Source of the DNA: Robiginitomaculum sp.
Lineage (GTDB): Bacteria; Pseudomonadota; Alphaproteobacteria; Caulobacterales; Maricaulaceae
NCBI GenBank assembly: GCA_002733805.1
Contig: NVXG01000006.1
Coordinates: 31,741-95,740, forward strand
Reading direction: 5' to 3'
Length of the DNA: 64,000 nucleotides
Each line of letters starts with the position of its first letter. The stretch's first letter is position 1. Positions 1 to 64,000 of the stretch are shown here, in pieces. The notes beneath the pieces are model-generated. The model saw nothing but the letters and a program-made list of their open reading frames with translations. It was not told the origin of the DNA and did not search any database. The translations under genes were made by a program, and so were the position numbers.

Positions 1-217
1 ATAAGTTAACTCGCTGGGTAAATACATTGTCGTAAAAATCATCACCCACCACCCCGCCATCATTAGCACCGGGAATGCGTTCATTGCGTTCATTGACCGC
101 CGCAGTTATATGGGTCCGCCAAATTTCTAGCTCTTGCGCTGAAAGAAAGCTGTCAATTTTGACAAATCCGTCTCGCTGATAGCGATCAATTATTTCTGGC
201 GTGATCTCCGTTTTCAA
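1..217 (-). CDS. Phytanoyl-CoA dioxygenase (PhyH) family protein, N-terminal part
   Basis: This open frame has no ATG, so the ORF track misses it, and it runs off the left edge; only about 72 N-terminal residues are visible. A TTG start is preceded by AGGATAT at suitable spacing. The peptide begins LKTEITPEIIDRYQRDGFVK and continues with DSFLSAQELEIWR, the usual opening of PhyH-type Fe(II)/2-oxoglutarate oxygenases (a YxxDGFVxI motif, then FLSxxEL). The metal-binding H-x-D...H residues lie outside the window. It starts 15 bp after the rhaI stop on the same strand, so it is probably the distal gene of the rhaD-rhaI transcript. Its substrate is unknown; a role in rhamnoside or another plant/algal compound's breakdown is only inferred from position. 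Confidence 0.7.
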   Translation of the reverse strand, partial: MKTEITPEIIDRYQRDGFVKIDSFLSAQELEIWRTHITAAVNERNERIPGANDGGVVGDDFYDNVFTQRVNL

Positions 218-232
218 GAGATATCCTTTCCG

Positions 233-1525
233 TTAAACGATGCCTGAACCTGATCCGGCAATGGCGGGCCGATCCGCCGCAATATTGGCGCGGTACTCAG
301 CTTCGCGGTAACAGGACAGCGGGTCTGCTGCGCCGCCGCTTAATACCCGCGCCCGTGCCAAGATTGGACTTACGTCCGTTTCAAATGCAGCTTTCAAGAT
401 ATTGCTGGCCATCAACGGGTCGCAGTTTTGTTGGCAATGGAGTAGGGCATCCCGGTCGACCAGCAATGCCTGCACGTAGGATCGTTGCACACTGATTGCA
501 GAGTTCATCAGGCTTTCAATTGGATCGGTGACGTTGTGGGATTGGTCCAGCATATAGGCCGGGTCAAACCCGGTTGCGCCCCGGTGTTCTGCATCAACCA
601 ACTCATTGAATACCAAAAATTGTTGATAGGGGTGGATCGAACCGGAATCCAGATCATCATCGCCATACTTTGAATCATTAAAGTGGAACCCGGCAAGTTT
701 GTTGAACTGGATGAGGCGGGCCACGATCATCTCAATATTGACATTGGGGGCATGGTGGCCCAGATCAACCAGCGAAAAGGCTTTGTCGCCCAATTCCATG
801 GCACATAAAACACTGGTGCCCCAGTCTTGAATAACCGTTGAATAAAAAGCTGGTTCAAACATTTTATGTTCAATAAATAACCGCCAGTCATCGGGTAATT
901 GCCCATAAATTTGGTGCATGGATTCCAGATAATTTTCCAGTGCGTGGGTAAAGTTCTGCTGCCCCGGGTAATTGGAACCATCGGCAATCCATACGGTTAG
1001 CGACTTTGCACCCAGTATTTTACCATATTCAATACAATCAAGGTTGTGCGCGATGGCTTGTTGTCGGGTCGCTTCATCGGTGTGGGCCAGAGAGCCAAAC
1101 TTGTAGGAAAGCGGCTGACCCTGTTGATCCTGAAATGTATTTGAATTGATCGAGGCAAAACGAAGGCCATGTCCTTTTGCCCGCTCGCGAACTTCGGCTA
1201 GGTCGTCCACTCGATCCCACGGAAAGTGAGGGGATACTTCCGGCGTGGCCCGGGTCAGGGTGTTAATTACCGCGCAATCTTCGAGCTTTTCCATGATGTT
1301 GCGAGGTTCGGCCAGACCGGGAAAGCGCGCAAAGCGAGTGCCGCCGGTGCCAACTCCCCAACTGGGAACCGCAATTGCAAATTTTTGTGCGGCAGCGGTT
1401 ACGTCATCAATTTTGATGTTTTGTCGGGCCAGTTTTCGACCAAGTGCTTCATAATCATCATCAATTGCATTTTGAAATTGCTGATTGTGCTTTTCCAAAA
1501 ACTCTTGGTTGAAGAATTTACTCAT
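233..1525 (-). CDS. rhaI: L-rhamnose isomerase (rhizobial/P. stutzeri type)
   Basis: The enzyme converts L-rhamnose to L-rhamnulose, the first cytoplasmic step of rhamnose catabolism. The protein (about 430 aa from MSKFFNQ; the track's 16-residue extension is unlikely) matches the TIM-barrel isomerase family of Pseudomonas stutzeri and rhizobia, not E. coli RhaA. Visible family segments are AVPSWGVGTGGTRFARFPG near the N-terminus, the metal/substrate region FIEHKMFEPAFYSTVIQDWG, VDLGHHAPNVNIE, and GFHFNDSKYGDDDLDSGSI with Asp/His ligands. It follows rhaD by 16 bp on the same strand and is surely co-transcribed. The assignment is strong from motifs and from the adjacent aldolase, kinase and rhamnosidase genes. 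Confidence 0.92.
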   Translation of the reverse strand: MSKFFNQEFLEKHNQQFQNAIDDDYEALGRKLARQNIKIDDVTAAAQKFAIAVPSWGVGTGGTRFARFPGLAEPRNIMEKLEDCAVINTLTRATPEVSPHFPWDRVDDLAEVRERAKGHGLRFASINSNTFQDQQGQPLSYKFGSLAHTDEATRQQAIAHNLDCIEYGKILGAKSLTVWIADGSNYPGQQNFTHALENYLESMHQIYGQLPDDWRLFIEHKMFEPAFYSTVIQDWGTSVLCAMELGDKAFSLVDLGHHAPNVNIEMIVARLIQFNKLAGFHFNDSKYGDDDLDSGSIHPYQQFLVFNELVDAEHRGATGFDPAYMLDQSHNVTDPIESLMNSAISVQRSYVQALLVDRDALLHCQQNCDPLMASNILKAAFETDVSPILARARVLSGGAADPLSCYREAEYRANIAADRPAIAGSGSGIV

Positions 1526-1541
1526 GATGGCGCATCCCTTG

Positions 1542-3656
1542 CTAGCGGGTGAATGAGGGCGCGTGGCCCGCATCGACGTTCAAGATATTCCCGGTTGATT
1601 TTGCCGCTTTTTCAGAGGCCAGAAATACGATGGCTTCGGCGACATCCGAAGGCAGCACATCGCGCTTCAGTAAGCTGCGATTACGATAATGTTCCTGCAA
1701 CCCATCCTCTGAAATGTCATAAGCATCTGCCCGTTCTTTTTTCCAGTCGCCGCTCCAGATTTTTGAGCCTTGCAAAACCGCATCCGGATTGACCACATTG
1801 CACCGAATGCCCAGCGGCGCACCTTCAACGGCGACCGCCCGGGCCAGTTGCAGCTCTGCCCCTTTGGCGGTGCAATAGGCCGCAGCATTGGCCGAGGCGA
1901 CCAGCGCATTTTTTGAGGCAACAAACACAATGGAGCCGCCAATGTTCTGAGCCTTCAAAATCTTGAACGCTTCTCGCGTCACCAAGAAATACCCTGTGGT
2001 CAACACGCTGATATTCTTGTTCCAAAGCTCCAAACTGGTCTGATCAAAAGCGGCTGAACTGGCAATACCTGCATTGGAAACCAGAATATCTATGCCGCCA
2101 AATGTGACGCAAGCCTGATCAAAAGCGGCTCTGACGCTGGCCTCATCGGTTACGTCGCACACGACCTGCGAGACCACGTCTGGCGAAAATTCGGCGGCGA
2201 GGATCGTTGCCATGTTGCTATTTGCCGCCTGATCAATATCTGCCAGCATGACGCAAGCGCCGTCGCACAACAGAAGTCGCGCTGTTGCTGCCCCGATGCC
2301 GCCCGCACCGCCGGTGACCAATGCGGTTTTTCCGGCCAAAGATTTGGGTGGGGGTAGGCGTTGTAATTTGGCTTCTTCCAACAGCCAATATTCAATGTCG
2401 AACGCTTCCTGGTCGGGTAGGCCAACATAGCCGCCAGCATTTTCAGCGCCCTTCATCACATTGATGGCGTTTACATAAAACTCACCGGCAATCCGAGCGG
2501 TCGCCTTGTCTTTGGCAAATGTAAACATGCCGACAGCCGGGAGCAGATACACCACGGCATTCGAGTCTCTGATTGGCGGGCTGTTGTCCCGCGCGCATTG
2601 TTCGTAATATTTTGTGTACTCATCGCGATAGTGTTGCAATTGTTGGTCCAGTTGGTCGGTGATGGACGCAACAACCTGATCCGTTGTTTCAGCCTCGGGA
2701 TCGATGTTCAAGACAAGCGGTTTTCTTTTGGTTCGTAAAAAATGATCGGGGCAGGACGTGCCAAGTTCAGCCAATTCATTCAAACGCGCTGAATTTACAA
2801 ATTCAAGGATTTCGCCTGAGTCATTAAAATGACCAATCTTTGGTTCGGACTTGCTGATTTTCCCGCGAAGTACGGGTGAAAGACGAGCCGCAATTTCATG
2901 ACGTTGTTCTGGTGTAAATGACGTTGGGGTTTTGATTGCGCCAAACGCCGATCCTGCGTCTTTTTCTGCCAACCAGTCAGCAGCGCACTGGATGATTTCC
3001 AAGGTTTTTAGGTAACAGTTTTTCGAAGTATCGGCCCAAGTGAACAAGCCATGGCCCTGCATCATGACGCCGTTCAGCGCCGGGTTGTTTGTAGCCATCT
3101 CACCCAATTTTAGTCCTAGGTCAAACCCTGGCCTTTGCCAAGGGAGCCAACCCAATTGCCCTTTAAAAATTTGTTCGGTAAGCGCTTTGCTATTCTTAGC
3201 ACAGGCAATGGCAATCACCCCGTCCGGGTGCATGTGGTCGATATGTTTGTGCGGAGCATAAGCATGTAAGGGGGTATCGATGGATGCGGCTCTGGCGTTC
3301 AGATTGAACGTACAGTGCGGCAAATACCCGACCATTTCATCTTCATGCTCCAGCCCTCGGTACAGTGTTTTGAGGTCAACCAATTTATCCATGTACAAAC
3401 TGGACAGCCCAGCCATTTTCATGGAGCCAAGGTCACCGCCGGAACCTTTCACCCAAAGCACGTCGACCACTTTACCGGTAAGCGGATCATTTTCCACCAC
3501 CTTGGCGGAGGTGTTGCCACCACCAAAATTGGTAATCCGTAGATCAGCCCCCAAAAGGTTGGACCGATACAACAACAACTCGGCTTCGTTCATGTCAGCC
3601 GCTGTTTGGTCATCCCATCTGTTTTCGAGCTTTGAACTATCCTGTTGTCGCGACAT
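1542..3656 (-). CDS. rhaD: Bifunctional rhamnulose-1-phosphate aldolase / alcohol dehydrogenase
   Basis: The protein of about 704 aa from MSRQQDSS fuses an N-terminal class II aldolase (roughly residues 20-420) to a C-terminal short-chain dehydrogenase (roughly 445-700). The aldolase half shows NFGGGNTSAK, WVKGSGGDLG and the Zn-binding HKHIDHMHPDG. The SDR half shows the Rossmann motif VTGGAGGIGAA, the NAG segment SNAGIA and the catalytic YCTAK. The aldolase splits rhamnulose-1-phosphate to DHAP and L-lactaldehyde; the SDR domain of this family is thought to oxidise the lactaldehyde. The track's 34-residue extension is rejected because GGGAAC lies just before the MSRQ start. It heads the minus-strand rhaD-rhaI(-PhyH) operon and is divergent from the TonB receptor. 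Confidence 0.93.
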   Translation of the reverse strand: MSRQQDSSKLENRWDDQTAADMNEAELLLYRSNLLGADLRITNFGGGNTSAKVVENDPLTGKVVDVLWVKGSGGDLGSMKMAGLSSLYMDKLVDLKTLYRGLEHEDEMVGYLPHCTFNLNARAASIDTPLHAYAPHKHIDHMHPDGVIAIACAKNSKALTEQIFKGQLGWLPWQRPGFDLGLKLGEMATNNPALNGVMMQGHGLFTWADTSKNCYLKTLEIIQCAADWLAEKDAGSAFGAIKTPTSFTPEQRHEIAARLSPVLRGKISKSEPKIGHFNDSGEILEFVNSARLNELAELGTSCPDHFLRTKRKPLVLNIDPEAETTDQVVASITDQLDQQLQHYRDEYTKYYEQCARDNSPPIRDSNAVVYLLPAVGMFTFAKDKATARIAGEFYVNAINVMKGAENAGGYVGLPDQEAFDIEYWLLEEAKLQRLPPPKSLAGKTALVTGGAGGIGAATARLLLCDGACVMLADIDQAANSNMATILAAEFSPDVVSQVVCDVTDEASVRAAFDQACVTFGGIDILVSNAGIASSAAFDQTSLELWNKNISVLTTGYFLVTREAFKILKAQNIGGSIVFVASKNALVASANAAAYCTAKGAELQLARAVAVEGAPLGIRCNVVNPDAVLQGSKIWSGDWKKERADAYDISEDGLQEHYRNRSLLKRDVLPSDVAEAIVFLASEKAAKSTGNILNVDAGHAPSFTR

Positions 3657-3826
3657 TTTGGGTTCCCGGTCTTGTGTGATTATTCGTGACAATATCGCGG
3701 GCTTTGGGCAAAACGCAAATATAAACTTGCAAAAAACGTCATAAACTGGCAAAAACAATCAAATTCGGCCAAATACTTGCATAAGTGGCCATCCGCAATG
3801 TCGGAAAACACGATTGGGAGGATCAA
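3657..3826. promoter_or_regulatory. Divergent control region of the rhamnose locus with phased direct repeats
   Basis: The 170-bp gap between rhaD (leftward) and the TonB receptor (rightward) is AT-rich. It carries two near-identical 20-bp units back to back (3721-3740 and 3741-3760; ATAAACTTGCAAAAA against ATAAACTGGCAAAAA, 16 of 20 bases alike). A third core, ACTTGCA, sits at 3775-3781. The ACT(T/G)GCA cores are 20 and 30 bp apart, so they face the same side of the helix. A weaker GGGCAAAA copy lies near 3706. These are good candidate operators for the DeoR-family regulator encoded at 7437. I could not assign -35/-10 boxes confidently. Confidence 0.5.
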
Positions 3827-5950
3827 ATGAAATATCGTTATATGTCTGCAAAAGAACTGCTTTTAACGGGCGTTACAGGCTTTGCAATACTGGGGCTTGC
3901 TGGACCTGCTCTGGCCCAGAGCTCTGGTGAAACGACCAGTGTGGGGCGGGATGAAATCATTGTGACCGCCCGCAAACGTGAAGAATCACTACAAGAATAC
4001 GCGGGCGCAATTACCGCAATCACGGCTGAAAGTTTGCAAACAAACCAAATTAATAATTTGCAGGACATTCGGGATTTGGTTCCCAACTTATATATTGAAG
4101 AAGCGCTGGGCGGTGCAACTACACCCAAGATATTTGTGCGTGGGATCGGAATTGATAATCCAGATTCTAGTTTTGATTCGCCAGTCGGAATATATATTGA
4201 CGGTGTTTATATGGCGCGGGCATTTGGCGCTCTTACCGATTTGTATGATATTGAACAGGTTGAATTTCTGCGTGGGCCGCAAGGCACAATTTATGGGCGA
4301 AACAACTCGGCCGGGGCATTGCGGGTCATCACCAAAAAGCCATCGCTAGATACAGTCGAAGCGGGTGCCTCGATTGGTTTTGGTACCAAGTCACAGTTTA
4401 ATGCGAAAGGGTTTATCAGCGTGCCTCTCGTGCAGGATAAGCTGGGTTTTCGGGCTTCCCTGAACCGGCGTGGCAATGACGGTTTTATGACGGACTTCGT
4501 GACCGGGACCAAGCTCAAAAAAGATGATCTTTGGACGGGGCGAGCCGCGTTGCTATACTCAGCCAACGCACAATGGGACATTACTGCGCGGGCTGATTTT
4601 CAAGATAATAGTGGTGTCGGAAGTGGGGCTTCTACGGTCGCGCCTGCGTTTGATGTCGACGGCGATATTTATACCGTCCATGGTCAATTGATACCTCTAA
4701 ATCAACTGACTGTGGTCGGCACCTCCATTGAGGCTAATTATAGTGGTTCCAATTTCGATTTTACCTCGATAACTGCGTATCGGACCATACAAATGAGAAA
4801 TAGCGGTGGGGATGCAGACGGCACGCCTCTGTCGTTGCTTGAAGGTGCATTGCAGAATATGGACGAAAACCAATTCACGCAGGAAGCCTTTATCACCGCA
4901 AGTTCAGATGCTAGCGGCATGAATGTTGATTGGACTGCCGGGGTTTTCTATTTTCATGAAAACATCAAGGACACCCGTAGCTTTAACGTCTTTCCGGCCA
5001 TTTTTGGACCGGCAAGCACCCAGACAATTCATCAGAATATTGATGCATTTGCGGTTTATGGCGAGGCGGATTTCTCAGTTTCGGATCGCTTGACCCTTAC
5101 GGCCGGTGGTCGCTTTACCACTGATTCCAAGGATGTAGATTTGTTGAGCCTCGACAATACCCGAACCACCTCCTTTGCGGTGAATGAAGGGATTGAGGTA
5201 GACAAAGTAACTTGGAAACTGGTTGCGGACTATGCGGTATCTGATGATTTGTTTCTATATGCCAGTGCTGGGACTGGATTTCGCTCGGGCGGCGTCGGGT
5301 TTAATCCGGCAGCTCGCAGTGCGGCAAATATTGTAAATGATATATTTGGCCCGGAAGAATCTTTGAGCTTTGAAGCTGGATTTAAGAAAACTTTTGCGGG
5401 AGGCCGAGCGCAACTCAATGCAACATATTTCTATGTTGAATATACCAGCCTGCAATTGGCTGCTGCGGGTGCTGGCGGTATTGTGGTCAACACACCCGAT
5501 GCAACCAATCACGGGTTGGAGGTGGAACTTTCGGCGCAACTGACCGATCACCTTAGTTTGAGCGGAACATTGGGAACCCAGTTTGACGAAATCAAACTAT
5601 CAACGAACGTGCTCAAAAATACACCGGAATTCCAAGGTCGGGTCGGCTTGACCTACACAAATGCCTTGCCGGGTAATATGGGTAATATCACTTTGGCTGG
5701 GGATATTAGTTACACCACGGAATATTTCGTCAATACGGCCAATACCTTGTTGGTTGGCGATCATCCATTGGTCAACGCCATGGCGCGGTGGGATGCGCCA
5801 GAAGGAAATTGGGGAATTTCAATTACCGGCAAAAATATCACCGATGAGTATTATCCGACATTGGGCTTCAAGATCATTCCCGGTCTGCTGGATAATGAAT
5901 TCCCGAATAACCCGGCTCGGTGGCTGGCGGAAATCCACGTATCATACTAA
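3827..5950 (+). CDS. TonB-dependent outer-membrane receptor (putative rhamnoside uptake)
   Basis: The predicted TonB-dependent transporter has about 707 aa. The start MKYRYMSAKELL is chosen because GGGAGGA sits 6-7 bases upstream, removing 14 residues from the track ORF. It has a signal peptide ending ALA-QSS, a TonB-box-like segment DEIIVTARKREESLQEY, and a plug domain with DLVPNLYIEEA, FVRGIGID and the VEFLRGPQGTIYGRNNSAGA signature. A beta-barrel follows, ending in NITDEYYPTLGFK and a terminal Tyr. The type resembles Caulobacter/sphingomonad receptors. Its position divergent to rhaD and upstream of a sugar kinase suggests it brings rhamnose-containing glycosides into the periplasm; substrate is inference. 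Confidence 0.88.
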   Translation: MKYRYMSAKELLLTGVTGFAILGLAGPALAQSSGETTSVGRDEIIVTARKREESLQEYAGAITAITAESLQTNQINNLQDIRDLVPNLYIEEALGGATTPKIFVRGIGIDNPDSSFDSPVGIYIDGVYMARAFGALTDLYDIEQVEFLRGPQGTIYGRNNSAGALRVITKKPSLDTVEAGASIGFGTKSQFNAKGFISVPLVQDKLGFRASLNRRGNDGFMTDFVTGTKLKKDDLWTGRAALLYSANAQWDITARADFQDNSGVGSGASTVAPAFDVDGDIYTVHGQLIPLNQLTVVGTSIEANYSGSNFDFTSITAYRTIQMRNSGGDADGTPLSLLEGALQNMDENQFTQEAFITASSDASGMNVDWTAGVFYFHENIKDTRSFNVFPAIFGPASTQTIHQNIDAFAVYGEADFSVSDRLTLTAGGRFTTDSKDVDLLSLDNTRTTSFAVNEGIEVDKVTWKLVADYAVSDDLFLYASAGTGFRSGGVGFNPAARSAANIVNDIFGPEESLSFEAGFKKTFAGGRAQLNATYFYVEYTSLQLAAAGAGGIVVNTPDATNHGLEVELSAQLTDHLSLSGTLGTQFDEIKLSTNVLKNTPEFQGRVGLTYTNALPGNMGNITLAGDISYTTEYFVNTANTLLVGDHPLVNAMARWDAPEGNWGISITGKNITDEYYPTLGFKIIPGLLDNEFPNNPARWLAEIHVSY

Positions 5951-5960
5951 CCATTTTTCT

Positions 5961-5992
5961 CATGGCAGTGTTGGAAACTCAATGCTGCCATG
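5961..5992 (+). promoter_or_regulatory. Inverted repeat between receptor and kinase genes
   Basis: CATGGCAG and CTGCCATG form a perfect 8-bp inverted repeat with a 16-nt loop that can pair further with mismatches. There is no T-tract, so it is not a typical intrinsic terminator. It may lower read-through from the highly expressed receptor gene into the kinase gene or protect the mRNA 3' end. Confidence 0.35.
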
Positions 5993-6013
5993 ATCTTATG
6001 GCTGACCGACTAT

Positions 6014-7444
6014 ATGTGGAGGTTCCGAATTTCAAACCGAGACAAACCATCCTTGTTGGTTATTGATATTGGAAAAACCAATTGCAAGCTCTCATTGCTG
6101 GACGGAAATGGCGCGGTCAAGATCAAGTTGATCACCCCTAATCCTGTGGATCATGATGGATTGTATCCAGCCTTTGCAACTGATGCACTTTGGGCATGGA
6201 TTTTGACGGGGCTGGCTGAAATCGCCAAACTGGAAATCATCAATTTTATATGTGTGGCCACCCACGGTGCGGCTGCGGCTTTGGTTAATCCCAAGCTATC
6301 CGACAGCGGTCTTGCTTTGCCAATTCTGGACTATGAATGGGATGGAGTTTGTGAATTTGATGCTGATTACGAGAGTATCCGTCCCGATTTTGCAGAGACG
6401 TTTTCACCGGGCCTGAGTGCTGGGTTAAATCTGGGGCGGCAATTGTATTGGCAGTCCCGCAAATACCCGACCCAGTTTCGTTCGGTCACTTATATTTTAC
6501 CATTGGCACAATACTGGTCCTGGCGTTTGTCGGGCACGGCTAGTTGCGAAATATCTGCGCTGGGTACGCATACTGATTTATGGAATCCAGTTCGCAAAAC
6601 TTGGTCCTCGATGGTGTTGGGCCAAGGTTGGCAGGACAAGTTTGCGCCACTCTCGCCAGCTTGGTGGCCGGTCGGTACGATCTTACCCGCATTGGCGACA
6701 CAAACCGGAATATCGACCAATTGCCAGATACTGACCGGAGTCCATGATAGCAATGCCGGGTATGCGCGGTTCTTGAATTTGCAAGGTGGCGAAAAACCGA
6801 CACTTGTTTCAACCGGCACTTGGGCGATCAGTATGTGCCCTGAAGGCGATATGAAACAGTTAGATCCAGCCCGCGATATGCTGGTCAATGTTGATGTCAC
6901 GGGTACTCCCATAGCCTGCGCCCGGTTCATGGGTGGCCGCGAATATGAGAAAATTTGTGAACTTTCACAAGCTGATCTCGATGGAGCCATATCGGTTGAA
7001 GATGTTGCGGCGCTAATAACGGATGGCATTTTTGCAATCGGAGATTTCAGCAATGGATTGGGGCCGGTAGCTGGCCAGAGTGGTCGTTTGATCGGGCAGG
7101 CAGAAAACGGTCGAGCACTGGCCACAATGACCGCCGCCTTGATGATTGATCTGGAACTGGAGCTATTGGGGGCAAACGGACCTGTTGTGATCGAGGGAAA
7201 TTTTGCTCGAAATTCTATCTTGTGTGAATTGGTCGCGACATTGCGACCGAAGCAAAAAATTCGAAAGTTGCTTAACCCTGACGGTATCGCGCAAGGTTGT
7301 TTTCGGTTGTTGCACTGGCAGAACAAGAAAATGCCAGAGCCTAAGCAGCTCGACTGCAAACCTTTGAGGCTTGATCAATTGGACCAATACCGCAATCAAT
7401 GGCGACAATTTACCCATGAAACACCGGTGACACAAAATGCTTGA
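6014..7444 (+). CDS. rhaB: FGGY-family sugar kinase, probable L-rhamnulokinase
   Basis: This carbohydrate kinase of about 475 aa belongs to the FGGY/ASKHA fold. It shows the phosphate-1 motif VIDIGKTNCK near the N-terminus, a middle HDSNAGYAR segment, and the C-terminal lobe GPVVIEGNFARNS. It most likely phosphorylates L-rhamnulose to rhamnulose-1-phosphate, because it lies between rhaI/rhaD and a DeoR regulator and no other kinase is present. The start is uncertain: ATG codons at 5990 and 6014 lack a ribosome site, whereas GGAGG at 6018-6022 sits 6 bases before an in-frame ATT at 6029. It overlaps the DeoR gene start by 8 bp, implying translational coupling. A fuculokinase-like substrate cannot be excluded. 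Confidence 0.8.
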   Translation: MWRFRISNRDKPSLLVIDIGKTNCKLSLLDGNGAVKIKLITPNPVDHDGLYPAFATDALWAWILTGLAEIAKLEIINFICVATHGAAAALVNPKLSDSGLALPILDYEWDGVCEFDADYESIRPDFAETFSPGLSAGLNLGRQLYWQSRKYPTQFRSVTYILPLAQYWSWRLSGTASCEISALGTHTDLWNPVRKTWSSMVLGQGWQDKFAPLSPAWWPVGTILPALATQTGISTNCQILTGVHDSNAGYARFLNLQGGEKPTLVSTGTWAISMCPEGDMKQLDPARDMLVNVDVTGTPIACARFMGGREYEKICELSQADLDGAISVEDVAALITDGIFAIGDFSNGLGPVAGQSGRLIGQAENGRALATMTAALMIDLELELLGANGPVVIEGNFARNSILCELVATLRPKQKIRKLLNPDGIAQGCFRLLHWQNKKMPEPKQLDCKPLRLDQLDQYRNQWRQFTHETPVTQNA

Positions 7445-8255
7445 AACACAACGACACGCAATCATCTTGGAATTGTTGAGCAGTGAGGGTAGTGCATCAC
7501 TCAAAAGCTTGATCCACGAAGTAGGGGCTTCAGAAGCAACTTTGCGCCGGGATTTGGTAAAACTGGCAGCACGCGGTGAACTTCGCCAAGTACGTGGCGG
7601 TGCAGTTTCCCTTGATTTGCAAAAGAACACAGCCCGGCGTTTGCGTCTGGAAGGTTCGGCATTTGACACAAATGTAGAGGTCGAAGTTGCGGCCAAACGG
7701 GCTATTGCCAAGTATGCCGTGGATAGTTGTGAAGATGGCGAATCCATTATCATCAACGGTGGCACCACCACGTTTCACATGAGTAACTATTTGCAAAATC
7801 GTTCTATGAGTATTCTGACCAATTCACTGGCCTTGGGGGTGGAGTTGATTGAGCGTAGCGCCAACCGAGTTATGTTCCCGGCCGGTGAAGCCAACCGGAA
7901 ATTGAATTTCATATTAAACCCGCTGGATGATTCTGTGACGGATTCTTTTCGCGCTTCAAAATATTTTCTAAGTTGTCGCGGCGTCAATCCAAAGGGCGTG
8001 CAAGAAGCTGACCCCTTGGTGGCACTGGCCGAGCAACGTTTATCCAAGCTGGCCCAGCAGACCATTTTATTGGTTGATGCGACAAAAATTGGCAAAAGTT
8101 CTAGTTTTGCAGCATTTGATCTTGATCATATTGATCAAGTCATCACCGATGAACGGGTCACTCAAGAAGACTTAAGAATGTTTGCAGAGCATGGGGTTGA
8201 GGTCGTGATTGTCGAGCGAGCCGCGCATCAACGCAATGCAGAGTACAGGGCTTGA
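7437..8255 (+). CDS. DeoR/GlpR-family transcriptional regulator, putative rhamnose repressor
   Basis: The 272-aa protein has an N-terminal DeoR-type winged helix (residues 1-57) with the hallmark LIHEVGASEATLRRDLVKL and RQVRGGAV. The C-terminal sugar-phosphate sensor domain resembles ribose-5-phosphate isomerase and shows IINGGTTTFHMSNYL, SILTNSLALG and LLVDATKIGKSS. DeoR regulators usually repress a sugar operon and respond to a phosphorylated intermediate; here rhamnulose-1-phosphate is the natural guess. It is translationally coupled to the kinase (8-bp overlap). Its 3' end overlaps the convergent esterase gene by 28 bp. Candidate binding sites are the 20-bp phased repeats at 3721-3781. 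Confidence 0.88.
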   Translation: MLETQRHAIILELLSSEGSASLKSLIHEVGASEATLRRDLVKLAARGELRQVRGGAVSLDLQKNTARRLRLEGSAFDTNVEVEVAAKRAIAKYAVDSCEDGESIIINGGTTTFHMSNYLQNRSMSILTNSLALGVELIERSANRVMFPAGEANRKLNFILNPLDDSVTDSFRASKYFLSCRGVNPKGVQEADPLVALAEQRLSKLAQQTILLVDATKIGKSSSFAAFDLDHIDQVITDERVTQEDLRMFAEHGVEVVIVERAAHQRNAEYRA

Positions 8256-9178
8256 CCAGCCAATTCGATTGCGTCGCGGGCTGCACTAACTTCATGGGTC
8301 AGCAAGGTATAGCCATGGATGACACCGGGAACCTCGTGCAAGTGAGCTTGTCCGCCCGCTTTGTTTATCTTTGTCGCCAATTGGCGACTGTCATCGCGCA
8401 ATACATCCAGCCCCGCCCCATTGATGAACGCTGGCGGCAATTCGCCCAAATCAGCCAAAAGCGGCGAGGCCATTGGCAAAGTACGATCTTCTTTTTTGGC
8501 CACATACAACGAGTAGAACAGCTCCATGGCATCCGCCCCCATACCAAATCCCTCCGAAAACAAAGTTCGCGAGGCAGAGGTGCTGGTCATGTCGAACACA
8601 CCATAGAACAGGAGCATGAAGCGTAGCCATGTTTGCTTTGTGTCGCGCAACGAAATGGCAGTGGACAGGGCTAGATTGGCCCCGGCAGATGCGCCGCCAA
8701 TTGCTAGCTTTTGCGGGTTCATGCCCAACTTGCTTGCATTTGCATAAATGGACCGCGCAGCGGCCACACAATCATCAACCGGATCCGGAAATCGGTGGTC
8801 AGGAGCCAGTACGTAATCGACGGAAACAATGCGAACCTTGCTGGCCAGAGCCAAGTGTCGCAGCTTTACATCTTCGGTATCCAGATCACCAACGATCCAG
8901 CCTCCGCCATGAAAATAAATCAAACCAGGTGCCTGTTTTCGCTCACCGACCGCATCATATATGCGAATTTTGCATGGGCCAAAAGCACCTTCGACAAATG
9001 TATCGCGAACCAATGCCAGTTCTGGTGGGTTCTGGTTCATTGCCGCAAATTCCTCGCGGGCGCGCTGGCGCATTTCGGCCGGTTCAACCGATGTCATGGG
9101 CGGACGAGATTCCATGCGCTCTTTCATCCGGGCCAGCGATGGTTTCATCTCCGGGTCGATTTCAAATTCGTCACGCAT
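8228..9178 (-). CDS. Alpha/beta hydrolase, hormone-sensitive-lipase (HSL) family esterase
   Basis: The 316-aa cytoplasmic protein carries the HSL oxyanion motif FHGGGWIVGD, then VSVDYVLAPDHRFP, the nucleophile elbow GGASAGANLA, a late Asp in GAGLDVLRDD, and the catalytic His in VPGVIHGY. No signal peptide is visible. AGGAG precedes the ATG. It probably cleaves acyl or acetyl esters of small substrates; between the rha regulator and a sugar symporter it may deacylate modified rhamnosides after uptake, which is inference. It is convergent with the DeoR gene (28-bp overlap) and divergent from the symporter gene. Confidence 0.85.
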   Translation of the reverse strand: MRDEFEIDPEMKPSLARMKERMESRPPMTSVEPAEMRQRAREEFAAMNQNPPELALVRDTFVEGAFGPCKIRIYDAVGERKQAPGLIYFHGGGWIVGDLDTEDVKLRHLALASKVRIVSVDYVLAPDHRFPDPVDDCVAAARSIYANASKLGMNPQKLAIGGASAGANLALSTAISLRDTKQTWLRFMLLFYGVFDMTSTSASRTLFSEGFGMGADAMELFYSLYVAKKEDRTLPMASPLLADLGELPPAFINGAGLDVLRDDSRQLATKINKAGGQAHLHEVPGVIHGYTLLTHEVSAARDAIELAGQALYSALR

Positions 9179-9296
9179 TGGGTGCTCCTGAAACTAAAAA
9201 GAATTTCGTCTCAAATGTTACAGTATTTCCAGCCTTCCCCCAAGTAAAAACCTGAACAATCAAGCCGCTTATTGCATCGTGAAAGAGATTTATATC

Positions 9297-10658
9297 ATGG
9301 CCAAGCAAAAACAAAAATTGCCAGTTTCCATCAAGGTGGGGTGGGCTGTGGGTGAGTTGGCCGTGGCCAGTTATATCGGGTTGACCATCGCATTTTTGCT
9401 TTTCTATTCCACGCAAGCGTTGGGTATATCGCCTTGGTTGGCCGGACTGGTGTTGTTGGCACCCCGTCTGTGGGACGCCTTTACCGATCCGCTTATGGGG
9501 GCCATTTCAGACCGGACCCGCAGCAAGATGGGTCGCCGCCGACCTTATCTTTTGGTTGGTTCTGTATTGCTGGGTTTAAGTATTGCCGGCTTGTTTGCCG
9601 CACCGGTGGAAGCCAGCGAAATGCATAAAGCGCTGTATGTACTTTTGTTCTATTTTTTGGCCAGCACGGCGATCACAATTTATGATGTGCCGTATTCGTC
9701 AATGATGGCGGAAATGACCGATGATTATGACGAGAGAACCTTGTTGACCGGATACAAAATGGTTGCGGCCCGTTTGGGTATTCTGGCCATTTTATTTGCT
9801 GTGCCGGCAGTATTTGGCTCCGGCGATAATTTAGCCGAAGGGTTCCGTTGGGTCGGCTTTGGATTTGGTGGGTTTATTATTTTGACTGGCCTTGCTTCAT
9901 TTTTTCTGACCAAGAATGCGCCCAGACTAGAAAAACCTGTGTCCAGTTTTCGGGTAAAAGACGAGATCAATGCCATTCGGCACAACAAGCCATTTCGGGC
10001 GCTGTGGATTGTATTTTTCTTTCAAAATCTGGCGATTGGGGCCAGTGCCACAACCTTGCTCTATATGCTGACTGTCGTGGTGCAATTGGCCCCGAACCTG
10101 ATTGGTTCGTTTATGGCAATCGGCGCGGTTACCGCGACCATTGTGACCCCAATATGGGTCATGGTTGGCCGCAAAATATCGAAGCGTAAAAGCTATTATG
10201 TGGCGCTGGTATTGAGTGTCTTGGCACCGATACCGATGCTGTTCATTCAACCGGGTGCTTATGCCGTTCTGATTTTTATTCTGATTTTTATTGGAACCAG
10301 CGAAGCCGCAAATCAGATTTTTCCAAATGCGATGGTACCGGATACCGTCGAGATTGACGAATTGCAAACCGGCGAACGCCGTGAAGGTGCGATCTTCGGG
10401 GCATGGGCTTTTTGCCGTAAAGTCGGGATGACCGGCGGGGCATTTCTGGTTAGTCTGCTTTTATCCGCATCCGGGTTTGTCCAGGGTGCTGGTGCGGACG
10501 CACAACCCGAATCTGCATTGCTGGGTGTGCGGCTGGGTTATGCGTTATTACCAATCTGCTTGTGGATTATCGCATTGCTATTATTGCGGCGATACAAACT
10601 GACCGAAGAAATTTTTAACGAAACCAAAGCACAAATTGCCGCCAAAAATCAGGCCTGA
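9297..10658 (+). CDS. GPH-family (MFS) sugar:cation symporter
   Basis: This inner-membrane transporter of about 453 aa has twelve likely transmembrane segments. The GPH/MelB signature shows as LAPRLWDAFTDPLMGAISDRTRSKMGRRRPYLL in the N-terminal half, followed by YDVPYSSMMAEMTDDYDERT and, in the C-terminal half, FPNAMVPDTVEIDELQTGERREG. The start MAKQKQKLP has AAAGAG about ten bases upstream; the track's GTG at 9279 is less likely. It probably moves L-rhamnose or small rhamnosides across the inner membrane with Na+ or H+. It ends only 3 bp before the convergent rhamnosidase stop. Confidence 0.87.
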   Translation: MAKQKQKLPVSIKVGWAVGELAVASYIGLTIAFLLFYSTQALGISPWLAGLVLLAPRLWDAFTDPLMGAISDRTRSKMGRRRPYLLVGSVLLGLSIAGLFAAPVEASEMHKALYVLLFYFLASTAITIYDVPYSSMMAEMTDDYDERTLLTGYKMVAARLGILAILFAVPAVFGSGDNLAEGFRWVGFGFGGFIILTGLASFFLTKNAPRLEKPVSSFRVKDEINAIRHNKPFRALWIVFFFQNLAIGASATTLLYMLTVVVQLAPNLIGSFMAIGAVTATIVTPIWVMVGRKISKRKSYYVALVLSVLAPIPMLFIQPGAYAVLIFILIFIGTSEAANQIFPNAMVPDTVEIDELQTGERREGAIFGAWAFCRKVGMTGGAFLVSLLLSASGFVQGAGADAQPESALLGVRLGYALLPICLWIIALLLLRRYKLTEEIFNETKAQIAAKNQA

Positions 10659-10661
10659 TGC

Positions 10662-13214
10662 CTATGGTTTCATGACCATGTTGAGGTTTTGACAATTGCC
10701 CTCAACAGCCTGTGTTTTGCTGTCGAGACTATAGCCTGATGGCGCGATAATTTCGATTTCCATATCGGCGGGTGCTTGCAGGGTCAATGTAATGCCTTCG
10801 GGTGTGCGCTTCCAGCTTACCTCGACCTGTCCCAAGGGCGTTGGATATGCTCCTTCAACGTGATCCAGATTGCCAAATTGTGGGGCAAGCCGTATTCTTT
10901 TGAACCCGGCACTAACCGGCTGCACTCCCAAAGAATATCGGGATAACTGGTAAACAGGCGTGGCTGAAAATACATGGCAAAGGCTGGCTGAGGGCTCAAA
11001 ACTTTCCCACAATGTAGTGGCTCCGGCTTTCAGCATGGGTTGGTAATAATCACGCATGTGGGCCAAAACCAAATCATAACGGCCGGATCGGGCAAATGCT
11101 TCATATAAAAAATGGCAATACAGCGTGTTGGCGCGAACCACATCTTTTTCTTCATGAAATTCTGGAGCATGAACGAAAATGGGTGGGGCCGCCGTGAATT
11201 TCAGAGTTTTCTCATCTGTAATCGTTTCAATGATCGCCGGTATCCGATCGGCCGGAGTCAAATCAAAAGCAATCATCAACGCATTGGTTTGTTGTGAAAT
11301 GCGAATTCCCTGCTGTCCGGTTTCGGGATCAACCTCGTCGACATAGGCTCGGCGGTCTTCATTCCAGTGACGGGTATTTAGCGCGTGTTTCACCTGCTCT
11401 GACATACGGGCATATCTGGTGTGAGCGCGATGGCTTTCGATCAGGTTTGCCAATCTGGAAGCCGCCGCCAATGCTGCCGCATAAAGCGCATTGATCGGTG
11501 CCGATTCGCCATTTCGCCCAATATCAGCCCACTCGATAAAATGCCAAAATGGGATATTGGCCAACAGGTTATTCTGGTCCGTCTGACGGGCAAACCAAGC
11601 CAAGGCTTTCTCGATGGTCGGATACATTTGTTCCACCAGGTTTTCATCGCCACTGGAAAGCCAGTATTTTTCGACGCCGATAATCCAGTGCAATGTGAAA
11701 TCCGGAATAAACACCCCATCGCCTCGATGATCGCCGGTTGTGTACATTTGCAATAACCCGTCAACCCGCTGGGTTTCGGCGGCGTGTTGTAAAAACTGTC
11801 GGCCCAGAGAATAGGAACTGGGTCCAAATGCTGCTTCGGCGATGTCCAAATGGATAACCCCATCACAGACCCATTGGCGTTTTTCCCGCCCCGGGCAATC
11901 TTCAAATGCGTCATGCATGCATTGTAATGCGGTATGGCGACCCACGTCCCATAACTGGTTGAGGACCGGATCATTACAGGCAAATGCTCCATCAAATGCC
12001 GCTGGAAAGTTGATCGTATTAACTTCGACATGATGGATTTTCAGTCCCTTCGGGGCATTGCGAACTGTAATTTGCAAGGCCCGAATGGCGGTAAACTCAA
12101 ATTTCTCAAACTGTTGTCGGCCCGGTTTGGCGGTGTAGCGAAACAGGTGTGCAAAGGTCAGGTGATCCGGCCGCTTCAGTCCAGATTTGGGGTCTTGGTC
12201 GTTAAATTCGCCGGGAAGGGATTCGCCGGCTGCCACTTCGATGATCTCACCACCTTTGGCTTCAATATCGATCCGAGGGAAACCAGTTACATAAGGGTCG
12301 AACATCAACAAAATCGTTGCGTCCTTCCCGTCCATGGTTGTGACAATCGTTGCATCTTTATCCGCGGTCAGTAGGCCATCTGAATTGGCAAACATTCCAT
12401 TGGCTGCGGCAGAACATTCTTCTTGGTACAACCGTTGATCAACGTCCAGATCAGGTCGTGGCGTGATTGATTGGCACCATACAACTTGTGCTGGCGATAC
12501 GGGTTGCTCGGCAAGTTGCGGAATTCCCCGGGGGGTAAGGCTGGGAAATGGCTCATAGCTACCGCGACCTGTCGCCTGCTCCGCCGCGTCACCATGAGAG
12601 ACCATGAGCTGTGCTGCTGGCCAATTACTGTCATCAAACCCTGATTGGTTCCAACCTTCAGGGTGTAAGTTTGCATTAAAATCTTCAATAAAACCCTGCC
12701 CCCATCCAGTGCGAGGTACGTCTTGTCGCCACGCGGGTGCTGTTAGACATTTCCAGCTTGTATCGGACATCAATTCAAATGCTTTTCCGTCCGAATGGGC
12801 ATCCAGTTCAACATACAAACCGCCATCCCCGAATATGGGTTGCCAAGCGCCTTTTGTGGTTTCGTACCAAGCCAGATCAACCCCCGGCGAGTGAACCAAT
12901 ACGGCAATGGAATTTGCCCCGGCGTGCAAAAATTCCGCCAGATCAATTACGTCATAGCGCATGAAGTGCGGGCTGGCTCTGGACGGGCCACGGGAAACGA
13001 ATTCGCCATTGATAAAAAGCTGATATCTACCGTCACAGGTGATCTTGATTTTGGCAGAGTCGGCCTGATCGGGCAGGGTCAATGTATTTCGAAAAAACAC
13101 CCATTGATTACGCCCATCCTCGCGCCGCAAGGGTGCTAAAGCGACCAGTTTGAAATAGGCCTGATGATCAATTTTTTGATCTGGTTTCCAAATAAAATCT
13201 GCCCGCCGGTGCAT
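10662..13214 (-). CDS. Alpha-L-rhamnosidase, GH78 family
   Basis: The protein of about 850 aa hydrolyses terminal alpha-L-rhamnose. The N-terminal beta-sandwich region shows ITCDGRYQLFINGEFVSRGPS and AWYETTKGAW-type segments. The middle and C-terminal (alpha/alpha)6 barrel contains the catalytic region DAFEDCPGREKRQWVCDG, then LLQMYTTGDHRGDGVFIPDF and LWESFEPSASLCHVFSATP (the active-site Glu/His region), and ends with a jelly-roll. No signal peptide is visible, so it may act in the cytoplasm on imported oligosaccharides. The second Met (13214) is preferred because GAGGG precedes it by a good distance. Its place in the rha locus agrees with the call. Confidence 0.88.
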   Translation of the reverse strand: MHRRADFIWKPDQKIDHQAYFKLVALAPLRREDGRNQWVFFRNTLTLPDQADSAKIKITCDGRYQLFINGEFVSRGPSRASPHFMRYDVIDLAEFLHAGANSIAVLVHSPGVDLAWYETTKGAWQPIFGDGGLYVELDAHSDGKAFELMSDTSWKCLTAPAWRQDVPRTGWGQGFIEDFNANLHPEGWNQSGFDDSNWPAAQLMVSHGDAAEQATGRGSYEPFPSLTPRGIPQLAEQPVSPAQVVWCQSITPRPDLDVDQRLYQEECSAAANGMFANSDGLLTADKDATIVTTMDGKDATILLMFDPYVTGFPRIDIEAKGGEIIEVAAGESLPGEFNDQDPKSGLKRPDHLTFAHLFRYTAKPGRQQFEKFEFTAIRALQITVRNAPKGLKIHHVEVNTINFPAAFDGAFACNDPVLNQLWDVGRHTALQCMHDAFEDCPGREKRQWVCDGVIHLDIAEAAFGPSSYSLGRQFLQHAAETQRVDGLLQMYTTGDHRGDGVFIPDFTLHWIIGVEKYWLSSGDENLVEQMYPTIEKALAWFARQTDQNNLLANIPFWHFIEWADIGRNGESAPINALYAAALAAASRLANLIESHRAHTRYARMSEQVKHALNTRHWNEDRRAYVDEVDPETGQQGIRISQQTNALMIAFDLTPADRIPAIIETITDEKTLKFTAAPPIFVHAPEFHEEKDVVRANTLYCHFLYEAFARSGRYDLVLAHMRDYYQPMLKAGATTLWESFEPSASLCHVFSATPVYQLSRYSLGVQPVSAGFKRIRLAPQFGNLDHVEGAYPTPLGQVEVSWKRTPEGITLTLQAPADMEIEIIAPSGYSLDSKTQAVEGNCQNLNMVMKP

Positions 13215-13316
13215 CCTTGCCCTCATCTACTTAAATGAGCGAAAACCTTAGGCCAAACCCAGCTAGAATTAAACCACCAAGTGTATAAATCGGTCCCGGA
13301 AGCTGGGCGAAAAACT

Positions 13317-14786
13317 TTATTTTTCTTTGGCTTTGGCCCGTTTTTTGGGTGTTGGTTTATTTGCCGCGTCCCGATCTTTTACGGCCCTTTGCAGCAATTG
13401 AAATTCATCAACGATCAGGTCGGCAATGTCCTGCACATCTGGAACCGCGTCCTTACAGGCGACCAGTCCGAAATCAAGACGATCAACATAACTTTGCAGG
13501 GTGATGTTCAAGGCACAGCCATGGGTGGCGATGGAAACCGGGAAATAGGTATGGACCTTGCTACCGGCAAAATACATATGTTTGCGTGGCCCCGGAACAT
13601 TAGAAATGGCTACGTTGATTGCGGCGGGCATCCGGTTGACGATATCGGTCTTGCTAGCCATTTGTGCCATGGCGCTGATGAAAATTGGTGCCCCAAAATA
13701 GGAGTAATCCGTCGGGAATATATCTTTGATCGCGGCCATTTGTTTTTTGGCGCGCTTGGTATTTCTGTTGACGGCTTTTAGGCGCTTGAGCGGATCCGCA
13801 ATGTGAGAGCCAATTTCGCAAGTCATGCTGGCCACCTGATTGCCAGCGCCTTTGTCGCCCAACTCGCGCAAGGAAACCGGAACCGCAGCAACTAACGAAC
13901 GATTGGGCAGTTCTTTATGCCCATCCAGATAACGCCGTAAGGCACCGCCGCAAATGGATAGGGCAATATCATTTACCGATGTACCGGTGGCTTTGGCCAG
14001 TGCAATGGTTTCTTTCAAAGAAAGTGAATTGGCTGCAAAGGCGCGTTGTTTTTGAATACGAACATTAAATCGGGTTTTAGGTGCGGGGCGTAATCGTTTC
14101 AACAAACCTTCGCCGTCTTCAAACGCATTTTTGGTCATATTGCCCAAGGCTTTGCTTAAAGCAGGCAGGGCGACAACATTATCAACTTGTTGCTGGATAA
14201 ATTTGCCATAGGCGCTGCCGAGTAACTCAAAAAAGCCCGGTTTTTCATTTGAGAAACGGATCTCGCTTTTAGGCAAGGGAGCGCGCGGCGTAGGTTCGGT
14301 ATCGGACAAGATGTCCATGGCCGAAATGCCGCCGCCGCCATCAAGGCAGGCGTGATGGCATTTGGTGTAAAGTGCAAAACTACCCTTTTTCAAACCAAAG
14401 GCTGCATCTTCAACGCCTTCAACAATATAAAACTGCCACAAAGGCCGGTTGCGATCCAAAACCAGTGAGTGAAGCCCTTGGACCACCATCCGCAATTGTT
14501 CCAGATTGCCCGGTTCTGGCAGACGGATATGTTTGATATGGTAATCCAGATCAACAACGTCAGTGTCGACCCAAACCGGGTGATCAATATAAAATGGGGT
14601 GTGCATCAGTTTGCGGTGAAATGCCGGAATTTCATGCAAGCGATTCACGATTTGGGATTTTAGGGCTTCATAAGCATTTTCGCCATCACGAGTTGGCTCA
14701 CAAATCAGCAAGCTGGAAATGTGCATGGGAGTTTCGTCGGTTTCCATGTACAAAAATGTTGCATCAATACCGGATAATTTACGCAT
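13317..14786 (-). CDS. Wax ester synthase / diacylglycerol acyltransferase (WS/DGAT)
   Basis: The 489-aa O-acyltransferase starts with the family's MRKLSGIDATFLYMET segment and carries the active-site HHxxxDG motif as KCHHACLDGGGG around residue 140. Conserved C-terminal segments are VNDIALSICGGALRRYL, SNVPGPRKHMYFAG, and ALNITLQSYVDRLDFGL. The enzyme esterifies fatty alcohols or diacylglycerol with acyl-CoA to make storage wax esters or triacylglycerol. A Lys/Arg-rich tail (KPTPKKRAKAKEK) ends the protein. AGGAA precedes the start. It lies 41 bp downstream of a lipase-like gene on the same strand, suggesting a small neutral-lipid operon. Confidence 0.9.
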   Translation of the reverse strand: MRKLSGIDATFLYMETDETPMHISSLLICEPTRDGENAYEALKSQIVNRLHEIPAFHRKLMHTPFYIDHPVWVDTDVVDLDYHIKHIRLPEPGNLEQLRMVVQGLHSLVLDRNRPLWQFYIVEGVEDAAFGLKKGSFALYTKCHHACLDGGGGISAMDILSDTEPTPRAPLPKSEIRFSNEKPGFFELLGSAYGKFIQQQVDNVVALPALSKALGNMTKNAFEDGEGLLKRLRPAPKTRFNVRIQKQRAFAANSLSLKETIALAKATGTSVNDIALSICGGALRRYLDGHKELPNRSLVAAVPVSLRELGDKGAGNQVASMTCEIGSHIADPLKRLKAVNRNTKRAKKQMAAIKDIFPTDYSYFGAPIFISAMAQMASKTDIVNRMPAAINVAISNVPGPRKHMYFAGSKVHTYFPVSIATHGCALNITLQSYVDRLDFGLVACKDAVPDVQDIADLIVDEFQLLQRAVKDRDAANKPTPKKRAKAKEK

Positions 14787-14827
14787 GATCCCATTTCCTT
14801 ATGGTTGAATTATTGACGGTGTCGGTT

Positions 14828-15628
14828 TCAGCTTGCTTGCGGCAAATGAAAACCCGGGGTTTCAAAAAATGCCTTGCGAAATCCATGATTGGAAAACGCA
14901 GTCCAACTGCCTTCGCGAAGCGCCAGTCGATCGGCAATTATGTAAAGAACACTGGGGTTTATGCCCAAGCCGCAATGGCTGCCCATCACCTGAATATTTT
15001 CCGTTTTCCGGGCTTTTTCTTTATTTTTTGGCTCTGCCTGATGGCAGTTTTGCCAGGCGACTATGCCATCAGTTTTGGTGTAAATTGATGTGGTCGGCAC
15101 CGGAGGTGCTTGGTAAATTCTGCTGTTCAGCGGCGGGTTATCTACTTTGTGACCTGATACCCGTTCATAAAATTTTCGGGCATTGGATGCTTTTGGGTTA
15201 CCGGAGTGCGGACTGCCCAAAGTGATCACCATTCTGACCTGTTCGGGTCGTAATTTGGCCAATTCCCGGGCAAAAATACCGCCCAAACTCCAGCCTATAA
15301 TGCTGATCTTTTCGCCATACTCTTCGTATAGCTCATCCAGCCGTTCCAGCATTTGCTCTAAAAGACCCTCACGAAGTCCCAAATTACGGCCCAATTCCCA
15401 ACCCGCCGGCGTGTAGCCGCGGCTTTCGAGGAATTTACGCAATGGCTTGGTCGAAAGGTCGGTTCCGGCCAAGCCGGGCAATACCAATACCGGGTGCCCA
15501 TCACCCTTTGGCAGCAGATTCAGCATGGGGCGGCTGGCGATCAATGCGCCATATTCCCATACCGCACGACCCTCCAACAGCAATAACAAAAGTGATGGTG
15601 GTTTTATTGCTTGCGTCGCGTCGACCAT
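14828..15628 (-). CDS. Alpha/beta hydrolase, lipase-like
   Basis: The protein of about 266 aa has an alpha/beta hydrolase fold with the oxyanion segment LVLPGLAGTDLS, the nucleophile elbow IIGWSLGGIFARELA, LGSPHSG after it, a likely catalytic Asp in YTKTDGIVAW and His in VMGSHCGLG. It resembles the triacylglycerol-lipase/acetyltransferase-like hydrolases that accompany WS/DGAT genes. The start MVDATQ is preferred over the track's upstream codon because AGGGGGA stands 5 bases before it. The same strand and close spacing suggest cotranscription with the WS/DGAT, which could allow lipid turnover or remodelling; substrate unproven. Confidence 0.78.
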   Translation of the reverse strand: MVDATQAIKPPSLLLLLLEGRAVWEYGALIASRPMLNLLPKGDGHPVLVLPGLAGTDLSTKPLRKFLESRGYTPAGWELGRNLGLREGLLEQMLERLDELYEEYGEKISIIGWSLGGIFARELAKLRPEQVRMVITLGSPHSGNPKASNARKFYERVSGHKVDNPPLNSRIYQAPPVPTTSIYTKTDGIVAWQNCHQAEPKNKEKARKTENIQVMGSHCGLGINPSVLYIIADRLALREGSWTAFSNHGFRKAFFETPGFHLPQAS

Positions 15629-15798
15629 AAAATCCCCCTGTGGCAGTATTCGAGTGTATGCAGCATCCTTTACCACATCAATCCTTGTTCATTGAACATA
15701 TCAATGTAAATTAGAATGCACATACTAACGGCATTGAAGTGTCGAAATAGAGTCCGCGTCGGGGCGTGGATACTGGATTTACGGGATGAGGAAAAACC

Positions 15799-16305
15799 AT
15801 GGCTGATCACACATTTGATGAACATGTTCGCAAAGAGACGGTCATAAATGTGGTGATCAATGTCGTTATCAACTGCACGATCATCTGGTTTCTAAAAAAG
15901 GATGCCGGGACCATATTCGCGCCCGGAGAACATGGGTTTAAAGTTGATATTTTTGCGACGGCATTTCTGTTGTTCTTTTTGATGAGCCTTGTGGTGATGA
16001 GTATTCATCGCGCTCAGCGCAAGTCTGGGAAGTTGCCTGCATTCTTCCCCAGTGAGCAAAATTGGCGCCACCGACTGTTGGGTCGATTGCCCTATTCGGT
16101 ATGGATATTGGCCTTGGGTTTTGGCTTGTTCGCGATGATTGTTTTTGCACCGATAACCGTTGGGCTGTTGGCTGTCGCTGGTGTGACCGAATTCACCCCC
16201 GGCGGCTACACCCTTTTCAAAGGAATTTGGGTGGCGATTATTGTGGCGTTGATGATCCGAACGATCATTGAAGCGGCATTGGTAAAGCCCGCGCCATTAA
16301 AATAA
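15799..16305 (+). CDS. Conserved membrane protein of unknown function
   Basis: I do not recognise this 168-aa protein. It has four likely transmembrane helices: the near-tandem VINVVINVVINCTIIWFL, then IFATAFLLFFLMSLVVMSI, VWILALGFGLFAMIVFA, and WVAIIVALMIRTIIEAAL. A basic loop, HRAQRKSGKLPAFFPSEQNWRHR, separates the second and third helices. GAGG lies about eight bases before the ATG. It is monocistronic in appearance, divergent from the lipase-like gene and followed by a 165-bp gap. No catalytic motif is visible. Confidence 0.75.
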   Translation: MADHTFDEHVRKETVINVVINVVINCTIIWFLKKDAGTIFAPGEHGFKVDIFATAFLLFFLMSLVVMSIHRAQRKSGKLPAFFPSEQNWRHRLLGRLPYSVWILALGFGLFAMIVFAPITVGLLAVAGVTEFTPGGYTLFKGIWVAIIVALMIRTIIEAALVKPAPLK

Positions 16306-16470
16306 GCATCATCAGTGAAGCGCCCGATCTTGATGATATTTAGATCGTAACTAGCTTTTGCTAGCCACAACATTGGCACTAAAATCAGTAGAAAACCCCT
16401 CAATTCTTTGCCATAAATGAACATCGAGCGCCGGGTACAATTCCAGCGTGTGAACTAGGAGATTTTTACT

Positions 16471-17292
16471 GTGGCTGCAAAACCCCGTGCAATACCAGAA
16501 TTTACCAACTTGTCGGCCTTGGCGGATTTTCAGTCAACGGCTCATTGGTTGGCATTGCGTGGGTGGTCGGAAGCCGCCGGGGGCAATATGTCGGTGCGCC
16601 TCGATGTACCGGCCGGATTGTCAGAAGGCCCGTATGAAGCCTTGCCATTAGCCGTGCCGCATCTGGCTGGAAAGGCATTGCTGCTGACCGGCTCTGGCAC
16701 TCGAGCCCGCGAAATTGGCGTAGATCCAACGCCCCATGTGGGGCTTTATAAAATCAGTGAAGATGCCAAACATTCTTGTTGGTTGGCGGGAAATAAAAAG
16801 CCCACCATGGAATTACCGACCCATTGTGCCATCCATAATGCGCTGGAGCAGTTCCGCCCCGAAGACAAAGCCATTTTACACACCCACCCGGATCGTTTGA
16901 TTGCTTTGTGCCATGTAAAGGGAATGCAGAATTCCAAAACCATTTCTGACAAAATCTTGTCCCTGCAAAGCGAGGCCCGGTTGATCCTGCCCGAAGGGAT
17001 CGGCTTTGTAGAACATGAATTACCCGGGTCTTTGACGCTAGGTTTGAAATCAGCCGAAGCGGTCAAATTGCACCATCTGGTGCTGTGGCAGTTTCACGGT
17101 TGCTTGGCCACGGGCACAAGTTTAGCGCATGCGTTTGACTTGCTGGAAGTCTTTGAAAAAAGTGCCCGGGTTTATTGGCAATTGCATACTGCTGGAATTG
17201 ATCCTGTCGGGATTTCAAAGTCGGAAATTGAAGATATTTTGGCGGCATTCGATTGTCTTGACCGGTACCGGTCGGTCCAACCGGACGATTAG
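16471..17292 (+). CDS. Stand-alone class II aldolase, E. coli RhaD-like (probable rhamnulose-1-phosphate aldolase)
   Basis: The 273-aa protein starts at GTG, with AGGAGA about ten bases upstream. It follows the layout of E. coli-type rhamnulose-1-phosphate aldolase: RGWSEAAGGNMSVRLD, LLLTGSGTRAREIGVDP, TMELPTHCAIHNAL, the Zn-binding ILHTHPDRLIALCHV, ILPEGIGFVEHELPGS and HLVLWQFHGCLATGTSL with the third Zn His. It would split a 1-phosphoketose to DHAP and an aldehyde. The window already has the fused rhaD at 1542, so this is a second enzyme of the same reaction or one with another sugar phosphate. It is far from the main rha genes and its 3' end overlaps the lysine-pathway gene by four bases. 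Confidence 0.78.
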   Translation: MAAKPRAIPEFTNLSALADFQSTAHWLALRGWSEAAGGNMSVRLDVPAGLSEGPYEALPLAVPHLAGKALLLTGSGTRAREIGVDPTPHVGLYKISEDAKHSCWLAGNKKPTMELPTHCAIHNALEQFRPEDKAILHTHPDRLIALCHVKGMQNSKTISDKILSLQSEARLILPEGIGFVEHELPGSLTLGLKSAEAVKLHHLVLWQFHGCLATGTSLAHAFDLLEVFEKSARVYWQLHTAGIDPVGISKSEIEDILAAFDCLDRYRSVQPDD

Positions 17293-19874
17293 ATAACCAA
17301 CTCTTCGGCTGGTTGGCGCATATTATAGCTTGAGCTCATCACGGCCCCATAGGCCCCAGCATCGGCGATCAATAAAATATCACCTTCGCAGGTTGGCGGT
17401 AGGTGCCGATTTACACCGAGCACATCTGCTGACTCGCAAATGGGTCCCACCACATTCACCGGGTGCGGCTCTACCGCCTCATCCAGTCGGGTCAGGTTAA
17501 AAATCTCGTGACGGGCGCTATAAAGTGCCGGGCGCAGCAGCGAGTTCATGCCGGTTTCCACGCCAACATACCGGATTTGTTGTTTAGTTTTGACCTGCGT
17601 GACTCGGGCCAGCAGCACACCGGCTTCGGCCACCAGATAGCGGCCCGGCTCCAACCATAATTCAATATTTTGGCAATGTTTTTTGATTGATAGCAAGCCA
17701 GCATCTAAGGCCTCCATGTCGAGACTTGGCGCGCCGGGGCGTTCTGGAATGCCCAAGCCGCCGCCCAGATTGATTTGGGTCAGTTTCGGAAAATGCTCTT
17801 GCAGTCGGGTCAGGTATGTACCGATTTCTTTCCAATGATCTGGGTCCAGAATTCCGCTACCTGCGTGCGCGTGTAATCCATCAATTATGGCCCCGGCATC
17901 CTCAACCAGTTGGCAAATCTGCGGAATATCCGTTGCCGGTATTCCAAATTTGGCCCGGACACCGGCAGTGTGAACATGGCGGTGATGACCCCGAGAACGT
18001 TCAGGATCAACTCGCAGGTTCAGCTTGGCGTTTTTGAACAATTCCGGCCATTGGGCGATCGGGTGCAAGCTGTCCAGTGTGATCCGAATGTCGGATTTTC
18101 GGGCAAATTCGTATTCGCTTCGACTGGCAAAATTGGGTGTAAACAACAGAAGGTTCCGGTCGATGTCGGGGAAATGCTGCATTATGTGTTCAATCTCACC
18201 GCGAGATACGCATTCTATGCCCATTCCGGCATCCAGCACCCGCTCCAGCACCGCCGGATGACCATTAGCTTTCATCGCGTAAAAACTACGCGAAACCGAT
18301 GTTAAATCGGCAAGGGAAGTCGCTCTTTTATCAATGGTTTCAAGATCATAAACAAATGCAGCTTGTTTGTCTTGCATCAGATCAAGTAGTCGCTGCCGCT
18401 TGTCCTTCCACCAAATTGGTTGGGCGTTTGTTGAGGGGCTAGGTTGATCGCCAGCGTCGCTGGCCGGGCCAAATACCCGGTCATCAATTTCCACTTCGAC
18501 CATAATATCGTGTAGCCGGGCGGCCAGAGTGTGGGCCTGCTCTTCGTCTACCACTACGGTGAAGTTCAGATCATTTGCCGCTTGGCTCAACAATCGAACC
18601 GGGTGTTCACGAAACAATTCTAGGGCCGGAGTCAATTTGTGCAGGATTGTGCGGATTTCGCGACCCACCAGTGAAACAGTGGCGCACCCCTTGATCGCCT
18701 CAACCCGGCAGAACCCTTCTAGGTCGGCGATCAACCGGGTTAGGTTTTCTGTTTCCAGTTCCTGTTGGGCATCGAGTGATACGGTAACGCTGGTTTCTGA
18801 GGTTGAAACCAGATCAATCGACAAATCATTGTCGGCAAAAGCAGTGAACGCTGTGGCCAAAAAGCCGGGGACCTTCCACATGGCCGACGAAGTCATAGAG
18901 ACCAAGGTTATGCCAGAGCGAACTGCAATGGCCTTGACCCGTGGTGAGGTATCCAGCGGATTTGCTGAGATCAAAGTGCCACCCAAATGAGGCATTGCAG
19001 TGGATTTAATCAGGACAGGAACGCCGGCCCGGCGCACCGGTGGAATGGCTTGCGGGTGGATGACTTTTGCGCCCATGCTGGCAATTTCCTGTGCTTCGTC
19101 ATAGCTCAGGTCTTTGAGTAGGCGGGCCGACGGAATGCGCCTTGGGTCGGCGCTGTACATGCCCGGCACATCTGTCCAAATTTCAAGGAATTCGGCTTGT
19201 AATTTTGCTGCGAACAGCGCGGCGGAAGTGTCAGAGCCGCCACGTCCCAACAGGACGGTTTCGGCTGCTTCATTGCCCGCAATAAAGCCTTGAGTCAGTA
19301 CAATTGGCGTATCAATATCTCGCAGTTTTTGTTGAAAGCCCGCATCTGGCCTGTCATCGCACAAGGCCTCGCTGTATTGGTACGCTTCGCTTTCGCGGGT
19401 TGTTTTTGAGGCGAACAAATGTTGACGTGCATCTATCCAGGTGCAGGGCAAGCCAGATTGCTGCAAACGTGCCGCACCCATCCGGGTTGCCATAAGCTCG
19501 CCCAGACACATCACTTTCGCCCGCACCCGGGCGCTGGCTTCACCCGTTAACGTAATGCCAGACAGCAATTGCTCCAAGGTATGAATATCGGGTTTCAGCA
19601 GGGATTCGTATTCGATAGCCAGAGCTTCACCCAATTGTTGGTGAATTGCCCAGATGCGCTGGGTGGTTGTTTCATGTTGGCCAGAAATTGCGTCCTGAAT
19701 GGCGCGTGTTAGTAAATCGGAGATCAAAGCCAGCGCTGAGTGAACAATGACAATCCGCTTGCCGCCTTTGCGGTGCTTACTGACAATTTGCTCAATCGAG
19801 TTCCAGTTCTTGGCTGTTGCAACGCTCGTGCCGCCAAATTTTAGGACTACCCAGGGTGCGTGAAGTTCGGTCAT
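17289..19874 (-). CDS. Bifunctional aspartate kinase / diaminopimelate decarboxylase fusion
   Basis: The protein of about 861 aa joins the first and last enzymes of lysine synthesis. Residues 1-290 form an aspartate kinase (VVLKFGGTSVATAKNW, VLGRGGSDTSAALFAA, WTDVPGMYSADPR), followed by ACT-type regulatory segments (SGITLVSMTSS, LVGREIR) to about 470. From about 490 there is a PLP-dependent decarboxylase with the Schiff-base lysine in FYAMKANGH, the HAHAGSGI loop, NLGGGLGIP, EPGRYLVAEAG, CESADVL and DAGAYGAVMSSSYN. ATG 19874 is preferred to the track's TTG. Such lysC-lysA fusions are known, for example in Xanthomonas, but are uncommon. Fusion would couple pathway entry and exit; feedback binding by lysine is likely but not shown. 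Confidence 0.9.
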   Translation of the reverse strand: MTELHAPWVVLKFGGTSVATAKNWNSIEQIVSKHRKGGKRIVIVHSALALISDLLTRAIQDAISGQHETTTQRIWAIHQQLGEALAIEYESLLKPDIHTLEQLLSGITLTGEASARVRAKVMCLGELMATRMGAARLQQSGLPCTWIDARQHLFASKTTRESEAYQYSEALCDDRPDAGFQQKLRDIDTPIVLTQGFIAGNEAAETVLLGRGGSDTSAALFAAKLQAEFLEIWTDVPGMYSADPRRIPSARLLKDLSYDEAQEIASMGAKVIHPQAIPPVRRAGVPVLIKSTAMPHLGGTLISANPLDTSPRVKAIAVRSGITLVSMTSSAMWKVPGFLATAFTAFADNDLSIDLVSTSETSVTVSLDAQQELETENLTRLIADLEGFCRVEAIKGCATVSLVGREIRTILHKLTPALELFREHPVRLLSQAANDLNFTVVVDEEQAHTLAARLHDIMVEVEIDDRVFGPASDAGDQPSPSTNAQPIWWKDKRQRLLDLMQDKQAAFVYDLETIDKRATSLADLTSVSRSFYAMKANGHPAVLERVLDAGMGIECVSRGEIEHIMQHFPDIDRNLLLFTPNFASRSEYEFARKSDIRITLDSLHPIAQWPELFKNAKLNLRVDPERSRGHHRHVHTAGVRAKFGIPATDIPQICQLVEDAGAIIDGLHAHAGSGILDPDHWKEIGTYLTRLQEHFPKLTQINLGGGLGIPERPGAPSLDMEALDAGLLSIKKHCQNIELWLEPGRYLVAEAGVLLARVTQVKTKQQIRYVGVETGMNSLLRPALYSARHEIFNLTRLDEAVEPHPVNVVGPICESADVLGVNRHLPPTCEGDILLIADAGAYGAVMSSSYNMRQPAEELVI

Positions 19875-20234
19875 TGTAAATCGCAATTTTGTGTTTCAAG
19901 TATTGTTCGACTGGTGTTGATGATTGGATCACAAGAAGGTCGAAGATCGCTATTATGGATTGCTGAGATCAACTGGCAACCAATTATGTCGTGTATGCGC
20001 CATTTCCATGAACTCGGGTTGCAAACTACCAATATCAAGCAGAATAGCTACACCCACCAAACTGTTGGTTTGAGCAGAGCGATTTTATGACAAATTTATG
20101 ACACAAAGCATAGCCAAATACCGGCTGTTCCCTTGCACGAAAATCAAAGCCACGTATACCTGCTGTGATTCCAATTTTGCTTTGTTTCGGCAGGCATGAA
20201 TCATTTCTACAATCTTGCTTGGGGAACTGTGAGC
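19875..20234. other. 360-bp intergenic region between lysine fusion gene and phosphate transporter
   Basis: This is the divergent upstream region of both genes. A 76-aa ORF in the track (19860-20090) has no coding character and no homology I recognise, so I read the stretch as non-coding. The only clear signal is the tandem TTATGACA site at 20085-20106. No terminator or RNA gene is seen. Confidence 0.6.
20085..20106 (-). promoter_or_regulatory. Pho-box-like tandem repeat upstream of pit
   Basis: Two adjacent 11-bp units, TTATGACAAAT and TTATGACACAA, read on the minus strand as TTGTGTCATAAATTTGTCAT followed by AA. That matches the PhoB box plan of two (C/T)TGTCAT repeats spaced 11 bp. It lies about 130 bp before the phosphate transporter ATG. 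In Sinorhizobium meliloti PhoB represses a pit operon, so repression under phosphate starvation is the natural model; this is inference. Confidence 0.55.
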
Positions 20235-21803
20235 ATGGAATTCAAGAATTTTCGAGAAATTGAAAAAGCCACGTCTGTTCATCGGGGCGAATTGTTCCGA
20301 CTGGGTATGGCATTGTTGTTTATTGTCGGAATTATGCTGTATGCCAGCCAGCGGCTGGCTTCGGGCCCGCAAGGGATGTTGTTGATCATTGCGGCAATGA
20401 TCGGCGGCTATATGGCGATGAATATCGGAGCCAATGATGTGGCCAATAATGTTGGTCCAGCCGTTGGTTCACATGCCATGACGATGACCGGTGCAATTAT
20501 CATTGCGATTATTTTTGAGGCCGGTGGTGCGTTGATTGCTGGCGGAGACGTGGTCAGCACCATTAAAAAAGGGGTGATCGACCCCGCCATGATTGCCGAT
20601 AGCGACACCTTTATTTGGCTGATGATGGCCGCTTTGCTGGCCGCTGCGATCTGGTTGAACATTGCCACCATAGCCGGGGCGCCCGTTTCAACCACGCATT
20701 CCATCGTCGGTGGTGTATTGGGGGCCGGGATCGCAGCGGGCGGGTGGTCAATCGCCAACTGGCCGACCATGAGTAAAATAGCTGCGAGTTGGGTGATTTC
20801 CCCGGTCATGGGCGGGCTGATCGCCGCCGGGTTTTTGTATTTGATCAAACGGACAATTGTCTATCGAACCGATATGGTTGAAGCGGCCAAACGGGTTGTG
20901 CCTTATCTGGTAGCCGTAATGGCTTGGGCCTTCACCAGTTATCTGGTCTTGAAGGGTTTGAAAAAATTATGGAAATTCAGTTTTTTGGAAGCCTCTGGCA
21001 TTGGCCTGTTGGTTGCAATATTGGTATTTTTTGCAGTCAGATCCGTTATTGCTGCGACCGCTGACAAGCTTGAAAATACTCGGGCCAGCATCAACACCCT
21101 GTTTGTGGTTCCATTGATTTTTGCCGCCGCTTTGCTCAGTTTTGCTCATGGGGCCAATGATGTGGCCAATGCGGTTGGACCCTTGGCGGCCATCCATGAT
21201 GCGGTGTTGCATGGTGGTGTCGCCACCAAGGCCGCGATTCCGATGTGGGTGATGATGGTTGGGGCGATCGGTATTGCGCTGGGGCTAGCATTATATGGTC
21301 CAAAACTGATCCGCACGGTTGGCACTGAAATTACCGAGTTGGACCAGATGCGTGCTTTTTGCATTGCGATGGCTGCGGCGATCACGGTGATCATTGCATC
21401 GCAAATGGGTTTGCCGGTCAGTTCCACCCATATTGCAGTAGGCGGTGTATTTGGCATCGGGTTTCTTCGGGAATATTTGGAAGCCAATTGGGAGCGCACG
21501 CTGGACGAGATCAGGGATCATCACGATGGCGAAGATTCGGACGCGGTAGATGAATTTCTGGATCGTTATGAAGCGGCCAGCATGCATGAAAAAAATATCA
21601 TGTTGCAAGCCTTAAAAGCTCGAAGTGCCAGCGCCAATTTATACAAAAAAGAACGCAAAAAATTGCGGCGTTATTATCGTAAGGAATTGGTGAAGCGCTC
21701 CATATTGCTTAAGATTGCAGCAGCATGGCTAATTACCGTACCGGTAGCCGGGGTGATGGCTGCCCTGATCTATTTCATGATCCGGGGTATGTTGGTCGCG
21801 TAA
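20235..21803 (+). CDS. pit: PiT-family inorganic phosphate transporter
   Basis: This inner-membrane H+- or Na+-coupled phosphate permease has about 522 aa. It shows the two inverted family signatures, GANDVANNVGPAVGS in the N-terminal half and GANDVANAVGPLAAI in the C-terminal half, each followed by the partner motifs APVSTTHSIVGGVLG and LPVSSTHIAVGGVFG. About ten to eleven transmembrane segments are visible, with a charged cytoplasmic stretch (REYLEANWER to RYYRKELVKR) before the last helix. The ATG at 20235 is preferred over the track start because GGGGA is upstream and the longer version adds no family sequence. It appears to be a single-gene unit behind a Pho-box-like site. Confidence 0.92.
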   Translation: MEFKNFREIEKATSVHRGELFRLGMALLFIVGIMLYASQRLASGPQGMLLIIAAMIGGYMAMNIGANDVANNVGPAVGSHAMTMTGAIIIAIIFEAGGALIAGGDVVSTIKKGVIDPAMIADSDTFIWLMMAALLAAAIWLNIATIAGAPVSTTHSIVGGVLGAGIAAGGWSIANWPTMSKIAASWVISPVMGGLIAAGFLYLIKRTIVYRTDMVEAAKRVVPYLVAVMAWAFTSYLVLKGLKKLWKFSFLEASGIGLLVAILVFFAVRSVIAATADKLENTRASINTLFVVPLIFAAALLSFAHGANDVANAVGPLAAIHDAVLHGGVATKAAIPMWVMMVGAIGIALGLALYGPKLIRTVGTEITELDQMRAFCIAMAAAITVIIASQMGLPVSSTHIAVGGVFGIGFLREYLEANWERTLDEIRDHHDGEDSDAVDEFLDRYEAASMHEKNIMLQALKARSASANLYKKERKKLRRYYRKELVKRSILLKIAAAWLITVPVAGVMAALIYFMIRGMLVA

Positions 21804-21920
21804 GGCCTTTCTTTGGCTTTGTTTGTAGTGAATATGAAAAGTTGAATTATCTGAAAAACCCAGTTGCATAGCATTGCGCCTTGCGGCAAATTGCGCTCGA
21901 ATTTTTGTGGAGCCTGTTTT

Positions 21921-24752
21921 ATGAGTATTGTGCGTTTGGCTTGGGTTTTGCCCGGCTTGTCCCTGTTGTTATTTGCCTGTGAAATATCAGGTAACGATTC
22001 TAAAATATGGGCTCATGAGAACAACCGGCTTCCCGTTGTGCAAGGCGTTCGATACGGGCAATTGGCCAATGGAATGCGCTATGCCATTGCACAGAACAAA
22101 ACCCCACAAAACGAAGCCATTATTCGCTTTCAGATTAATGTAGGTTCGATCCATGAATTGGACGGCGAACAGGGGCTGGTGCATTTTATCGAGCATATGG
22201 CATTTCAAGGTTCGGAAAACCTGCCTCAAGCTAAATTCGCGCAGGTGTTGGCGACGCAAAATCTTGATTTCAAAACTGATTTTAATGGCCAAACCGATAC
22301 CGAACGTACCATGTACCGCTTGGCTTTGCCTGACGCGCAGCCTGAACAACTGGATTCAGGCCTGTTCCTCATGCGTGAAATTGCTGATAAATTGACCTTT
22401 GAGCCGAGCTTGCTGGAGCAGGAACGCGCCAAGGTCATTAGTGAAAATACAAACCGCCAAGGCCCAGACTGGCAATCGATGCGGGCTAATACCCGTTTTG
22501 CCTTTCCACATTTGCGTTCAACGATCCGCCAACCGATCGGCGATGTCCAAGTGTTGGGTGCCGCCAGCAGAGAAGATATTATCAATTTATACGAGCGGTA
22601 TTATCGGCCGGAGCGATCCATTCTGATTGTTGTTGGTGATTTTGATCTGGATGAAATGGAAAGCCGTATTCAGGTTAAGTTCAACGATTGGCAAAAATCT
22701 GAAACAGAAGTTCCTGAACCGGATCGGGGTCGGGTCGAATTGCGGGAATTGGAAGCAGAGGTATTTACCCACGAAACATTTGAAACCAAATTTTCCATCT
22801 TGAAATTGGTCAAACCTAAAATTGTGCAAGACAGTGATAAAGCGCGCCGCGCGGTTATGGTGAGCGTGATTGCCAATAATATTCTGAACCTACGACTGGA
22901 CCAGATCGCGCAAAGTATCGGCGCGCCGTTTACTTCTGCCCAAGTCTATGGGGTGAACCAAAGTACCAATCCCACCGCATTGGTTGCCGGTGGCAGCATG
23001 ATTATTTCAGCTCCGGCAGAAACATGGCGCCAGGGTTTGGCCATGGCGGCACTGGAACTGCGCTATGTGTTGGAGTTTGGGTTCAGCCAAACTGAGCTTG
23101 ATGCTGCCATTGCCAATTTTCGAACAGGCATGCAAAAAATGGCTGAAGAGGCTGTGGACCAACATTCAGTAATTATTGCAGATGAAATTTTGCGCGCCTA
23201 TGCCGGGCATCTGGTTTACACGTCGGCTCAAAATGAGTTGGACAGGTTTAACAGTTTAGCGACAGACCTTAATCGGGAAACTGTTTTGGAGGAGTTGCGC
23301 TCTTATTGGGCAGATGGCGATCCACTGATCTTTATGTCCACCAACACAAATGCCACAGCCGAGCGGGTAAAACAAACATGGTTGCAGGCCAAGCAGGTTG
23401 AACTGACTGCGCCAGTCGAGCCAGTAAAGTTAGAATTTGCTTACACGAATTTTGGCAAAGCAGGCCGAGTTGTCTGGCAGGATCATGTGGTAGATTTTGA
23501 TATTCACCGGTTCCGTTTGGCCAACAATGTAATGTTGAATTACAAGCACAGTGCGTTTGATCCGGGCAGGGTGCAGGTCAATGTCTCATTGGGGGCGGGT
23601 CGGTCTTCACAGCCGAAAAATGCACCCGGTTTGAATGGGTTGGCCCAATACGCCCTGATGGCGGGTGGCTTAAAAAAGCATGATATTGGCGAGATTAGAC
23701 AAATCTTGTCCGGACGTACGGTCGGCGTTTCAGCCAAAATGAATGATCAAAATCTGAACCTGTATGGCGTAACGGATGTGGATGATTTTGAACTTCAGAT
23801 GCAGTTGAGCGCAGCGTATGTAACAGACGCAGCTTGGCGTGAACAACCAACTGCCAATTTTTTCAAATCCGTGGACGATATGTATGCGGGTAAAGACACG
23901 AATGCCAGAGTTGTCAGCGACTGGAATATACCCAAGCTGGTTCGATCAAACGATAATCGGTTTGGTTGGCCAGAGCGTGACCAAATGTTTTCCCTGAAGG
24001 TTGCGGATGCACAAAGCTGGATAGGCGAAATACTGGATCATGCTTCGATCGAAATTTCGATTGTTGGTGATATTGATCAAGATCAGGCTGTGCAGATTGT
24101 TGCAAAAACTTTTGGAGCATTGGCGAAGCGGGAGCCTCTGCCGCGCGCTTCTGATGGTGGTCGAGCGATTGTTTTTGCTACGGGCGAAAACCCGACAACC
24201 TTGTTTTATACCGGAGATGGCTCGCTGGCCCGGGTACGCATGCACTGGTCATTGCCGGGGGCTTCGGAAGCGGGAATTTCCGCGTTGACTCGCATGGCAG
24301 ACTCCATTTTGGAGAGTAAAATTGCAGCGCGTGCCAAAGCCGCTGGTGACAAGCCCTATCCGATATTTGCATTTTGGGAATTGTCCGAAGCTTTTACCGA
24401 TTTTGGATATATCGGTTTAAACATAGATGTTGAGCCGTCAAAAATCCCTGAAATGATCAAAATTGCTGACGAAGTGATCGCGCAGATGGCTCGGGGGGAA
24501 ATCTCTGACGAAGAGGTGGAAGCGGCAAAACTGCCGATCTTAACCCGCAATGAGGACGATATTGACGACAATATTTTCTGGTGGAAGTTGGCAAGCTACG
24601 CACAAACCAATCCGCAGGAAATGCAAAATATGCGAACTAGGCAGGCTGATTTGCGAGCCATCACCAAAACTAATTTGCAGGAATATGCCGCCAAGTATAT
24701 GGGTAAAGGCAAGGATTACAGGGTTCTAATTTTACCCGCTGAAACCAAGTAA
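21921..24752 (+). CDS. M16-family zinc metallopeptidase, predicted lipoprotein
   Basis: The insulinase-type peptidase has about 943 aa. The start MSIVRLAWVLPG has TGGAGC upstream and gives a lipoprotein-like signal peptide ending LLFAC. The N-terminal M16 domain has the inverted zinc motif HFIEH within LVHFIEHMAFQGSENLP, with a downstream Glu in LLEQERAKVISENTN, so it looks catalytically competent. Two further M16 domains (about 280-480 and 500-930) lack the motif, as usual for the regulatory half. It would act in the periplasm on peptides or misfolded proteins. The next gene begins 24 bp downstream on the same strand, suggesting a two-gene unit. Confidence 0.88.
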   Translation: MSIVRLAWVLPGLSLLLFACEISGNDSKIWAHENNRLPVVQGVRYGQLANGMRYAIAQNKTPQNEAIIRFQINVGSIHELDGEQGLVHFIEHMAFQGSENLPQAKFAQVLATQNLDFKTDFNGQTDTERTMYRLALPDAQPEQLDSGLFLMREIADKLTFEPSLLEQERAKVISENTNRQGPDWQSMRANTRFAFPHLRSTIRQPIGDVQVLGAASREDIINLYERYYRPERSILIVVGDFDLDEMESRIQVKFNDWQKSETEVPEPDRGRVELRELEAEVFTHETFETKFSILKLVKPKIVQDSDKARRAVMVSVIANNILNLRLDQIAQSIGAPFTSAQVYGVNQSTNPTALVAGGSMIISAPAETWRQGLAMAALELRYVLEFGFSQTELDAAIANFRTGMQKMAEEAVDQHSVIIADEILRAYAGHLVYTSAQNELDRFNSLATDLNRETVLEELRSYWADGDPLIFMSTNTNATAERVKQTWLQAKQVELTAPVEPVKLEFAYTNFGKAGRVVWQDHVVDFDIHRFRLANNVMLNYKHSAFDPGRVQVNVSLGAGRSSQPKNAPGLNGLAQYALMAGGLKKHDIGEIRQILSGRTVGVSAKMNDQNLNLYGVTDVDDFELQMQLSAAYVTDAAWREQPTANFFKSVDDMYAGKDTNARVVSDWNIPKLVRSNDNRFGWPERDQMFSLKVADAQSWIGEILDHASIEISIVGDIDQDQAVQIVAKTFGALAKREPLPRASDGGRAIVFATGENPTTLFYTGDGSLARVRMHWSLPGASEAGISALTRMADSILESKIAARAKAAGDKPYPIFAFWELSEAFTDFGYIGLNIDVEPSKIPEMIKIADEVIAQMARGEISDEEVEAAKLPILTRNEDDIDDNIFWWKLASYAQTNPQEMQNMRTRQADLRAITKTNLQEYAAKYMGKGKDYRVLILPAETK

Positions 24753-24776
24753 TTCCATACGAAGAGGATCGGCCAC

Positions 24777-25703
24777 ATGAAGCGCTTGGGACTGTTGATT
24801 GCAAGCTTGCTCGTTTTTGGCCTTGTTTCATATGGATTTTGGGTTCGACCACAACCTTCCGCAACTCCGATCGGCATACAATCATCTGTTATGCGGCCCG
24901 ACGGCGCGCAGATAGGCTATTACAGCTCCGGCATTGGCCCGCGGGTGCTGTTGCTGGCCAGTTTGGGCCGTTCGGTTGCTGATTTCAATCAACTGGCTGT
25001 AGCTTTGAACGAAGCTGGATACCGCACCATTGCCGTCGAGTCCCGGTTGGTGGGTATCTCGACCCAAGGGGACGATGACACACAGACTGACCTGTTTACA
25101 CTGGCCGATGATGCGGTGACTGCGATGATCGCAGATGGTGCAAGTGGGGACGATTTGGCTTTTGCCATTGGGCATGCATTTGGCAATCGGGTGGCACGGG
25201 CTGTCGCGACCCGATACCCGGATAATGTTGGCGGGCTAGTGTTGATTGCGGCGGGCGGCGCGCAAAAACTACAAGCTGGGCAACGAGTGGTCGAAGCCTT
25301 GCAAAATAGCTTCAAATGGGTTTTGCCACCACAGAAGCGTTTGACAGAGATCAAATATGCCTTTTTTGCCGATGAAAATACTGTGCCGCCTTCCTGGGTG
25401 AACGGGTGGCATGCCTCTGCCGCTAACATGCAAGTGGCGGCAGTACAGCGCACTTCTTTGGCTGACTGGGAGGCGGCTGGGGGTCGCGCGCCCATGCTGG
25501 TCTTACAAGGCACACAGGATCGTATCGCGCCAGCCAAGACCACGTCTGACGTACTGAAAGCCTCTTATCCAGAACGGGTGCAAGTGGTATCGATTGGCCC
25601 GGCTGGACATGCATTGCTGCCTGAGCAACCGGATCAGATTGCTGCAAATATTATTGAATTTCTGGATGCCCAAACTGCTGGAATAGAGGGCGGTGACGGT
25701 TGA
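24777..25703 (+). CDS. Membrane-anchored or secreted alpha/beta hydrolase with Ala at the nucleophile position
   Basis: The 308-aa protein has an N-terminal hydrophobic segment (GLLIASLLVFGLVSYGFW) acting as anchor or signal. An alpha/beta hydrolase body follows with VLLLASLGRSVADFNQ, VESRLVGIS, LVLQGTQDRIAPA (Asp region) and IGPAGHALLPEQP (His region). The nucleophile elbow reads IGHAFGNRVAR, so the usual Ser of GHSxG is Ala. Either it is not a serine hydrolase or it belongs to a subfamily with another function. AGAGGA precedes the ATG, 24 bp after the M16 peptidase. I cannot name a substrate. Confidence 0.78.
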   Translation: MKRLGLLIASLLVFGLVSYGFWVRPQPSATPIGIQSSVMRPDGAQIGYYSSGIGPRVLLLASLGRSVADFNQLAVALNEAGYRTIAVESRLVGISTQGDDDTQTDLFTLADDAVTAMIADGASGDDLAFAIGHAFGNRVARAVATRYPDNVGGLVLIAAGGAQKLQAGQRVVEALQNSFKWVLPPQKRLTEIKYAFFADENTVPPSWVNGWHASAANMQVAAVQRTSLADWEAAGGRAPMLVLQGTQDRIAPAKTTSDVLKASYPERVQVVSIGPAGHALLPEQPDQIAANIIEFLDAQTAGIEGGDG

Positions 25704-25759
25704 AAACAGATGAGTATTCCAGCATTTTACTTTGCTTGCCGCAGCAAGCGTTATATATG

Positions 25760-25773
25760 GTAACGACTGTTAC
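25760..25773. promoter_or_regulatory. 14-bp inverted repeat, candidate MarR operator
   Basis: GTAAC-GACT-GTTAC is a perfect 5-bp inverted repeat 37 bp before the FAH gene start. Its size suits a MarR dimer, and a MarR gene lies two genes downstream in the same direction. A nearby GCTTGC-CGCA-GCAAGC hairpin at 25734-25749 closes the previous gene but has no T-run. Confidence 0.35.
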
Positions 25774-25809
25774 ATTTGAATTTCAACGGATGAAAAATAG
25801 GAAAAGACA

Positions 25810-26820
25810 ATGAAACTGGCTTCCCTAAAACATGGACGAGACGGCCGTCTCGTCGTGGTGTCGAATGATCTTACGCGCTGTACTGATGCTGGTTTGATTG
25901 CGCCAACCTTGCAGGCTGCTTTGGACAATTGGGCCGAGGCCGGACCAAAGCTGGTGGCTCTTTCCCAAAGTCTTGAGGCAGGCGCAGTTCCGGTTGAACG
26001 GTTCCATGAGCGCGAGTGCGCTTCGCCGCTACCACGGGCCTACCAATGGGTCGATGGTTCGGCGTACGTCAACCATGTGGAGTTAGTACGTAAAGCGCGG
26101 GGTGCTGAAATTCCAGCCTCTTTTTGGACCGACCCCTTGATGTACCAAGGCGGATCAGACAGCTTTATAGGTCCCCGCGACGACATTGAAATGCCGCAGG
26201 ACAAGGGCTTTGGCATTGATATGGAAGCCGAGGTCACGGTCATTGTTGATGACGTGCCGATGGGGGCTGATCCGGCGCTGGCCGCCAGTAAAATTCGGTT
26301 GATCATGTTGGTCAATGACGTTTCCCTTCGTGGGTTGATCCCGGCCGAGCTGGCCAAGGGGTTCGGGTTCTTGCAATCAAAGCCTTCGTCGGCGTTTTCA
26401 CCGGTGGCGGTCACCCCGGACGAATTGGGTGACGCTTGGCGGGATGGGAAAGTGCATTTGCCGATCCTAGTGACCTTGAACGGGCAACCATTCGGGCAAG
26501 CCAATGCCGGGGTCGATATGACCTTTGATTTTGGCATTCTGGTCGCCCATGCGGCCAAGACCAGAGCCTTGTGCGCCGGGACGATCATTGGCTCGGGGAC
26601 GGTTTCCAACAAGAAAGGCGATGGCCCGGGCAAACCGATTGCCGAAGGCGGTGATGGGTATTCGTGTATCGCAGAAATCCGGATGATTGAGACGATATAT
26701 GATGGCGCTCCTAAAACGCCTTTCATGAGTTTTGGCGATCAGGTCACTATTGAAATGCGCGATAAGGAAGACGCGTCTATTTTCGGATTGATTGAACAAA
26801 AAATAATTCAGACCCAATGA
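25810..26820 (+). CDS. Fumarylacetoacetate hydrolase (FAH) family protein
   Basis: The 336-aa protein has an FAH-type C-terminal domain: the metal-binding DMEAEVTVIVDDVP, VNDVSLRGLIPAEL, FLQSKPSSAFSPVAVTP, SGTVSNKKGDG and FGDQVTIEM. The length fits the two-domain fumarylacetoacetase-like subgroup found next to MarR or homogentisate genes in alphaproteobacteria, but no homogentisate dioxygenase or HPPD gene is in view. It may therefore hydrolyse another acylpyruvate or beta-diketone. It leads a same-strand trio with a MarR regulator 19 bp downstream and a GntP permease. Confidence 0.85.
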   Translation: MKLASLKHGRDGRLVVVSNDLTRCTDAGLIAPTLQAALDNWAEAGPKLVALSQSLEAGAVPVERFHERECASPLPRAYQWVDGSAYVNHVELVRKARGAEIPASFWTDPLMYQGGSDSFIGPRDDIEMPQDKGFGIDMEAEVTVIVDDVPMGADPALAASKIRLIMLVNDVSLRGLIPAELAKGFGFLQSKPSSAFSPVAVTPDELGDAWRDGKVHLPILVTLNGQPFGQANAGVDMTFDFGILVAHAAKTRALCAGTIIGSGTVSNKKGDGPGKPIAEGGDGYSCIAEIRMIETIYDGAPKTPFMSFGDQVTIEMRDKEDASIFGLIEQKIIQTQ

Positions 26821-26839
26821 ATTGTAAGGGACTATTCCC

Positions 26840-27328
26840 ATGAGTGACAACAATAACGCATTGGATTTACAGAGTTATTTGCCGTATCGGTTGTCGGTGG
26901 TTTCCAATCAGGTCAGCAACATGGTCTCGCAATTATATCGGGATCGGTTTGGGTTGAGTATCTGGCAATGGCGGGTGATTGCCATGTTGGGGGCCACCGG
27001 TCAGCGCACCGCGCAGCAAGTGGCCAAACAAGCAGCCATGGACAAAATGACCGTTAGCCGGGCTGTGATGGGTTTGTTAAAACGAGACCTGATCGCTCGT
27101 TCCTTATCACCAAATGACCGGCGCGCCCAGATCTTGCGGCTGACCAAAACCGGACAGACAATTCATGACGAAATTGCCCCTTTGGCCAAACAGCAGGAAA
27201 CCGCTTTGTTGGAGGGCATGAGCCCGGACGAAATACGTCTGTTATTTTGCCTGCTGGAAGCCCTTGAGCAAAAAGCCATTGCAGTTACTTCGGACGGTCT
27301 ATTGGTTGATCCGCAGAGCAATAATTGA
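26840..27328 (+). CDS. MarR-family transcriptional regulator
   Basis: The 162-aa winged-helix regulator shows the MarR DNA-binding core GQRTAQQVAKQAAMDKMTVSRAVMGLLKRDLIARSLSPNDRRAQILRLT with the wing motif DRRA. Dimerisation helices lie at both ends. It is placed between a FAH-family hydrolase and a GntP permease and presumably controls that unit; the 14-bp inverted repeat before the FAH gene is a possible operator. The ligand is unknown, but MarR proteins beside FAH genes often respond to aromatic-acid intermediates. Confidence 0.88.
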   Translation: MSDNNNALDLQSYLPYRLSVVSNQVSNMVSQLYRDRFGLSIWQWRVIAMLGATGQRTAQQVAKQAAMDKMTVSRAVMGLLKRDLIARSLSPNDRRAQILRLTKTGQTIHDEIAPLAKQQETALLEGMSPDEIRLLFCLLEALEQKAIAVTSDGLLVDPQSNN

Positions 27329-27367
27329 TCATAGTATAGCGCGAACCCAAGCGGAGGGGATATCTGG

Positions 27368-28693
27368 ATGTTGGCAATGTTTGGCTTGATCGGGGCGTTG
27401 GCGCTATTGGTGTTTCTGGCCATGCGCGGCATGAGCATTCTGGTGGCGGCTCCTATCTGCGCCATTTTGCTGGCGATTACCTCGGGTATCGCCTTGATCC
27501 CAACCCGCGCCGACCCAGAACAGGTCTATTTCGTCACCACGTATATGAGCGGATTTGTCAGTTTTTTTGCCGCCTGGTTCCCGATGTTCCTGCTGGGAGC
27601 TATTTTTGGCAAGATGATGGAAGATAGTGGCGCAGCCCATTCCATCGCGCACTATGTGGTTGAAAAACTAGGCGTACGTTATGCGGTAATGGCCATTGTG
27701 TCGGCCTGTGCGGTGCTGACCTATGGCGGAGTTAGCGTCTTTATCGTGGCGTTTTCGGTCTATCCAATGGCGCTCGGCCTATTTCGAGCGGCTGATCTGC
27801 CCCGGCGGTTTCTGCCCGGGGTGATCGCCTTTGGTTCGGTTACCTTTACCATGACCTCAGCCGGTTCGGTCGAGATTCAGAACTGGATTCCGACCCAATA
27901 TCTGGGCACCACACCCTTGGCCGGGTGGCCGGTCTCACTGGTTGTTGCCTTGGTCATGGCTGGCACCGGTTATATATGGCTCGGTCGGATGATCGCCAAG
28001 GCCGTGGCGCGCGGTGAACGATTTGTCAGCCGTGGCGAAGATCCAGACGAACGCGAAGCAGAACAATTGCCCCATCCAATTCTAAGTTTGCTGCCATTGG
28101 TTTCGGTGCTTGGTATGTCGATATGGCTATATCCGATCTTCGACAAATGGGCTTTGTTGTTGGCGCTCGGCACCGGCATAGCGGTGGTCAGCGTTCTGAA
28201 TTGGTCCCGGTTTACTGACTACGGCAATGCGGCAGCTTTGGGCGCAACCGGCGCGGTAATTGCCATCGTCAACACCTGTGCGGTGGTTGGTTTTGGTTCG
28301 GTGGCGAAGGTGTCTCCAGCCTTTCAAACCGCATTGGAAGCGGTCACGCAAATCCCGGGGCATCCGCTGATCGCGGCCGCCATTGCCGTTACGGTAATTT
28401 GCGGATTGACTGGTTCGGCTTCTGGCGGACAAGCCATCGCCTTGCCCTTGTTGGCGCCGCATTATGTGGGTGATGGCGCGCCGCATCCGGTTGATCCAGA
28501 GGCGCTGCATCGGGTGGTGGCAATCGCTTCTGGCGGCTTGGATAGCTTGCCGCACAACGGATATGTGGTGACCACCATTCGGGCAATTTGTGGTGAAACC
28601 CACAAAGATGCTTATGGTCCGGTCGGGGCATTAACGGTCATCGTACCAGCCTTTGGCGCGGTATTGGCGGTGTTGTTATTTATTCTGTTTTAG
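27368..28693 (+). CDS. GntP-family organic acid permease
   Basis: This 441-aa inner-membrane protein has about twelve hydrophobic segments. Family features include the SFFAAWFPMFLLGAIFGKMMEDSGAA region, the conserved TYGGVSVFIVAFSVYPMA, a Ser/Thr-rich TFTMTSAGSVEIQNWIP loop and GLTGSASGGQAIALPLL. GntP relatives import gluconate, hydroxybutyrate or other carboxylates with protons. Its place after the FAH and MarR genes suggests uptake of the acid that the FAH-family enzyme degrades. It ends 7 bp before the convergent hutF stop, leaving no room for a separate terminator. Confidence 0.83.
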   Translation: MLAMFGLIGALALLVFLAMRGMSILVAAPICAILLAITSGIALIPTRADPEQVYFVTTYMSGFVSFFAAWFPMFLLGAIFGKMMEDSGAAHSIAHYVVEKLGVRYAVMAIVSACAVLTYGGVSVFIVAFSVYPMALGLFRAADLPRRFLPGVIAFGSVTFTMTSAGSVEIQNWIPTQYLGTTPLAGWPVSLVVALVMAGTGYIWLGRMIAKAVARGERFVSRGEDPDEREAEQLPHPILSLLPLVSVLGMSIWLYPIFDKWALLLALGTGIAVVSVLNWSRFTDYGNAAALGATGAVIAIVNTCAVVGFGSVAKVSPAFQTALEAVTQIPGHPLIAAAIAVTVICGLTGSASGGQAIALPLLAPHYVGDGAPHPVDPEALHRVVAIASGGLDSLPHNGYVVTTIRAICGETHKDAYGPVGALTVIVPAFGAVLAVLLFILF

Positions 28694-28700
28694 GTGAGAA

Positions 28701-30116
28701 TTATTGATCCATACGGGTTAATAATTGCATTAGAATGCTATTATAATTCATTGTTAATTCAATAATATTTACATGTTTCTTATTGGTAATTACTTGTGAT
28801 CCTTTGACCCAGACATTGGATATGGCTTGCCTACCGGCAGAGAAAATCCAACCATCCAGAATCGCATCGGCCTTTCGTGAATGTAGATCGGGATGTTGCG
28901 AATCCAGTTCAACAAAACTGGCCGGATTGCCCGGCGCGATTGTGCCGACTGGTTGCCCGTCCGGTGATTGTCCCAGCGTTTGTCCCAGTGCTTGCGCGCC
29001 GCCACTTGCTGCTTGTCGGTACATGCTTGCGCCAACATGCTGCCCGACCGGAGCCATGCGTACTCTGGCCTGATCGCGTAAGCGTTGCGAGTATTCAAGC
29101 AGTCGAAGCTCTTCGCATAAATCAATTCGCACACAGCTATCGGAGCCAATGCCGTATCTCCCGCTGGCTTGCAAATACTGCGGGCCTTCAAAAATCCCAT
29201 CACCCAAATTGGCTTCGGTGATTGGGCACAATCCGGCTACTGCGCCACTGGTTGCCAATCCGTTGATTTCACTTGCATCCATGTGCGTGGCGTGAACCAG
29301 ACACCAACGCGCATCAATTTCCAAATGTTCAAGTAGATATTGAACCGGACGCGCACCCAGATGGTTTTGGCAGGCTTCGACTTCGACCAGTTGCTCGGCG
29401 ACATGAATATGTACCGGACCATTTGGATTGGCGGTTAACAAGTCCAATATCTGCGCCGGGTTGGCGGCGCGCATGGAGTGTGGCGCAATCCCGACCGTCA
29501 GGCCCGGATTATTCTGCCGCAAATGCTCGATTAGATTTTGGTAGGCTTCCACATCGTGCACAAAGCGTTTTTGTGAAGGGATCGGGGCGATATCCCCAAA
29601 ATTGGAATGGGCATAAAACACCGGGAGCAAGGTCAGCTCAATACCAGCCGTTTTGGCCCCGACAATCACCTGATTGGCCATTTCCGCCGGATCGTCATAC
29701 GGCGTACCATCCCTCTGGTGATGTAAATAATGAAATTCGCCGATCGAGGTAAAGCCGTTTTGCAGCATTTGCATATAGACGAAGGCGGCGATTCCGCCCA
29801 CATCTTGCGGGGTTAAATGGGCCACAAAGCGGTACATTAAATCGCGCCATGACCAAAAACTATCGGTTTGAGAATGGCAGAACTCGGCCATTGCCGCCAT
29901 GGCGCGTTGGAAGGAATGGCAATGCAAATTGGCCATGCCCGGTATTAGGATTTCGGCCCTTGTTTCGTTGCGTCCAAGGGTTGCTTCCGGCTCGATTTTA
30001 TAAACCAACCCGGCCTTATCCCATGAAATACGCACGTTTTTGGCCCAACCATCGGCCAGCAAAACCTGAGCACCAAACAGACTGCTTGTGGCAGGTATCC
30101 CCGTCATATTTTGCAT
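28701..30116 (-). CDS. hutF: Formimidoylglutamate deiminase
   Basis: The 471-aa amidohydrolase converts N-formimino-L-glutamate to N-formyl-L-glutamate and ammonia. It has the metal-binding NLHCHSFQRAMAAMAEF segment, HYLHHQRDG, GIAPHSMRA, PVHIHVAEQLVEVEAC, LVHATHMDA and GIGSDSCVRIDLCEELRLLEYSQRL, all typical of HutF. The C-terminal VWVKGSQVI closes the composite domain. Its presence with hutG defines the five-step histidine route. It faces away from hutI across a 442-bp gap. No strong ribosome site is visible, so a start at the fourth residue (also Met) is possible. Confidence 0.93.
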   Translation of the reverse strand: MQNMTGIPATSSLFGAQVLLADGWAKNVRISWDKAGLVYKIEPEATLGRNETRAEILIPGMANLHCHSFQRAMAAMAEFCHSQTDSFWSWRDLMYRFVAHLTPQDVGGIAAFVYMQMLQNGFTSIGEFHYLHHQRDGTPYDDPAEMANQVIVGAKTAGIELTLLPVFYAHSNFGDIAPIPSQKRFVHDVEAYQNLIEHLRQNNPGLTVGIAPHSMRAANPAQILDLLTANPNGPVHIHVAEQLVEVEACQNHLGARPVQYLLEHLEIDARWCLVHATHMDASEINGLATSGAVAGLCPITEANLGDGIFEGPQYLQASGRYGIGSDSCVRIDLCEELRLLEYSQRLRDQARVRMAPVGQHVGASMYRQAASGGAQALGQTLGQSPDGQPVGTIAPGNPASFVELDSQHPDLHSRKADAILDGWIFSAGRQAISNVWVKGSQVITNKKHVNIIELTMNYNSILMQLLTRMDQ

Positions 30117-30558
30117 GTCTTTGTGTGGGTTTTACGGAAACCAGCCATAAAAAGTTTTCTTTCGTGCCAAAGGCAAGGGATAGAACATCAGAATTGTCTA
30201 ATGTCAGGACGATTTATTACCATGAATGGTGCCAAAACCCTCCGGAACCATTGAAAATGATGGGTTATTGGGGCAATCCAAGCGTGTCCTTGATCAAAGC
30301 ATAGCCTGATAGCCCGGACAGGGGAAATATTGGTTTTGGCGGATCGTTGGCGACTGTCTAACTGTCAACAAGTGTAGATTGATTGTCAGTTATCTGTGAG
30401 ATGTTTGTCTATGAGGGTAGACGTCCGTCAAAACAGTGGCGCAATCCGGTGTAGATCGTAAAATGCTCGACAGTTGGCTGGGCGGGGTATCCTCTGGCCG
30501 AAATATGCCCTTGCACTTTGCCCTTGCCAATTGGGTCCCGCCATAGCTAGCTGCCCGG
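30117..30558. promoter_or_regulatory. 442-bp divergent hutF-hutI intergenic region
   Basis: The region must hold the promoters of hutF and the hutIHG genes. I see no ORF with coding character. A TGTCTAA(C)TGTCA motif occurs twice (around 30195 and 30355), and GTCTA-TGAGGG-TAGAC forms a small inverted repeat at 30407-30422. These might be regulator sites, but none matches a regulator consensus I can vouch for, and no hutC gene is in the window. Confidence 0.35.
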
Positions 30559-31764
30559 ATGGGACAAACTGATGATGCAAAGATTCTGACCAATTGCCAT
30601 CTGGCTACCATGCAGGCCGGAAGTGCGCCTTATGGCACGATCCACGATGGGGCGGTGGCGGTACACCAAGGGCGCATCCAATGGGCCGGGCTGGCTGCTG
30701 AATTGCCCGAAACTTATCAAGGCTGGCACCGGAAGGATTTAGCCGGTCGTTATTTGTTACCGGCGCTGATCGATTGCCATACGCATCTGGTGTATGGCGG
30801 CAACCGGGTGGAAGAATTTGAACAACGCCTAAATGGCAAAAGCTATGCCGAATTGGCGGCAGCGGGCGGTGGTATTTTATCCACCGTGCGCGCTACCCGG
30901 GCCGCAAGCCTGTCTGAGCTGATCGACGTGTCACGCCCGCGTTTGCAACAGATGGCCGCATTCGGGGTGGCTACGATCGAGATCAAGTCGGGCTATGGAT
31001 TGAATCTAATCGATGAGATCAAAATGCTCGAAGCTGCCCGCGCCTTAGGACAAGAAACCGGCATGCGGGTTCGCACCACCTTTTTGGGTGCACACGCTTT
31101 ACCCGAAGAGTTCGCCGGGAAATCTGGGGCGTATATCGACCACATTGTCTCCGAAATGCTGCCAGAGATCGCGCGCCGTGGCTTGGCCGATGCGGTTGAC
31201 GTATTCTGTGAACATATTGGCTTTTCCCTGTCCGAAACCCGCCGAGTTCTGGAAGCGGCGATTGCCCTTGATCTGCCGGTGCATCTGCATGCGGAGCAAC
31301 TAACAAACCTTCATGGCGCGCAAATGGCCGCTGAACTGGGTGCCTTGTCCTGCGACCATCTGGAATATCTGGATGAAGCCGGGGCCAAGGCGATGGCCAA
31401 AGCTGGAACCGTTGGGGTGATCTTGCCCGGTGCCTATTATTTCTTGCGCGAAACCAGACAGCCTCCGATTCAGATGATGCTGGATCACGGTGTTGATCTG
31501 GCGATTGCCACGGATTGCAATCCGGGGTCTTCGCCGACCACCAATTTGCCCTTGATGCTTTCCATGGCTTGCACCTTGTTTGGTCTGACCCCCGAACAAG
31601 CCTTGACCGGGGCGACCCGTCATGCTGCCAAAGCATTAGGTTTGGGTGATAAAATTGGGCAAATTGCGGCTGGGTTTACTGCCGATTTGGTTGCGTGGGA
31701 TATATCCAGCCCGGCCGAGTTAAGCTATGGCTTTGGACAGGTTCCGAAATGCGAAAGAGTTTGA
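30559..31764 (+). CDS. hutI: Imidazolonepropionase
   Basis: The 401-aa amidohydrolase opens the imidazolone ring of imidazolone-5-propionate to give N-formimino-glutamate. It shows [17 protein letters not shown] with the metal-binding His pair, [73 protein letters not shown] and [11 protein letters not shown], all diagnostic. Length agrees with the family. Only one base separates its TGA from the hutH ATG, so the two are in one operon. The ribosome site is weak. Confidence 0.94.
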
Positions 31765-31765
31765 A

Positions 31766-33316
31766 ATGAGTACAGACATCAAACTGAAACCGGGATCGAT
31801 TTCCCACCAGCAATGGCAACAGATCGCTGGCCACGCGCAGCCGGTTATCTTCGCCAAAAAATACTGGAAAAATGCGGAACATAGCGCCGCCACTATTCAG
31901 GATATTCTGGCGCAGGGCGAGACGGTATACGGGGTCAATACCGGGTTCGGCAAACTAGCCAATACCCGGATTGCCGATCAGGATTTGGAGAGTTTACAGC
32001 GGCGGATTGTCTTGTCCCATTGCGCCGGTGTCGGACCAGCGCTTTCGTCCTCTCTGACCCGATTGATCATGACCATGAAATTGGCCAGTTTGATGCAAGG
32101 GTTTTCTGGCGTGGGTAGTGCCACGCTGACCCTGCTGTCCGATATGATAACCTGCGAAGTCTACCCGGTAATTCCAGCACAAGGCTCTGTTGGGGCATCG
32201 GGCGATCTGGCCCCTTTGGCCCATTTGGCCGCCACCATGATCGGCGAGGGGCAAGCCATGCTCGGCGGACAGGAAATGTCAGCCAAGGACGCATTGCACA
32301 AAGCCGGATTGCAGCCGGTACAATTGCAGGCCAAGGAAGGTCTGGCTTTGTTGAACGGCACGCAAGTATCCACCGCGTTGGCCCTACAGGGGCTGTATCG
32401 GGGGCGGGCGGTATTTCGGGCTGCGATATTGGCTGGCGCATTAAGTGTCGAGGCGGTGCGTGGCTCGCACAAACCATTTGATCCAAGGGTGCACAAGGTA
32501 CGCGGCCAGAAAGGGCAAATGCGCGTGGCGGGCAGTTTTCTGCAATTGCTAGATGGCAGCGCAATTGGGGACAGCCATACGGATTGTCACAAGGTACAAG
32601 ACCCGTATTGCATGCGTTGCCAGCCGCAAGTGATGGGCGCGGTTCTGGACACGTTGTGCCATGCGGCAAAAATTCTGGGCCGCGAAGCCAATGGCGTTAC
32701 CGATAATCCGTTGATTTTCACCGGGGAACAAGAAGCTATTTCCGCCGGGAATTTTCATGCCGAACCCGTCGGCTTTGCCGCCGAGCAGATTGCCATTTCG
32801 CTTTGCGAGATCGGCTCAATATCAGAACGCCGTACTGCCATGTTGGTTGATCCGGCATTGAGTGAATTACCAGCGTTTTTGACCCCCGACCCCGGCTTGA
32901 ATTCCGGCTTTATGATCGCGCAGGTTACGGCTGCTGCCTTGGTCTCTGAAAATAAGCAAATGGCTATGCCTTCGGTAATTGACAGCATTCCAACCTCGGC
33001 CAATCAGGAAGATCATGTATCCATGGCTACCCATGGCGCGCGGCGGCTGACCCAGATGGCTGAAAATGCGGCGCACGTCATTGCCATTGAGTTGTTGGCT
33101 GCCTGTCAGGCACTGGATTTACACCTTGAACATGCAACCTGCTCGTCTGGGCCGTTGGAGCGGGTGCGCGCCGCCATTCGGGCCGAGGTGCCAACTCTGC
33201 ATGATGACAGGTTGATGGCTCCGGACATTACACGGGTCAAAGACATGATTTTGCATGAAGACCTGCCGGGATTGGCCGACACGGACATGTTGCTACCCCG
33301 CATTTTCAAAAGCTAG
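31766..33316 (+). CDS. hutH: Histidine ammonia-lyase
   Basis: The protein of about 516 aa removes ammonia from L-histidine to form urocanate, the first step of the pathway. The Ala-Ser-Gly that cyclises to the MIO cofactor is visible in [12 protein letters not shown], and the active-site [39 protein letters not shown] and [10 protein letters not shown] motifs are intact. MSTDIK is preferred over the track's upstream Met, as it follows the hutI stop by one base with GAAAGAG before it. hutG starts 9 bp downstream. Confidence 0.95.
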
Positions 33317-33325
33317 AGCGTAGAC

Positions 33326-34123
33326 ATGACATTGCAATCGGTCCTGTTTATCTGCGAGGAACATGACGGCCCTGTGTTGTTAAACTTCCCGCATTCTGGG
33401 GTGGAACTGCCCGACGAAATTGCCAGCCAATTGAATGAGCGGGGCCACGTTTTGGCTGATACCGATTGGCATGTGCCTGAATTATACAGCTTTGCCCGGG
33501 GGCAGGTCAGTTGGCTGGAGGCCAAGTATGCCAGGTATGTAGTCGATTTGAACCGGGACCCGGACGGTACCAGCTTGTATCCGGGACAGGCCAGCACCGG
33601 GTTTTGCCCGGACACGGATTTTGTCGGCGCGCCCATTTATCAGATCGGGCAGTCCCCGGATGTGGCCGAGATCAAGGTGCGCCGTACGCGATATTTTGAT
33701 CCATACCACACCATGTTGCAAAGCCAGATTGAGCGCATCCGGGCCAAGTTCGGATTTTGTATCCTGCTCGATTGCCATTCCATTCGCAGCGAAGTGCCAC
33801 GATTGTTTTTGGGGCAATTGCCGGATTTGAATCTGGGGGTATTTGGCGGAAACTCCTGCGCTTCCGAACTGGCTGATCTGGCTCAAGCTAGCTTACAGGG
33901 TGGACCGTTTTCATTTGTACGTGATGGCCGTTTTAAGGGTGGGTGGATCACCCGCAATTACGGACAACCCAAACGGGGTGTTCATGCGCTGCAATTGGAA
34001 ATCACCCAATCCTGTTACATGGATGAGCAAGCACTTGGGCCATTTGTGCCGGACCGAGCCAAAGAGTTGCAGAAAGTCTTAGGCAAATTGGTGAAGGGCA
34101 TGAGCGACTATGAAGCTGGTTAG
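33326..34123 (+). CDS. hutG: N-formylglutamate deformylase
   Basis: The 265-aa enzyme hydrolyses N-formyl-L-glutamate to glutamate and formate, the last step after HutF. Family segments are LLNFPHSGVELP with a metal His, DTDWHVPELYSF, VVDLNRDPDGTSLYPGQ, LLDCHSIRSEVPRLF and GGWITRNYGQPKRGVHALQLEITQSCYMDE. It is the third gene of the hutIHG unit. Its TAG stop shares three bases with the TAA of the convergent sensor kinase (4-bp overlap). Confidence 0.93.
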   Translation: MTLQSVLFICEEHDGPVLLNFPHSGVELPDEIASQLNERGHVLADTDWHVPELYSFARGQVSWLEAKYARYVVDLNRDPDGTSLYPGQASTGFCPDTDFVGAPIYQIGQSPDVAEIKVRRTRYFDPYHTMLQSQIERIRAKFGFCILLDCHSIRSEVPRLFLGQLPDLNLGVFGGNSCASELADLAQASLQGGPFSFVRDGRFKGGWITRNYGQPKRGVHALQLEITQSCYMDEQALGPFVPDRAKELQKVLGKLVKGMSDYEAG

Positions 34124-36510
34124 CCGGTTTGCAGTTCAGGTTCAGCCTGTACATTCTCTAATTTATTCAATGATTTGATGATATTGCCAAACAGTACCCG
34201 TTGATCGACCGGTTTGGGAATAAAGCCATCCATGCCCATTTTACTGAACATTCCACCTTCGCCAATTGCGGCATCGGCGGTTACCGCCACCACTGGAATA
34301 TCGGACCAATCAAGGCCCGATTGGCGAATTTGCGCAATGGTTTCTGGTCCATTTAATACCGGCATGTGCATGTCGAGGAGTACAATATCAAATTTTTGTT
34401 GTTCGAGCAGATCAAGTGCTTCGAGCCCATTTTCAGCTTCGACAATTTCAATTCCAGCCGGGGCGAGTAATGTACAAATTACTTTTCGGTTGATCGCGCT
34501 GTCATCAACCAGCAATAATCGACAATCCAAAAGGGAAGAACCCTTGTTTTTGCTGGCAATATTGCGGGTCTCATTCCGTTTGTATTTTTGCTCGTCTGCT
34601 TTGAAGATAAAGCTAAATTCCGAACCTTGTCCCAGTTCACTGCGCACCGTGATGTCGCCATCCATCAACAAAGCCAACTCATGGGAGATAGATAGCCCAA
34701 GGCCAGTGCCACCAAATTTGCGGGAAATTGAATTATCTGCCTGAGTAAAGGATGAGAATATCCGTTGCATGGTTTGTGCGTCCATCCCGATGCCGGTATC
34801 CGTCACGCGTAAGCAAAGGGTTCTGCTTCCCTTGCCATCGGCCAGTGATGAGGCCTTGATGGTAACCCGACCTTGCTTGGTGAATTTCAACGCATTGGAC
34901 ACCAGATTATTCAGGCACTGGCGGACCCGGACCGGATCAAAGATCAACGAAGCGGGAATGTCCGGGCATATTTCAGTTTCAAATGCCAAACCTTTGTCTG
35001 CGGCTTGGGCGCTGAATAATTTTTGAGTTTGGGTAATCAGATGATGCAGATTGCCCGGTACTTTGGACAGGGTCATTTTTTTGGCGTTGATTTTGGAAAT
35101 ATCCAACACATCATTCAGGATCGTCATCAACATTTCACCCGACTCGACAATGGTTTCGACCATGTCTGCATCGTCAACATTCAATTCTCTGGCTTGTAAG
35201 GCTTGGGCCATGCCCATCATGCCGTTTAACGGCGTTCGGATTTCATGGCTGATCGTGGCCAGAAACGCACCTTTGGCTTCATTGGCTTGCACAGCTTCTT
35301 GTTGGGCCAGCTCCAGTTTGTGTTGCTGGGCGGCGATTTCTGACATATCGCGCACATACAGCATTGTACCGGATTGTTCCTTGCCAGGCACGTTTACGCC
35401 AACCACGGAAACCGGAATGGTCCGGCCAGGAAGTCTGCAAGATAAATGATCGGCTCGCGCATGACCCTCTGCTTTGACCTGAGTCAAAAATTCAGTGAAC
35501 GCCTCTTTCTCGTGAGAATGGAAGTCGTAGGCTGAAAGTTCAGTGAAATCTTGATCCGGCAACCCGATCAATTCTTGAGTGGCTGGATTGCAATCAGTAA
35601 TTTTTGCGGTTTCCTGATCAATCAGAATGATCGCATCCGGGGATAGATTAAAAATCGAAACCCAGCGAGATTCTGACAACGCGGCCAATTTGGATTGGGC
35701 TTGGGCTTCTGCCAACGCGTCATGGGTTGAATCGAGCAAAGAGTTCAGGGCGGCAAGCGCCTGTCCGGTTTCTCCCCCATACTTTGTCGAAATTTTGTAT
35801 TCTTTGGCAGTGTCAGGTGCCTCTTGCGCTTGTTTCAAGGCAGCAATCAACGCCTGTATCGGGTGGATCGTTAGCCGATATACCAAGGCAAACATGGCGA
35901 TAATCAGTATCGAGGAGAAAATAGCCAAAAATGTCGCGACCCGACTGATCATTTCATTGATCGTGATGGTTTTTTGTTCAATCTTTTCTACGACCAGAAG
36001 GTGCTCGGTCTGATGAGTTAAAACTTTTCTTTGCAAGTTGCGAGAGATCGTTCGGACTTGCTCCATGACGAGATCACCATTTTTTCGATCATTGGCGGTA
36101 TAATGATCCAAAGCGCGTAAAGAACCCTCAACGATCTTGCGCGATGTCGTCGAGATAAAAAAAGCTAATTCCTTGTTGGAATGGTTTTGTGCGTGGTTTT
36201 TATGATCAACTTTGACGGCGTTTTCGAGATCGGTTTGGGCAGCCAGAAAGGCATCCAATGCCGGAGCTGAAAGACTGTTGGACAAATCTGCACTCCGATA
36301 CAGCAGTTCTTGCACTGCGCCATTGGTATCAATAGCCAGTTGGTAACTTTGCAGTAATTGCTCCTGCTCCCGAAAGGCCCGGCTGGTGGTGTTGGCGGCC
36401 AATATGCTCATTGTGCAGATCACAATGGTGGTCACTACGAACACCATCGCTATGCTAATAAAATTGACTTTCAGTGAGTTTTTGGACGGTTGTAAAATTG
36501 ACAGCCGCAT
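34120..36510 (-). CDS. Hybrid sensor histidine kinase / response regulator
   Basis: This inner-membrane signalling protein has about 796 aa. Order: transmembrane helix near residues 16-38, a periplasmic helical sensor region to about 190, a second helix (VATFLAIFSSILIIAMFALVY), HAMP, a PAS domain (ESRWVSIFNLSPDAIIL), HisKA with the phospho-His in FLATISHEIRTPLNGMMG, HATPase (NNLVSNALKFT, VTDTGIGMD, GGTGLGLSISHELA), and a receiver (LLLVDDSAINRKV, phospho-Asp in IVLLDMHMPVLNG, Lys in GFIPKPVD). The ATG at 36510 has GGGG upstream; the track start is a TTG. It lies between hutG and hutU on the opposite strand. Its input and output are unknown; no DNA-binding partner is adjacent. Confidence 0.9.
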   Translation of the reverse strand: MRLSILQPSKNSLKVNFISIAMVFVVTTIVICTMSILAANTTSRAFREQEQLLQSYQLAIDTNGAVQELLYRSADLSNSLSAPALDAFLAAQTDLENAVKVDHKNHAQNHSNKELAFFISTTSRKIVEGSLRALDHYTANDRKNGDLVMEQVRTISRNLQRKVLTHQTEHLLVVEKIEQKTITINEMISRVATFLAIFSSILIIAMFALVYRLTIHPIQALIAALKQAQEAPDTAKEYKISTKYGGETGQALAALNSLLDSTHDALAEAQAQSKLAALSESRWVSIFNLSPDAIILIDQETAKITDCNPATQELIGLPDQDFTELSAYDFHSHEKEAFTEFLTQVKAEGHARADHLSCRLPGRTIPVSVVGVNVPGKEQSGTMLYVRDMSEIAAQQHKLELAQQEAVQANEAKGAFLATISHEIRTPLNGMMGMAQALQARELNVDDADMVETIVESGEMLMTILNDVLDISKINAKKMTLSKVPGNLHHLITQTQKLFSAQAADKGLAFETEICPDIPASLIFDPVRVRQCLNNLVSNALKFTKQGRVTIKASSLADGKGSRTLCLRVTDTGIGMDAQTMQRIFSSFTQADNSISRKFGGTGLGLSISHELALLMDGDITVRSELGQGSEFSFIFKADEQKYKRNETRNIASKNKGSSLLDCRLLLVDDSAINRKVICTLLAPAGIEIVEAENGLEALDLLEQQKFDIVLLDMHMPVLNGPETIAQIRQSGLDWSDIPVVAVTADAAIGEGGMFSKMGMDGFIPKPVDQRVLFGNIIKSLNKLENVQAEPELQTG

Positions 36511-36747
36511 TGTGTACCCCAACCATTCATTGCAAAATTCGTCCCTAAATCAAGTTTAGGTTTATGCTTCCACCAAACTGTAAACTCAACTTAAACACGC
36601 AAAGGTAGAGAAGCTGTTAATTTGGAATGATTCAAAACAACAAGGTTGAGTGAAGTTTGCATTTGCTCTGACTGTTCTTCTTTTCATTTGAATTGATTGC
36701 TATAATTTGAGAGCATCTTCTCGGGACCCGCATACTGGAAATCTTAC
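36511..36747 (+). promoter_or_regulatory. hutU: Divergent kinase-hutU control region with extended -10 promoter
   Basis: The 237-bp gap contains TTGCTATAAT at 36697-36706, an extended -10 (TG-n-TATAAT), 42 bp before the hutU ATG. A convincing -35 is absent, which is usual for extended -10 promoters. The rest is AT-rich without a clear regulator site. Confidence 0.5.
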
Positions 36748-38412
36748 ATGAATGATCGTTTTGACAATCAACGGCTAATTCGTGCCGCGACAGGCACTAC
36801 GCTTTCAGCCAAGAGCTGGCTGACCGAAGCCCCGTTGCGGATGTTGATGAATAACCTTGACCCGCAAGTGGCCGAGAACCCGCAAGAACTGGTGGTGTAT
36901 GGCGGTATCGGACGCGCAGCGCGTGACTGGACCAGCTATGACCAGATCGTGGAAGCCTTGCAGGCATTGGAGAATGACCAGACATTGTTGGTGCAGTCCG
37001 GAAAGCCGGTTGGTGTATTTCGGACCCACGAAAATGCACCGCGCGTTTTGATCGCCAACTCAAATCTGGTCGGCAAATGGGCCGATTGGGATCATTTCCA
37101 CAAATTGGATCAGGCGGGCCTGATGATGTATGGCCAAATGACCGCCGGATCTTGGATATATATTGGCAGTCAAGGCATTGTGCAGGGCACCTACGAGACG
37201 TTCGTAGAGATGGGCCGCCAGCATTTTGGCGGCGATTTGGCCGGCAAATGGGTGTTGACCGCCGGTCTTGGTGGGATGGGCGGGGCGCAACCTCTGGCTG
37301 CTACCATGGCCGGGGCTTCGATGTTGGCGGTTGAATGTCAGCCTTCACGTATCGAGATGCGGCTGCAATCTGGCTATCTGGACGAGTTCACGAACAGTCT
37401 CGATCAGGCACTGGAAATGATCAAAAATGCTGACAAGCCAATCTCGGTCGGATTGTTGGGCAATGCCGCCCAGGTGTTTCCTGAACTGGTAGAGCGGGGC
37501 ATTTGGCCCGATGCCGTGACCGATCAAACCTCGGCCCATGATCCGATCAATGGCTATTTGCCGCTCGGTTGGTCCTTAAAACAATGGCAGGACGGCATTG
37601 CCAACGATCCGGCTGCGGTGGGTCGCGCCGCCCGGGCCAGTATGAAAACTCAGGTCGAAGCCATGTTGGCGTTTCATGGGCGCGGCATCCCGACCTTTGA
37701 TTATGGTAATAACATCCGCCAGATGGCACTGGACGAAGGCCTGTCCAATGCCTTTGATTTTCCGGGTTTTGTGCCAGCCTATATCCGGCCATTATTTTGC
37801 CGGGGTGTCGGACCATTTCGGTGGGTGGCGCTGTCTGGTGATCCAGAAGACATTTACAAAACCGATGCCAAGGTAAAAGAGCTCATCCCGGACAATCCGC
37901 ATCTACATAACTGGCTGGATATGGCTCGAGAGCGTATCCAGTTTCAGGGCTTGCCCTCGCGCATTTGCTGGGTTGGTTTGGGCGAGCGCGACCGCCTTGG
38001 CGTGGCGTTCAATCAGATGGTGGCATCGGGCGAGCTAAAAGCCCCGATTGTTATTGGCCGCGATCATCTGGACAGTGGCTCAGTAGCCAGCCCGAACCGC
38101 GAAACCGAGGCGATGATGGATGGCTCCGACGCAGTGGCCGACTGGCCGTTGCTCAATGCGCTGCTCAACACCGCATCCGGCGCAACCTGGGTTAGCATCC
38201 ACCATGGCGGCGGGGTTGGTATCGGCTATTCCCAACATTCGGGCATGGTCATTGTCGCCGACGGCACCCCCGAAGCCGAAGAACGGATACGCCGCGTTTT
38301 GTGGAACGATCCAGCCACCGGCGTTATGCGCCACGCCGATGCAGGTTACGAGATCGCCAAAGACTGCGCCCGCGAAAAGGGATTGGATTTACCGGGGATC
38401 TCATACAAATGA
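36748..38412 (+). CDS. hutU: Urocanate hydratase
   Basis: The 554-aa NAD+-dependent enzyme hydrates urocanate to imidazolonepropionate. Family hallmarks are [16 protein letters not shown] at the start, [27 protein letters not shown], the NAD-binding [51 protein letters not shown] and [15 protein letters not shown]. Length is normal. Urocanase is separated from hutH by hutG and a sensor kinase, so it has its own promoter here. The next gene begins about 70 bp after the stop. Confidence 0.96.
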
Positions 38413-38481
38413 ATGATGACGCGTTGGGCGTTGTCGGCGATCTCTGACGTACAAATACCTAACCTTTCTGTGGAGAGTGCC

Positions 38482-39414
38482 TTGGCCCGTCGTTTTTTGA
38501 TTATTTTTGCTGGTTTGTATTTGCTTTTTGTACCGTGCTTGGGCTGGACCCGCGATGCAGATAATCCGCAATCACAATGCCCGGCTGATGCTGAACAAAA
38601 GCTTTTTACGTTCACTCTATTGGTAAAAAATGGACAGATCAAAGATGGCGCAAAAATCTTTGGTTTTGCCAATGAAACCATGCGCCTGTGCCCGGATCGA
38701 CCAGTTGCATTGGGGCAGGCGGCTGAATTGTATATGATTGTCGGGCAAGCAATTCAGGACCCAGATAACCAGCTTACCATATATTCGGCAGCCTATCAGG
38801 CCATTTTGGCCAATGATTGGGCCGCAATGAAATCGTACAAATCACCAAGGGTAAAGTTACCCGATGGCACTGAAATGACGCTGTATAATTATGGAAATGC
38901 CTCCAAGTTTTTGGAGCTAATTATCCCTCAATTTCTACGCCTGCGGAGGCTGGATCGCATTCACCCAATTGTGGATCCAAGTTGGAGCGAACCCACTTTT
39001 AAGAGTTGGCCGGCCAATTATTGGGAAGAGGACCAGTGTCCGTATCCAAACGACCGCTCAACGCGCTCCGTAGATGAGGCCCAAGCCTTTTTGTCTCTAT
39101 CTGATGATATGGGTAACAAGACTATCGTGCGGGATCGCGTTCATTATCTGTGGGAAAGTTGCGAAGGGCAGAAAAACCAGTTGTCCAATTTGTTGTTCAC
39201 GTTTCACAATGACTGGTCCCAACAATTGCAAAAAGAAAAAAAATGGCCCGAGGCGCTGGACCAACTCAACGAAGCTTTTTTGTTTGTGGATACATACATC
39301 AATACCAGCGGTTTTGAGACTTGGGGGTTAAAGGAACGCAAGAAAATGTATAAACGAAAACGGCAGTTCGAGCGAAATATTGAATATTATAAAGATACGG
39401 CAGCCCAGCAATAA
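38482..39414 (+). CDS. Secreted protein of unknown function
   Basis: I do not recognise this family. The track ORF starts at 38413, but a TTG at 38482 has GGAG six bases upstream and gives a clean signal peptide, (M)ARRFLIIFAGLYLLFVPCLGW, so I prefer the shorter form of about 310 aa. The mature part is rich in Trp, Asp and Lys, with RLCPDRPVALGQAAELYMIVG and a helix-rich C-terminus (PEALDQLNEAFLFVDTYI, RKKMYKRKRQFERNIEYYKD). Cys residues occur at SQCP, LCPD, DQCPYP and ESCEG, possibly paired by disulfides in the periplasm. The position after hutU appears incidental. Confidence 0.7.
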   Translation: MARRFLIIFAGLYLLFVPCLGWTRDADNPQSQCPADAEQKLFTFTLLVKNGQIKDGAKIFGFANETMRLCPDRPVALGQAAELYMIVGQAIQDPDNQLTIYSAAYQAILANDWAAMKSYKSPRVKLPDGTEMTLYNYGNASKFLELIIPQFLRLRRLDRIHPIVDPSWSEPTFKSWPANYWEEDQCPYPNDRSTRSVDEAQAFLSLSDDMGNKTIVRDRVHYLWESCEGQKNQLSNLLFTFHNDWSQQLQKEKKWPEALDQLNEAFLFVDTYINTSGFETWGLKERKKMYKRKRQFERNIEYYKDTAAQQ

Positions 39415-39430
39415 TCACGCTTGGCGTTGA

Positions 39431-40975
<1,545 letters not shown>

Positions 40976-40980
40976 GTCCA

Positions 40981-42288
40981 ATGCAAGCTGGAGCACAAGC
41001 CGCCGCAGCGATTGCGGTATTGACCGATATGATTGATGCCAAACGTCCGGCCAAAGTGGCCTTAAAAGCATGGGGTCGCAATTCGCGCTATGCCGGGGCG
41101 CGGGATCGGGCCTACGTTTCCGGACTAGTACTGGATGCTTTGCGCCATAAATCAGAGATCAGCGCCGCGATGGGGGCGGATACCCCGCGCGCTATTGTGA
41201 TCGGGACGCTGGGCCGGATTTGGGGGCTGACGGCGGAACAAATCAATCAGCAATTTGAGGTAAATGAACACGCACCCGAACCCTTGAATGAAGCCGAATG
41301 CGCTGGCTTGCTGGCTGATACTTCCAGCGCGCCTGACCACATCAGGGCCAATGTGCCGCAATGGCTTTGGTCGCATTTTGAGCGGGCATTTGCCAAGGAC
41401 GCACTGGCCGAGGCGCAAGCCCTAAACACCCGTGCGCCAGTGGATTTGCGCTTGAACGCCTTAAAACGCCCGGCGGAAGATAGCTTAAAAGCGGTGGCCA
41501 AAATTGGCGGCGAACCTGTGGAATTTTTGCCGACAGCAGCGCGTATTGCGCCCCCCGAAGCCAATACCCGGACCGCCCATGTGCAATCCTTGCCCGGTTT
41601 CGCCAAAGGCTGGCTAGAAGTGCAGGACATAGGTTCGCAATTTGTGGCGCTCAGCACCGGCATTGGACCGGGCGCGCAAGTATTGGATTATTGTGCTGGC
41701 GGCGGCGGCAAGACTTTGGCGCTGGCCCAGCAAATGCAAAACAGGGGGCAGGTCTTTGCCTATGACCGGGACGGGCGGCGACTGGTGCCGATCCATGCGC
41801 GCTTAAAACGGGCCGGTGTTCGTAATGTCCAAGTGCGCGATCCACGCGATGATGCACCGTTGGCCGACTTGACCGGCAAGATGGATGCCGTGCTGATTGA
41901 TGCGCCGTGTACTGGCACCGGCACGTGGCGACGCCACCCGGATGCCAAATGGCGGTTGCGCGAAGGACAGCTTGAAGTTCGGATGCGTGAGCAAGATCAG
42001 GTGTTGGCCCAAGCCGCGCCTTTTGTGCGGCCCGGCGGAAAAATGTTTTATGTAACCTGTTCGCTGCTTGCGGAAGAAAACGAAGACCGGATCGATCAGT
42101 TTTTGACCGATAATTCCGACTTTGAACGAGGCGCAATTGAAGACGCGGCCACATCCGGTGGCTTGTTAAATGCAGCAGGTTTGGATTTGCTGCAAAAATG
42201 CGTAACCCAAGCCGGGGATTTGCGCCTGTCGCCGCACAGCGCCGCAACGGACGGATTTTACATGGCTGTTGTACAGAGGAAAGTATGA
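40981..42288 (+). CDS. RsmB/NOP2/Sun-family RNA m5C methyltransferase
   Basis: The 435-aa SAM-dependent enzyme probably methylates a cytosine in 16S rRNA. The N-terminal helical region resembles the NusB-like domain. The methyltransferase core starts near residue 210 with the SAM loop [16 protein letters not shown], followed by YDRDGRRL, the catalytic motif [20 protein letters not shown] and the motif VI Cys in [13 protein letters not shown]. It is placed between guaB (5 bp upstream) and guaA (ATGA overlap), so it is made together with the GMP pathway enzymes. Exact target base cannot be told from sequence. Confidence 0.88.
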
Positions 42289-43835
42289 GTTCGGATCACC
42301 AACAAGTTCTGATTATTGATTTTGGCTCTCAGGTCACCCAGTTGATCGCGCGGCGGTTGCGCGAAATGGGGGTGTATTGTGAAATTCATCCTTACAACAA
42401 AGTGGATCCGGCTTTTTTGGATGAATACCGGCCCAAAGCGGTGATCTTGTCGGGCGGACCCAATTCTGTGCATTGGGAAGGTAGCCCACGGGCCGATGCG
42501 GCCACGTTTGAGCTAGGTGTGCCGGTATTGGGCATTTGCTATGGCGAGCAAACCATGTGTGCCCAATTAGGTGGCACGGTGACCGCTTCGGACCACCGTG
42601 AGTTCGGCCGGGCTGAAATCGAGATCATCGGGCAAAGCCCGTTATTGGCGGGCTTGGCAAATAACGAAACCGTCTGGATGAGTCATGGCGATCGGGTGGA
42701 TGCTATCCCTGATGGCTTTGTGGTGATTGCCAAATCGGCCAACGCGCCATTTGCAGCGATTGCCGATGAGCAGCGGCGGTTTTACGCCGTGCAGTTTCAT
42801 CCGGAAGTGGCCCATACGCCGTGCGGCGCACAAATATTACGTAATTTTGTTCAAGGCATTGCTGGTCTGTCCGGGGACTGGACCATGGCGGCCTTTCGAT
42901 CTGAACAAATCGCTAGAATCAAAGCCCAAGTTGGGACTGGTCGGGTCATTTGCGGCCTGTCCGGCGGGGTGGATAGCTCGGTCGTGGCGGTATTGCTGCA
43001 CGAAGCCATTGGCGAACAACTGACCTGTGTTTATGTCGATACTGGATTGATGCGAGCCGGGGAAACCGCCCAAGTGGTTGATCTATTCCGCGATCATTAC
43101 AATATCCCACTGGTTGCGGTGGAGGCCGGAGATTTATTCTTGGGCGCACTGGCCGGTGTGAGTGATCCGGAGCAAAAACGCAAAATCATTGGCGGTCTGT
43201 TCATTGACGTGTTCGAGGCCGAAGCCAGCAAGTTGGGCGGGGCGAATTTCTTGGCACAAGGTACCTTGTATCCTGATGTAATCGAAAGCGTCAGCTTTGA
43301 CGGTGGTCCATCAGTCACCATTAAATCGCACCATAATGTTGGCGGCTTGCCAGCGCGGATGAACATGCAATTGGTCGAGCCGTTGCGTGAGTTGTTCAAG
43401 GATGAAGTGAGGGCGCTGGGCCGTGAACTAGGCCTGCCGGAAAGCTTTGTCGGACGTCATCCATTTCCGGGGCCAGGATTGGCCATTCGGATACCGGGAG
43501 AAATCACTGAGGAAGCCGTAAAAATCTTGCAGAAAGCCGACGCGATTTATCTGGACGAAATTCACAAAGCCGGATTGTATGATGATATCTGGCAGGCATT
43601 TTCAGTCTTGTTGCCGGTACGTACCGTTGGCGTGATGGGTGACGAGCGGACCTACGATCAGGTGCTTGCTTTACGCGCTGTGACCTCGACCGATGGCATG
43701 ACCGCCGATTATTTCCCGTTTTCCCATGAATTTCTGGGCCGAACTGCCACCCGGATCATCAATGAAGTACGCGGTATCAATCGCGTTGTATATGATATTA
43801 CCTCCAAGCCTCCTGGCACCATTGAGTGGGAATAA
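42285..43835 (+). CDS. guaA: GMP synthase (glutamine-hydrolysing)
   Basis: The protein of about 516 aa aminates XMP to GMP. The N-terminal class I glutaminase has the nucleophile in [16 protein letters not shown] and the His/Glu pair in [11 protein letters not shown]. The ATP pyrophosphatase domain has the P-loop [16 protein letters not shown], and the C-terminal dimerisation domain ends KPPGTIEWE. The start MSSDHQQ overlaps the rsmB stop by 4 bp (ATGA) with AGAGGA upstream; the longer track start lies inside rsmB. Confidence 0.96.
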
Positions 43836-43938
43836 CCTCCCGCCAATGACATAAATGTGATGCCATTGATCGCGCAATAAATTGCAATTCGGCAATGTTT
43901 TGGCAATATAGGTCAAAGCATTTTGGGGGAGAGAACCG

Positions 43939-44865
43939 ATGAACAAGACATTTTATGCAATGACAGCGGCCACACTGATTTTAGCGGGCTGCAACGCAAC
44001 ATACGCAAATCACAAGCCAGTTTCTGCGCCGAGCGCCGAACCGGAAAAGGTTGAAACAGCGCAATTTGACGGGGCAAGAATGGCCGCCGTTCTAGCTGCT
44101 CCACGCCGCGACAAAGACCGGCCACGTGATAGCTCACGGCACACGGCACAAACTCTGGAATTTTTTGATCTGGCTCCCAATGCTCATGTGGTTGAGGTGT
44201 TACCCGGTGGCGGTTGGTACACTCGCGTTTTACTACCTTATGTGGCGGAAACCGGCGGTTGGTATGGCTTGAATTACAATGTTGAACTGGTTGAGCATTT
44301 TGCCAGAATGCGCGGGGTAGAGCTTAGCGAAGAGCAGCGGACAGAAAGAGAAAACTGGCCGCAAACCTACCCAGCCAAGGCCGCAAAAAATGGTCCCGAT
44401 GGCGCGCCGATCAATGGAGCCTATCTGTTTGGCGGCATTCCAGATGAAGCCAAAGGTAAAATGGATGCTGTGCTCTATTTTCGAGCTTTGCACCATATGA
44501 ACCGGTTTGATCCTGCACTGTTTGAGCAGGCCGTAGCCGACAGTTATGCCTTGCTGAAAGTCGGTGGCATTGTGGGCGTTGTTCAGCACCGGGCCAAGGA
44601 AGACTATTCTCCTGCCGAATATGACACGACGGGCAATAAAGGGTATTTGCCACAATCACTGGTGATTACCATGTTTGAACAGGGCGGATTTGTGCTGGAT
44701 GCATCCAGCGAGATCAACGCCAATCCAAAAGACACGGCCGATTATGAAGGCGGTGTGTGGACCTTGCCACCATCATTGCGCGGCAAGGATAAATCCATGC
44801 AGGATCATTATAAGGCAATTGGTGAAAGTGATCGGATGACTTTGCTGTTCCGAAAAGCCAATTAA
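43939..44865 (+). CDS. Exported SAM-methyltransferase-like protein (predicted lipoprotein)
   Basis: The 308-aa protein begins with a lipoprotein signal, TAATLILAGCNATYA. The remainder resembles the predicted methyltransferase family COG4798: HTAQTLEFFDLAPNAHVVEVLPGGGWYTRVLLPYV looks like the SAM-binding motif I region, and MDAVLYFRALHHMNRFDP and GGIVGVVQHRAKEDYSP resemble later motifs. Members with signal peptides are common in Gram-negatives although SAM is cytoplasmic, so the true role is open. Its stop overlaps the convergent cupin gene stop by four bases. Confidence 0.78.
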   Translation: MNKTFYAMTAATLILAGCNATYANHKPVSAPSAEPEKVETAQFDGARMAAVLAAPRRDKDRPRDSSRHTAQTLEFFDLAPNAHVVEVLPGGGWYTRVLLPYVAETGGWYGLNYNVELVEHFARMRGVELSEEQRTERENWPQTYPAKAAKNGPDGAPINGAYLFGGIPDEAKGKMDAVLYFRALHHMNRFDPALFEQAVADSYALLKVGGIVGVVQHRAKEDYSPAEYDTTGNKGYLPQSLVITMFEQGGFVLDASSEINANPKDTADYEGGVWTLPPSLRGKDKSMQDHYKAIGESDRMTLLFRKAN

Positions 44866-45212
44866 GGCCGTTCGCGTTTTTCGCCATAGAAAATCACCCA
44901 AGTTTTGAAATCGTCTGAAAACGTTTCAAACCGGTGAGGGGTATAGGCCGGTACATATAGTAGATCGCCGGGGCCAAAGTTTACCCATTCATCGCCCCGC
45001 GAAAATGTACCGGTGCCGGTGGCAATGATGTACAATTCGTCGCGGGAATGCGGGGTTTGGCGATCCATGCCCACTGGTGCGTATAGTTCAACCTCGATTT
45101 CCATGCCTTTTCGAAAAAACGATTCAAACGGGTGTTCGGCCGAAAGTTGGGCAGCGGCATCAGCCAGGGTCACCAGTAAATCGCTTGATTTTTTTGAGGT
45201 CGGTGATGTCAT
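44862..45212 (-). CDS. Small cupin-domain protein
   Basis: This protein of about 116 aa forms a single cupin barrel. The first cupin motif region reads PHSRDELYIIATGTGTF and the second GPGDLLYVPAYTPHRFE, with His and Glu in the usual metal-binding places. No other domain is present. The ATG at 45212 has AGGAG ten bases before it; the track start (TTG) is too near that site. Substrate unknown; such cupins may bind sugars or act as small isomerases or dioxygenases. Confidence 0.82.
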   Translation of the reverse strand: MTSPTSKKSSDLLVTLADAAAQLSAEHPFESFFRKGMEIEVELYAPVGMDRQTPHSRDELYIIATGTGTFSRGDEWVNFGPGDLLYVPAYTPHRFETFSDDFKTWVIFYGEKRERP

Positions 45213-45269
45213 GGCGGCCAATCTCCTGTACGTTCACTTGGAGCATATCATGGATATTGGGGATTGAGC

Positions 45270-45821
45270 ATGAGCATTTTATGGGCCGGACTGGCCATTT
45301 TTATCGGTGTACATCTGATGCCGGCGCTGGCACCGGTAAAAACCGGGTTGCAATCCAGATTGGGCGAAAATGGCTATAAGGGTGCGTTTTCACTGGTTTC
45401 AGCGATCGGGCTGGGCTTGATTATCTGGGGAATGATGAACGCGCCGCGCGACCCGGTGTTTGTGCCAGCTGACTGGGCGCACAGCGCGGCAATCATTGCC
45501 ATGCCTCTTGTGATGATCCTGTTGGCGGCAGCACACATGAAAGGCCGTATTCGGCAAATCACCCGACATCCAATGATGTTGGCTACATTGATCTGGGCCG
45601 CTTTGCATTATGCAGCCAATGGGGATCGAGCCAGTATCTGGTTGTTCGGCAGTTTTGCGGTATTTGCAGTGTTTAGCATTGTGACAGGTAATATGCGTGG
45701 GGCCGCCAGTTCATTTGAAATCAAACCCAAGCATGATTTCATCGCAATTGGTGCTGGGTTATTGGTATATGTGGCCTTCCTATTCCTGCATCCAATTCTG
45801 TTTGGTGTAAAACTTTTTTAA
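45270..45821 (+). CDS. NnrU-family membrane protein
   Basis: The protein of about 183 aa has five to six transmembrane helices and the NnrU features GVHLMPALAP, LGENGYKGAFSLVSAIGL, RQITRHPMMLATLIWAALHYAANGD and MRGAASSFEIKPKHDF. NnrU was first linked to denitrification clusters but is widely distributed; related NnrU/MAPEG-like proteins include isomerases, and no nitrogen-oxide genes are visible here. The ATG at 45270 is used, with TTGGGGA before it; the track's TTG lies two codons upstream. Confidence 0.85.
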   Translation: MSILWAGLAIFIGVHLMPALAPVKTGLQSRLGENGYKGAFSLVSAIGLGLIIWGMMNAPRDPVFVPADWAHSAAIIAMPLVMILLAAAHMKGRIRQITRHPMMLATLIWAALHYAANGDRASIWLFGSFAVFAVFSIVTGNMRGAASSFEIKPKHDFIAIGAGLLVYVAFLFLHPILFGVKLF

Positions 45822-45916
45822 AATCGCATCCAAACCTTTGTGTCGTGCATCCTAATGGTTGAACGACGTTATGTCGGTCGATGAGAAAACAAAAGAAAAC
45901 AAACAGGAGAATAAAA

Positions 45917-46297
45917 ATGGAAGACGTGCTTGTACCGATCGTTTTATTTGCGATTGCCCCTTTTATTGTATGGATTGTGTCTATGAACGGTAGCCGACGC
46001 TCTGCGGATTTGCAGGCCACTGTACAAAAAGCCATCGAAAAAGGCGTTGAACTAACCCCGGAAACGATCAGGGCGCTGGGTGTCAAACCAAAGCGCCAAG
46101 ACAGCGATTTGCGGGGCGGCGTCGTTTTACTGGCAATCGCCGGTGCTTTTATGACGCTTGGGTGGAGTATTCAGTCGGTAGAACCGGATGAGAATATTTT
46201 CCAAATTCTGACTGGCGTAGCATCCTTTCCCGGCTTTATTGGCTTGGCGTTGATTGCCATGCACGTCTTGCTTAAAGGCAAAAAGGATCAGGACTGA
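45917..46297 (+). CDS. Small membrane protein upstream of ECF sigma factor (DUF6249-like)
   Basis: The protein of about 126 aa starts at MEDVLVP (AGGAG seven to eight bases upstream). It has an N-terminal helix (PIVLFAIAPFIVWIVSM), a soluble segment with KAIEKGVELTPETIRALGVKPK, and two more helices (GVVLLAIAGAFMTLGW and GFIGLALIAMHVLLK). The ELTPE-like segment recalls the DUF6249 family often found next to ECF sigma factors. It lies 40 bp before the sigma gene, so it may be part of its signalling unit; function unknown. Confidence 0.75.
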   Translation: MEDVLVPIVLFAIAPFIVWIVSMNGSRRSADLQATVQKAIEKGVELTPETIRALGVKPKRQDSDLRGGVVLLAIAGAFMTLGWSIQSVEPDENIFQILTGVASFPGFIGLALIAMHVLLKGKKDQD

Positions 46298-46337
46298 GAT
46301 CTAGTTTTTCTGGGTATTCGGGACAGGGAGGCCTAAA

Positions 46338-46889
46338 ATGGCGGCTTCAGATCTGGAACTGGTGGCGTTGGTCGTGGCAACACGCGACCAACGTGCCTAT
46401 TCAAAACTAGTCGAGCGGTATGAGGTGTTGGTTCGGGCCATGTTGACCCGGATGACCGGCAATCACGCCTTGGCGGATGATTTGGCACAGGACACGTTTT
46501 TGCGGGCCTGGCGTAAAATCGACAGTTTTAGCGGCAAGGGCAGTTTTAAGGGTTGGATTTGCCGCATTGCCTATACAGAGTTTTTACAATCCTATCGTAA
46601 GCGTAAATCGACAGCAAAAGCCTTGGAAAAATTCAAAGCGCATTCTGATATTGAAAACCAGACACGCGGCAATTGGGATAGTGGCGATGCGATGGACTTG
46701 GATTGGGCCTTGGCTCAATTGTCCGAAGTGGAGCGTAGTTTGATCGTGCTTTGTTATTCGACCGGCTTGACCCATGAAGAAGCGGCAACGGCCAGCGATT
46801 TACCGTTGGGTACCGTGAAGTCCCATATCAAGCGGGGCAAAGAGAAAATGCGACAGATATTGATAGCCAGTGAACCGGTGATAAGATGA
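46338..46889 (+). CDS. ECF-type sigma-70 family RNA polymerase sigma factor
   Basis: The 183-aa protein has sigma region 2 (ALADDLAQDTFLRAWRKIDSFSGKGSFKGWICRIAYTEFLQSYRKRK) and region 4 (LSEVERSLIVLCYSTGLTHEEAATASDLPLGTVKSHIKRGKEKM), with no regions 1 or 3. GGGAGG precedes the start. ECF factors redirect RNA polymerase to stress or envelope genes. The stop overlaps the next gene's ATG by four bases, a typical sigma/anti-sigma coupling. Confidence 0.92.
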   Translation: MAASDLELVALVVATRDQRAYSKLVERYEVLVRAMLTRMTGNHALADDLAQDTFLRAWRKIDSFSGKGSFKGWICRIAYTEFLQSYRKRKSTAKALEKFKAHSDIENQTRGNWDSGDAMDLDWALAQLSEVERSLIVLCYSTGLTHEEAATASDLPLGTVKSHIKRGKEKMRQILIASEPVIR

Positions 46890-47218
46890 TGACCATGGAT
46901 GATGCTTTTGATGCAAAATTACAGGCGGCTTTTGCGACAGCAGATGCTCAGATTGTCACGTCTGCCGAGTTCGTCGAACACCTGACCCGTAAGTTGGGTC
47001 AGACCCGCCGCCAACGGTGGATGGTCTTGGGTAGTGCTGCCTCGCTGGGATCGTTGATTGCCGCAAGTCAACTTGAGCGATTGGCCGGTGATTATAAATT
47101 TGAAACCGGGGCGTTTGCTCAAATTTTCGCCATATTACCACCCGAAGCTATGACCAGCATTGCCTTGGCTGCTATTATGGCTGCATTTGGTCTGGTTTTA
47201 CCGGCGACTAGTCGATAA
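46886..47218 (+). CDS. Putative anti-sigma membrane protein
   Basis: The 110-aa protein is translationally coupled (ATGA) to the ECF sigma gene. The N-terminal half is soluble and charged (DDAFDAKLQAAFATADAQIVTSAEFVEHLTRKLG). Two hydrophobic segments follow (WMVLGSAASLGSLIAASQL and SIALAAIMAAFGLVLPAT). No HxxxCxxC zinc anti-sigma motif is present. Context and topology suggest that it holds the sigma factor at the membrane, but this is inference. Confidence 0.72.
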   Translation: MMTMDDAFDAKLQAAFATADAQIVTSAEFVEHLTRKLGQTRRQRWMVLGSAASLGSLIAASQLERLAGDYKFETGAFAQIFAILPPEAMTSIALAAIMAAFGLVLPATSR

Positions 47219-47221
47219 ACC

Positions 47222-47237
47222 GCAACTGGACAGTTGC
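47222..47237. repeat. 16-bp palindrome upstream of the YfgM-like gene
   Basis: GCAACTG-GA-CAGTTGC is a perfect 7-bp inverted repeat with a 2-bp centre, just after the putative anti-sigma stop and about 86 bp before the YfgM-like start. It is too tight for an RNA terminator and could be a dimeric regulator site. No matching regulator is known to me. Confidence 0.35.
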
Positions 47238-47322
47238 AGCAAAACAGCAACAAAGGTAGTGTCCGCCGCCAGTGCCTCCGGGCGTGGCTGGTTTTCATTT
47301 TGTTGCATCGGAATTTTTGCAA

Positions 47323-48054
47323 GTGTCAGACGTTTTTAATGAAGTAGACGAGGAACTTCGTCGCGATCAGGTCAATAAAGTTTTTCGCAAGTTTCTGCCG
47401 CTGATCATTACCGTTATGGTATTGGTGGTTGGTGGCGTCGCCGGGTACCAAAGCTGGACTTGGTGGGACGCCAAGCAAAAAGCGGAAGCGGCTGAAACCT
47501 TTGGCCAAGCCAATGCTTTGCTCGAAGCCGGCCAATTAGAAGCAGCCTTGAGCGCCTATGAGGCTTTTGCAGCATCCGGACCCAAAGGGTATGCTGCATT
47601 GTCCAAAATGCAGGCTGCGGTAGCTAGCATGAAGTTGGGTCGGTCGGTTGAAGCCGCCCGGTTGTACAGGGAAGCTGCCGAGGCATTTGATGATCCATTG
47701 TTTGCTGATCTGGCCAATTTGAAAGCCGTTTTGGCGGTTTCGGATCAACTTAGCTTAAATGATCTGGATGTTCGCTTGGGGCCGTTGGCCGGAGCCGGGC
47801 GACCGTTTCGGGCCTTGGCTCGTGAAATGTTGGCTGCCAAAGCCATGGCTGAAGGTGATTTGGTAAGGGCACGTGATGAATACACGTTGTTATCCCTGTC
47901 GCTAGATGTTCCTGCGGGCGCGCAACAACGGGCACAAATGGCATTGTCATTACTTGGCCCTGCGCCCAAACCCATCATTGTAGAAACTGAAGTAACTCCT
48001 GATCCTGTCGTTGAAGTCAGCGATGATGCAAAAGTTGAGGAAACAAATCCATGA
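47323..48054 (+). CDS. YfgM-like TPR membrane protein
   Basis: The family start is MSDVFNEVDEELRRDQ, which here needs the GTG at 47323; the track's extension from 47272 has no family sequence. The protein of about 243 aa has a short cytoplasmic N-terminus, one transmembrane helix (LPLIITVMVLVVGGVAGYQSW) and periplasmic TPR-like helices (AEAAETFGQANALLEAGQLEAALSAYEAF and onward). An acidic tail, VEVSDDAKVEETNP, ends it. YfgM proteins associate with the SecYEG/PpiD periplasmic chaperone network. ATGA overlap with bamB shows translational coupling to outer-membrane assembly. Confidence 0.83.
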   Translation: MSDVFNEVDEELRRDQVNKVFRKFLPLIITVMVLVVGGVAGYQSWTWWDAKQKAEAAETFGQANALLEAGQLEAALSAYEAFAASGPKGYAALSKMQAAVASMKLGRSVEAARLYREAAEAFDDPLFADLANLKAVLAVSDQLSLNDLDVRLGPLAGAGRPFRALAREMLAAKAMAEGDLVRARDEYTLLSLSLDVPAGAQQRAQMALSLLGPAPKPIIVETEVTPDPVVEVSDDAKVEETNP

Positions 48055-49493
48055 AGCGTTTTTCTCTGCTATTTTTGGCGTTGGCCATTGGTGTGAGCGG
48101 CTGTTCTACCTTGAACCGGGCCCGTGATCTGCTGCCGTTTGGCGAAGATGATGAAGCCAAGCAATTGCGTGAACAGGGTATTACTCCTGAAAAGGAAAAT
48201 CGGGTTTCTGTCTTGCTGTTTGAGCAAAGTCTGACGGTTGATCCGGATATGGCAGGCAGCGTAATTTCACTGCCGCCGAGTTATCAAAACACCGACTGGT
48301 CTCAAGCCGGTGCTTTCCCCAGTCATGCACCGCAACATTTGCAGGCAGCAGAAGAGTTGGATTTGCTCTGGAAACGCGGGTTCGGTAAAAAATCCGACAA
48401 TAAGGGCCGGGTGATGGCTCCGCCGGTAATTGCCGGTAACCGATTGTTTGCCATGGATTCCCGTGGCGCTGTGCAAGCCTTTGATCTGGAAAGTGGGCGC
48501 CCCTTGTGGCGAACAAAATTAAAAGCGGTCAAACTTAACGTTGAAAAACAAGACAAGCAAAAATGGTATTCTGGCGGATTTCGTGGCGTAGCCGATAAAA
48601 TGCGCAATCGAAGCAGTGAAGGCTATGGCGGAGGCTTGGCTGTCTCTGGCGGTCAGTTGTTTGTAACATCTGGTTTGGGATTTATTGCGGCGCTGGATGT
48701 AACGACTGGCGAGGAAATATGGCGAACCGAAACGCCAACCCCGTTGCATACGGCACCATCCGTATCCGAAGGACGTTTGTTCGTGGTTTCACAGGACGAT
48801 GAACTTTTTGCGCTTTCGACCGATACCGGTGAGATTTTGTGGACGTTCCAAGGGATTGTCGAATCGGCTCGCATCCTGTCGTCCAGTGCGTCAGCCATTT
48901 ATGGTGAAGTGGTGGTTGCCCCATTTGCGTCTGGCGAAATAACCGCATTTCGGGTGCAAAATGGCCGTTCGATTTGGAGCGATGCTCTGACCCGCTCGTC
49001 TGGATTAACCGCTCTATCCGAACTGAATGATCTGGCCGCTAGCCCGACTATTTTTGACAATACGGTCTATGCAATTTCCCATTCCGGGATGTTGGCGGCA
49101 ATTGATCTTCGTTCGGGCCAACGGTTATGGGCGCGCCAAGTGGGCGGGATCAACATGCCGTGGATTGCTGGCAACACCATATATGTATTGACCAATGATG
49201 GCGAAGTCGCTGCTGTTTCTCGGGCCGATGGCAAAGTGATCTGGCTCAAGCAAATGCGCCAATTCAAAAATTTGAAAAAGCGCAAAAAACGGATTGCCTG
49301 GGCCGGACCGGTATTAACCAGCAACCGGTTATTGCTGGTTTCCTCATCGGGTGATGTGGTGCATTTATCACCTCAAGATGGTGAAGAGCTGAACCGGACC
49401 AAGTTCCGCGACAAGTTTTTCATTGCGCCAGTCGTGGCGGGTGGCAAGGCATTTCTTATTTCCGATAAAGCCAAAATTTACGCGTTGCAATAA
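48051..49493 (+). CDS. bamB: Outer membrane assembly lipoprotein BamB
   Basis: The 480-aa protein is a lipoprotein (signal peptide LFLALAIGVSGC) with an eight-bladed PQQ-type beta-propeller. Repeated blade signatures include DSRGAVQAFDLESGRPLWR, ALDVTTGEEIWRTETP, ALSTDTGEILWTFQG, AIDLRSGQRLWARQ and VSRADGKVIWLKQM. It is the BAM-complex component that helps fold outer-membrane beta-barrel proteins, fitting the TonB receptors of this organism. It overlaps the YfgM-like gene by 4 bp and precedes der, a common alphaproteobacterial order. Confidence 0.9.
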   Translation: MKRFSLLFLALAIGVSGCSTLNRARDLLPFGEDDEAKQLREQGITPEKENRVSVLLFEQSLTVDPDMAGSVISLPPSYQNTDWSQAGAFPSHAPQHLQAAEELDLLWKRGFGKKSDNKGRVMAPPVIAGNRLFAMDSRGAVQAFDLESGRPLWRTKLKAVKLNVEKQDKQKWYSGGFRGVADKMRNRSSEGYGGGLAVSGGQLFVTSGLGFIAALDVTTGEEIWRTETPTPLHTAPSVSEGRLFVVSQDDELFALSTDTGEILWTFQGIVESARILSSSASAIYGEVVVAPFASGEITAFRVQNGRSIWSDALTRSSGLTALSELNDLAASPTIFDNTVYAISHSGMLAAIDLRSGQRLWARQVGGINMPWIAGNTIYVLTNDGEVAAVSRADGKVIWLKQMRQFKNLKKRKKRIAWAGPVLTSNRLLLVSSSGDVVHLSPQDGEELNRTKFRDKFFIAPVVAGGKAFLISDKAKIYALQ

Positions 49494-49566
49494 AGTAAAA
49501 TTGCCGAAATTTTGATCAATTTGTGGTCGATCCCGGCGCTTGGTCGCCGGAACGGGAGAAAAACCA

Positions 49567-50940
49567 ATGTCGTTGCGACTGGTTATTGTGGGCCGCCCCA
49601 ATGTGGGCAAATCAACCCTGTTTAATCGCTTAGCCGGGCGCAAGCTGGCTATCGTGCACGATCAACCTGGGGTGACCCGCGACCGCCGTGAAGGTCATGG
49701 GCGCTTTGGCAATATTGATTTGTCATTGGTCGACACTGCCGGGTTTGAAACTGCAAAAATGGGTATTGAAGCCGATATGCGGAAGCAAACCCTAGAAGCG
49801 GTTGAGCAAGCCGATGTTTGCCTGTTCGTCATTGATGCGCGTAGCGGGCTTGTCCCGTTGGATGAGACCTTTGCCGCCCTGTTGCGCCGTTCAGGTCGCC
49901 CGGTGGTGATTGCAGCCAACAAGGCCGAGGGCATCCGGGAATGGCCCGGAGTGCTGGAAGGCTATGCGTTGGGCTTCGGTGAGCCGGTGGCCATATCGGC
50001 CGAACATAATCAGGGTATGGAAGAGTTGTTTGATGCCCTGATGGCAGTTTGGGACGAGGACGAAGAAGACGATGAAACGGCGGTTGAGGCCGGTGAAGCA
50101 CCGCTACGCATTGCTGTGGTTGGTCGCCCCAATGCTGGTAAATCAACCTTGATCAATTCACTGATCGGTGAATCGCGGTTGATCACGGGTCCGGAAGCCG
50201 GCGTAACCCGGGATTCGATTTCCGTGGATTGGACCTGGGACGGACAAAGCGTTCGCTTGGCTGATACTGCCGGCATGCGAAAAAAAGCCAAAGTGCAGGA
50301 TGGGTTGGAAAAGCTATCGGTTAATGACAGTTTGCATGCCATTCGCTTTGCCGAGGTCGTGGTCGTGGTGGTCGATGCACAAATCGCCTTTGACAAACAG
50401 GATTTGCAGATCGCCGATCTGGCCGAGCGCGAAGGCCGTGCGGTTGTTGTCGTGGTCACCAAATGGGACTTGATTGCTGAAAAGCAGAAAAAACTGGCGG
50501 CCTTAAAATCTAGCTTGATGTACGCTTTGCCGCAAATGCGTGGTATCCCGATGGTGGCGCTTTCCAGCACATCCGGTAAGGGCTTGGAAAAATTGATGCC
50601 AGCCATCCTGACCGTGTACAAAGACTGGAATGCATTGATCAAAACTCGTGATTTGAATGATTGGTTGCATCATAAGGTAGAGCGCCATCCACCGCCCGCT
50701 TTGCAAGGTCGACGGATTAAACCTCGCTATTTGACCCAAACCAAAACAAGGCCGCCAACTTTTGTGCTGATTTGCAGCCGGGCCAAGTATCTGGCCACTT
50801 CGTACAAGCGGTTTCTGATCAATGGTCTGCGGGATGATTTTGACCTGAGTGCCACGCCAATTCGCCTTGTGGTCAAGGCCGGGAAAAATCCATATGTCGA
50901 TGGGTCGCGCGGCGGTAAGGCGGACAAAAAGAAACGGTAG
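49567..50940 (+). CDS. der: Ribosome assembly GTPase Der (EngA)
   Basis: The protein of about 457 aa has two tandem GTPase domains. G1 motifs are GRPNVGKST (about residue 9) and GRPNAGKST (about 185), G3 motifs DTAGFE and DTAGMR, and G4 NKAE and TKWD. A KH-like C-terminal domain follows (HPPPALQGRRIKPRYLTQTKTRPPTFV). An acidic linker DEDEEDDE joins the G domains. It acts in 50S subunit maturation. GGGAG precedes the ATG at 49567. Confidence 0.96.
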   Translation: MSLRLVIVGRPNVGKSTLFNRLAGRKLAIVHDQPGVTRDRREGHGRFGNIDLSLVDTAGFETAKMGIEADMRKQTLEAVEQADVCLFVIDARSGLVPLDETFAALLRRSGRPVVIAANKAEGIREWPGVLEGYALGFGEPVAISAEHNQGMEELFDALMAVWDEDEEDDETAVEAGEAPLRIAVVGRPNAGKSTLINSLIGESRLITGPEAGVTRDSISVDWTWDGQSVRLADTAGMRKKAKVQDGLEKLSVNDSLHAIRFAEVVVVVVDAQIAFDKQDLQIADLAEREGRAVVVVVTKWDLIAEKQKKLAALKSSLMYALPQMRGIPMVALSSTSGKGLEKLMPAILTVYKDWNALIKTRDLNDWLHHKVERHPPPALQGRRIKPRYLTQTKTRPPTFVLICSRAKYLATSYKRFLINGLRDDFDLSATPIRLVVKAGKNPYVDGSRGGKADKKKR

Positions 50941-50995
50941 CCCATGGCGCATTTGTCGCATGGAGTTTGCGCGGATTTTTGCGTAAGTAGTCACA

Positions 50996-52348
50996 ATGAA
51001 AAAGCAATTGTTGAAATACGCAAACATCGAAGTTCCGCGCTATACCAGCTATCCAACCGCCGTACAGTTTCATAGCGCAATTGACGAGTCACAATACCGC
51101 CAATGGTTGGGGGCGCTGTCCGCTTCCGAACCGGTTTCGCTTTATGTACACATCCCGTTTTGTGAAAAAATGTGCTGGTACTGCGGATGCCATACCAATG
51201 TGGTCAATGGTTATGATCGCATATCGGCTTATGTCGATGATTTACTGCATGAAATTGAACTAATTTCCAAAGCGGGTTCGGGTGCGATCGGACCAGTAAC
51301 GCACCTGCATTTTGGGGGCGGCTCCCCCAGCATGTTAAAACCGGAAGACTTTGACGCGATCGTTGCGAAGTTAAAAGCAAACTTTTCATTTGCGCCAAAT
51401 GCCGAAATCGCCGTTGAGATTGACCCGCGTACCGTAGATCAGGCCAAGGCGGAGCGGTATGCGGCGATTGGCGTAAACCGGGTTTCTCTAGGCGTGCAAG
51501 ATTTCAACGAACACGTGCAGCTAAAAATCAACCGGATACAACCGCCCGAACAGGTGAGGCAAGTGAAAAGCTGGCTGCAAGATGCCGGGATTGCTGCGGT
51601 GAATTTTGATTTGATCTATGGCTTGCCCGGACAGTCGCTGGACGACATTGCCAAATCCATTGAAATTGCCCTGAGCATGCAACCCGATCGTTTTGCGGTG
51701 TTTGGCTATGCCCACGTGCCATGGTTCAAAAAACATCAGGAAATGATCAAGCAGGAAGACCTGCCAGATACCCAATTACGTTTGGCGCAGGCCGACCTGG
51801 TTGCCGAGCTGTTGGTGGCCGCCGGTTATATTCGGATTGGGTTTGATCATTACGCTAAAGCGGATGATCCATTGGGGCAGGCCATGCGCCAAAACCGGGT
51901 TCGCCGGAATTTTCAAGGCTATACCGATGACAATTGCGATGTGTTGATCGGATTTGGTGCGTCATCTATTTCGGCTCTGCCGGACGGGTATGTGCAAAAT
52001 GATCCGCATATGGGCAAATGGCGACAGGCCGTGCGTGCAGGGAACCTACCTATTGTGCGCGGACTGGCATTAAGCGACGATGATAAATTTCGCGGACAGG
52101 CCATCATGCAGATTTTAAGTTTGGGGTTTTTGGACCTTGCGGCCCATTGTCAGGCTGCTGGAAGAGAACTGGCCGAGTTTGATGATGCATTAGCCAAACT
52201 TGCACCCTTGGAGCAAGATGGTTTGGTCAAATTGGATGATAATACCGTTCGCGTGACCGCTGAAGGTATCCGTTTTTCACGCAATATTGCGGCTTGTTTT
52301 GATGTGCATTGGCAAAGACAGGAGAACCGCCATTCGCTGGCAGTTTGA
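50996..52348 (+). CDS. hemN: Oxygen-independent coproporphyrinogen III oxidase
   Basis: The 450-aa radical SAM enzyme makes protoporphyrinogen IX under low oxygen. It starts with the HemN-specific VPRYTSYPTAVQF, has the iron-sulfur motif HIPFCEKMCWYCGCHT (CxxxCxxCxC), LHFGGGSPSML, EIDPRT, NRVSLGVQDF and NFDLIYGLPGQ, and the C-terminal HemN segment. Its ribosome site is weak. It is followed by a repeat-bearing gap on the right. It suggests that the organism meets microaerobic conditions. Confidence 0.93.
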   Translation: MKKQLLKYANIEVPRYTSYPTAVQFHSAIDESQYRQWLGALSASEPVSLYVHIPFCEKMCWYCGCHTNVVNGYDRISAYVDDLLHEIELISKAGSGAIGPVTHLHFGGGSPSMLKPEDFDAIVAKLKANFSFAPNAEIAVEIDPRTVDQAKAERYAAIGVNRVSLGVQDFNEHVQLKINRIQPPEQVRQVKSWLQDAGIAAVNFDLIYGLPGQSLDDIAKSIEIALSMQPDRFAVFGYAHVPWFKKHQEMIKQEDLPDTQLRLAQADLVAELLVAAGYIRIGFDHYAKADDPLGQAMRQNRVRRNFQGYTDDNCDVLIGFGASSISALPDGYVQNDPHMGKWRQAVRAGNLPIVRGLALSDDDKFRGQAIMQILSLGFLDLAAHCQAAGRELAEFDDALAKLAPLEQDGLVKLDDNTVRVTAEGIRFSRNIAACFDVHWQRQENRHSLAV

Positions 52349-52406
52349 GCTGAAACGATTTGGCGTAGGAACTAGTGCGTCTTGGGAGTAACTGTACTTT
52401 ATTGTC

Positions 52407-52448
52407 ATCACACGGCCATCCTCTGACTTGATCGGTGGGCCGGGTGAT
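52407..52448. repeat. Palindromic intergenic element
   Basis: ATCACACGGCC and GGCCGGGTGAT form an 11-bp imperfect inverted repeat (10 of 11) with a 20-bp spacer in the hemN-SDR convergent gap. It ends in GGTGATCCAG, like the repeat family seen at 61.6-62.6 kb. Confidence 0.5.
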
Positions 52449-52488
52449 CCAGGTAATGTTGCAATGATCATTTCATGAGGGTAGACCT

Positions 52489-52519
52489 GCTGGATTGCCC
52501 GGACAAGTCGTGCAATGAC
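52489..52519 (+). repeat. Palindromic intergenic element, CTGGAT...ACAAGTCG...ATGAC family
   Basis: CTGGATTGCCCGGACAAGTC continues as GTGCAATGAC. The arms ATTGCCCG and CGTGCAAT pair in 7 of 8 places. It shares CTGGAT-nn-CCCG-n-ACAAGTCG-n-G-nn-ATGAC with the two 35-bp repeats at 61654 and 62489, with compensating changes in the stem, so it is a member of the same family. Confidence 0.65.
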
Positions 52520-52553
52520 AGGCGAGGGTGATGCCAATGAAACGCGACCTGCT

Positions 52554-53288
52554 TTAATTCTTGACCCAATCAACCCAGTTGATGATCTCACCATGGCGCT
52601 CGCAGGTCGGCAGAGCCAGCTCGACAAACAATGGTGCGATGTCAGCCGGTGTCGGTAAAGTTTTCGGGTCTTCGCCGGGCATTGCTTTGGCCCGCATCGC
52701 GGTGGCGACCGGTCCCGGCGAGATCAGATTGACCTTTATATCCGTATAGGCAATTTCGGTGGCATAGCTAAGGGCGATGGTCTCGAGCGCCGATTTGCTG
52801 GCGGCATAAAGCGACCAGAATGCCGAGTTGGAGTGAGCTGCGCCTGAAGTGACAAAAATCACCCGCCCGGCATCCGAAGCCCGCAACAGGGGATCAAAGG
52901 AACGCAGCAATCGCCAATTGGCCGTGACGTTGATTTTCATGGTTTTTTCGAACAAATCAGGTTCGATATGTGGCACTGGCGAAATGGAGCCCAATAGGGC
53001 GGCATTGCCGACCAAGATGTCCAGTTTGCCCCAGCGTTCGGCCACGACACCGCCCAACCGATCAATGCCATCCAGGTCTTCCAGATCAGCCACGATGATT
53101 GAACAACTACCACCGATGGCTTGGATTTCGTCGTCGAGTTCTTCCAGTCCGCCTTGCGTGCGGGCCAGTACCAGAATATGCGTGCCTGCTTCGGCCAACG
53201 CCAAAGCTGCGGCGCGGCCGATACCGCGCGATGCGCCGGTGACTAACGCAATACGCCCGGCAAGCGATTTTGTCTGTTTCGTGTTCAT
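52554..53288 (-). CDS. Short-chain dehydrogenase/reductase
   Basis: The 244-aa classical SDR shows the NAD(P)-binding VTGASRGIGRAAALAL, the NxA segment GNAALLGSI, and the catalytic YAASKSALE. The C-terminal region TCERHGEIINWVDWVKN is short. Substrate unknown. It starts 11 bp after purF on the same strand and probably ends the radA-cvpA-purF operon. Confidence 0.87.
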   Translation of the reverse strand: MNTKQTKSLAGRIALVTGASRGIGRAAALALAEAGTHILVLARTQGGLEELDDEIQAIGGSCSIIVADLEDLDGIDRLGGVVAERWGKLDILVGNAALLGSISPVPHIEPDLFEKTMKINVTANWRLLRSFDPLLRASDAGRVIFVTSGAAHSNSAFWSLYAASKSALETIALSYATEIAYTDIKVNLISPGPVATAMRAKAMPGEDPKTLPTPADIAPLFVELALPTCERHGEIINWVDWVKN

Positions 53289-53299
53289 GGGGATAGGCT

Positions 53300-54790
53300 C
53301 TAGGCTACTTCGGATAACAAGGATAGCTGTAAATCCTTGTCGGATTTATCATGCTCATGGTCATATAGCCGGGTGGGGTAATCGCCGGTAAAATAGTGAT
53401 CGGCAAACTTGGGATTGTCGGCTTCTCGCGCCGATTCGCCCATGGCCCGGTATAACCCATCGACCGACAAAAACCCGAGACTGTCCACCTCGAGTTTTTG
53501 ACGCATTTCTTCGAGCGAGTGGGTGGCGGCAATCAATTTCTTGCGGTCAGACAGGTTGATCCCATAAAAATCAGGGTGGCAGATTTTCGGGCTGGCTGAG
53601 CGAAAGTGCACTTCCGTGGCACCTGCATCACGGACCATGCGGACAATTTTGAGCGATGTTGTGCCGCGAACAATTGAATCATCAACCAACAGCACACGTT
53701 TGCCAGCCAGCACGCCACGATTGGCCGCATGTTTCATGCGAACTCCCATATCACGGATCGCCTGGGTGGGTTGAATGAAAGTACGGCCGACATAATGGTT
53801 GCGAATAATCCCCAATTCAAACGGAATGCCGCTTTGTTGTGCAAAACCGATGGCGGCGGGCACCCCAGAATCCGGTACAGGTACAATCACATCAACATCG
53901 GCTGGGTGCTCTAGGGCCAGATTGTGTCCCATATTTTTTCGGACCTGATATACGTTTTTGCCGTCGACGTATGAATCCGGGCGCGCGAAATAGACAAACT
54001 CAAAAATGCAGGGGCGCGGTTTTACGTTTGGAAATGGATGTATCGAGCGGATGCTGCCGTTCTTACCGATGATCACCACTTCGCCCGGCTCGATATTGCG
54101 GACAAAACTGGCACCGATCATATCCAGCGCACAGGTTTCTGATACCAATATGTAACTGTTATCCAGCTTGCCCAAGACCAATGGCCGAATGCCATATGGA
54201 TCGCGGGCACCGATTAGTTTTTTATTGGTCAGGGCAACCAGTGCATAAGCACCCTCGATCTGCTTCAAGGCATCGACAAAGCGGTCCACCAATTTGGTGC
54301 GACGCGAGCGGGCCAGCAATTGCAACACAACCTCGGTGTCGGAAGTCGATTGAAAAATAGCCCCTTCATCAACCAATTGTTGTCGCAAGTGACGGGCATT
54401 TGTGAAATTTCCATTGTGGGCAACTGCGATACCGCTTGATTTCAAATCGGCATACAGGGGTTGCACATTGCGAAGAGCCGCATCGCCTTGCGTTGAGTAG
54501 CGCACATGGCCAATGGCAGCATCACCGGGTAAACGATCAACTACATTGTCTCCTGAAAAATTTTCGGCGACCAATCCCAAATGGCGTTCAGAGGCAAATC
54601 TTTTGCCATCAAATGCTGCAATGCCACAAGCTTCCTGCCCACGGTGTTGCAAGCCATGCAAGCCAAGGACAGCCAAGGATGCCGCATGTTTTGCACCGAA
54701 AACACCAAAAACCCCGCATTCTTCGCGGGGTTTATCTTCAAATGGGTCGATCATCAATTCGGGCCAGCCGGTCTCGATCATCGCGGTCAT
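53300..54790 (-). CDS. purF: Amidophosphoribosyltransferase
   Basis: The 496-aa enzyme makes phosphoribosylamine from PRPP and glutamine, the first step of purine synthesis. The Ntn glutaminase nucleophile Cys is in REECGVFGVFG, after a propeptide. GLQHRGQEACG, HVRYSTQGD and HNGNFTNA follow. The PRPP loop reads VLLVDDSIVRGTTSLKIVRM and CHPDFYGINL marks the C-terminal region. AGGAG lies seven bases before the chosen ATG, which overlaps the cvpA stop by 4 bp. The cvpA-purF order is widespread. Confidence 0.95.
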   Translation of the reverse strand: MTAMIETGWPELMIDPFEDKPREECGVFGVFGAKHAASLAVLGLHGLQHRGQEACGIAAFDGKRFASERHLGLVAENFSGDNVVDRLPGDAAIGHVRYSTQGDAALRNVQPLYADLKSSGIAVAHNGNFTNARHLRQQLVDEGAIFQSTSDTEVVLQLLARSRRTKLVDRFVDALKQIEGAYALVALTNKKLIGARDPYGIRPLVLGKLDNSYILVSETCALDMIGASFVRNIEPGEVVIIGKNGSIRSIHPFPNVKPRPCIFEFVYFARPDSYVDGKNVYQVRKNMGHNLALEHPADVDVIVPVPDSGVPAAIGFAQQSGIPFELGIIRNHYVGRTFIQPTQAIRDMGVRMKHAANRGVLAGKRVLLVDDSIVRGTTSLKIVRMVRDAGATEVHFRSASPKICHPDFYGINLSDRKKLIAATHSLEEMRQKLEVDSLGFLSVDGLYRAMGESAREADNPKFADHYFTGDYPTRLYDHEHDKSDKDLQLSLLSEVA

Positions 54791-55473
54791 TCTTCGGCTC
54801 CTGAACCTGAATCGGGTTCTGTTTCGGGAGTGTCATTTTCCAGCCGGGTCGTTATCACCTGATCCAAGGTGCGCCGGTCTGATTGCTCATATCCTTGCTC
54901 ACTGGATTGCGCCGGTGCGCGCTCCGTTTGCTGGGGTGGTGGCGCGCTCGGGCTGTTTTCCGAAACGCGAATATCCGACACAATGGAATTGGGTACAAGG
55001 GATTTTAAGGCGACCGCCGTGGCGCTAACTACCGGGTAGACTCGTGCAGTCGAAACCCAATCCGGGGTTTGTCCCGGCTTGGTCAAAAAATTCCAACCAA
55101 GCAAAACCAAAGCCAGCATCACCATGCCGCGTACCACACCAAAAGCGAAACCTGCGGTCCGATCCAACACACCGATATGGCGGTTCATATGGACAAATCC
55201 GCTAACCTTGTGGGTGAGCATGGTCATTACGACATAAACGCCCAAAAATATGGTCAATGCAGTTACGCCAGTGGCGATCAATTCACTGTCAATCCAGTTC
55301 ATAGTCACTTGGCGAAATACCGGTAAGGTAAAAATTGTGGCAAGCGACGCAACAACAAATGAGGCAATCGACAGAGATTCGCGAACGAAACCCCGGGTTA
55401 ATGCCAACACACTTGAGAGCAGCAAAACGCCAAGGGCAACGACGTCAAGAACAAGGGCCGGATTTGCATTCAT
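54787..55473 (-). CDS. cvpA: CvpA-family membrane protein
   Basis: The 228-aa protein has four predicted transmembrane helices. CvpA features are VVALGVLLLSSVLALTRGFVRESLSI, IGVLDRTAGFAFGVVRGMVMLALVLLGW, and a long Pro/Gln/Glu-rich cytoplasmic tail (SAPPPQQTERAPAQSSEQ). CvpA is linked to colicin V export and envelope stress in E. coli, and the gene is usually next to purF. Here it overlaps purF by 4 bp and follows radA by 15 bp. Confidence 0.9.
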   Translation of the reverse strand: MNANPALVLDVVALGVLLLSSVLALTRGFVRESLSIASFVVASLATIFTLPVFRQVTMNWIDSELIATGVTALTIFLGVYVVMTMLTHKVSGFVHMNRHIGVLDRTAGFAFGVVRGMVMLALVLLGWNFLTKPGQTPDWVSTARVYPVVSATAVALKSLVPNSIVSDIRVSENSPSAPPPQQTERAPAQSSEQGYEQSDRRTLDQVITTRLENDTPETEPDSGSGAEE

Positions 55474-55488
55474 CTTGCGTATCTCAGA

Positions 55489-56877
55489 TTAGCCGGGGCG
55501 GTCTGCCTCGAATCTGGCGACAAGATCGCCCAATTTGTTGGTTTTCGCAATGGTACATTGTGTATCCGGTGTACCATTTCGCTGATTTTCCCCTGTGGCG
55601 ATCATTGCATGGGTGAATCCCAGTTTGTGCGCTTCTTTTAATCTCGCCACGGTTCGAGACACCGGGCGAATGGTGCCAGACAAGGCAATCTCGCCAAAAA
55701 CAACGGTTTTGGGAGGCAAAGGCTGATCAAATGCCGATGAAACTAGGGCCGCCGCAACGGCCATATCAGCCGCCGGTTCGCTGATTTTTAGCCCACCGGC
55801 GACATTTAAATAAACATCTTTCCCCGCAAAAGAAATTCCGCAGCGGGCCTCCAATACCGCCATCACCATGGCCAAACGACCCGAATCCCAGCCAACAACC
55901 GCGCGCCGTGGGGTGCCCAGCGGTGAAGGGGCAATCAGGGCTTGCACCTCGGTCAGTACCGGGCGGGTGCCTTCCATCCCGGCAAAAACCGCTGAACCGA
56001 TGGTGCCGTTTTCACAGCCATCCAGAAACAAAGAGGACGGATTGGCCACTTCGGCCAAACCTTGCTCGCCCATTTCAAACACGCCGATTTCATCGGTGGG
56101 ACCAAACCGGTTTTTGACCCCGCGCAAAATGCGGAACTGATGAGCGCGATCGCCTTCAAAGTACAAAACCGCGTCAACCATATGTTCCACTACGCGTGGC
56201 CCGGCGATTTGCCCGTCTTTGGTGACGTGCCCGATCAGCACAACTGCCGTACCGTACTTTTTGGCGAACCGGGTCAGGTCCTGCGCGCAAGCCCGCACTT
56301 GGGCCACAGTGCCGGGTGCTGCGCCCAACGCATCAGTCCATAGGGTTTGCATACTGTCGATCACCACCAGATCGGGCCGTTCGGCTTTCAAGCTGTCCAT
56401 GATGGGGCCCAAAGAGGTTTCCGATGCCAATTGCAGCGGCGCTTCTGCCAAACCCAGTCGGTTGGCCCGGGATCGGACCTGATCAATGCTTTCTTCGCCA
56501 GAGATATAAATCACCGATTTTTCGGCCAAAGCTAGTTTGGCTGCGGCCTGTAACATCAGGGTTGATTTGCCAATGCCCGGATCACCCCCGACCAACAGAG
56601 CCGAGCCGGGCACAATGCCGCCGCCGCACACCCGGTCAAACTCGTCAATGCCGGTGATCAATCGGGATAGGGGTTCAGAACTGCCTTGAAGTGAGGAAAA
56701 TTCAATACCGCGACCGCGCCGACTTCGGCTGGCTTTGGCTGGCTTGCGCCCCGGACTGTGTTCGGGGATTTCTTCGACCAACGTGTTCCAGCCACCACAA
56801 GCATCACACCGCCCAGCCCATTTGCCATGCACCGAGCCACAAGATTGACAAACAAATACGTTAGCCAGCTTTACCAT
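55489..56877 (-). CDS. radA: DNA repair protein RadA (Sms)
   Basis: The 462-aa recombination ATPase has an N-terminal C4 zinc finger (VCQSCGSVHGKWAGRCDACGGWN), a RecA-like core with Walker A GGDPGIGKST and the family KNRFG motif in RGVKNRFGPTDEIG, and a C-terminal Lon-protease-like domain with LNVAGGLKISEPAADMAVAAAL. It helps process recombination branches. It leads the radA-cvpA-purF-SDR unit and its upstream region carries a LexA-like site. Confidence 0.94.
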   Translation of the reverse strand: MVKLANVFVCQSCGSVHGKWAGRCDACGGWNTLVEEIPEHSPGRKPAKASRSRRGRGIEFSSLQGSSEPLSRLITGIDEFDRVCGGGIVPGSALLVGGDPGIGKSTLMLQAAAKLALAEKSVIYISGEESIDQVRSRANRLGLAEAPLQLASETSLGPIMDSLKAERPDLVVIDSMQTLWTDALGAAPGTVAQVRACAQDLTRFAKKYGTAVVLIGHVTKDGQIAGPRVVEHMVDAVLYFEGDRAHQFRILRGVKNRFGPTDEIGVFEMGEQGLAEVANPSSLFLDGCENGTIGSAVFAGMEGTRPVLTEVQALIAPSPLGTPRRAVVGWDSGRLAMVMAVLEARCGISFAGKDVYLNVAGGLKISEPAADMAVAAALVSSAFDQPLPPKTVVFGEIALSGTIRPVSRTVARLKEAHKLGFTHAMIATGENQRNGTPDTQCTIAKTNKLGDLVARFEADRPG

Positions 56878-56890
56878 TTGGAATCACATC

Positions 56891-56933
56891 CTTTATGTTC
56901 ATGATATGTTCTCTCATAATTGTGAACATAAAG
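56891..56933. promoter_or_regulatory. SOS-box-like GTTC-N7-GTTC within an 11-bp inverted repeat upstream of radA
   Basis: GTTC at 56897, seven bases, then GTTC at 56908 match the alphaproteobacterial LexA site GTTC-N7-GTTC. This lies inside a longer perfect inverted repeat, CTTTATGTTCA (56891-56901) and TGAACATAAAG (56923-56933), with a 21-bp centre. It stands 14-56 bp before the radA start. The arms could alternatively form a weak terminator for the upstream secreted-protein gene. Confidence 0.6.
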
Positions 56934-56962
56934 CAAACAGATTGTGGGTGCAGGTACGAGAC

Positions 56963-57763
56963 TTACTCGGAGTATGATTGCAGGGCCGTTTTGGCGGCAG
57001 CGCAATCGTGCTGGGTTTCCATCACGTCACCATTTACGTGGTTGTAAAAATCTTTCATTTGAATGAGAGACTGGTAGTCCAGCGTTAACTGCTCGTATAT
57101 TCCATTAAATTTTGTGACTTTCGCAGTGTGTTTGGTTTGTCGGGCTTGCGCCAGTGCCAGACGGCCGCCAGAATCCCATTTTGCTATAAAGGCACCATAG
57201 GCTTCATCAGAACCACCTGCAGACGCCTTGTCAGATAGAAATTCTTCAGACATGGATTGAACAACGATCAGTAATTCGTTGATTTCCTTATCCAGTATTT
57301 CTTGCTGGAAGGTTTTTAGATCATACTGTCTTTTGTTCTCCTGAATTTCCGTGCGGAGGGTATCCATCTTGTTTTGGATTACCGGGATATCAGCATCCAA
57401 GCCTGTGGCGCACCACGCGACTTTTGGCGTATTGGCCATCATGCACCGATTCATGATCTGCTCGTGCGGCATGCAGGTAGCCAGTGCAGACCCTTCAGCA
57501 CCCTTGTCCTCACGATAAGATTGCGAAGCACCGGCAATTCGCCCAGTCGATCCAGTCGAATAGATAATGGCACTTTTGCAAACTTCCCAATTGCAAATCT
57601 GCGCCGCACAGGTGGCCGTAGCACCCGGAAATTTTTGGTTTTTGGCGACACACTTTGCATAATCTACCGGTTCAGCAAATGCAGCGGTCACTGACCCCAG
57701 CATGATGCCAAAAGCGATCAGGAGCGCAGATGCGGATTGGGCAAGGCGTAACATGTTTTCCAT
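56963..57763 (-). CDS. Secreted cysteine-containing protein of unknown function
   Basis: I do not recognise the family. The protein of about 266 aa from MENMLRLAQ has a signal peptide ending AAFA-EP. The mature N-terminal part has many Cys (KCVAKNQKF, ATCAAQICNWEVCK, ATCMPHEQIMNRCMM, AWCATG) that may form disulfides. A helix-rich, probably coiled-coil middle follows (QNKMDTLRTEIQENKRQYDLKTFQQEILDKEINELL). A late Cys lies in THDCAAAK. The track's longer start puts the signal inside the protein. AAGGA is 12-13 bases upstream, a long gap. It follows aqpZ by 42 bp on the same strand. Confidence 0.7.
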   Translation of the reverse strand: MENMLRLAQSASALLIAFGIMLGSVTAAFAEPVDYAKCVAKNQKFPGATATCAAQICNWEVCKSAIIYSTGSTGRIAGASQSYREDKGAEGSALATCMPHEQIMNRCMMANTPKVAWCATGLDADIPVIQNKMDTLRTEIQENKRQYDLKTFQQEILDKEINELLIVVQSMSEEFLSDKASAGGSDEAYGAFIAKWDSGGRLALAQARQTKHTAKVTKFNGIYEQLTLDYQSLIQMKDFYNHVNGDVMETQHDCAAAKTALQSYSE

Positions 57764-57805
57764 TTGGACGTGAAATCCTTCTTCGAGCGTTTCAAAGGTC
57801 ACCAT

Positions 57806-58480
57806 TTATTTCTTATCTTCAAGCAAGCCAGATTTGAACAACAAACCGGCACCTGCTGCACCAATGGCCGGTGCAACAAAGAACAACCATAATTGTTCAA
57901 AACCGGTAAACAGAGCCGGTCCGAAACTGCGCGCCGGATTAACCGACACACCAGTGACTTGAATGCCAACCAAATGAATAACCCACAAGGTCAGGCCAAT
58001 GGCGAGGCCAGCCATTGTTGCCGGAGCAGCTTTGCTGGTTGCGCCCAAAATCACTACGACAAACAAGAAAGTAGCAACGACTTCAAATATGAAGGCAGAC
58101 ATTTGAGAGTATTCGCCCAAATACCCTGGTCCCCATCCATTTTGTCCCAAACCGTTGGTCGCGAGATCATATCCGGTTTTGCCCGAGGCAATCAGATAAA
58201 CCAATGCGGCACCGATGGCAGCGCCAATAAATTGGGCAATCCAGTATTTGAGCATTTCAGCGCTGCTCATTCGACCCGAAATAAACGCACCTAACGATAC
58301 TGCCGGGTTCACATGACAACCCGAAATTGGCCCGATGCCATAGGCCATGGCCACAATGGCCAAGCCAAATGCCGCCGCGATCCCGGCCTGTCCAATTTCT
58401 GCACCGCCAAGTACTGCTGCTCCACAGCCAAACAAAACCAGTGTGGCTGTGCCAATCAATTCTGCGATATATTTATGCAT
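57806..58480 (-). CDS. aqpZ: Aquaporin Z
   Basis: The protein of about 224 aa is a six-helix water channel. Both half-helix NPA boxes are intact (GCHVNPAVSLGAF and VSVNPARSFGPALF). The selectivity-filter Arg follows the second NPA. The N-terminal EXIGTATLVLFGCG segment is typical. ATG 58480 is selected because AGGGGA stands five bases before it; the track's 18 extra residues are not family-like. It probably serves osmotic adjustment, in line with a marine setting. Confidence 0.93.
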   Translation of the reverse strand: MHKYIAELIGTATLVLFGCGAAVLGGAEIGQAGIAAAFGLAIVAMAYGIGPISGCHVNPAVSLGAFISGRMSSAEMLKYWIAQFIGAAIGAALVYLIASGKTGYDLATNGLGQNGWGPGYLGEYSQMSAFIFEVVATFLFVVVILGATSKAAPATMAGLAIGLTLWVIHLVGIQVTGVSVNPARSFGPALFTGFEQLWLFFVAPAIGAAGAGLLFKSGLLEDKK

Positions 58481-58667
58481 GCTTTTCCCCTTACAGGTGT
58501 TTCGATGACCCGCCCCTGATTTGACAGCTAACAATAATTTTCGAAAAGCACAATCTATTGCGCAAAAGTCTGGTCAATCGAACGAATGGCTTCCGTTTAA
58601 GCAAAGTCGCGCGTACACTTTTTTACAAACAGGGCAAAACGACTCTGTACACCATCAGGATTGAGAC

Positions 58668-59876
58668 ATGAGCCAAGCATTTTATCGCCATTTAACGGCA
58701 GAGCTGCGCGAGATTGAGGCGGCCGGACTGACCAAGTCCGAGCGAGTAATTACCTCGCACCAATCGGCTGAAATCGCCGTGGATCAAGGCGCGGGTACGC
58801 CGCAAATTGTCGTCAATTTTTGCGCCAACAACTATCTGGGTTTAGCTGATAGCCCAGCATTAGTCGAAGCGGCCAAACAAGGTCTGGACGACTGCGGGTT
58901 TGGCATGGCGTCAGTACGCTTTATTTGCGGCACCCAATCGATCCATACCGAACTGGAACGGGATTTATCCGAATTTTTCGGCAAGGAAGACAGTCTGCTC
59001 TATGTGGCCTGTTTTGATGCCAATGGCGGATTGTTCGAGCCGTTGTTTGGCCCGGAAGACGCCATTATTTCCGACAGCCTGAACCATGCGTCGATCATTG
59101 ACGGCATTCGGTTGTGCAAGGCCAAGCGGTTTCGCTATGCCAATAATGACATGAACGATTTGGAAGCCAAATTGATCGAGGCCGATGCTGCTGGAGCGCG
59201 CCACAAGATCATTGCCACCGATGGGGTGTTCTCGATGGATGGGATCATTGCTGATCTGCCCGCCATTTGTGATCTGGCCAATAAATATGGCGCAATCACC
59301 ATGGTGGATGATAGCCATGCGGTCGGTTTTATGGGTGCAGGTGGGCGCGGTACACCAGAGCATTGCGGCGTGCTGGAGCGGGTTGATATTCTGACCGGCA
59401 CATTGGGCAAGGCGCTGGGCGGTGCGGCGGGTGGCTATGTCTCGGGTCGCCGTGAGGTGTTGGACATGCTGCGCCAACGCTCCCGGCCTTATTTGTTCTC
59501 CAATGCGCTGCCACCGATGCTGTGTGCGGCCGGGATCAAATCATTGGAATTGGTCCGCGATGGGGCAGAGCTTCGCAAGCAACTATTCGACAATGCCCAG
59601 CGGTTTCGAGCTGGCATGGCGACGGCCGGGTTTGAGCTGACCCCCGGTGAACATCCGATTATTCCGGTGATGCTGGGGGATGCAAAACTGGCGCAAGGCA
59701 TGGCGGACAAATTGCTGGATGAAGGGATTTACGTGATCGGATTTTCGTTCCCCGTAGTGCCAAAAGGCCAAGCCCGCATCCGCACCCAGATGTCGGCGGC
59801 TCATACGTCAGAGCAAATTGATTTTGCCATTGTGGCCTTTACCAAGGTCGGCCGGGAATTGGGAGTGATCTCATGA
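58668..59876 (+). CDS. kbl: 2-amino-3-ketobutyrate CoA ligase (glycine C-acetyltransferase)
   Basis: The 402-aa PLP enzyme converts 2-amino-3-oxobutyrate and CoA to glycine and acetyl-CoA. Features are [68 protein letters not shown] and the Schiff-base Lys in [19 protein letters not shown] precedes the ATG by seven bases. It overlaps tdh by 4 bp, forming the standard threonine degradation operon. Confidence 0.96.
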
Positions 59877-60895
59877 AAGCATTAGTCAAGGCAAAGCCGG
59901 AGCCGGGTATTTGGATGCAGGACATGCCGGTGCCCAAACCCAAACATGATGAAGTGCTAATCAAGATTAAGAAAACCGCGATTTGTGGCACGGATATTCA
60001 TATCTACAATTGGGATCAGTGGTCACAGGAAAACGTGCCCGTACCCCTGATCACCGGCCATGAATTCATGGGCGAGATCGTCGAGTTGGGCCAACACGTC
60101 ACCCGGCACCATGTTGGCTTGCGGGTATCTGGTGAGGGCCATGTGGTTGGCGATTTATCGCGCGCGGCTCGTGAAGGCAAATGGCATTTGTCGGCGGACA
60201 CCAAGGGCATTGGTGTGAACCGTGATGGGGCATTTGCTGAATATCTGGCGTTGCCCGCCTTCAACGTCGTGCCATTGCCGCCCCACGTCAGTGATGACGT
60301 GGCAGCGATATTGGACCCGTTGGGCAATGCGACCCATGCGGCGTTGACCTTTGATTTGGTCGGCGAAGACGTGCTGATCACCGGGGCCGGACCCATTGGC
60401 GCGATGGCCGGAGCCATTGCCCGCCACGCCGGGGCGCGCCATGTGGTGATCACCGACATCAACCAAACCCGGCTTGATCTGGCCGCCAATCTGGCCGATG
60501 TGCGAACGGTCAATGTCGCCAAAGAAGACTTAGCCGATGTCATGGCTGAACTGGGCATGACCGAAGGCTTTGACGTGGGTCTGGAAATGTCCGGTGCGGA
60601 GGCAGCCTTCACCCAAATGACCGATACCATGGTGATGGGCGGCAAGATCGCAATGCTCGGCATTCCACCCGGCGAAACCCAAGTCAATTGGGGAACCATC
60701 ATCACCAAAGCCCTAACCATCCAAGCCATTTACGGCCGCCGCATGTTCGAAACCTGGTACAAAATGCTGGCCATGTTAGGCTCCGGCCTAAACGTCGACG
60801 GCATCATCACCGATCACTTCGCCGTGGACGACTTCCAAGCCGGATTTGACCGGATGCGTTCAGGGGAGAGCGGGAAGGTGATATTGGAGTGGTGA
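59873..60895 (+). CDS. tdh: L-threonine 3-dehydrogenase
   Basis: The 340-aa zinc-dependent medium-chain dehydrogenase oxidises threonine to 2-amino-3-ketobutyrate, the substrate of Kbl. It has the catalytic Zn Cys in [50 protein letters not shown], and the NAD-binding [18 protein letters not shown]. The structural zinc Cys cluster normally present in this family is replaced around [18 protein letters not shown], where no Cys is seen. It follows kbl by an ATGA overlap. Confidence 0.93.
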
Positions 60896-60899
60896 TGCA

Positions 60900-61634
60900 A
60901 TGACAAACGTGAATATTACGTTGGCTGCGGTTGGTCACATGCCCATGCAGTTTAACAAAGCAAAGATTCAAAAGTGGCCATCGGGTATTTTTGAAGTATC
61001 TGGCGATATCAATACTTATACATTACCGACAGATTCGGATGGACCTAGTTGGGAGTTCACAGATAAGAATTTGGAGAGGGTATTGCCAAATGATTTTGAG
61101 GGTGAGTTTTTAATCGCGATTGTAAATGTGCCTCTAGAACTCAACTGGTACTCACGACGATTAAGCAATAATCGAATTGTTTTTTCTTTTCATGAAGTAA
61201 AAGATATTTTAATCCGAGAAAATATACCGCTGGAAAACGTAATTCTTCGGCTAATGTACGCGTATTCATTGGTTTTTTTGGAGAATAACAGATCCATTCC
61301 ATTAGCTACTGAGAGAACAAATTTTACGCACGATGAAACTCGCGGCTGCTTGTTTGATATGAACGGAATCAAGTCAGATATCGTGGAGTCTTGTGACAAA
61401 CCGATTATCTGTTCCCCATGTGAAGATAGGATTCTGAAGGCCAGAATTTCGGTTGAAAATATCAAAAAGACCAAAAAAGAAATTTCAAAAATCAAAAAAC
61501 AGACATTTTATAAAATTCTGAAATTTATTCAGATATACCCAATTCTTTCAATTCTGGTTTCGGCCATATTTGCAATAGTACTTGGTGTGTTAAGTTCACT
61601 GATTGCCACTGGAATTCTATCCAAATTCCCTTAA
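60900..61634 (+). CDS. Tail-anchored cysteine-motif protein of unknown family
   Basis: I cannot name this 244-aa protein. The N-terminal 150 residues look like a soluble alpha/beta domain (GEFLIAIVNVPLELNWYSRRLS, NRIVFSFHEVKDILI, ENVILRLMYAYSLVFL). A compact His/Cys motif follows, HDETRGCLFDMNG then KPIICSPCEDRIL (H-x5-C ... C-x2-C). A Lys-rich coiled coil leads into one C-terminal transmembrane helix (ILSILVSAIFAIVLGVLSSLI). The arrangement vaguely recalls an archaemetzincin C-terminus without an HExxH. Its codons are visibly AT-richer than tdh, which ends 4 bp before it, and it borders a repeat-rich MazEF island, suggesting acquisition. Confidence 0.7.
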   Translation: MTNVNITLAAVGHMPMQFNKAKIQKWPSGIFEVSGDINTYTLPTDSDGPSWEFTDKNLERVLPNDFEGEFLIAIVNVPLELNWYSRRLSNNRIVFSFHEVKDILIRENIPLENVILRLMYAYSLVFLENNRSIPLATERTNFTHDETRGCLFDMNGIKSDIVESCDKPIICSPCEDRILKARISVENIKKTKKEISKIKKQTFYKILKFIQIYPILSILVSAIFAIVLGVLSSLIATGILSKFP

Positions 61635-61653
61635 AACTTGGCCAACATGGAGC

Positions 61654-61688
61654 AAAAACTGGATCACCCGAACAAGTCGGGTGATGAC
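61654..61688 (+). repeat. 35-bp palindromic repeat, copy 1
   Basis: AAAAACTGGATCACCCGAAC continues as AAGTCGGGTGATGAC, and the same 35 bases occur at 62489-62523. The core ATCACCCGA-ACAAG-TCGGGTGAT is a perfect 9-bp stem with a 5-nt loop. It lies just after the unknown gene's stop. Confidence 0.85.
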
Positions 61689-61734
61689 AATGGGATGGTG
61701 TTGCTTGGACAAGAATTGTTCTCAACAACCAATC

Positions 61735-61763
61735 CGTCATTGCGGGCTTGATCCGCAATCCAT
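61735..61763 (-). repeat. Palindromic repeat, same family, inverted orientation
   Basis: CGTCATTGCGGGCTTGATCC continues as GCAATCCAT. ATTGCGG and CCGCAAT form a perfect 7-bp stem. Read on the minus strand it follows the TGGAT...ATGAC plan of the other copies. Confidence 0.65.
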
Positions 61764-61794
61764 CCACCCGTCGTTATTGCGTCAAGTACATGGA

Positions 61795-61822
61795 TGGATA
61801 CCGGGGCAAGCCCGGCATGACG
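61795..61822 (+). repeat. Palindromic repeat, same family
   Basis: TGGATACCGGGGCAAGCCCG continues as GCATGACG. The CCGGG/CCCGG arms and TGGAT...ATGACG ends match the family layout. It lies 35 bp beyond the mazF stop. Confidence 0.6.
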
Positions 61823-61856
61823 GAGTGATGTGGAAATTCTGTTTCTGCAACCGCCT

Positions 61857-62183
61857 TCAACCTATCCCCAAAAACACCATCAGCGAGCGCTCCAACCTCA
61901 CCATATCCTTTGATGATAACTCCCCGATTTTACGGCCCAGCCGGCCTTTATGAACGGTACTGACCTTGTCCGCCATCATTCGGGATGTGGCTTTTAGTCC
62001 GTTCTCGTCACTTGGTTCGACAGCAATGCGAAAAAGCGGGGCTTCGGTCTCATCGCTGGTGAACACACAGATGGTTATGGAGGCAAGAGCAGAAAAATGG
62101 TCGTCTTGCAAAATGACGGCCGGGCGTGGTTTGCCGGTATAGCCAGAGCCACCAGATACCGTCCATATTTCACCACGTTTCAT
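61857..62183 (-). CDS. mazF: MazF/PemK-family endoribonuclease toxin
   Basis: The 108-aa toxin of a type II system probably cleaves mRNA at short motifs. It starts MKRGEIWTVSGGSGYTGKPRPAVIL, the usual R-G-(E/D)-(I/V)-W and KPRPAVI signatures, followed by ICVFTSDETEAP, GLKATSRMMADKVSTVHKGRLGRKIGEL with the conserved S/T-x-x-x-x-D-K segment, and MVRLERSLMVFLGI. It overlaps the antitoxin gene by 4 bp and lies between members of a palindromic repeat family. Confidence 0.9.
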   Translation of the reverse strand: MKRGEIWTVSGGSGYTGKPRPAVILQDDHFSALASITICVFTSDETEAPLFRIAVEPSDENGLKATSRMMADKVSTVHKGRLGRKIGELSSKDMVRLERSLMVFLGIG

Positions 62184-62404
62184 TCAGAAATCGCGTCAAT
62201 GAATTCCTGATCGGGCTGATCCAGAGCCGATGCGGCAATGGCGCGGGCTTGCAGTTTTGCTTGCTTTGCGAAGTCAGCCGACCGGGTGTCTGGCACCCAT
62301 ATTTGCACCGGGCGCAAACCTTTGGCCCGCATCCGTGAACGGTGTGCTTGGACTTTCTCGGCGGAAGTTTTTTTACGGTTTTGTGCAGACAATTCAGACT
62401 CCAT
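62180..62404 (-). CDS. mazE: MazE-family (DUF3018) antitoxin
   Basis: The 74-aa protein has the DUF3018 pattern SAEKVQAHRSRMRAKGLRPVQIWVPDTRS followed by FAKQAKLQARAIAAS and a C-terminal acidic tail QEFIDAISE expected to block the toxin. These antitoxins pair with MazF in many proteobacteria. The gene precedes mazF with a 4-bp overlap, the normal order. The pair may autoregulate; no operator was picked out. Confidence 0.88.
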   Translation of the reverse strand: MESELSAQNRKKTSAEKVQAHRSRMRAKGLRPVQIWVPDTRSADFAKQAKLQARAIAASALDQPDQEFIDAISE

Positions 62405-62488
62405 TGGTTACATGTAACCTACTGCAAGCGGCCAAAATGTCAAGAAATTCCGTCATTGCTTAGGTGATCCGGGCAATCCAGCAAGTGT

Positions 62489-62523
62489 AAAAACTGGATC
62501 ACCCGAACAAGTCGGGTGATGAC
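62489..62523 (+). repeat. 35-bp palindromic repeat, copy 2
   Basis: This is identical over 35 bp to 61654-61688 and in the same direction, so the MazEF genes lie between two direct repeats. A truncated relative, GGTGATCCGGGCAATCCAGC, lies just before it at 62463-62482. Confidence 0.85.
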
Positions 62524-62557
62524 GCTTTGGGGATATGAACACCCAAATCTGACCCAT

Positions 62558-62584
62558 CGTCCCCAGGCGTGATCTGGGGTCCAT
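62558..62584 (-). repeat. Palindromic repeat, related element
   Basis: CGTCCCCAGGCGTGATCTGG continues as GGTCCAT. The CCCCAG and CTGGGG arms pair, and the minus-strand reading follows the TGGAC...GACG plan of the family. Confidence 0.55.
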
Positions 62585-62665
62585 CCTTGGCGTTGCTGCA
62601 AACAAGTTTGGGTGCAGTTGCCTTGCAAAAGAGACCGGTGGTCAATCATCTATGAAATTGACGTT

Positions 62666-63040
62666 TTAACCTTCGGCAGGTTGTTTTTTACTGGCGATCC
62701 AAACCAGCGCCAAAGCAATGAATGCGGGTAGTGCCTGTACAAATAATATCGAGGCTTTGGCCGTGAAGCCGCCAAAAATACCGGAGATGATCACACAGAG
62801 CAGGAAGAAAATCTTCACATCCTTGCGCCCGGCCAGCAAACCCCAGACAAGGCCTGCCGCCAAAAACCCGTTATACAAACCCTGATTAGCGGCCAAAGCA
62901 GCAGATTCTGCCGCAAATTCCGGTGTGGTGCCAAATATTTGTTGTCCCGCGGGTTTTGACCACAAAAACATCTCCAACACTAAAAACCCAAAATGACTAA
63001 AGGCAACAAAAGCAGTGCTTATCCATGCAAGAAATTTCAT
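62666..63040 (-). CDS. DUF1304 family membrane protein
   Basis: The protein of about 124 aa has four hydrophobic helices. DUF1304 features are FSHFGFLVLEMFLW, AANQGLYNGFLAAGLVWG and SGIFGGFTAKASILFVQALPAFIALAL. GGAGG precedes the ATG at 63040; the track adds seven residues upstream without support. Function is unknown. It sits alone between repeat-bearing gaps. Confidence 0.85.
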   Translation of the reverse strand: MKFLAWISTAFVAFSHFGFLVLEMFLWSKPAGQQIFGTTPEFAAESAALAANQGLYNGFLAAGLVWGLLAGRKDVKIFFLLCVIISGIFGGFTAKASILFVQALPAFIALALVWIASKKQPAEG

Positions 63041-63143
63041 ACCAGCCTCCAAACCGTCCAACGATTTCTATACGTCTTGGCAACGTTCTGCAATGATTGC
63101 TCATTGGCGGACTTGATCTGGGGTCTAGCGCGTGGGTAAAAGA

Positions 63144-63195
63144 CTGGACCCCGGCCCCACCGGTCAAGCCGGAGGGTGGTCTGGGGCCGGTGATG
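63144..63195. repeat. Long GC-rich hairpin in the cdd leader
   Basis: CCGGCCCCACC at 63151 can pair with the GGTGG...GGGGCCGG stretch ending at 63190, with CCGG-TCAAG-CCGG nested inside. It resembles the repeat family in its TGGAC and TGATGG ends. It lies 21 bp before the cdd start, so it would be in the mRNA leader if transcription starts upstream. Confidence 0.5.
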
Positions 63196-63215
63196 GAATA
63201 ACGTCAGGAACCCGA

Positions 63216-63608
63216 ATGAAACAATTACGTGCCGCCGCCAAAATTGCCATGCATCAGGCCTATGCGCCGTATTCTGAGTATCAGGTCGGCGCGGCGCTTC
63301 GTACGCGCTCTGGCAAGGTGTATTCGGGGGGCAATGTGGAGAACGCAGCGTATCCGCTGGGCAATTGTGCGGAGGCCTCGGCCATTGCGGCGATGGTGTT
63401 GGCTGGCGAGCGCGAAATTGCCGAAATTTTCATTATGAGCAAGGGCAAGAAACCCGGTACGGTTTGTGGTGGTTGTCGGCAGCGTTTGGCTGAGTTTGCC
63501 GGGCCTGATATTCGGATTGATTGCGGACTGGAAAGCGGGGAAACAAACACCTATACCTTGGGCGAATTGTTGCCCCACGCCTTTGATTTGAAAGAAACCA
63601 AAGTATGA
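63216..63608 (+). CDS. cdd: Cytidine deaminase
   Basis: The protein of about 130 aa deaminates cytidine and deoxycytidine to uridine forms. The zinc motif is CAEASAI (catalytic Glu) with CGGCRQ, and YAPYSEYQVGAAL and GGNVENAAYPLGNC are typical. The ATG at 63216 has AGGAA just upstream; the track's 28 extra residues come from the palindromic element. It overlaps the purine nucleoside phosphorylase start by 4 bp, giving a nucleoside salvage operon. Confidence 0.93.
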   Translation: MKQLRAAAKIAMHQAYAPYSEYQVGAALRTRSGKVYSGGNVENAAYPLGNCAEASAIAAMVLAGEREIAEIFIMSKGKKPGTVCGGCRQRLAEFAGPDIRIDCGLESGETNTYTLGELLPHAFDLKETKV

Positions 63609-64000
63609 GAACTGTTATTCGCAAAGCCGTTGAATTTATCGAAAGCCGGGCCGGTCAAAAAGAACGATTGGCCCTTGTGCTGGGTTCTGGCTTGGGTGGT
63701 CTGGTTGATCTGGTCGAAGACAAGGTATCCATTCCATATTCGGACATTCCGGGTTTTCCAATCTCTACCGTAGCGTCTCATGCGGGCGAGTTGGTATTGG
63801 GCCGGATTGGCAAGATGGAAGTGGCGCTGATGGCTGGGCGCATCCACTATTATGAAGACGGAAATCCAGCCGCGATGATGGTGCCGATCGAGGTGTTATG
63901 GCATTTGGGCTGTCGGACTTTGTTGCTGACCAATGCGGCGGGTAGTGTCAACGAAGACGTGCCGCCAGCCAGCGCATCATTGATCACGGACCACATCAAT
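63605..64000 (+). CDS. Purine nucleoside phosphorylase (N-terminal part)
   Basis: This gene is cut by the right edge, leaving about 132 residues; it is absent from the ORF track because no stop is seen. It starts MRTVIRKAVEFIESR at an ATGA overlap with cdd. Family motifs of the trimeric PNP type are LALVLGSGLGGLVD (phosphate loop), PGFPISTVASHAGELVLG, MAGRIHYYEDGNP and LLLTNAAGSVNED. It would split purine nucleosides with phosphate, complementing cytidine deaminase in salvage. Confidence 0.9.
   Translation, partial: MRTVIRKAVEFIESRAGQKERLALVLGSGLGGLVDLVEDKVSIPYSDIPGFPISTVASHAGELVLGRIGKMEVALMAGRIHYYEDGNPAAMMVPIEVLWHLGCRTLLLTNAAGSVNEDVPPASASLITDHIN

Follow-up and report, generated by a model that had tools for sequence, protein, structure and literature searches.

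A mobile, protease-dead archaemetzincin-like protein with a predicted membrane tail, inserted behind tdh in Robiginitomaculum: a candidate defence factor

What kind of gene sits directly behind tdh in a single Robiginitomaculum genome, how did it get there, and what might its product do? The window, which is the whole stretch of 64,000 nucleotides that we analysed, contains at 60900-61634 on the plus strand an open reading frame for a protein of 244 amino acids that starts 4 nt past the tdh stop codon and runs in the same direction. The original prediction described an AT-richer, acquired gene that would form one defence-like island with a neighbouring toxin-antitoxin pair and palindromic repeats. 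Its composition agrees with the first part of this description: the GC content is 0.37, as against 0.57 for tdh, 0.55 for kbl and 0.54 for cdd, and the GC3 is 0.37 versus 0.68 for tdh. The source genome has one copy of the gene, and is its only carrier both among the 18 genomes of the genus, the other 17 of which lack it, and among 200 genomes of the order (absent from the 199 others). Given this absence, the foreign composition and an empty junction in a congener (G219), where tdh and cdd are joined directly, we conclude that the gene was acquired and inserted directly behind tdh.

The tdh-cdd junction (60895-63216; L061-L065) is a variable insertion site in the genus. It holds repeats only in congener G214. 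In G014 it is occupied by another AT-rich gene, which encodes a protein with a hydrophobic stretch at its N-terminus, and in G225 by a gene that resembles a methylase (a weak match to Eco57I, E 4.7e-5, falling just short of the Pfam cut-off) together with a small gene; in G004 the region is rearranged. A GGAG in the 3' end of tdh (60886-60889, plus strand) precedes the cdd start in G219 and the start of the acquired gene in the window. The incoming gene has thus probably taken this over as its ribosome-binding site. On the far side of the junction, cdd and the next gene, for a purine-nucleoside phosphorylase (63210-64000), share 49-60% identity with the genes at the same positions in congeners, compared with 84-89% for tdh, which may reflect in-place replacement or fast divergence.

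The features next to the acquired gene tell a different story from the predicted island. As foreseen, a DUF3018-MazF pair is present: a MazF/PemK-like toxin gene (61857-62183, minus strand; PF02452, E 1.9e-21) and a MazE-like antitoxin gene (62180-62404, minus strand; PF11455, E 7.8e-23), adjacent with an overlap of 4 nt and both over the Pfam cut-offs. Compared with known MazEF/PemK modules, the pair (61857-62404) is an ordinary MazF with a DUF3018-type antitoxin, which adjoins the 244-aa gene and stands outside its system. The predicted identical palindromes exist as well, as two 35-nt copies at 61654-61688 (outside the 244-aa gene) and 62489-62523, where none would be expected by chance. 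However, six more near-copies occur elsewhere in the source genome, and similar palindromes are found at the same tdh-cdd junction in two congeners. They are thus dispersed genomic repeats, and as such provide no evidence for an island. A larger imperfect inverted repeat with 37-nt arms spans 61730-61827. The palindromes of the window (61654-61827 and 62489-62523) are REP-like, and three near-copies cluster on contig C88 of the source genome.

We therefore reject a single acquired island made up of the 244-aa gene, the toxin-antitoxin pair and the palindromes, on the grounds of composition, strand and repeat dispersal: the pair has a near-native GC content of 0.52-0.54 and is on the strand opposite to the 244-aa gene, and no partner gene is shared. 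The toxin-antitoxin pair and the palindromes look like separate native features.

Sequence databases gave little purchase on the acquired protein, with no match in Pfam (E up to 1), PADLOC models or PDB sequences, and a single spurious match in NCBIfam, far under the cut-off. An AlphaFold2 model built from an alignment of 25 members, two plasmid rows being left out, has a mean pLDDT of 86 and a pTM of 0.81. It agrees with the predicted alpha/beta domain, which would occupy residues 1-180 (60900-61439, plus strand). In a Foldseek search of the PDB with this model, archaemetzincins formed the top five matches, among them 3lmc, 3zvs and 4axq, with 2x7m first (E 1.6e-4, probability 1.00); the lower-ranked matches were weak and included other metzincins. 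A second model, made for a member from Flavobacterium that shares 43% identity with the first, had archaemetzincins as its top four matches, with a target-normalised TM of up to 0.66; since it was built on nearly the same alignment, it checks the query and is not a fully independent test. The target-normalised TM scores of the archaemetzincin matches (0.54-0.66) are moderate, indicating a remote match between predicted and solved structures.

The proposal of an archaemetzincin-like domain without HExxH thus gains from both models, AmzA structures being the best matches, and the structural half of the search against metzincin folds points the same way. Its profile half does not, as a profile-profile comparison (hhalign) with three archaemetzincin M54 sequences was not significant, so that kinship to archaemetzincins rests on the predicted fold. 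Searching 399 genomes of the phylum with PF07998 returned one weak match under the cut-off, to a protein with a complete HExxHxxGxxH, and a fold search in viral proteins returned nothing significant. Neither HExxH nor HEXXHXXGXXH is found in any of the 27 aligned members. An archaemetzincin peptidase was considered as a label for the family and rejected, because the defining HEXXHXXGXXH motif was looked for and is absent. On the strength of the models, the most fitting description of the protein is a new variant of the archaemetzincin fold that is protease-dead and membrane-anchored.

The protease centre has gone, but a remnant of a second metal site appears to remain. The cysteine motif noted at the outset, H144-x5-C150-x3-M154-x16-C171-x2-C174 (HDETRGCLFDMNGIKxD...PxxCxxC; residues 144-174, 61329-61421, plus strand), has its His and three Cys residues invariant in the 23 full-length members of our alignment, and it falls in register with the Cys4 site of archaemetzincins. 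In those proteins, four cysteines hold a structural zinc (PMC3427221). Read most simply, the sequences suggest that the family has lost the catalytic zinc site but retains the structural one, in which His now stands where archaemetzincins have the first Cys; we accordingly propose zinc binding at H144, C150, C171 and C174. Residues 141-160 combine the highest conservation with the lowest model confidence, as can happen when a metal or a partner is missing from a model.

Behind this domain, the model places basic helices (residues 185-212; 61452-61535, plus strand) followed by a single membrane helix (residues 214-242; 61539-61625, plus strand). The most hydrophobic 19-residue stretch, 218-236, has a mean hydropathy of 2.69, and all members with an intact C-terminus share one strong hydrophobic stretch near residues 215-241, which bears out the single C-terminal membrane helix of the original prediction. 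Within the 25 residues ahead of it, the members have 5-9 Lys or Arg residues versus 1-3 Asp or Glu residues. By the positive-inside rule, this excess suggests that the N-terminal domain is cytoplasmic and that the tail crosses the inner membrane.

The gene belongs to a rare family that has travelled widely. A scan with one genome per species (84,980 species) yielded 26 relatives, 44-61% identical in the best segment (43-58% is the range for the homologues as a whole) and scattered sporadically over at least five phyla. The carriers span several classes of Proteobacteria as well as Bacteroidota (Flavobacterium), Chlorobiota and Myxococcota, and further carrier assemblies are labelled Campylobacterales, Desulfocapsa and Deltaproteobacteria. 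Two homologues are plasmid-borne. Another is on an IMG/VR contig that we read as filamentous-phage-like from its Zot-like and secretin-like ORFs; a profile search of viral contigs found this same contig again and no other. The gene is also carried by 3 of 5,426 Escherichia coli genomes, all three from environmental isolates. In the gene tree, carriers of different phyla group together with strong support, e.g. Myxococcota with Chlorobiota (99/99), and the window member is on a long branch of unsure placement. The family is horizontally spread, widely and sporadically, and is largely undescribed, having no Pfam, NCBIfam or PADLOC model. A mean column identity of 61% over 27 aligned members is strong conservation for a rare, mobile, single-gene family, and suggests a transferable trait under selection. 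Four homologues (L007, L026, L028 and L030) are broken.

A distant relative of 241 aa was detected in another genome of the same order (G016; L079:1150-1875, minus strand), with a profile match probability of 94% over the N-terminal half. It keeps the C-terminal hydrophobic stretch and lacks the H/C3 site, and by our own reading it is located between hisB-like and M20-peptidase-like genes. Its existence suggests a wider superfamily.

How does the gene travel? In several relatives, though not in every member, it is an integron cassette. On a Tenderia plasmid (L003), it is one small ORF behind a divergent integron integrase gene (TIGR02249, E 2.1e-119), and in Vogesella (L014) it is three small ORFs behind another (E 3.2e-145); attC-like sites adjoin both members along with the integrase. 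In Porticoccus (L011), it is part of a row of small same-strand ORFs with attC-like palindromes between them. Many members have GTTATGC or a similar core some 22-27 nt ahead of the start codon and GCATAAC or a similar one at or just past the stop; in several, the core itself provides the TAA stop. Under a strict count, which required 6 or more of the 7 bases in the pair to match, such paired edges flank 7 of 30 members (L004, L005, L010, L011, L018, L027 and L030) as against 4 of 211 other ORFs (p 5e-5). Of the 29 carrier genomes or records, 12 encode integron integrases over the cut-off, mostly without demonstrated adjacency to the gene. A search of the homologue loci with Rfam gave no attC and one unrelated element. 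As for the window copy, no attC remnant or core-site pair was found at its edges, and the integrase-like matches in the source genome are all under the cut-off for an integron integrase.

The neighbourhoods of the homologues consist mostly of housekeeping or mobile-element genes. Surveying them revealed no consistent defence partner, and no partner gene of any kind is conserved across the 29 homologue loci. In the Desulfocapsa member, a DUF3800 gene is found directly upstream on the same strand (L019:6745-7902), with a weak match to PDC-M04A, a PADLOC model for candidate defence genes (E 1.3e-9).

In E. coli strain SC477 (NZ_LR778152), the gene (protein WP_097448362.1) is the cargo of a small tRNA-Asn island that comprises an integrase gene, three HTH genes and an integrase-domain gene. 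At the next tRNA-Asn, a sister island built in the same way carries instead an ABC-three component system of three genes matching Lamassu LmuABC (LmuB, E 8.8e-79); the two islands are our loci L081 and L083. At the same island site, E. coli A32 has a DUF4747 gene with an unknown gene behind it (L084:8178-9628), a cargo that has no PADLOC match and is an accessory or defence candidate. Other, more distant islands that share a related integrase-domain gene contain Dnd, an ApeA-like HEPN gene, or T6SS or RHS genes, and several of those in E. coli have T6SS/RHS genes rather than defence genes. The slot is therefore accessory and only partly defensive. A possible association with defence genes comes from the Lamassu-like sister island in one E. 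coli genome and is not consistent at other homologue loci; no PADLOC model matches the window protein or the E. coli member.

What might such a protein do? Once inserted behind tdh, the gene would probably be translated from the ribosome-binding site at the tdh end. Its product would have a cytoplasmic archaemetzincin-like domain that has lost its protease centre, and the C-terminal helix would tether it to the inner membrane. With no such centre left, the domain most likely works through binding to a protein partner, by analogy with CarG of Myxococcus xanthus. It is tempting to speculate that a membrane-held sensor or blocker of this type would recognise an invading component of a phage or mobile element. 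The lack of a conserved partner gene makes it probable that the protein works by itself or together with some component of the host. The computations show the acquisition, the wide and sporadic transfer, the cassette status in several relatives, the resemblance in fold, the loss of HExxH and the membrane helix; from these we infer zinc binding, topology, partner binding and defence. Our main reading, to which we give a probability of roughly 0.45, is that this single-gene cargo, with its protease-dead archaemetzincin-like domain, putative structural zinc site and inner-membrane tail, most likely serves in defence against phages or mobile elements. The estimate for defence itself, of the same order or slightly lower, combines the mobile distribution, the Lamassu-like sister island and a prior of near 16-18% for integron cassettes: in the review's account, a screen in V. 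cholerae covered 88 cassettes without known function and gave 16 that were anti-phage, and in V. parahaemolyticus 9 of 57 were (PMC12409362). Among the conceivable uses, anti-phage defence appears the likeliest, as a tentative assignment. The fuller description, of a bacterial immune factor encoded by one gene, spread from phylum to phylum mainly by integrons and built on a protease-dead archaemetzincin with an inner-membrane C-terminal tail, is slightly more tentative still. The E. coli version makes a test of defence straightforward in a laboratory strain.

The main rival to defence is a CarG-like role in regulation or stress, in which the membrane-held dead protease domain of a mobile gene would bind a host regulator or an envelope complex and tune a response. 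CarG itself, a protease-dead archaemetzincin relative, has a known regulatory role (PMC3427221, PMC8156234), the neighbourhoods of the homologues are mixed, and most of the unknown-function integron cassettes tested gave no anti-phage activity, as the review recounts these screens (PMC12409362). However, neither a CarD-like gene nor any other conserved partner accompanies the family, and spread between phyla suggests a target that is either very conserved or foreign. We consider this role possible but on balance unlikely. More doubtful is a new active site, with the HDETRGCLFDMNGIKxD stretch forming another kind of enzyme on the metzincin scaffold at the membrane. The conserved D145, E146, D153, N155, K158 and D160 exceed the needs of a structural zinc site, but they could also form a binding surface, and no known catalytic family was recognised in Pfam or NCBIfam. 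Least probable is a neutral passenger, inserted by chance and without present function in the source genome: although the gene is in one genome of the genus only and some homologues elsewhere are broken, its frame is intact, all invariant residues are present and it begins a short way past tdh, where a plausible ribosome-binding site is available.

Comparison with known systems helps to place the family. Like the anti-phage integron cassettes (Darracq 2025, Kieffer 2025, Getz), its members can be small single-gene integron cargo; compared through the review of that work (PMC12409362), no member was matched to a tested cassette. With the archaemetzincin AmzA (MEROPS M54, PF07998; 2x7m, 3zvs, 4axq, 3lmc), the family shares the same predicted overall fold (Foldseek probability 1.00) and the order and spacing of the C-terminal site, i.e. 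a ligand, a Cys and a Met, then 16 residues to C-x2-C; the counterpart stretch in M. kandleri AmzA reads H-C-x4-C-x-M-x16-C-x2-C, and the M54 pattern for the Cys4 zinc site, to which the family was compared, is C-x4-C-x-M-x17-C-x2-C. In contrast to AmzA, the family has no HExxHxxGxxH and no Pfam match, has His for the first Cys with one extra residue, has the Met two residues later, and has added basic helices and a membrane anchor. The closest functional parallel would be CarG, in which protease activity is absent and the Cys site is kept (PMC3427221, PMC8156234). CarG has kept a changed HQxxH, whereas the family has lost the motif fully; according to its description, CarG occurs in myxobacteria alone and is coupled to CarD, while the family is mobile and membrane-anchored, and a search for a comparable CarD pairing found no conserved neighbour in the 29 loci. 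By analogy, the family may work most like CarG, through partner binding, without being a CarG. If our reading is true, the family would join CarG as the second dead archaemetzincin whose job is something other than proteolysis.
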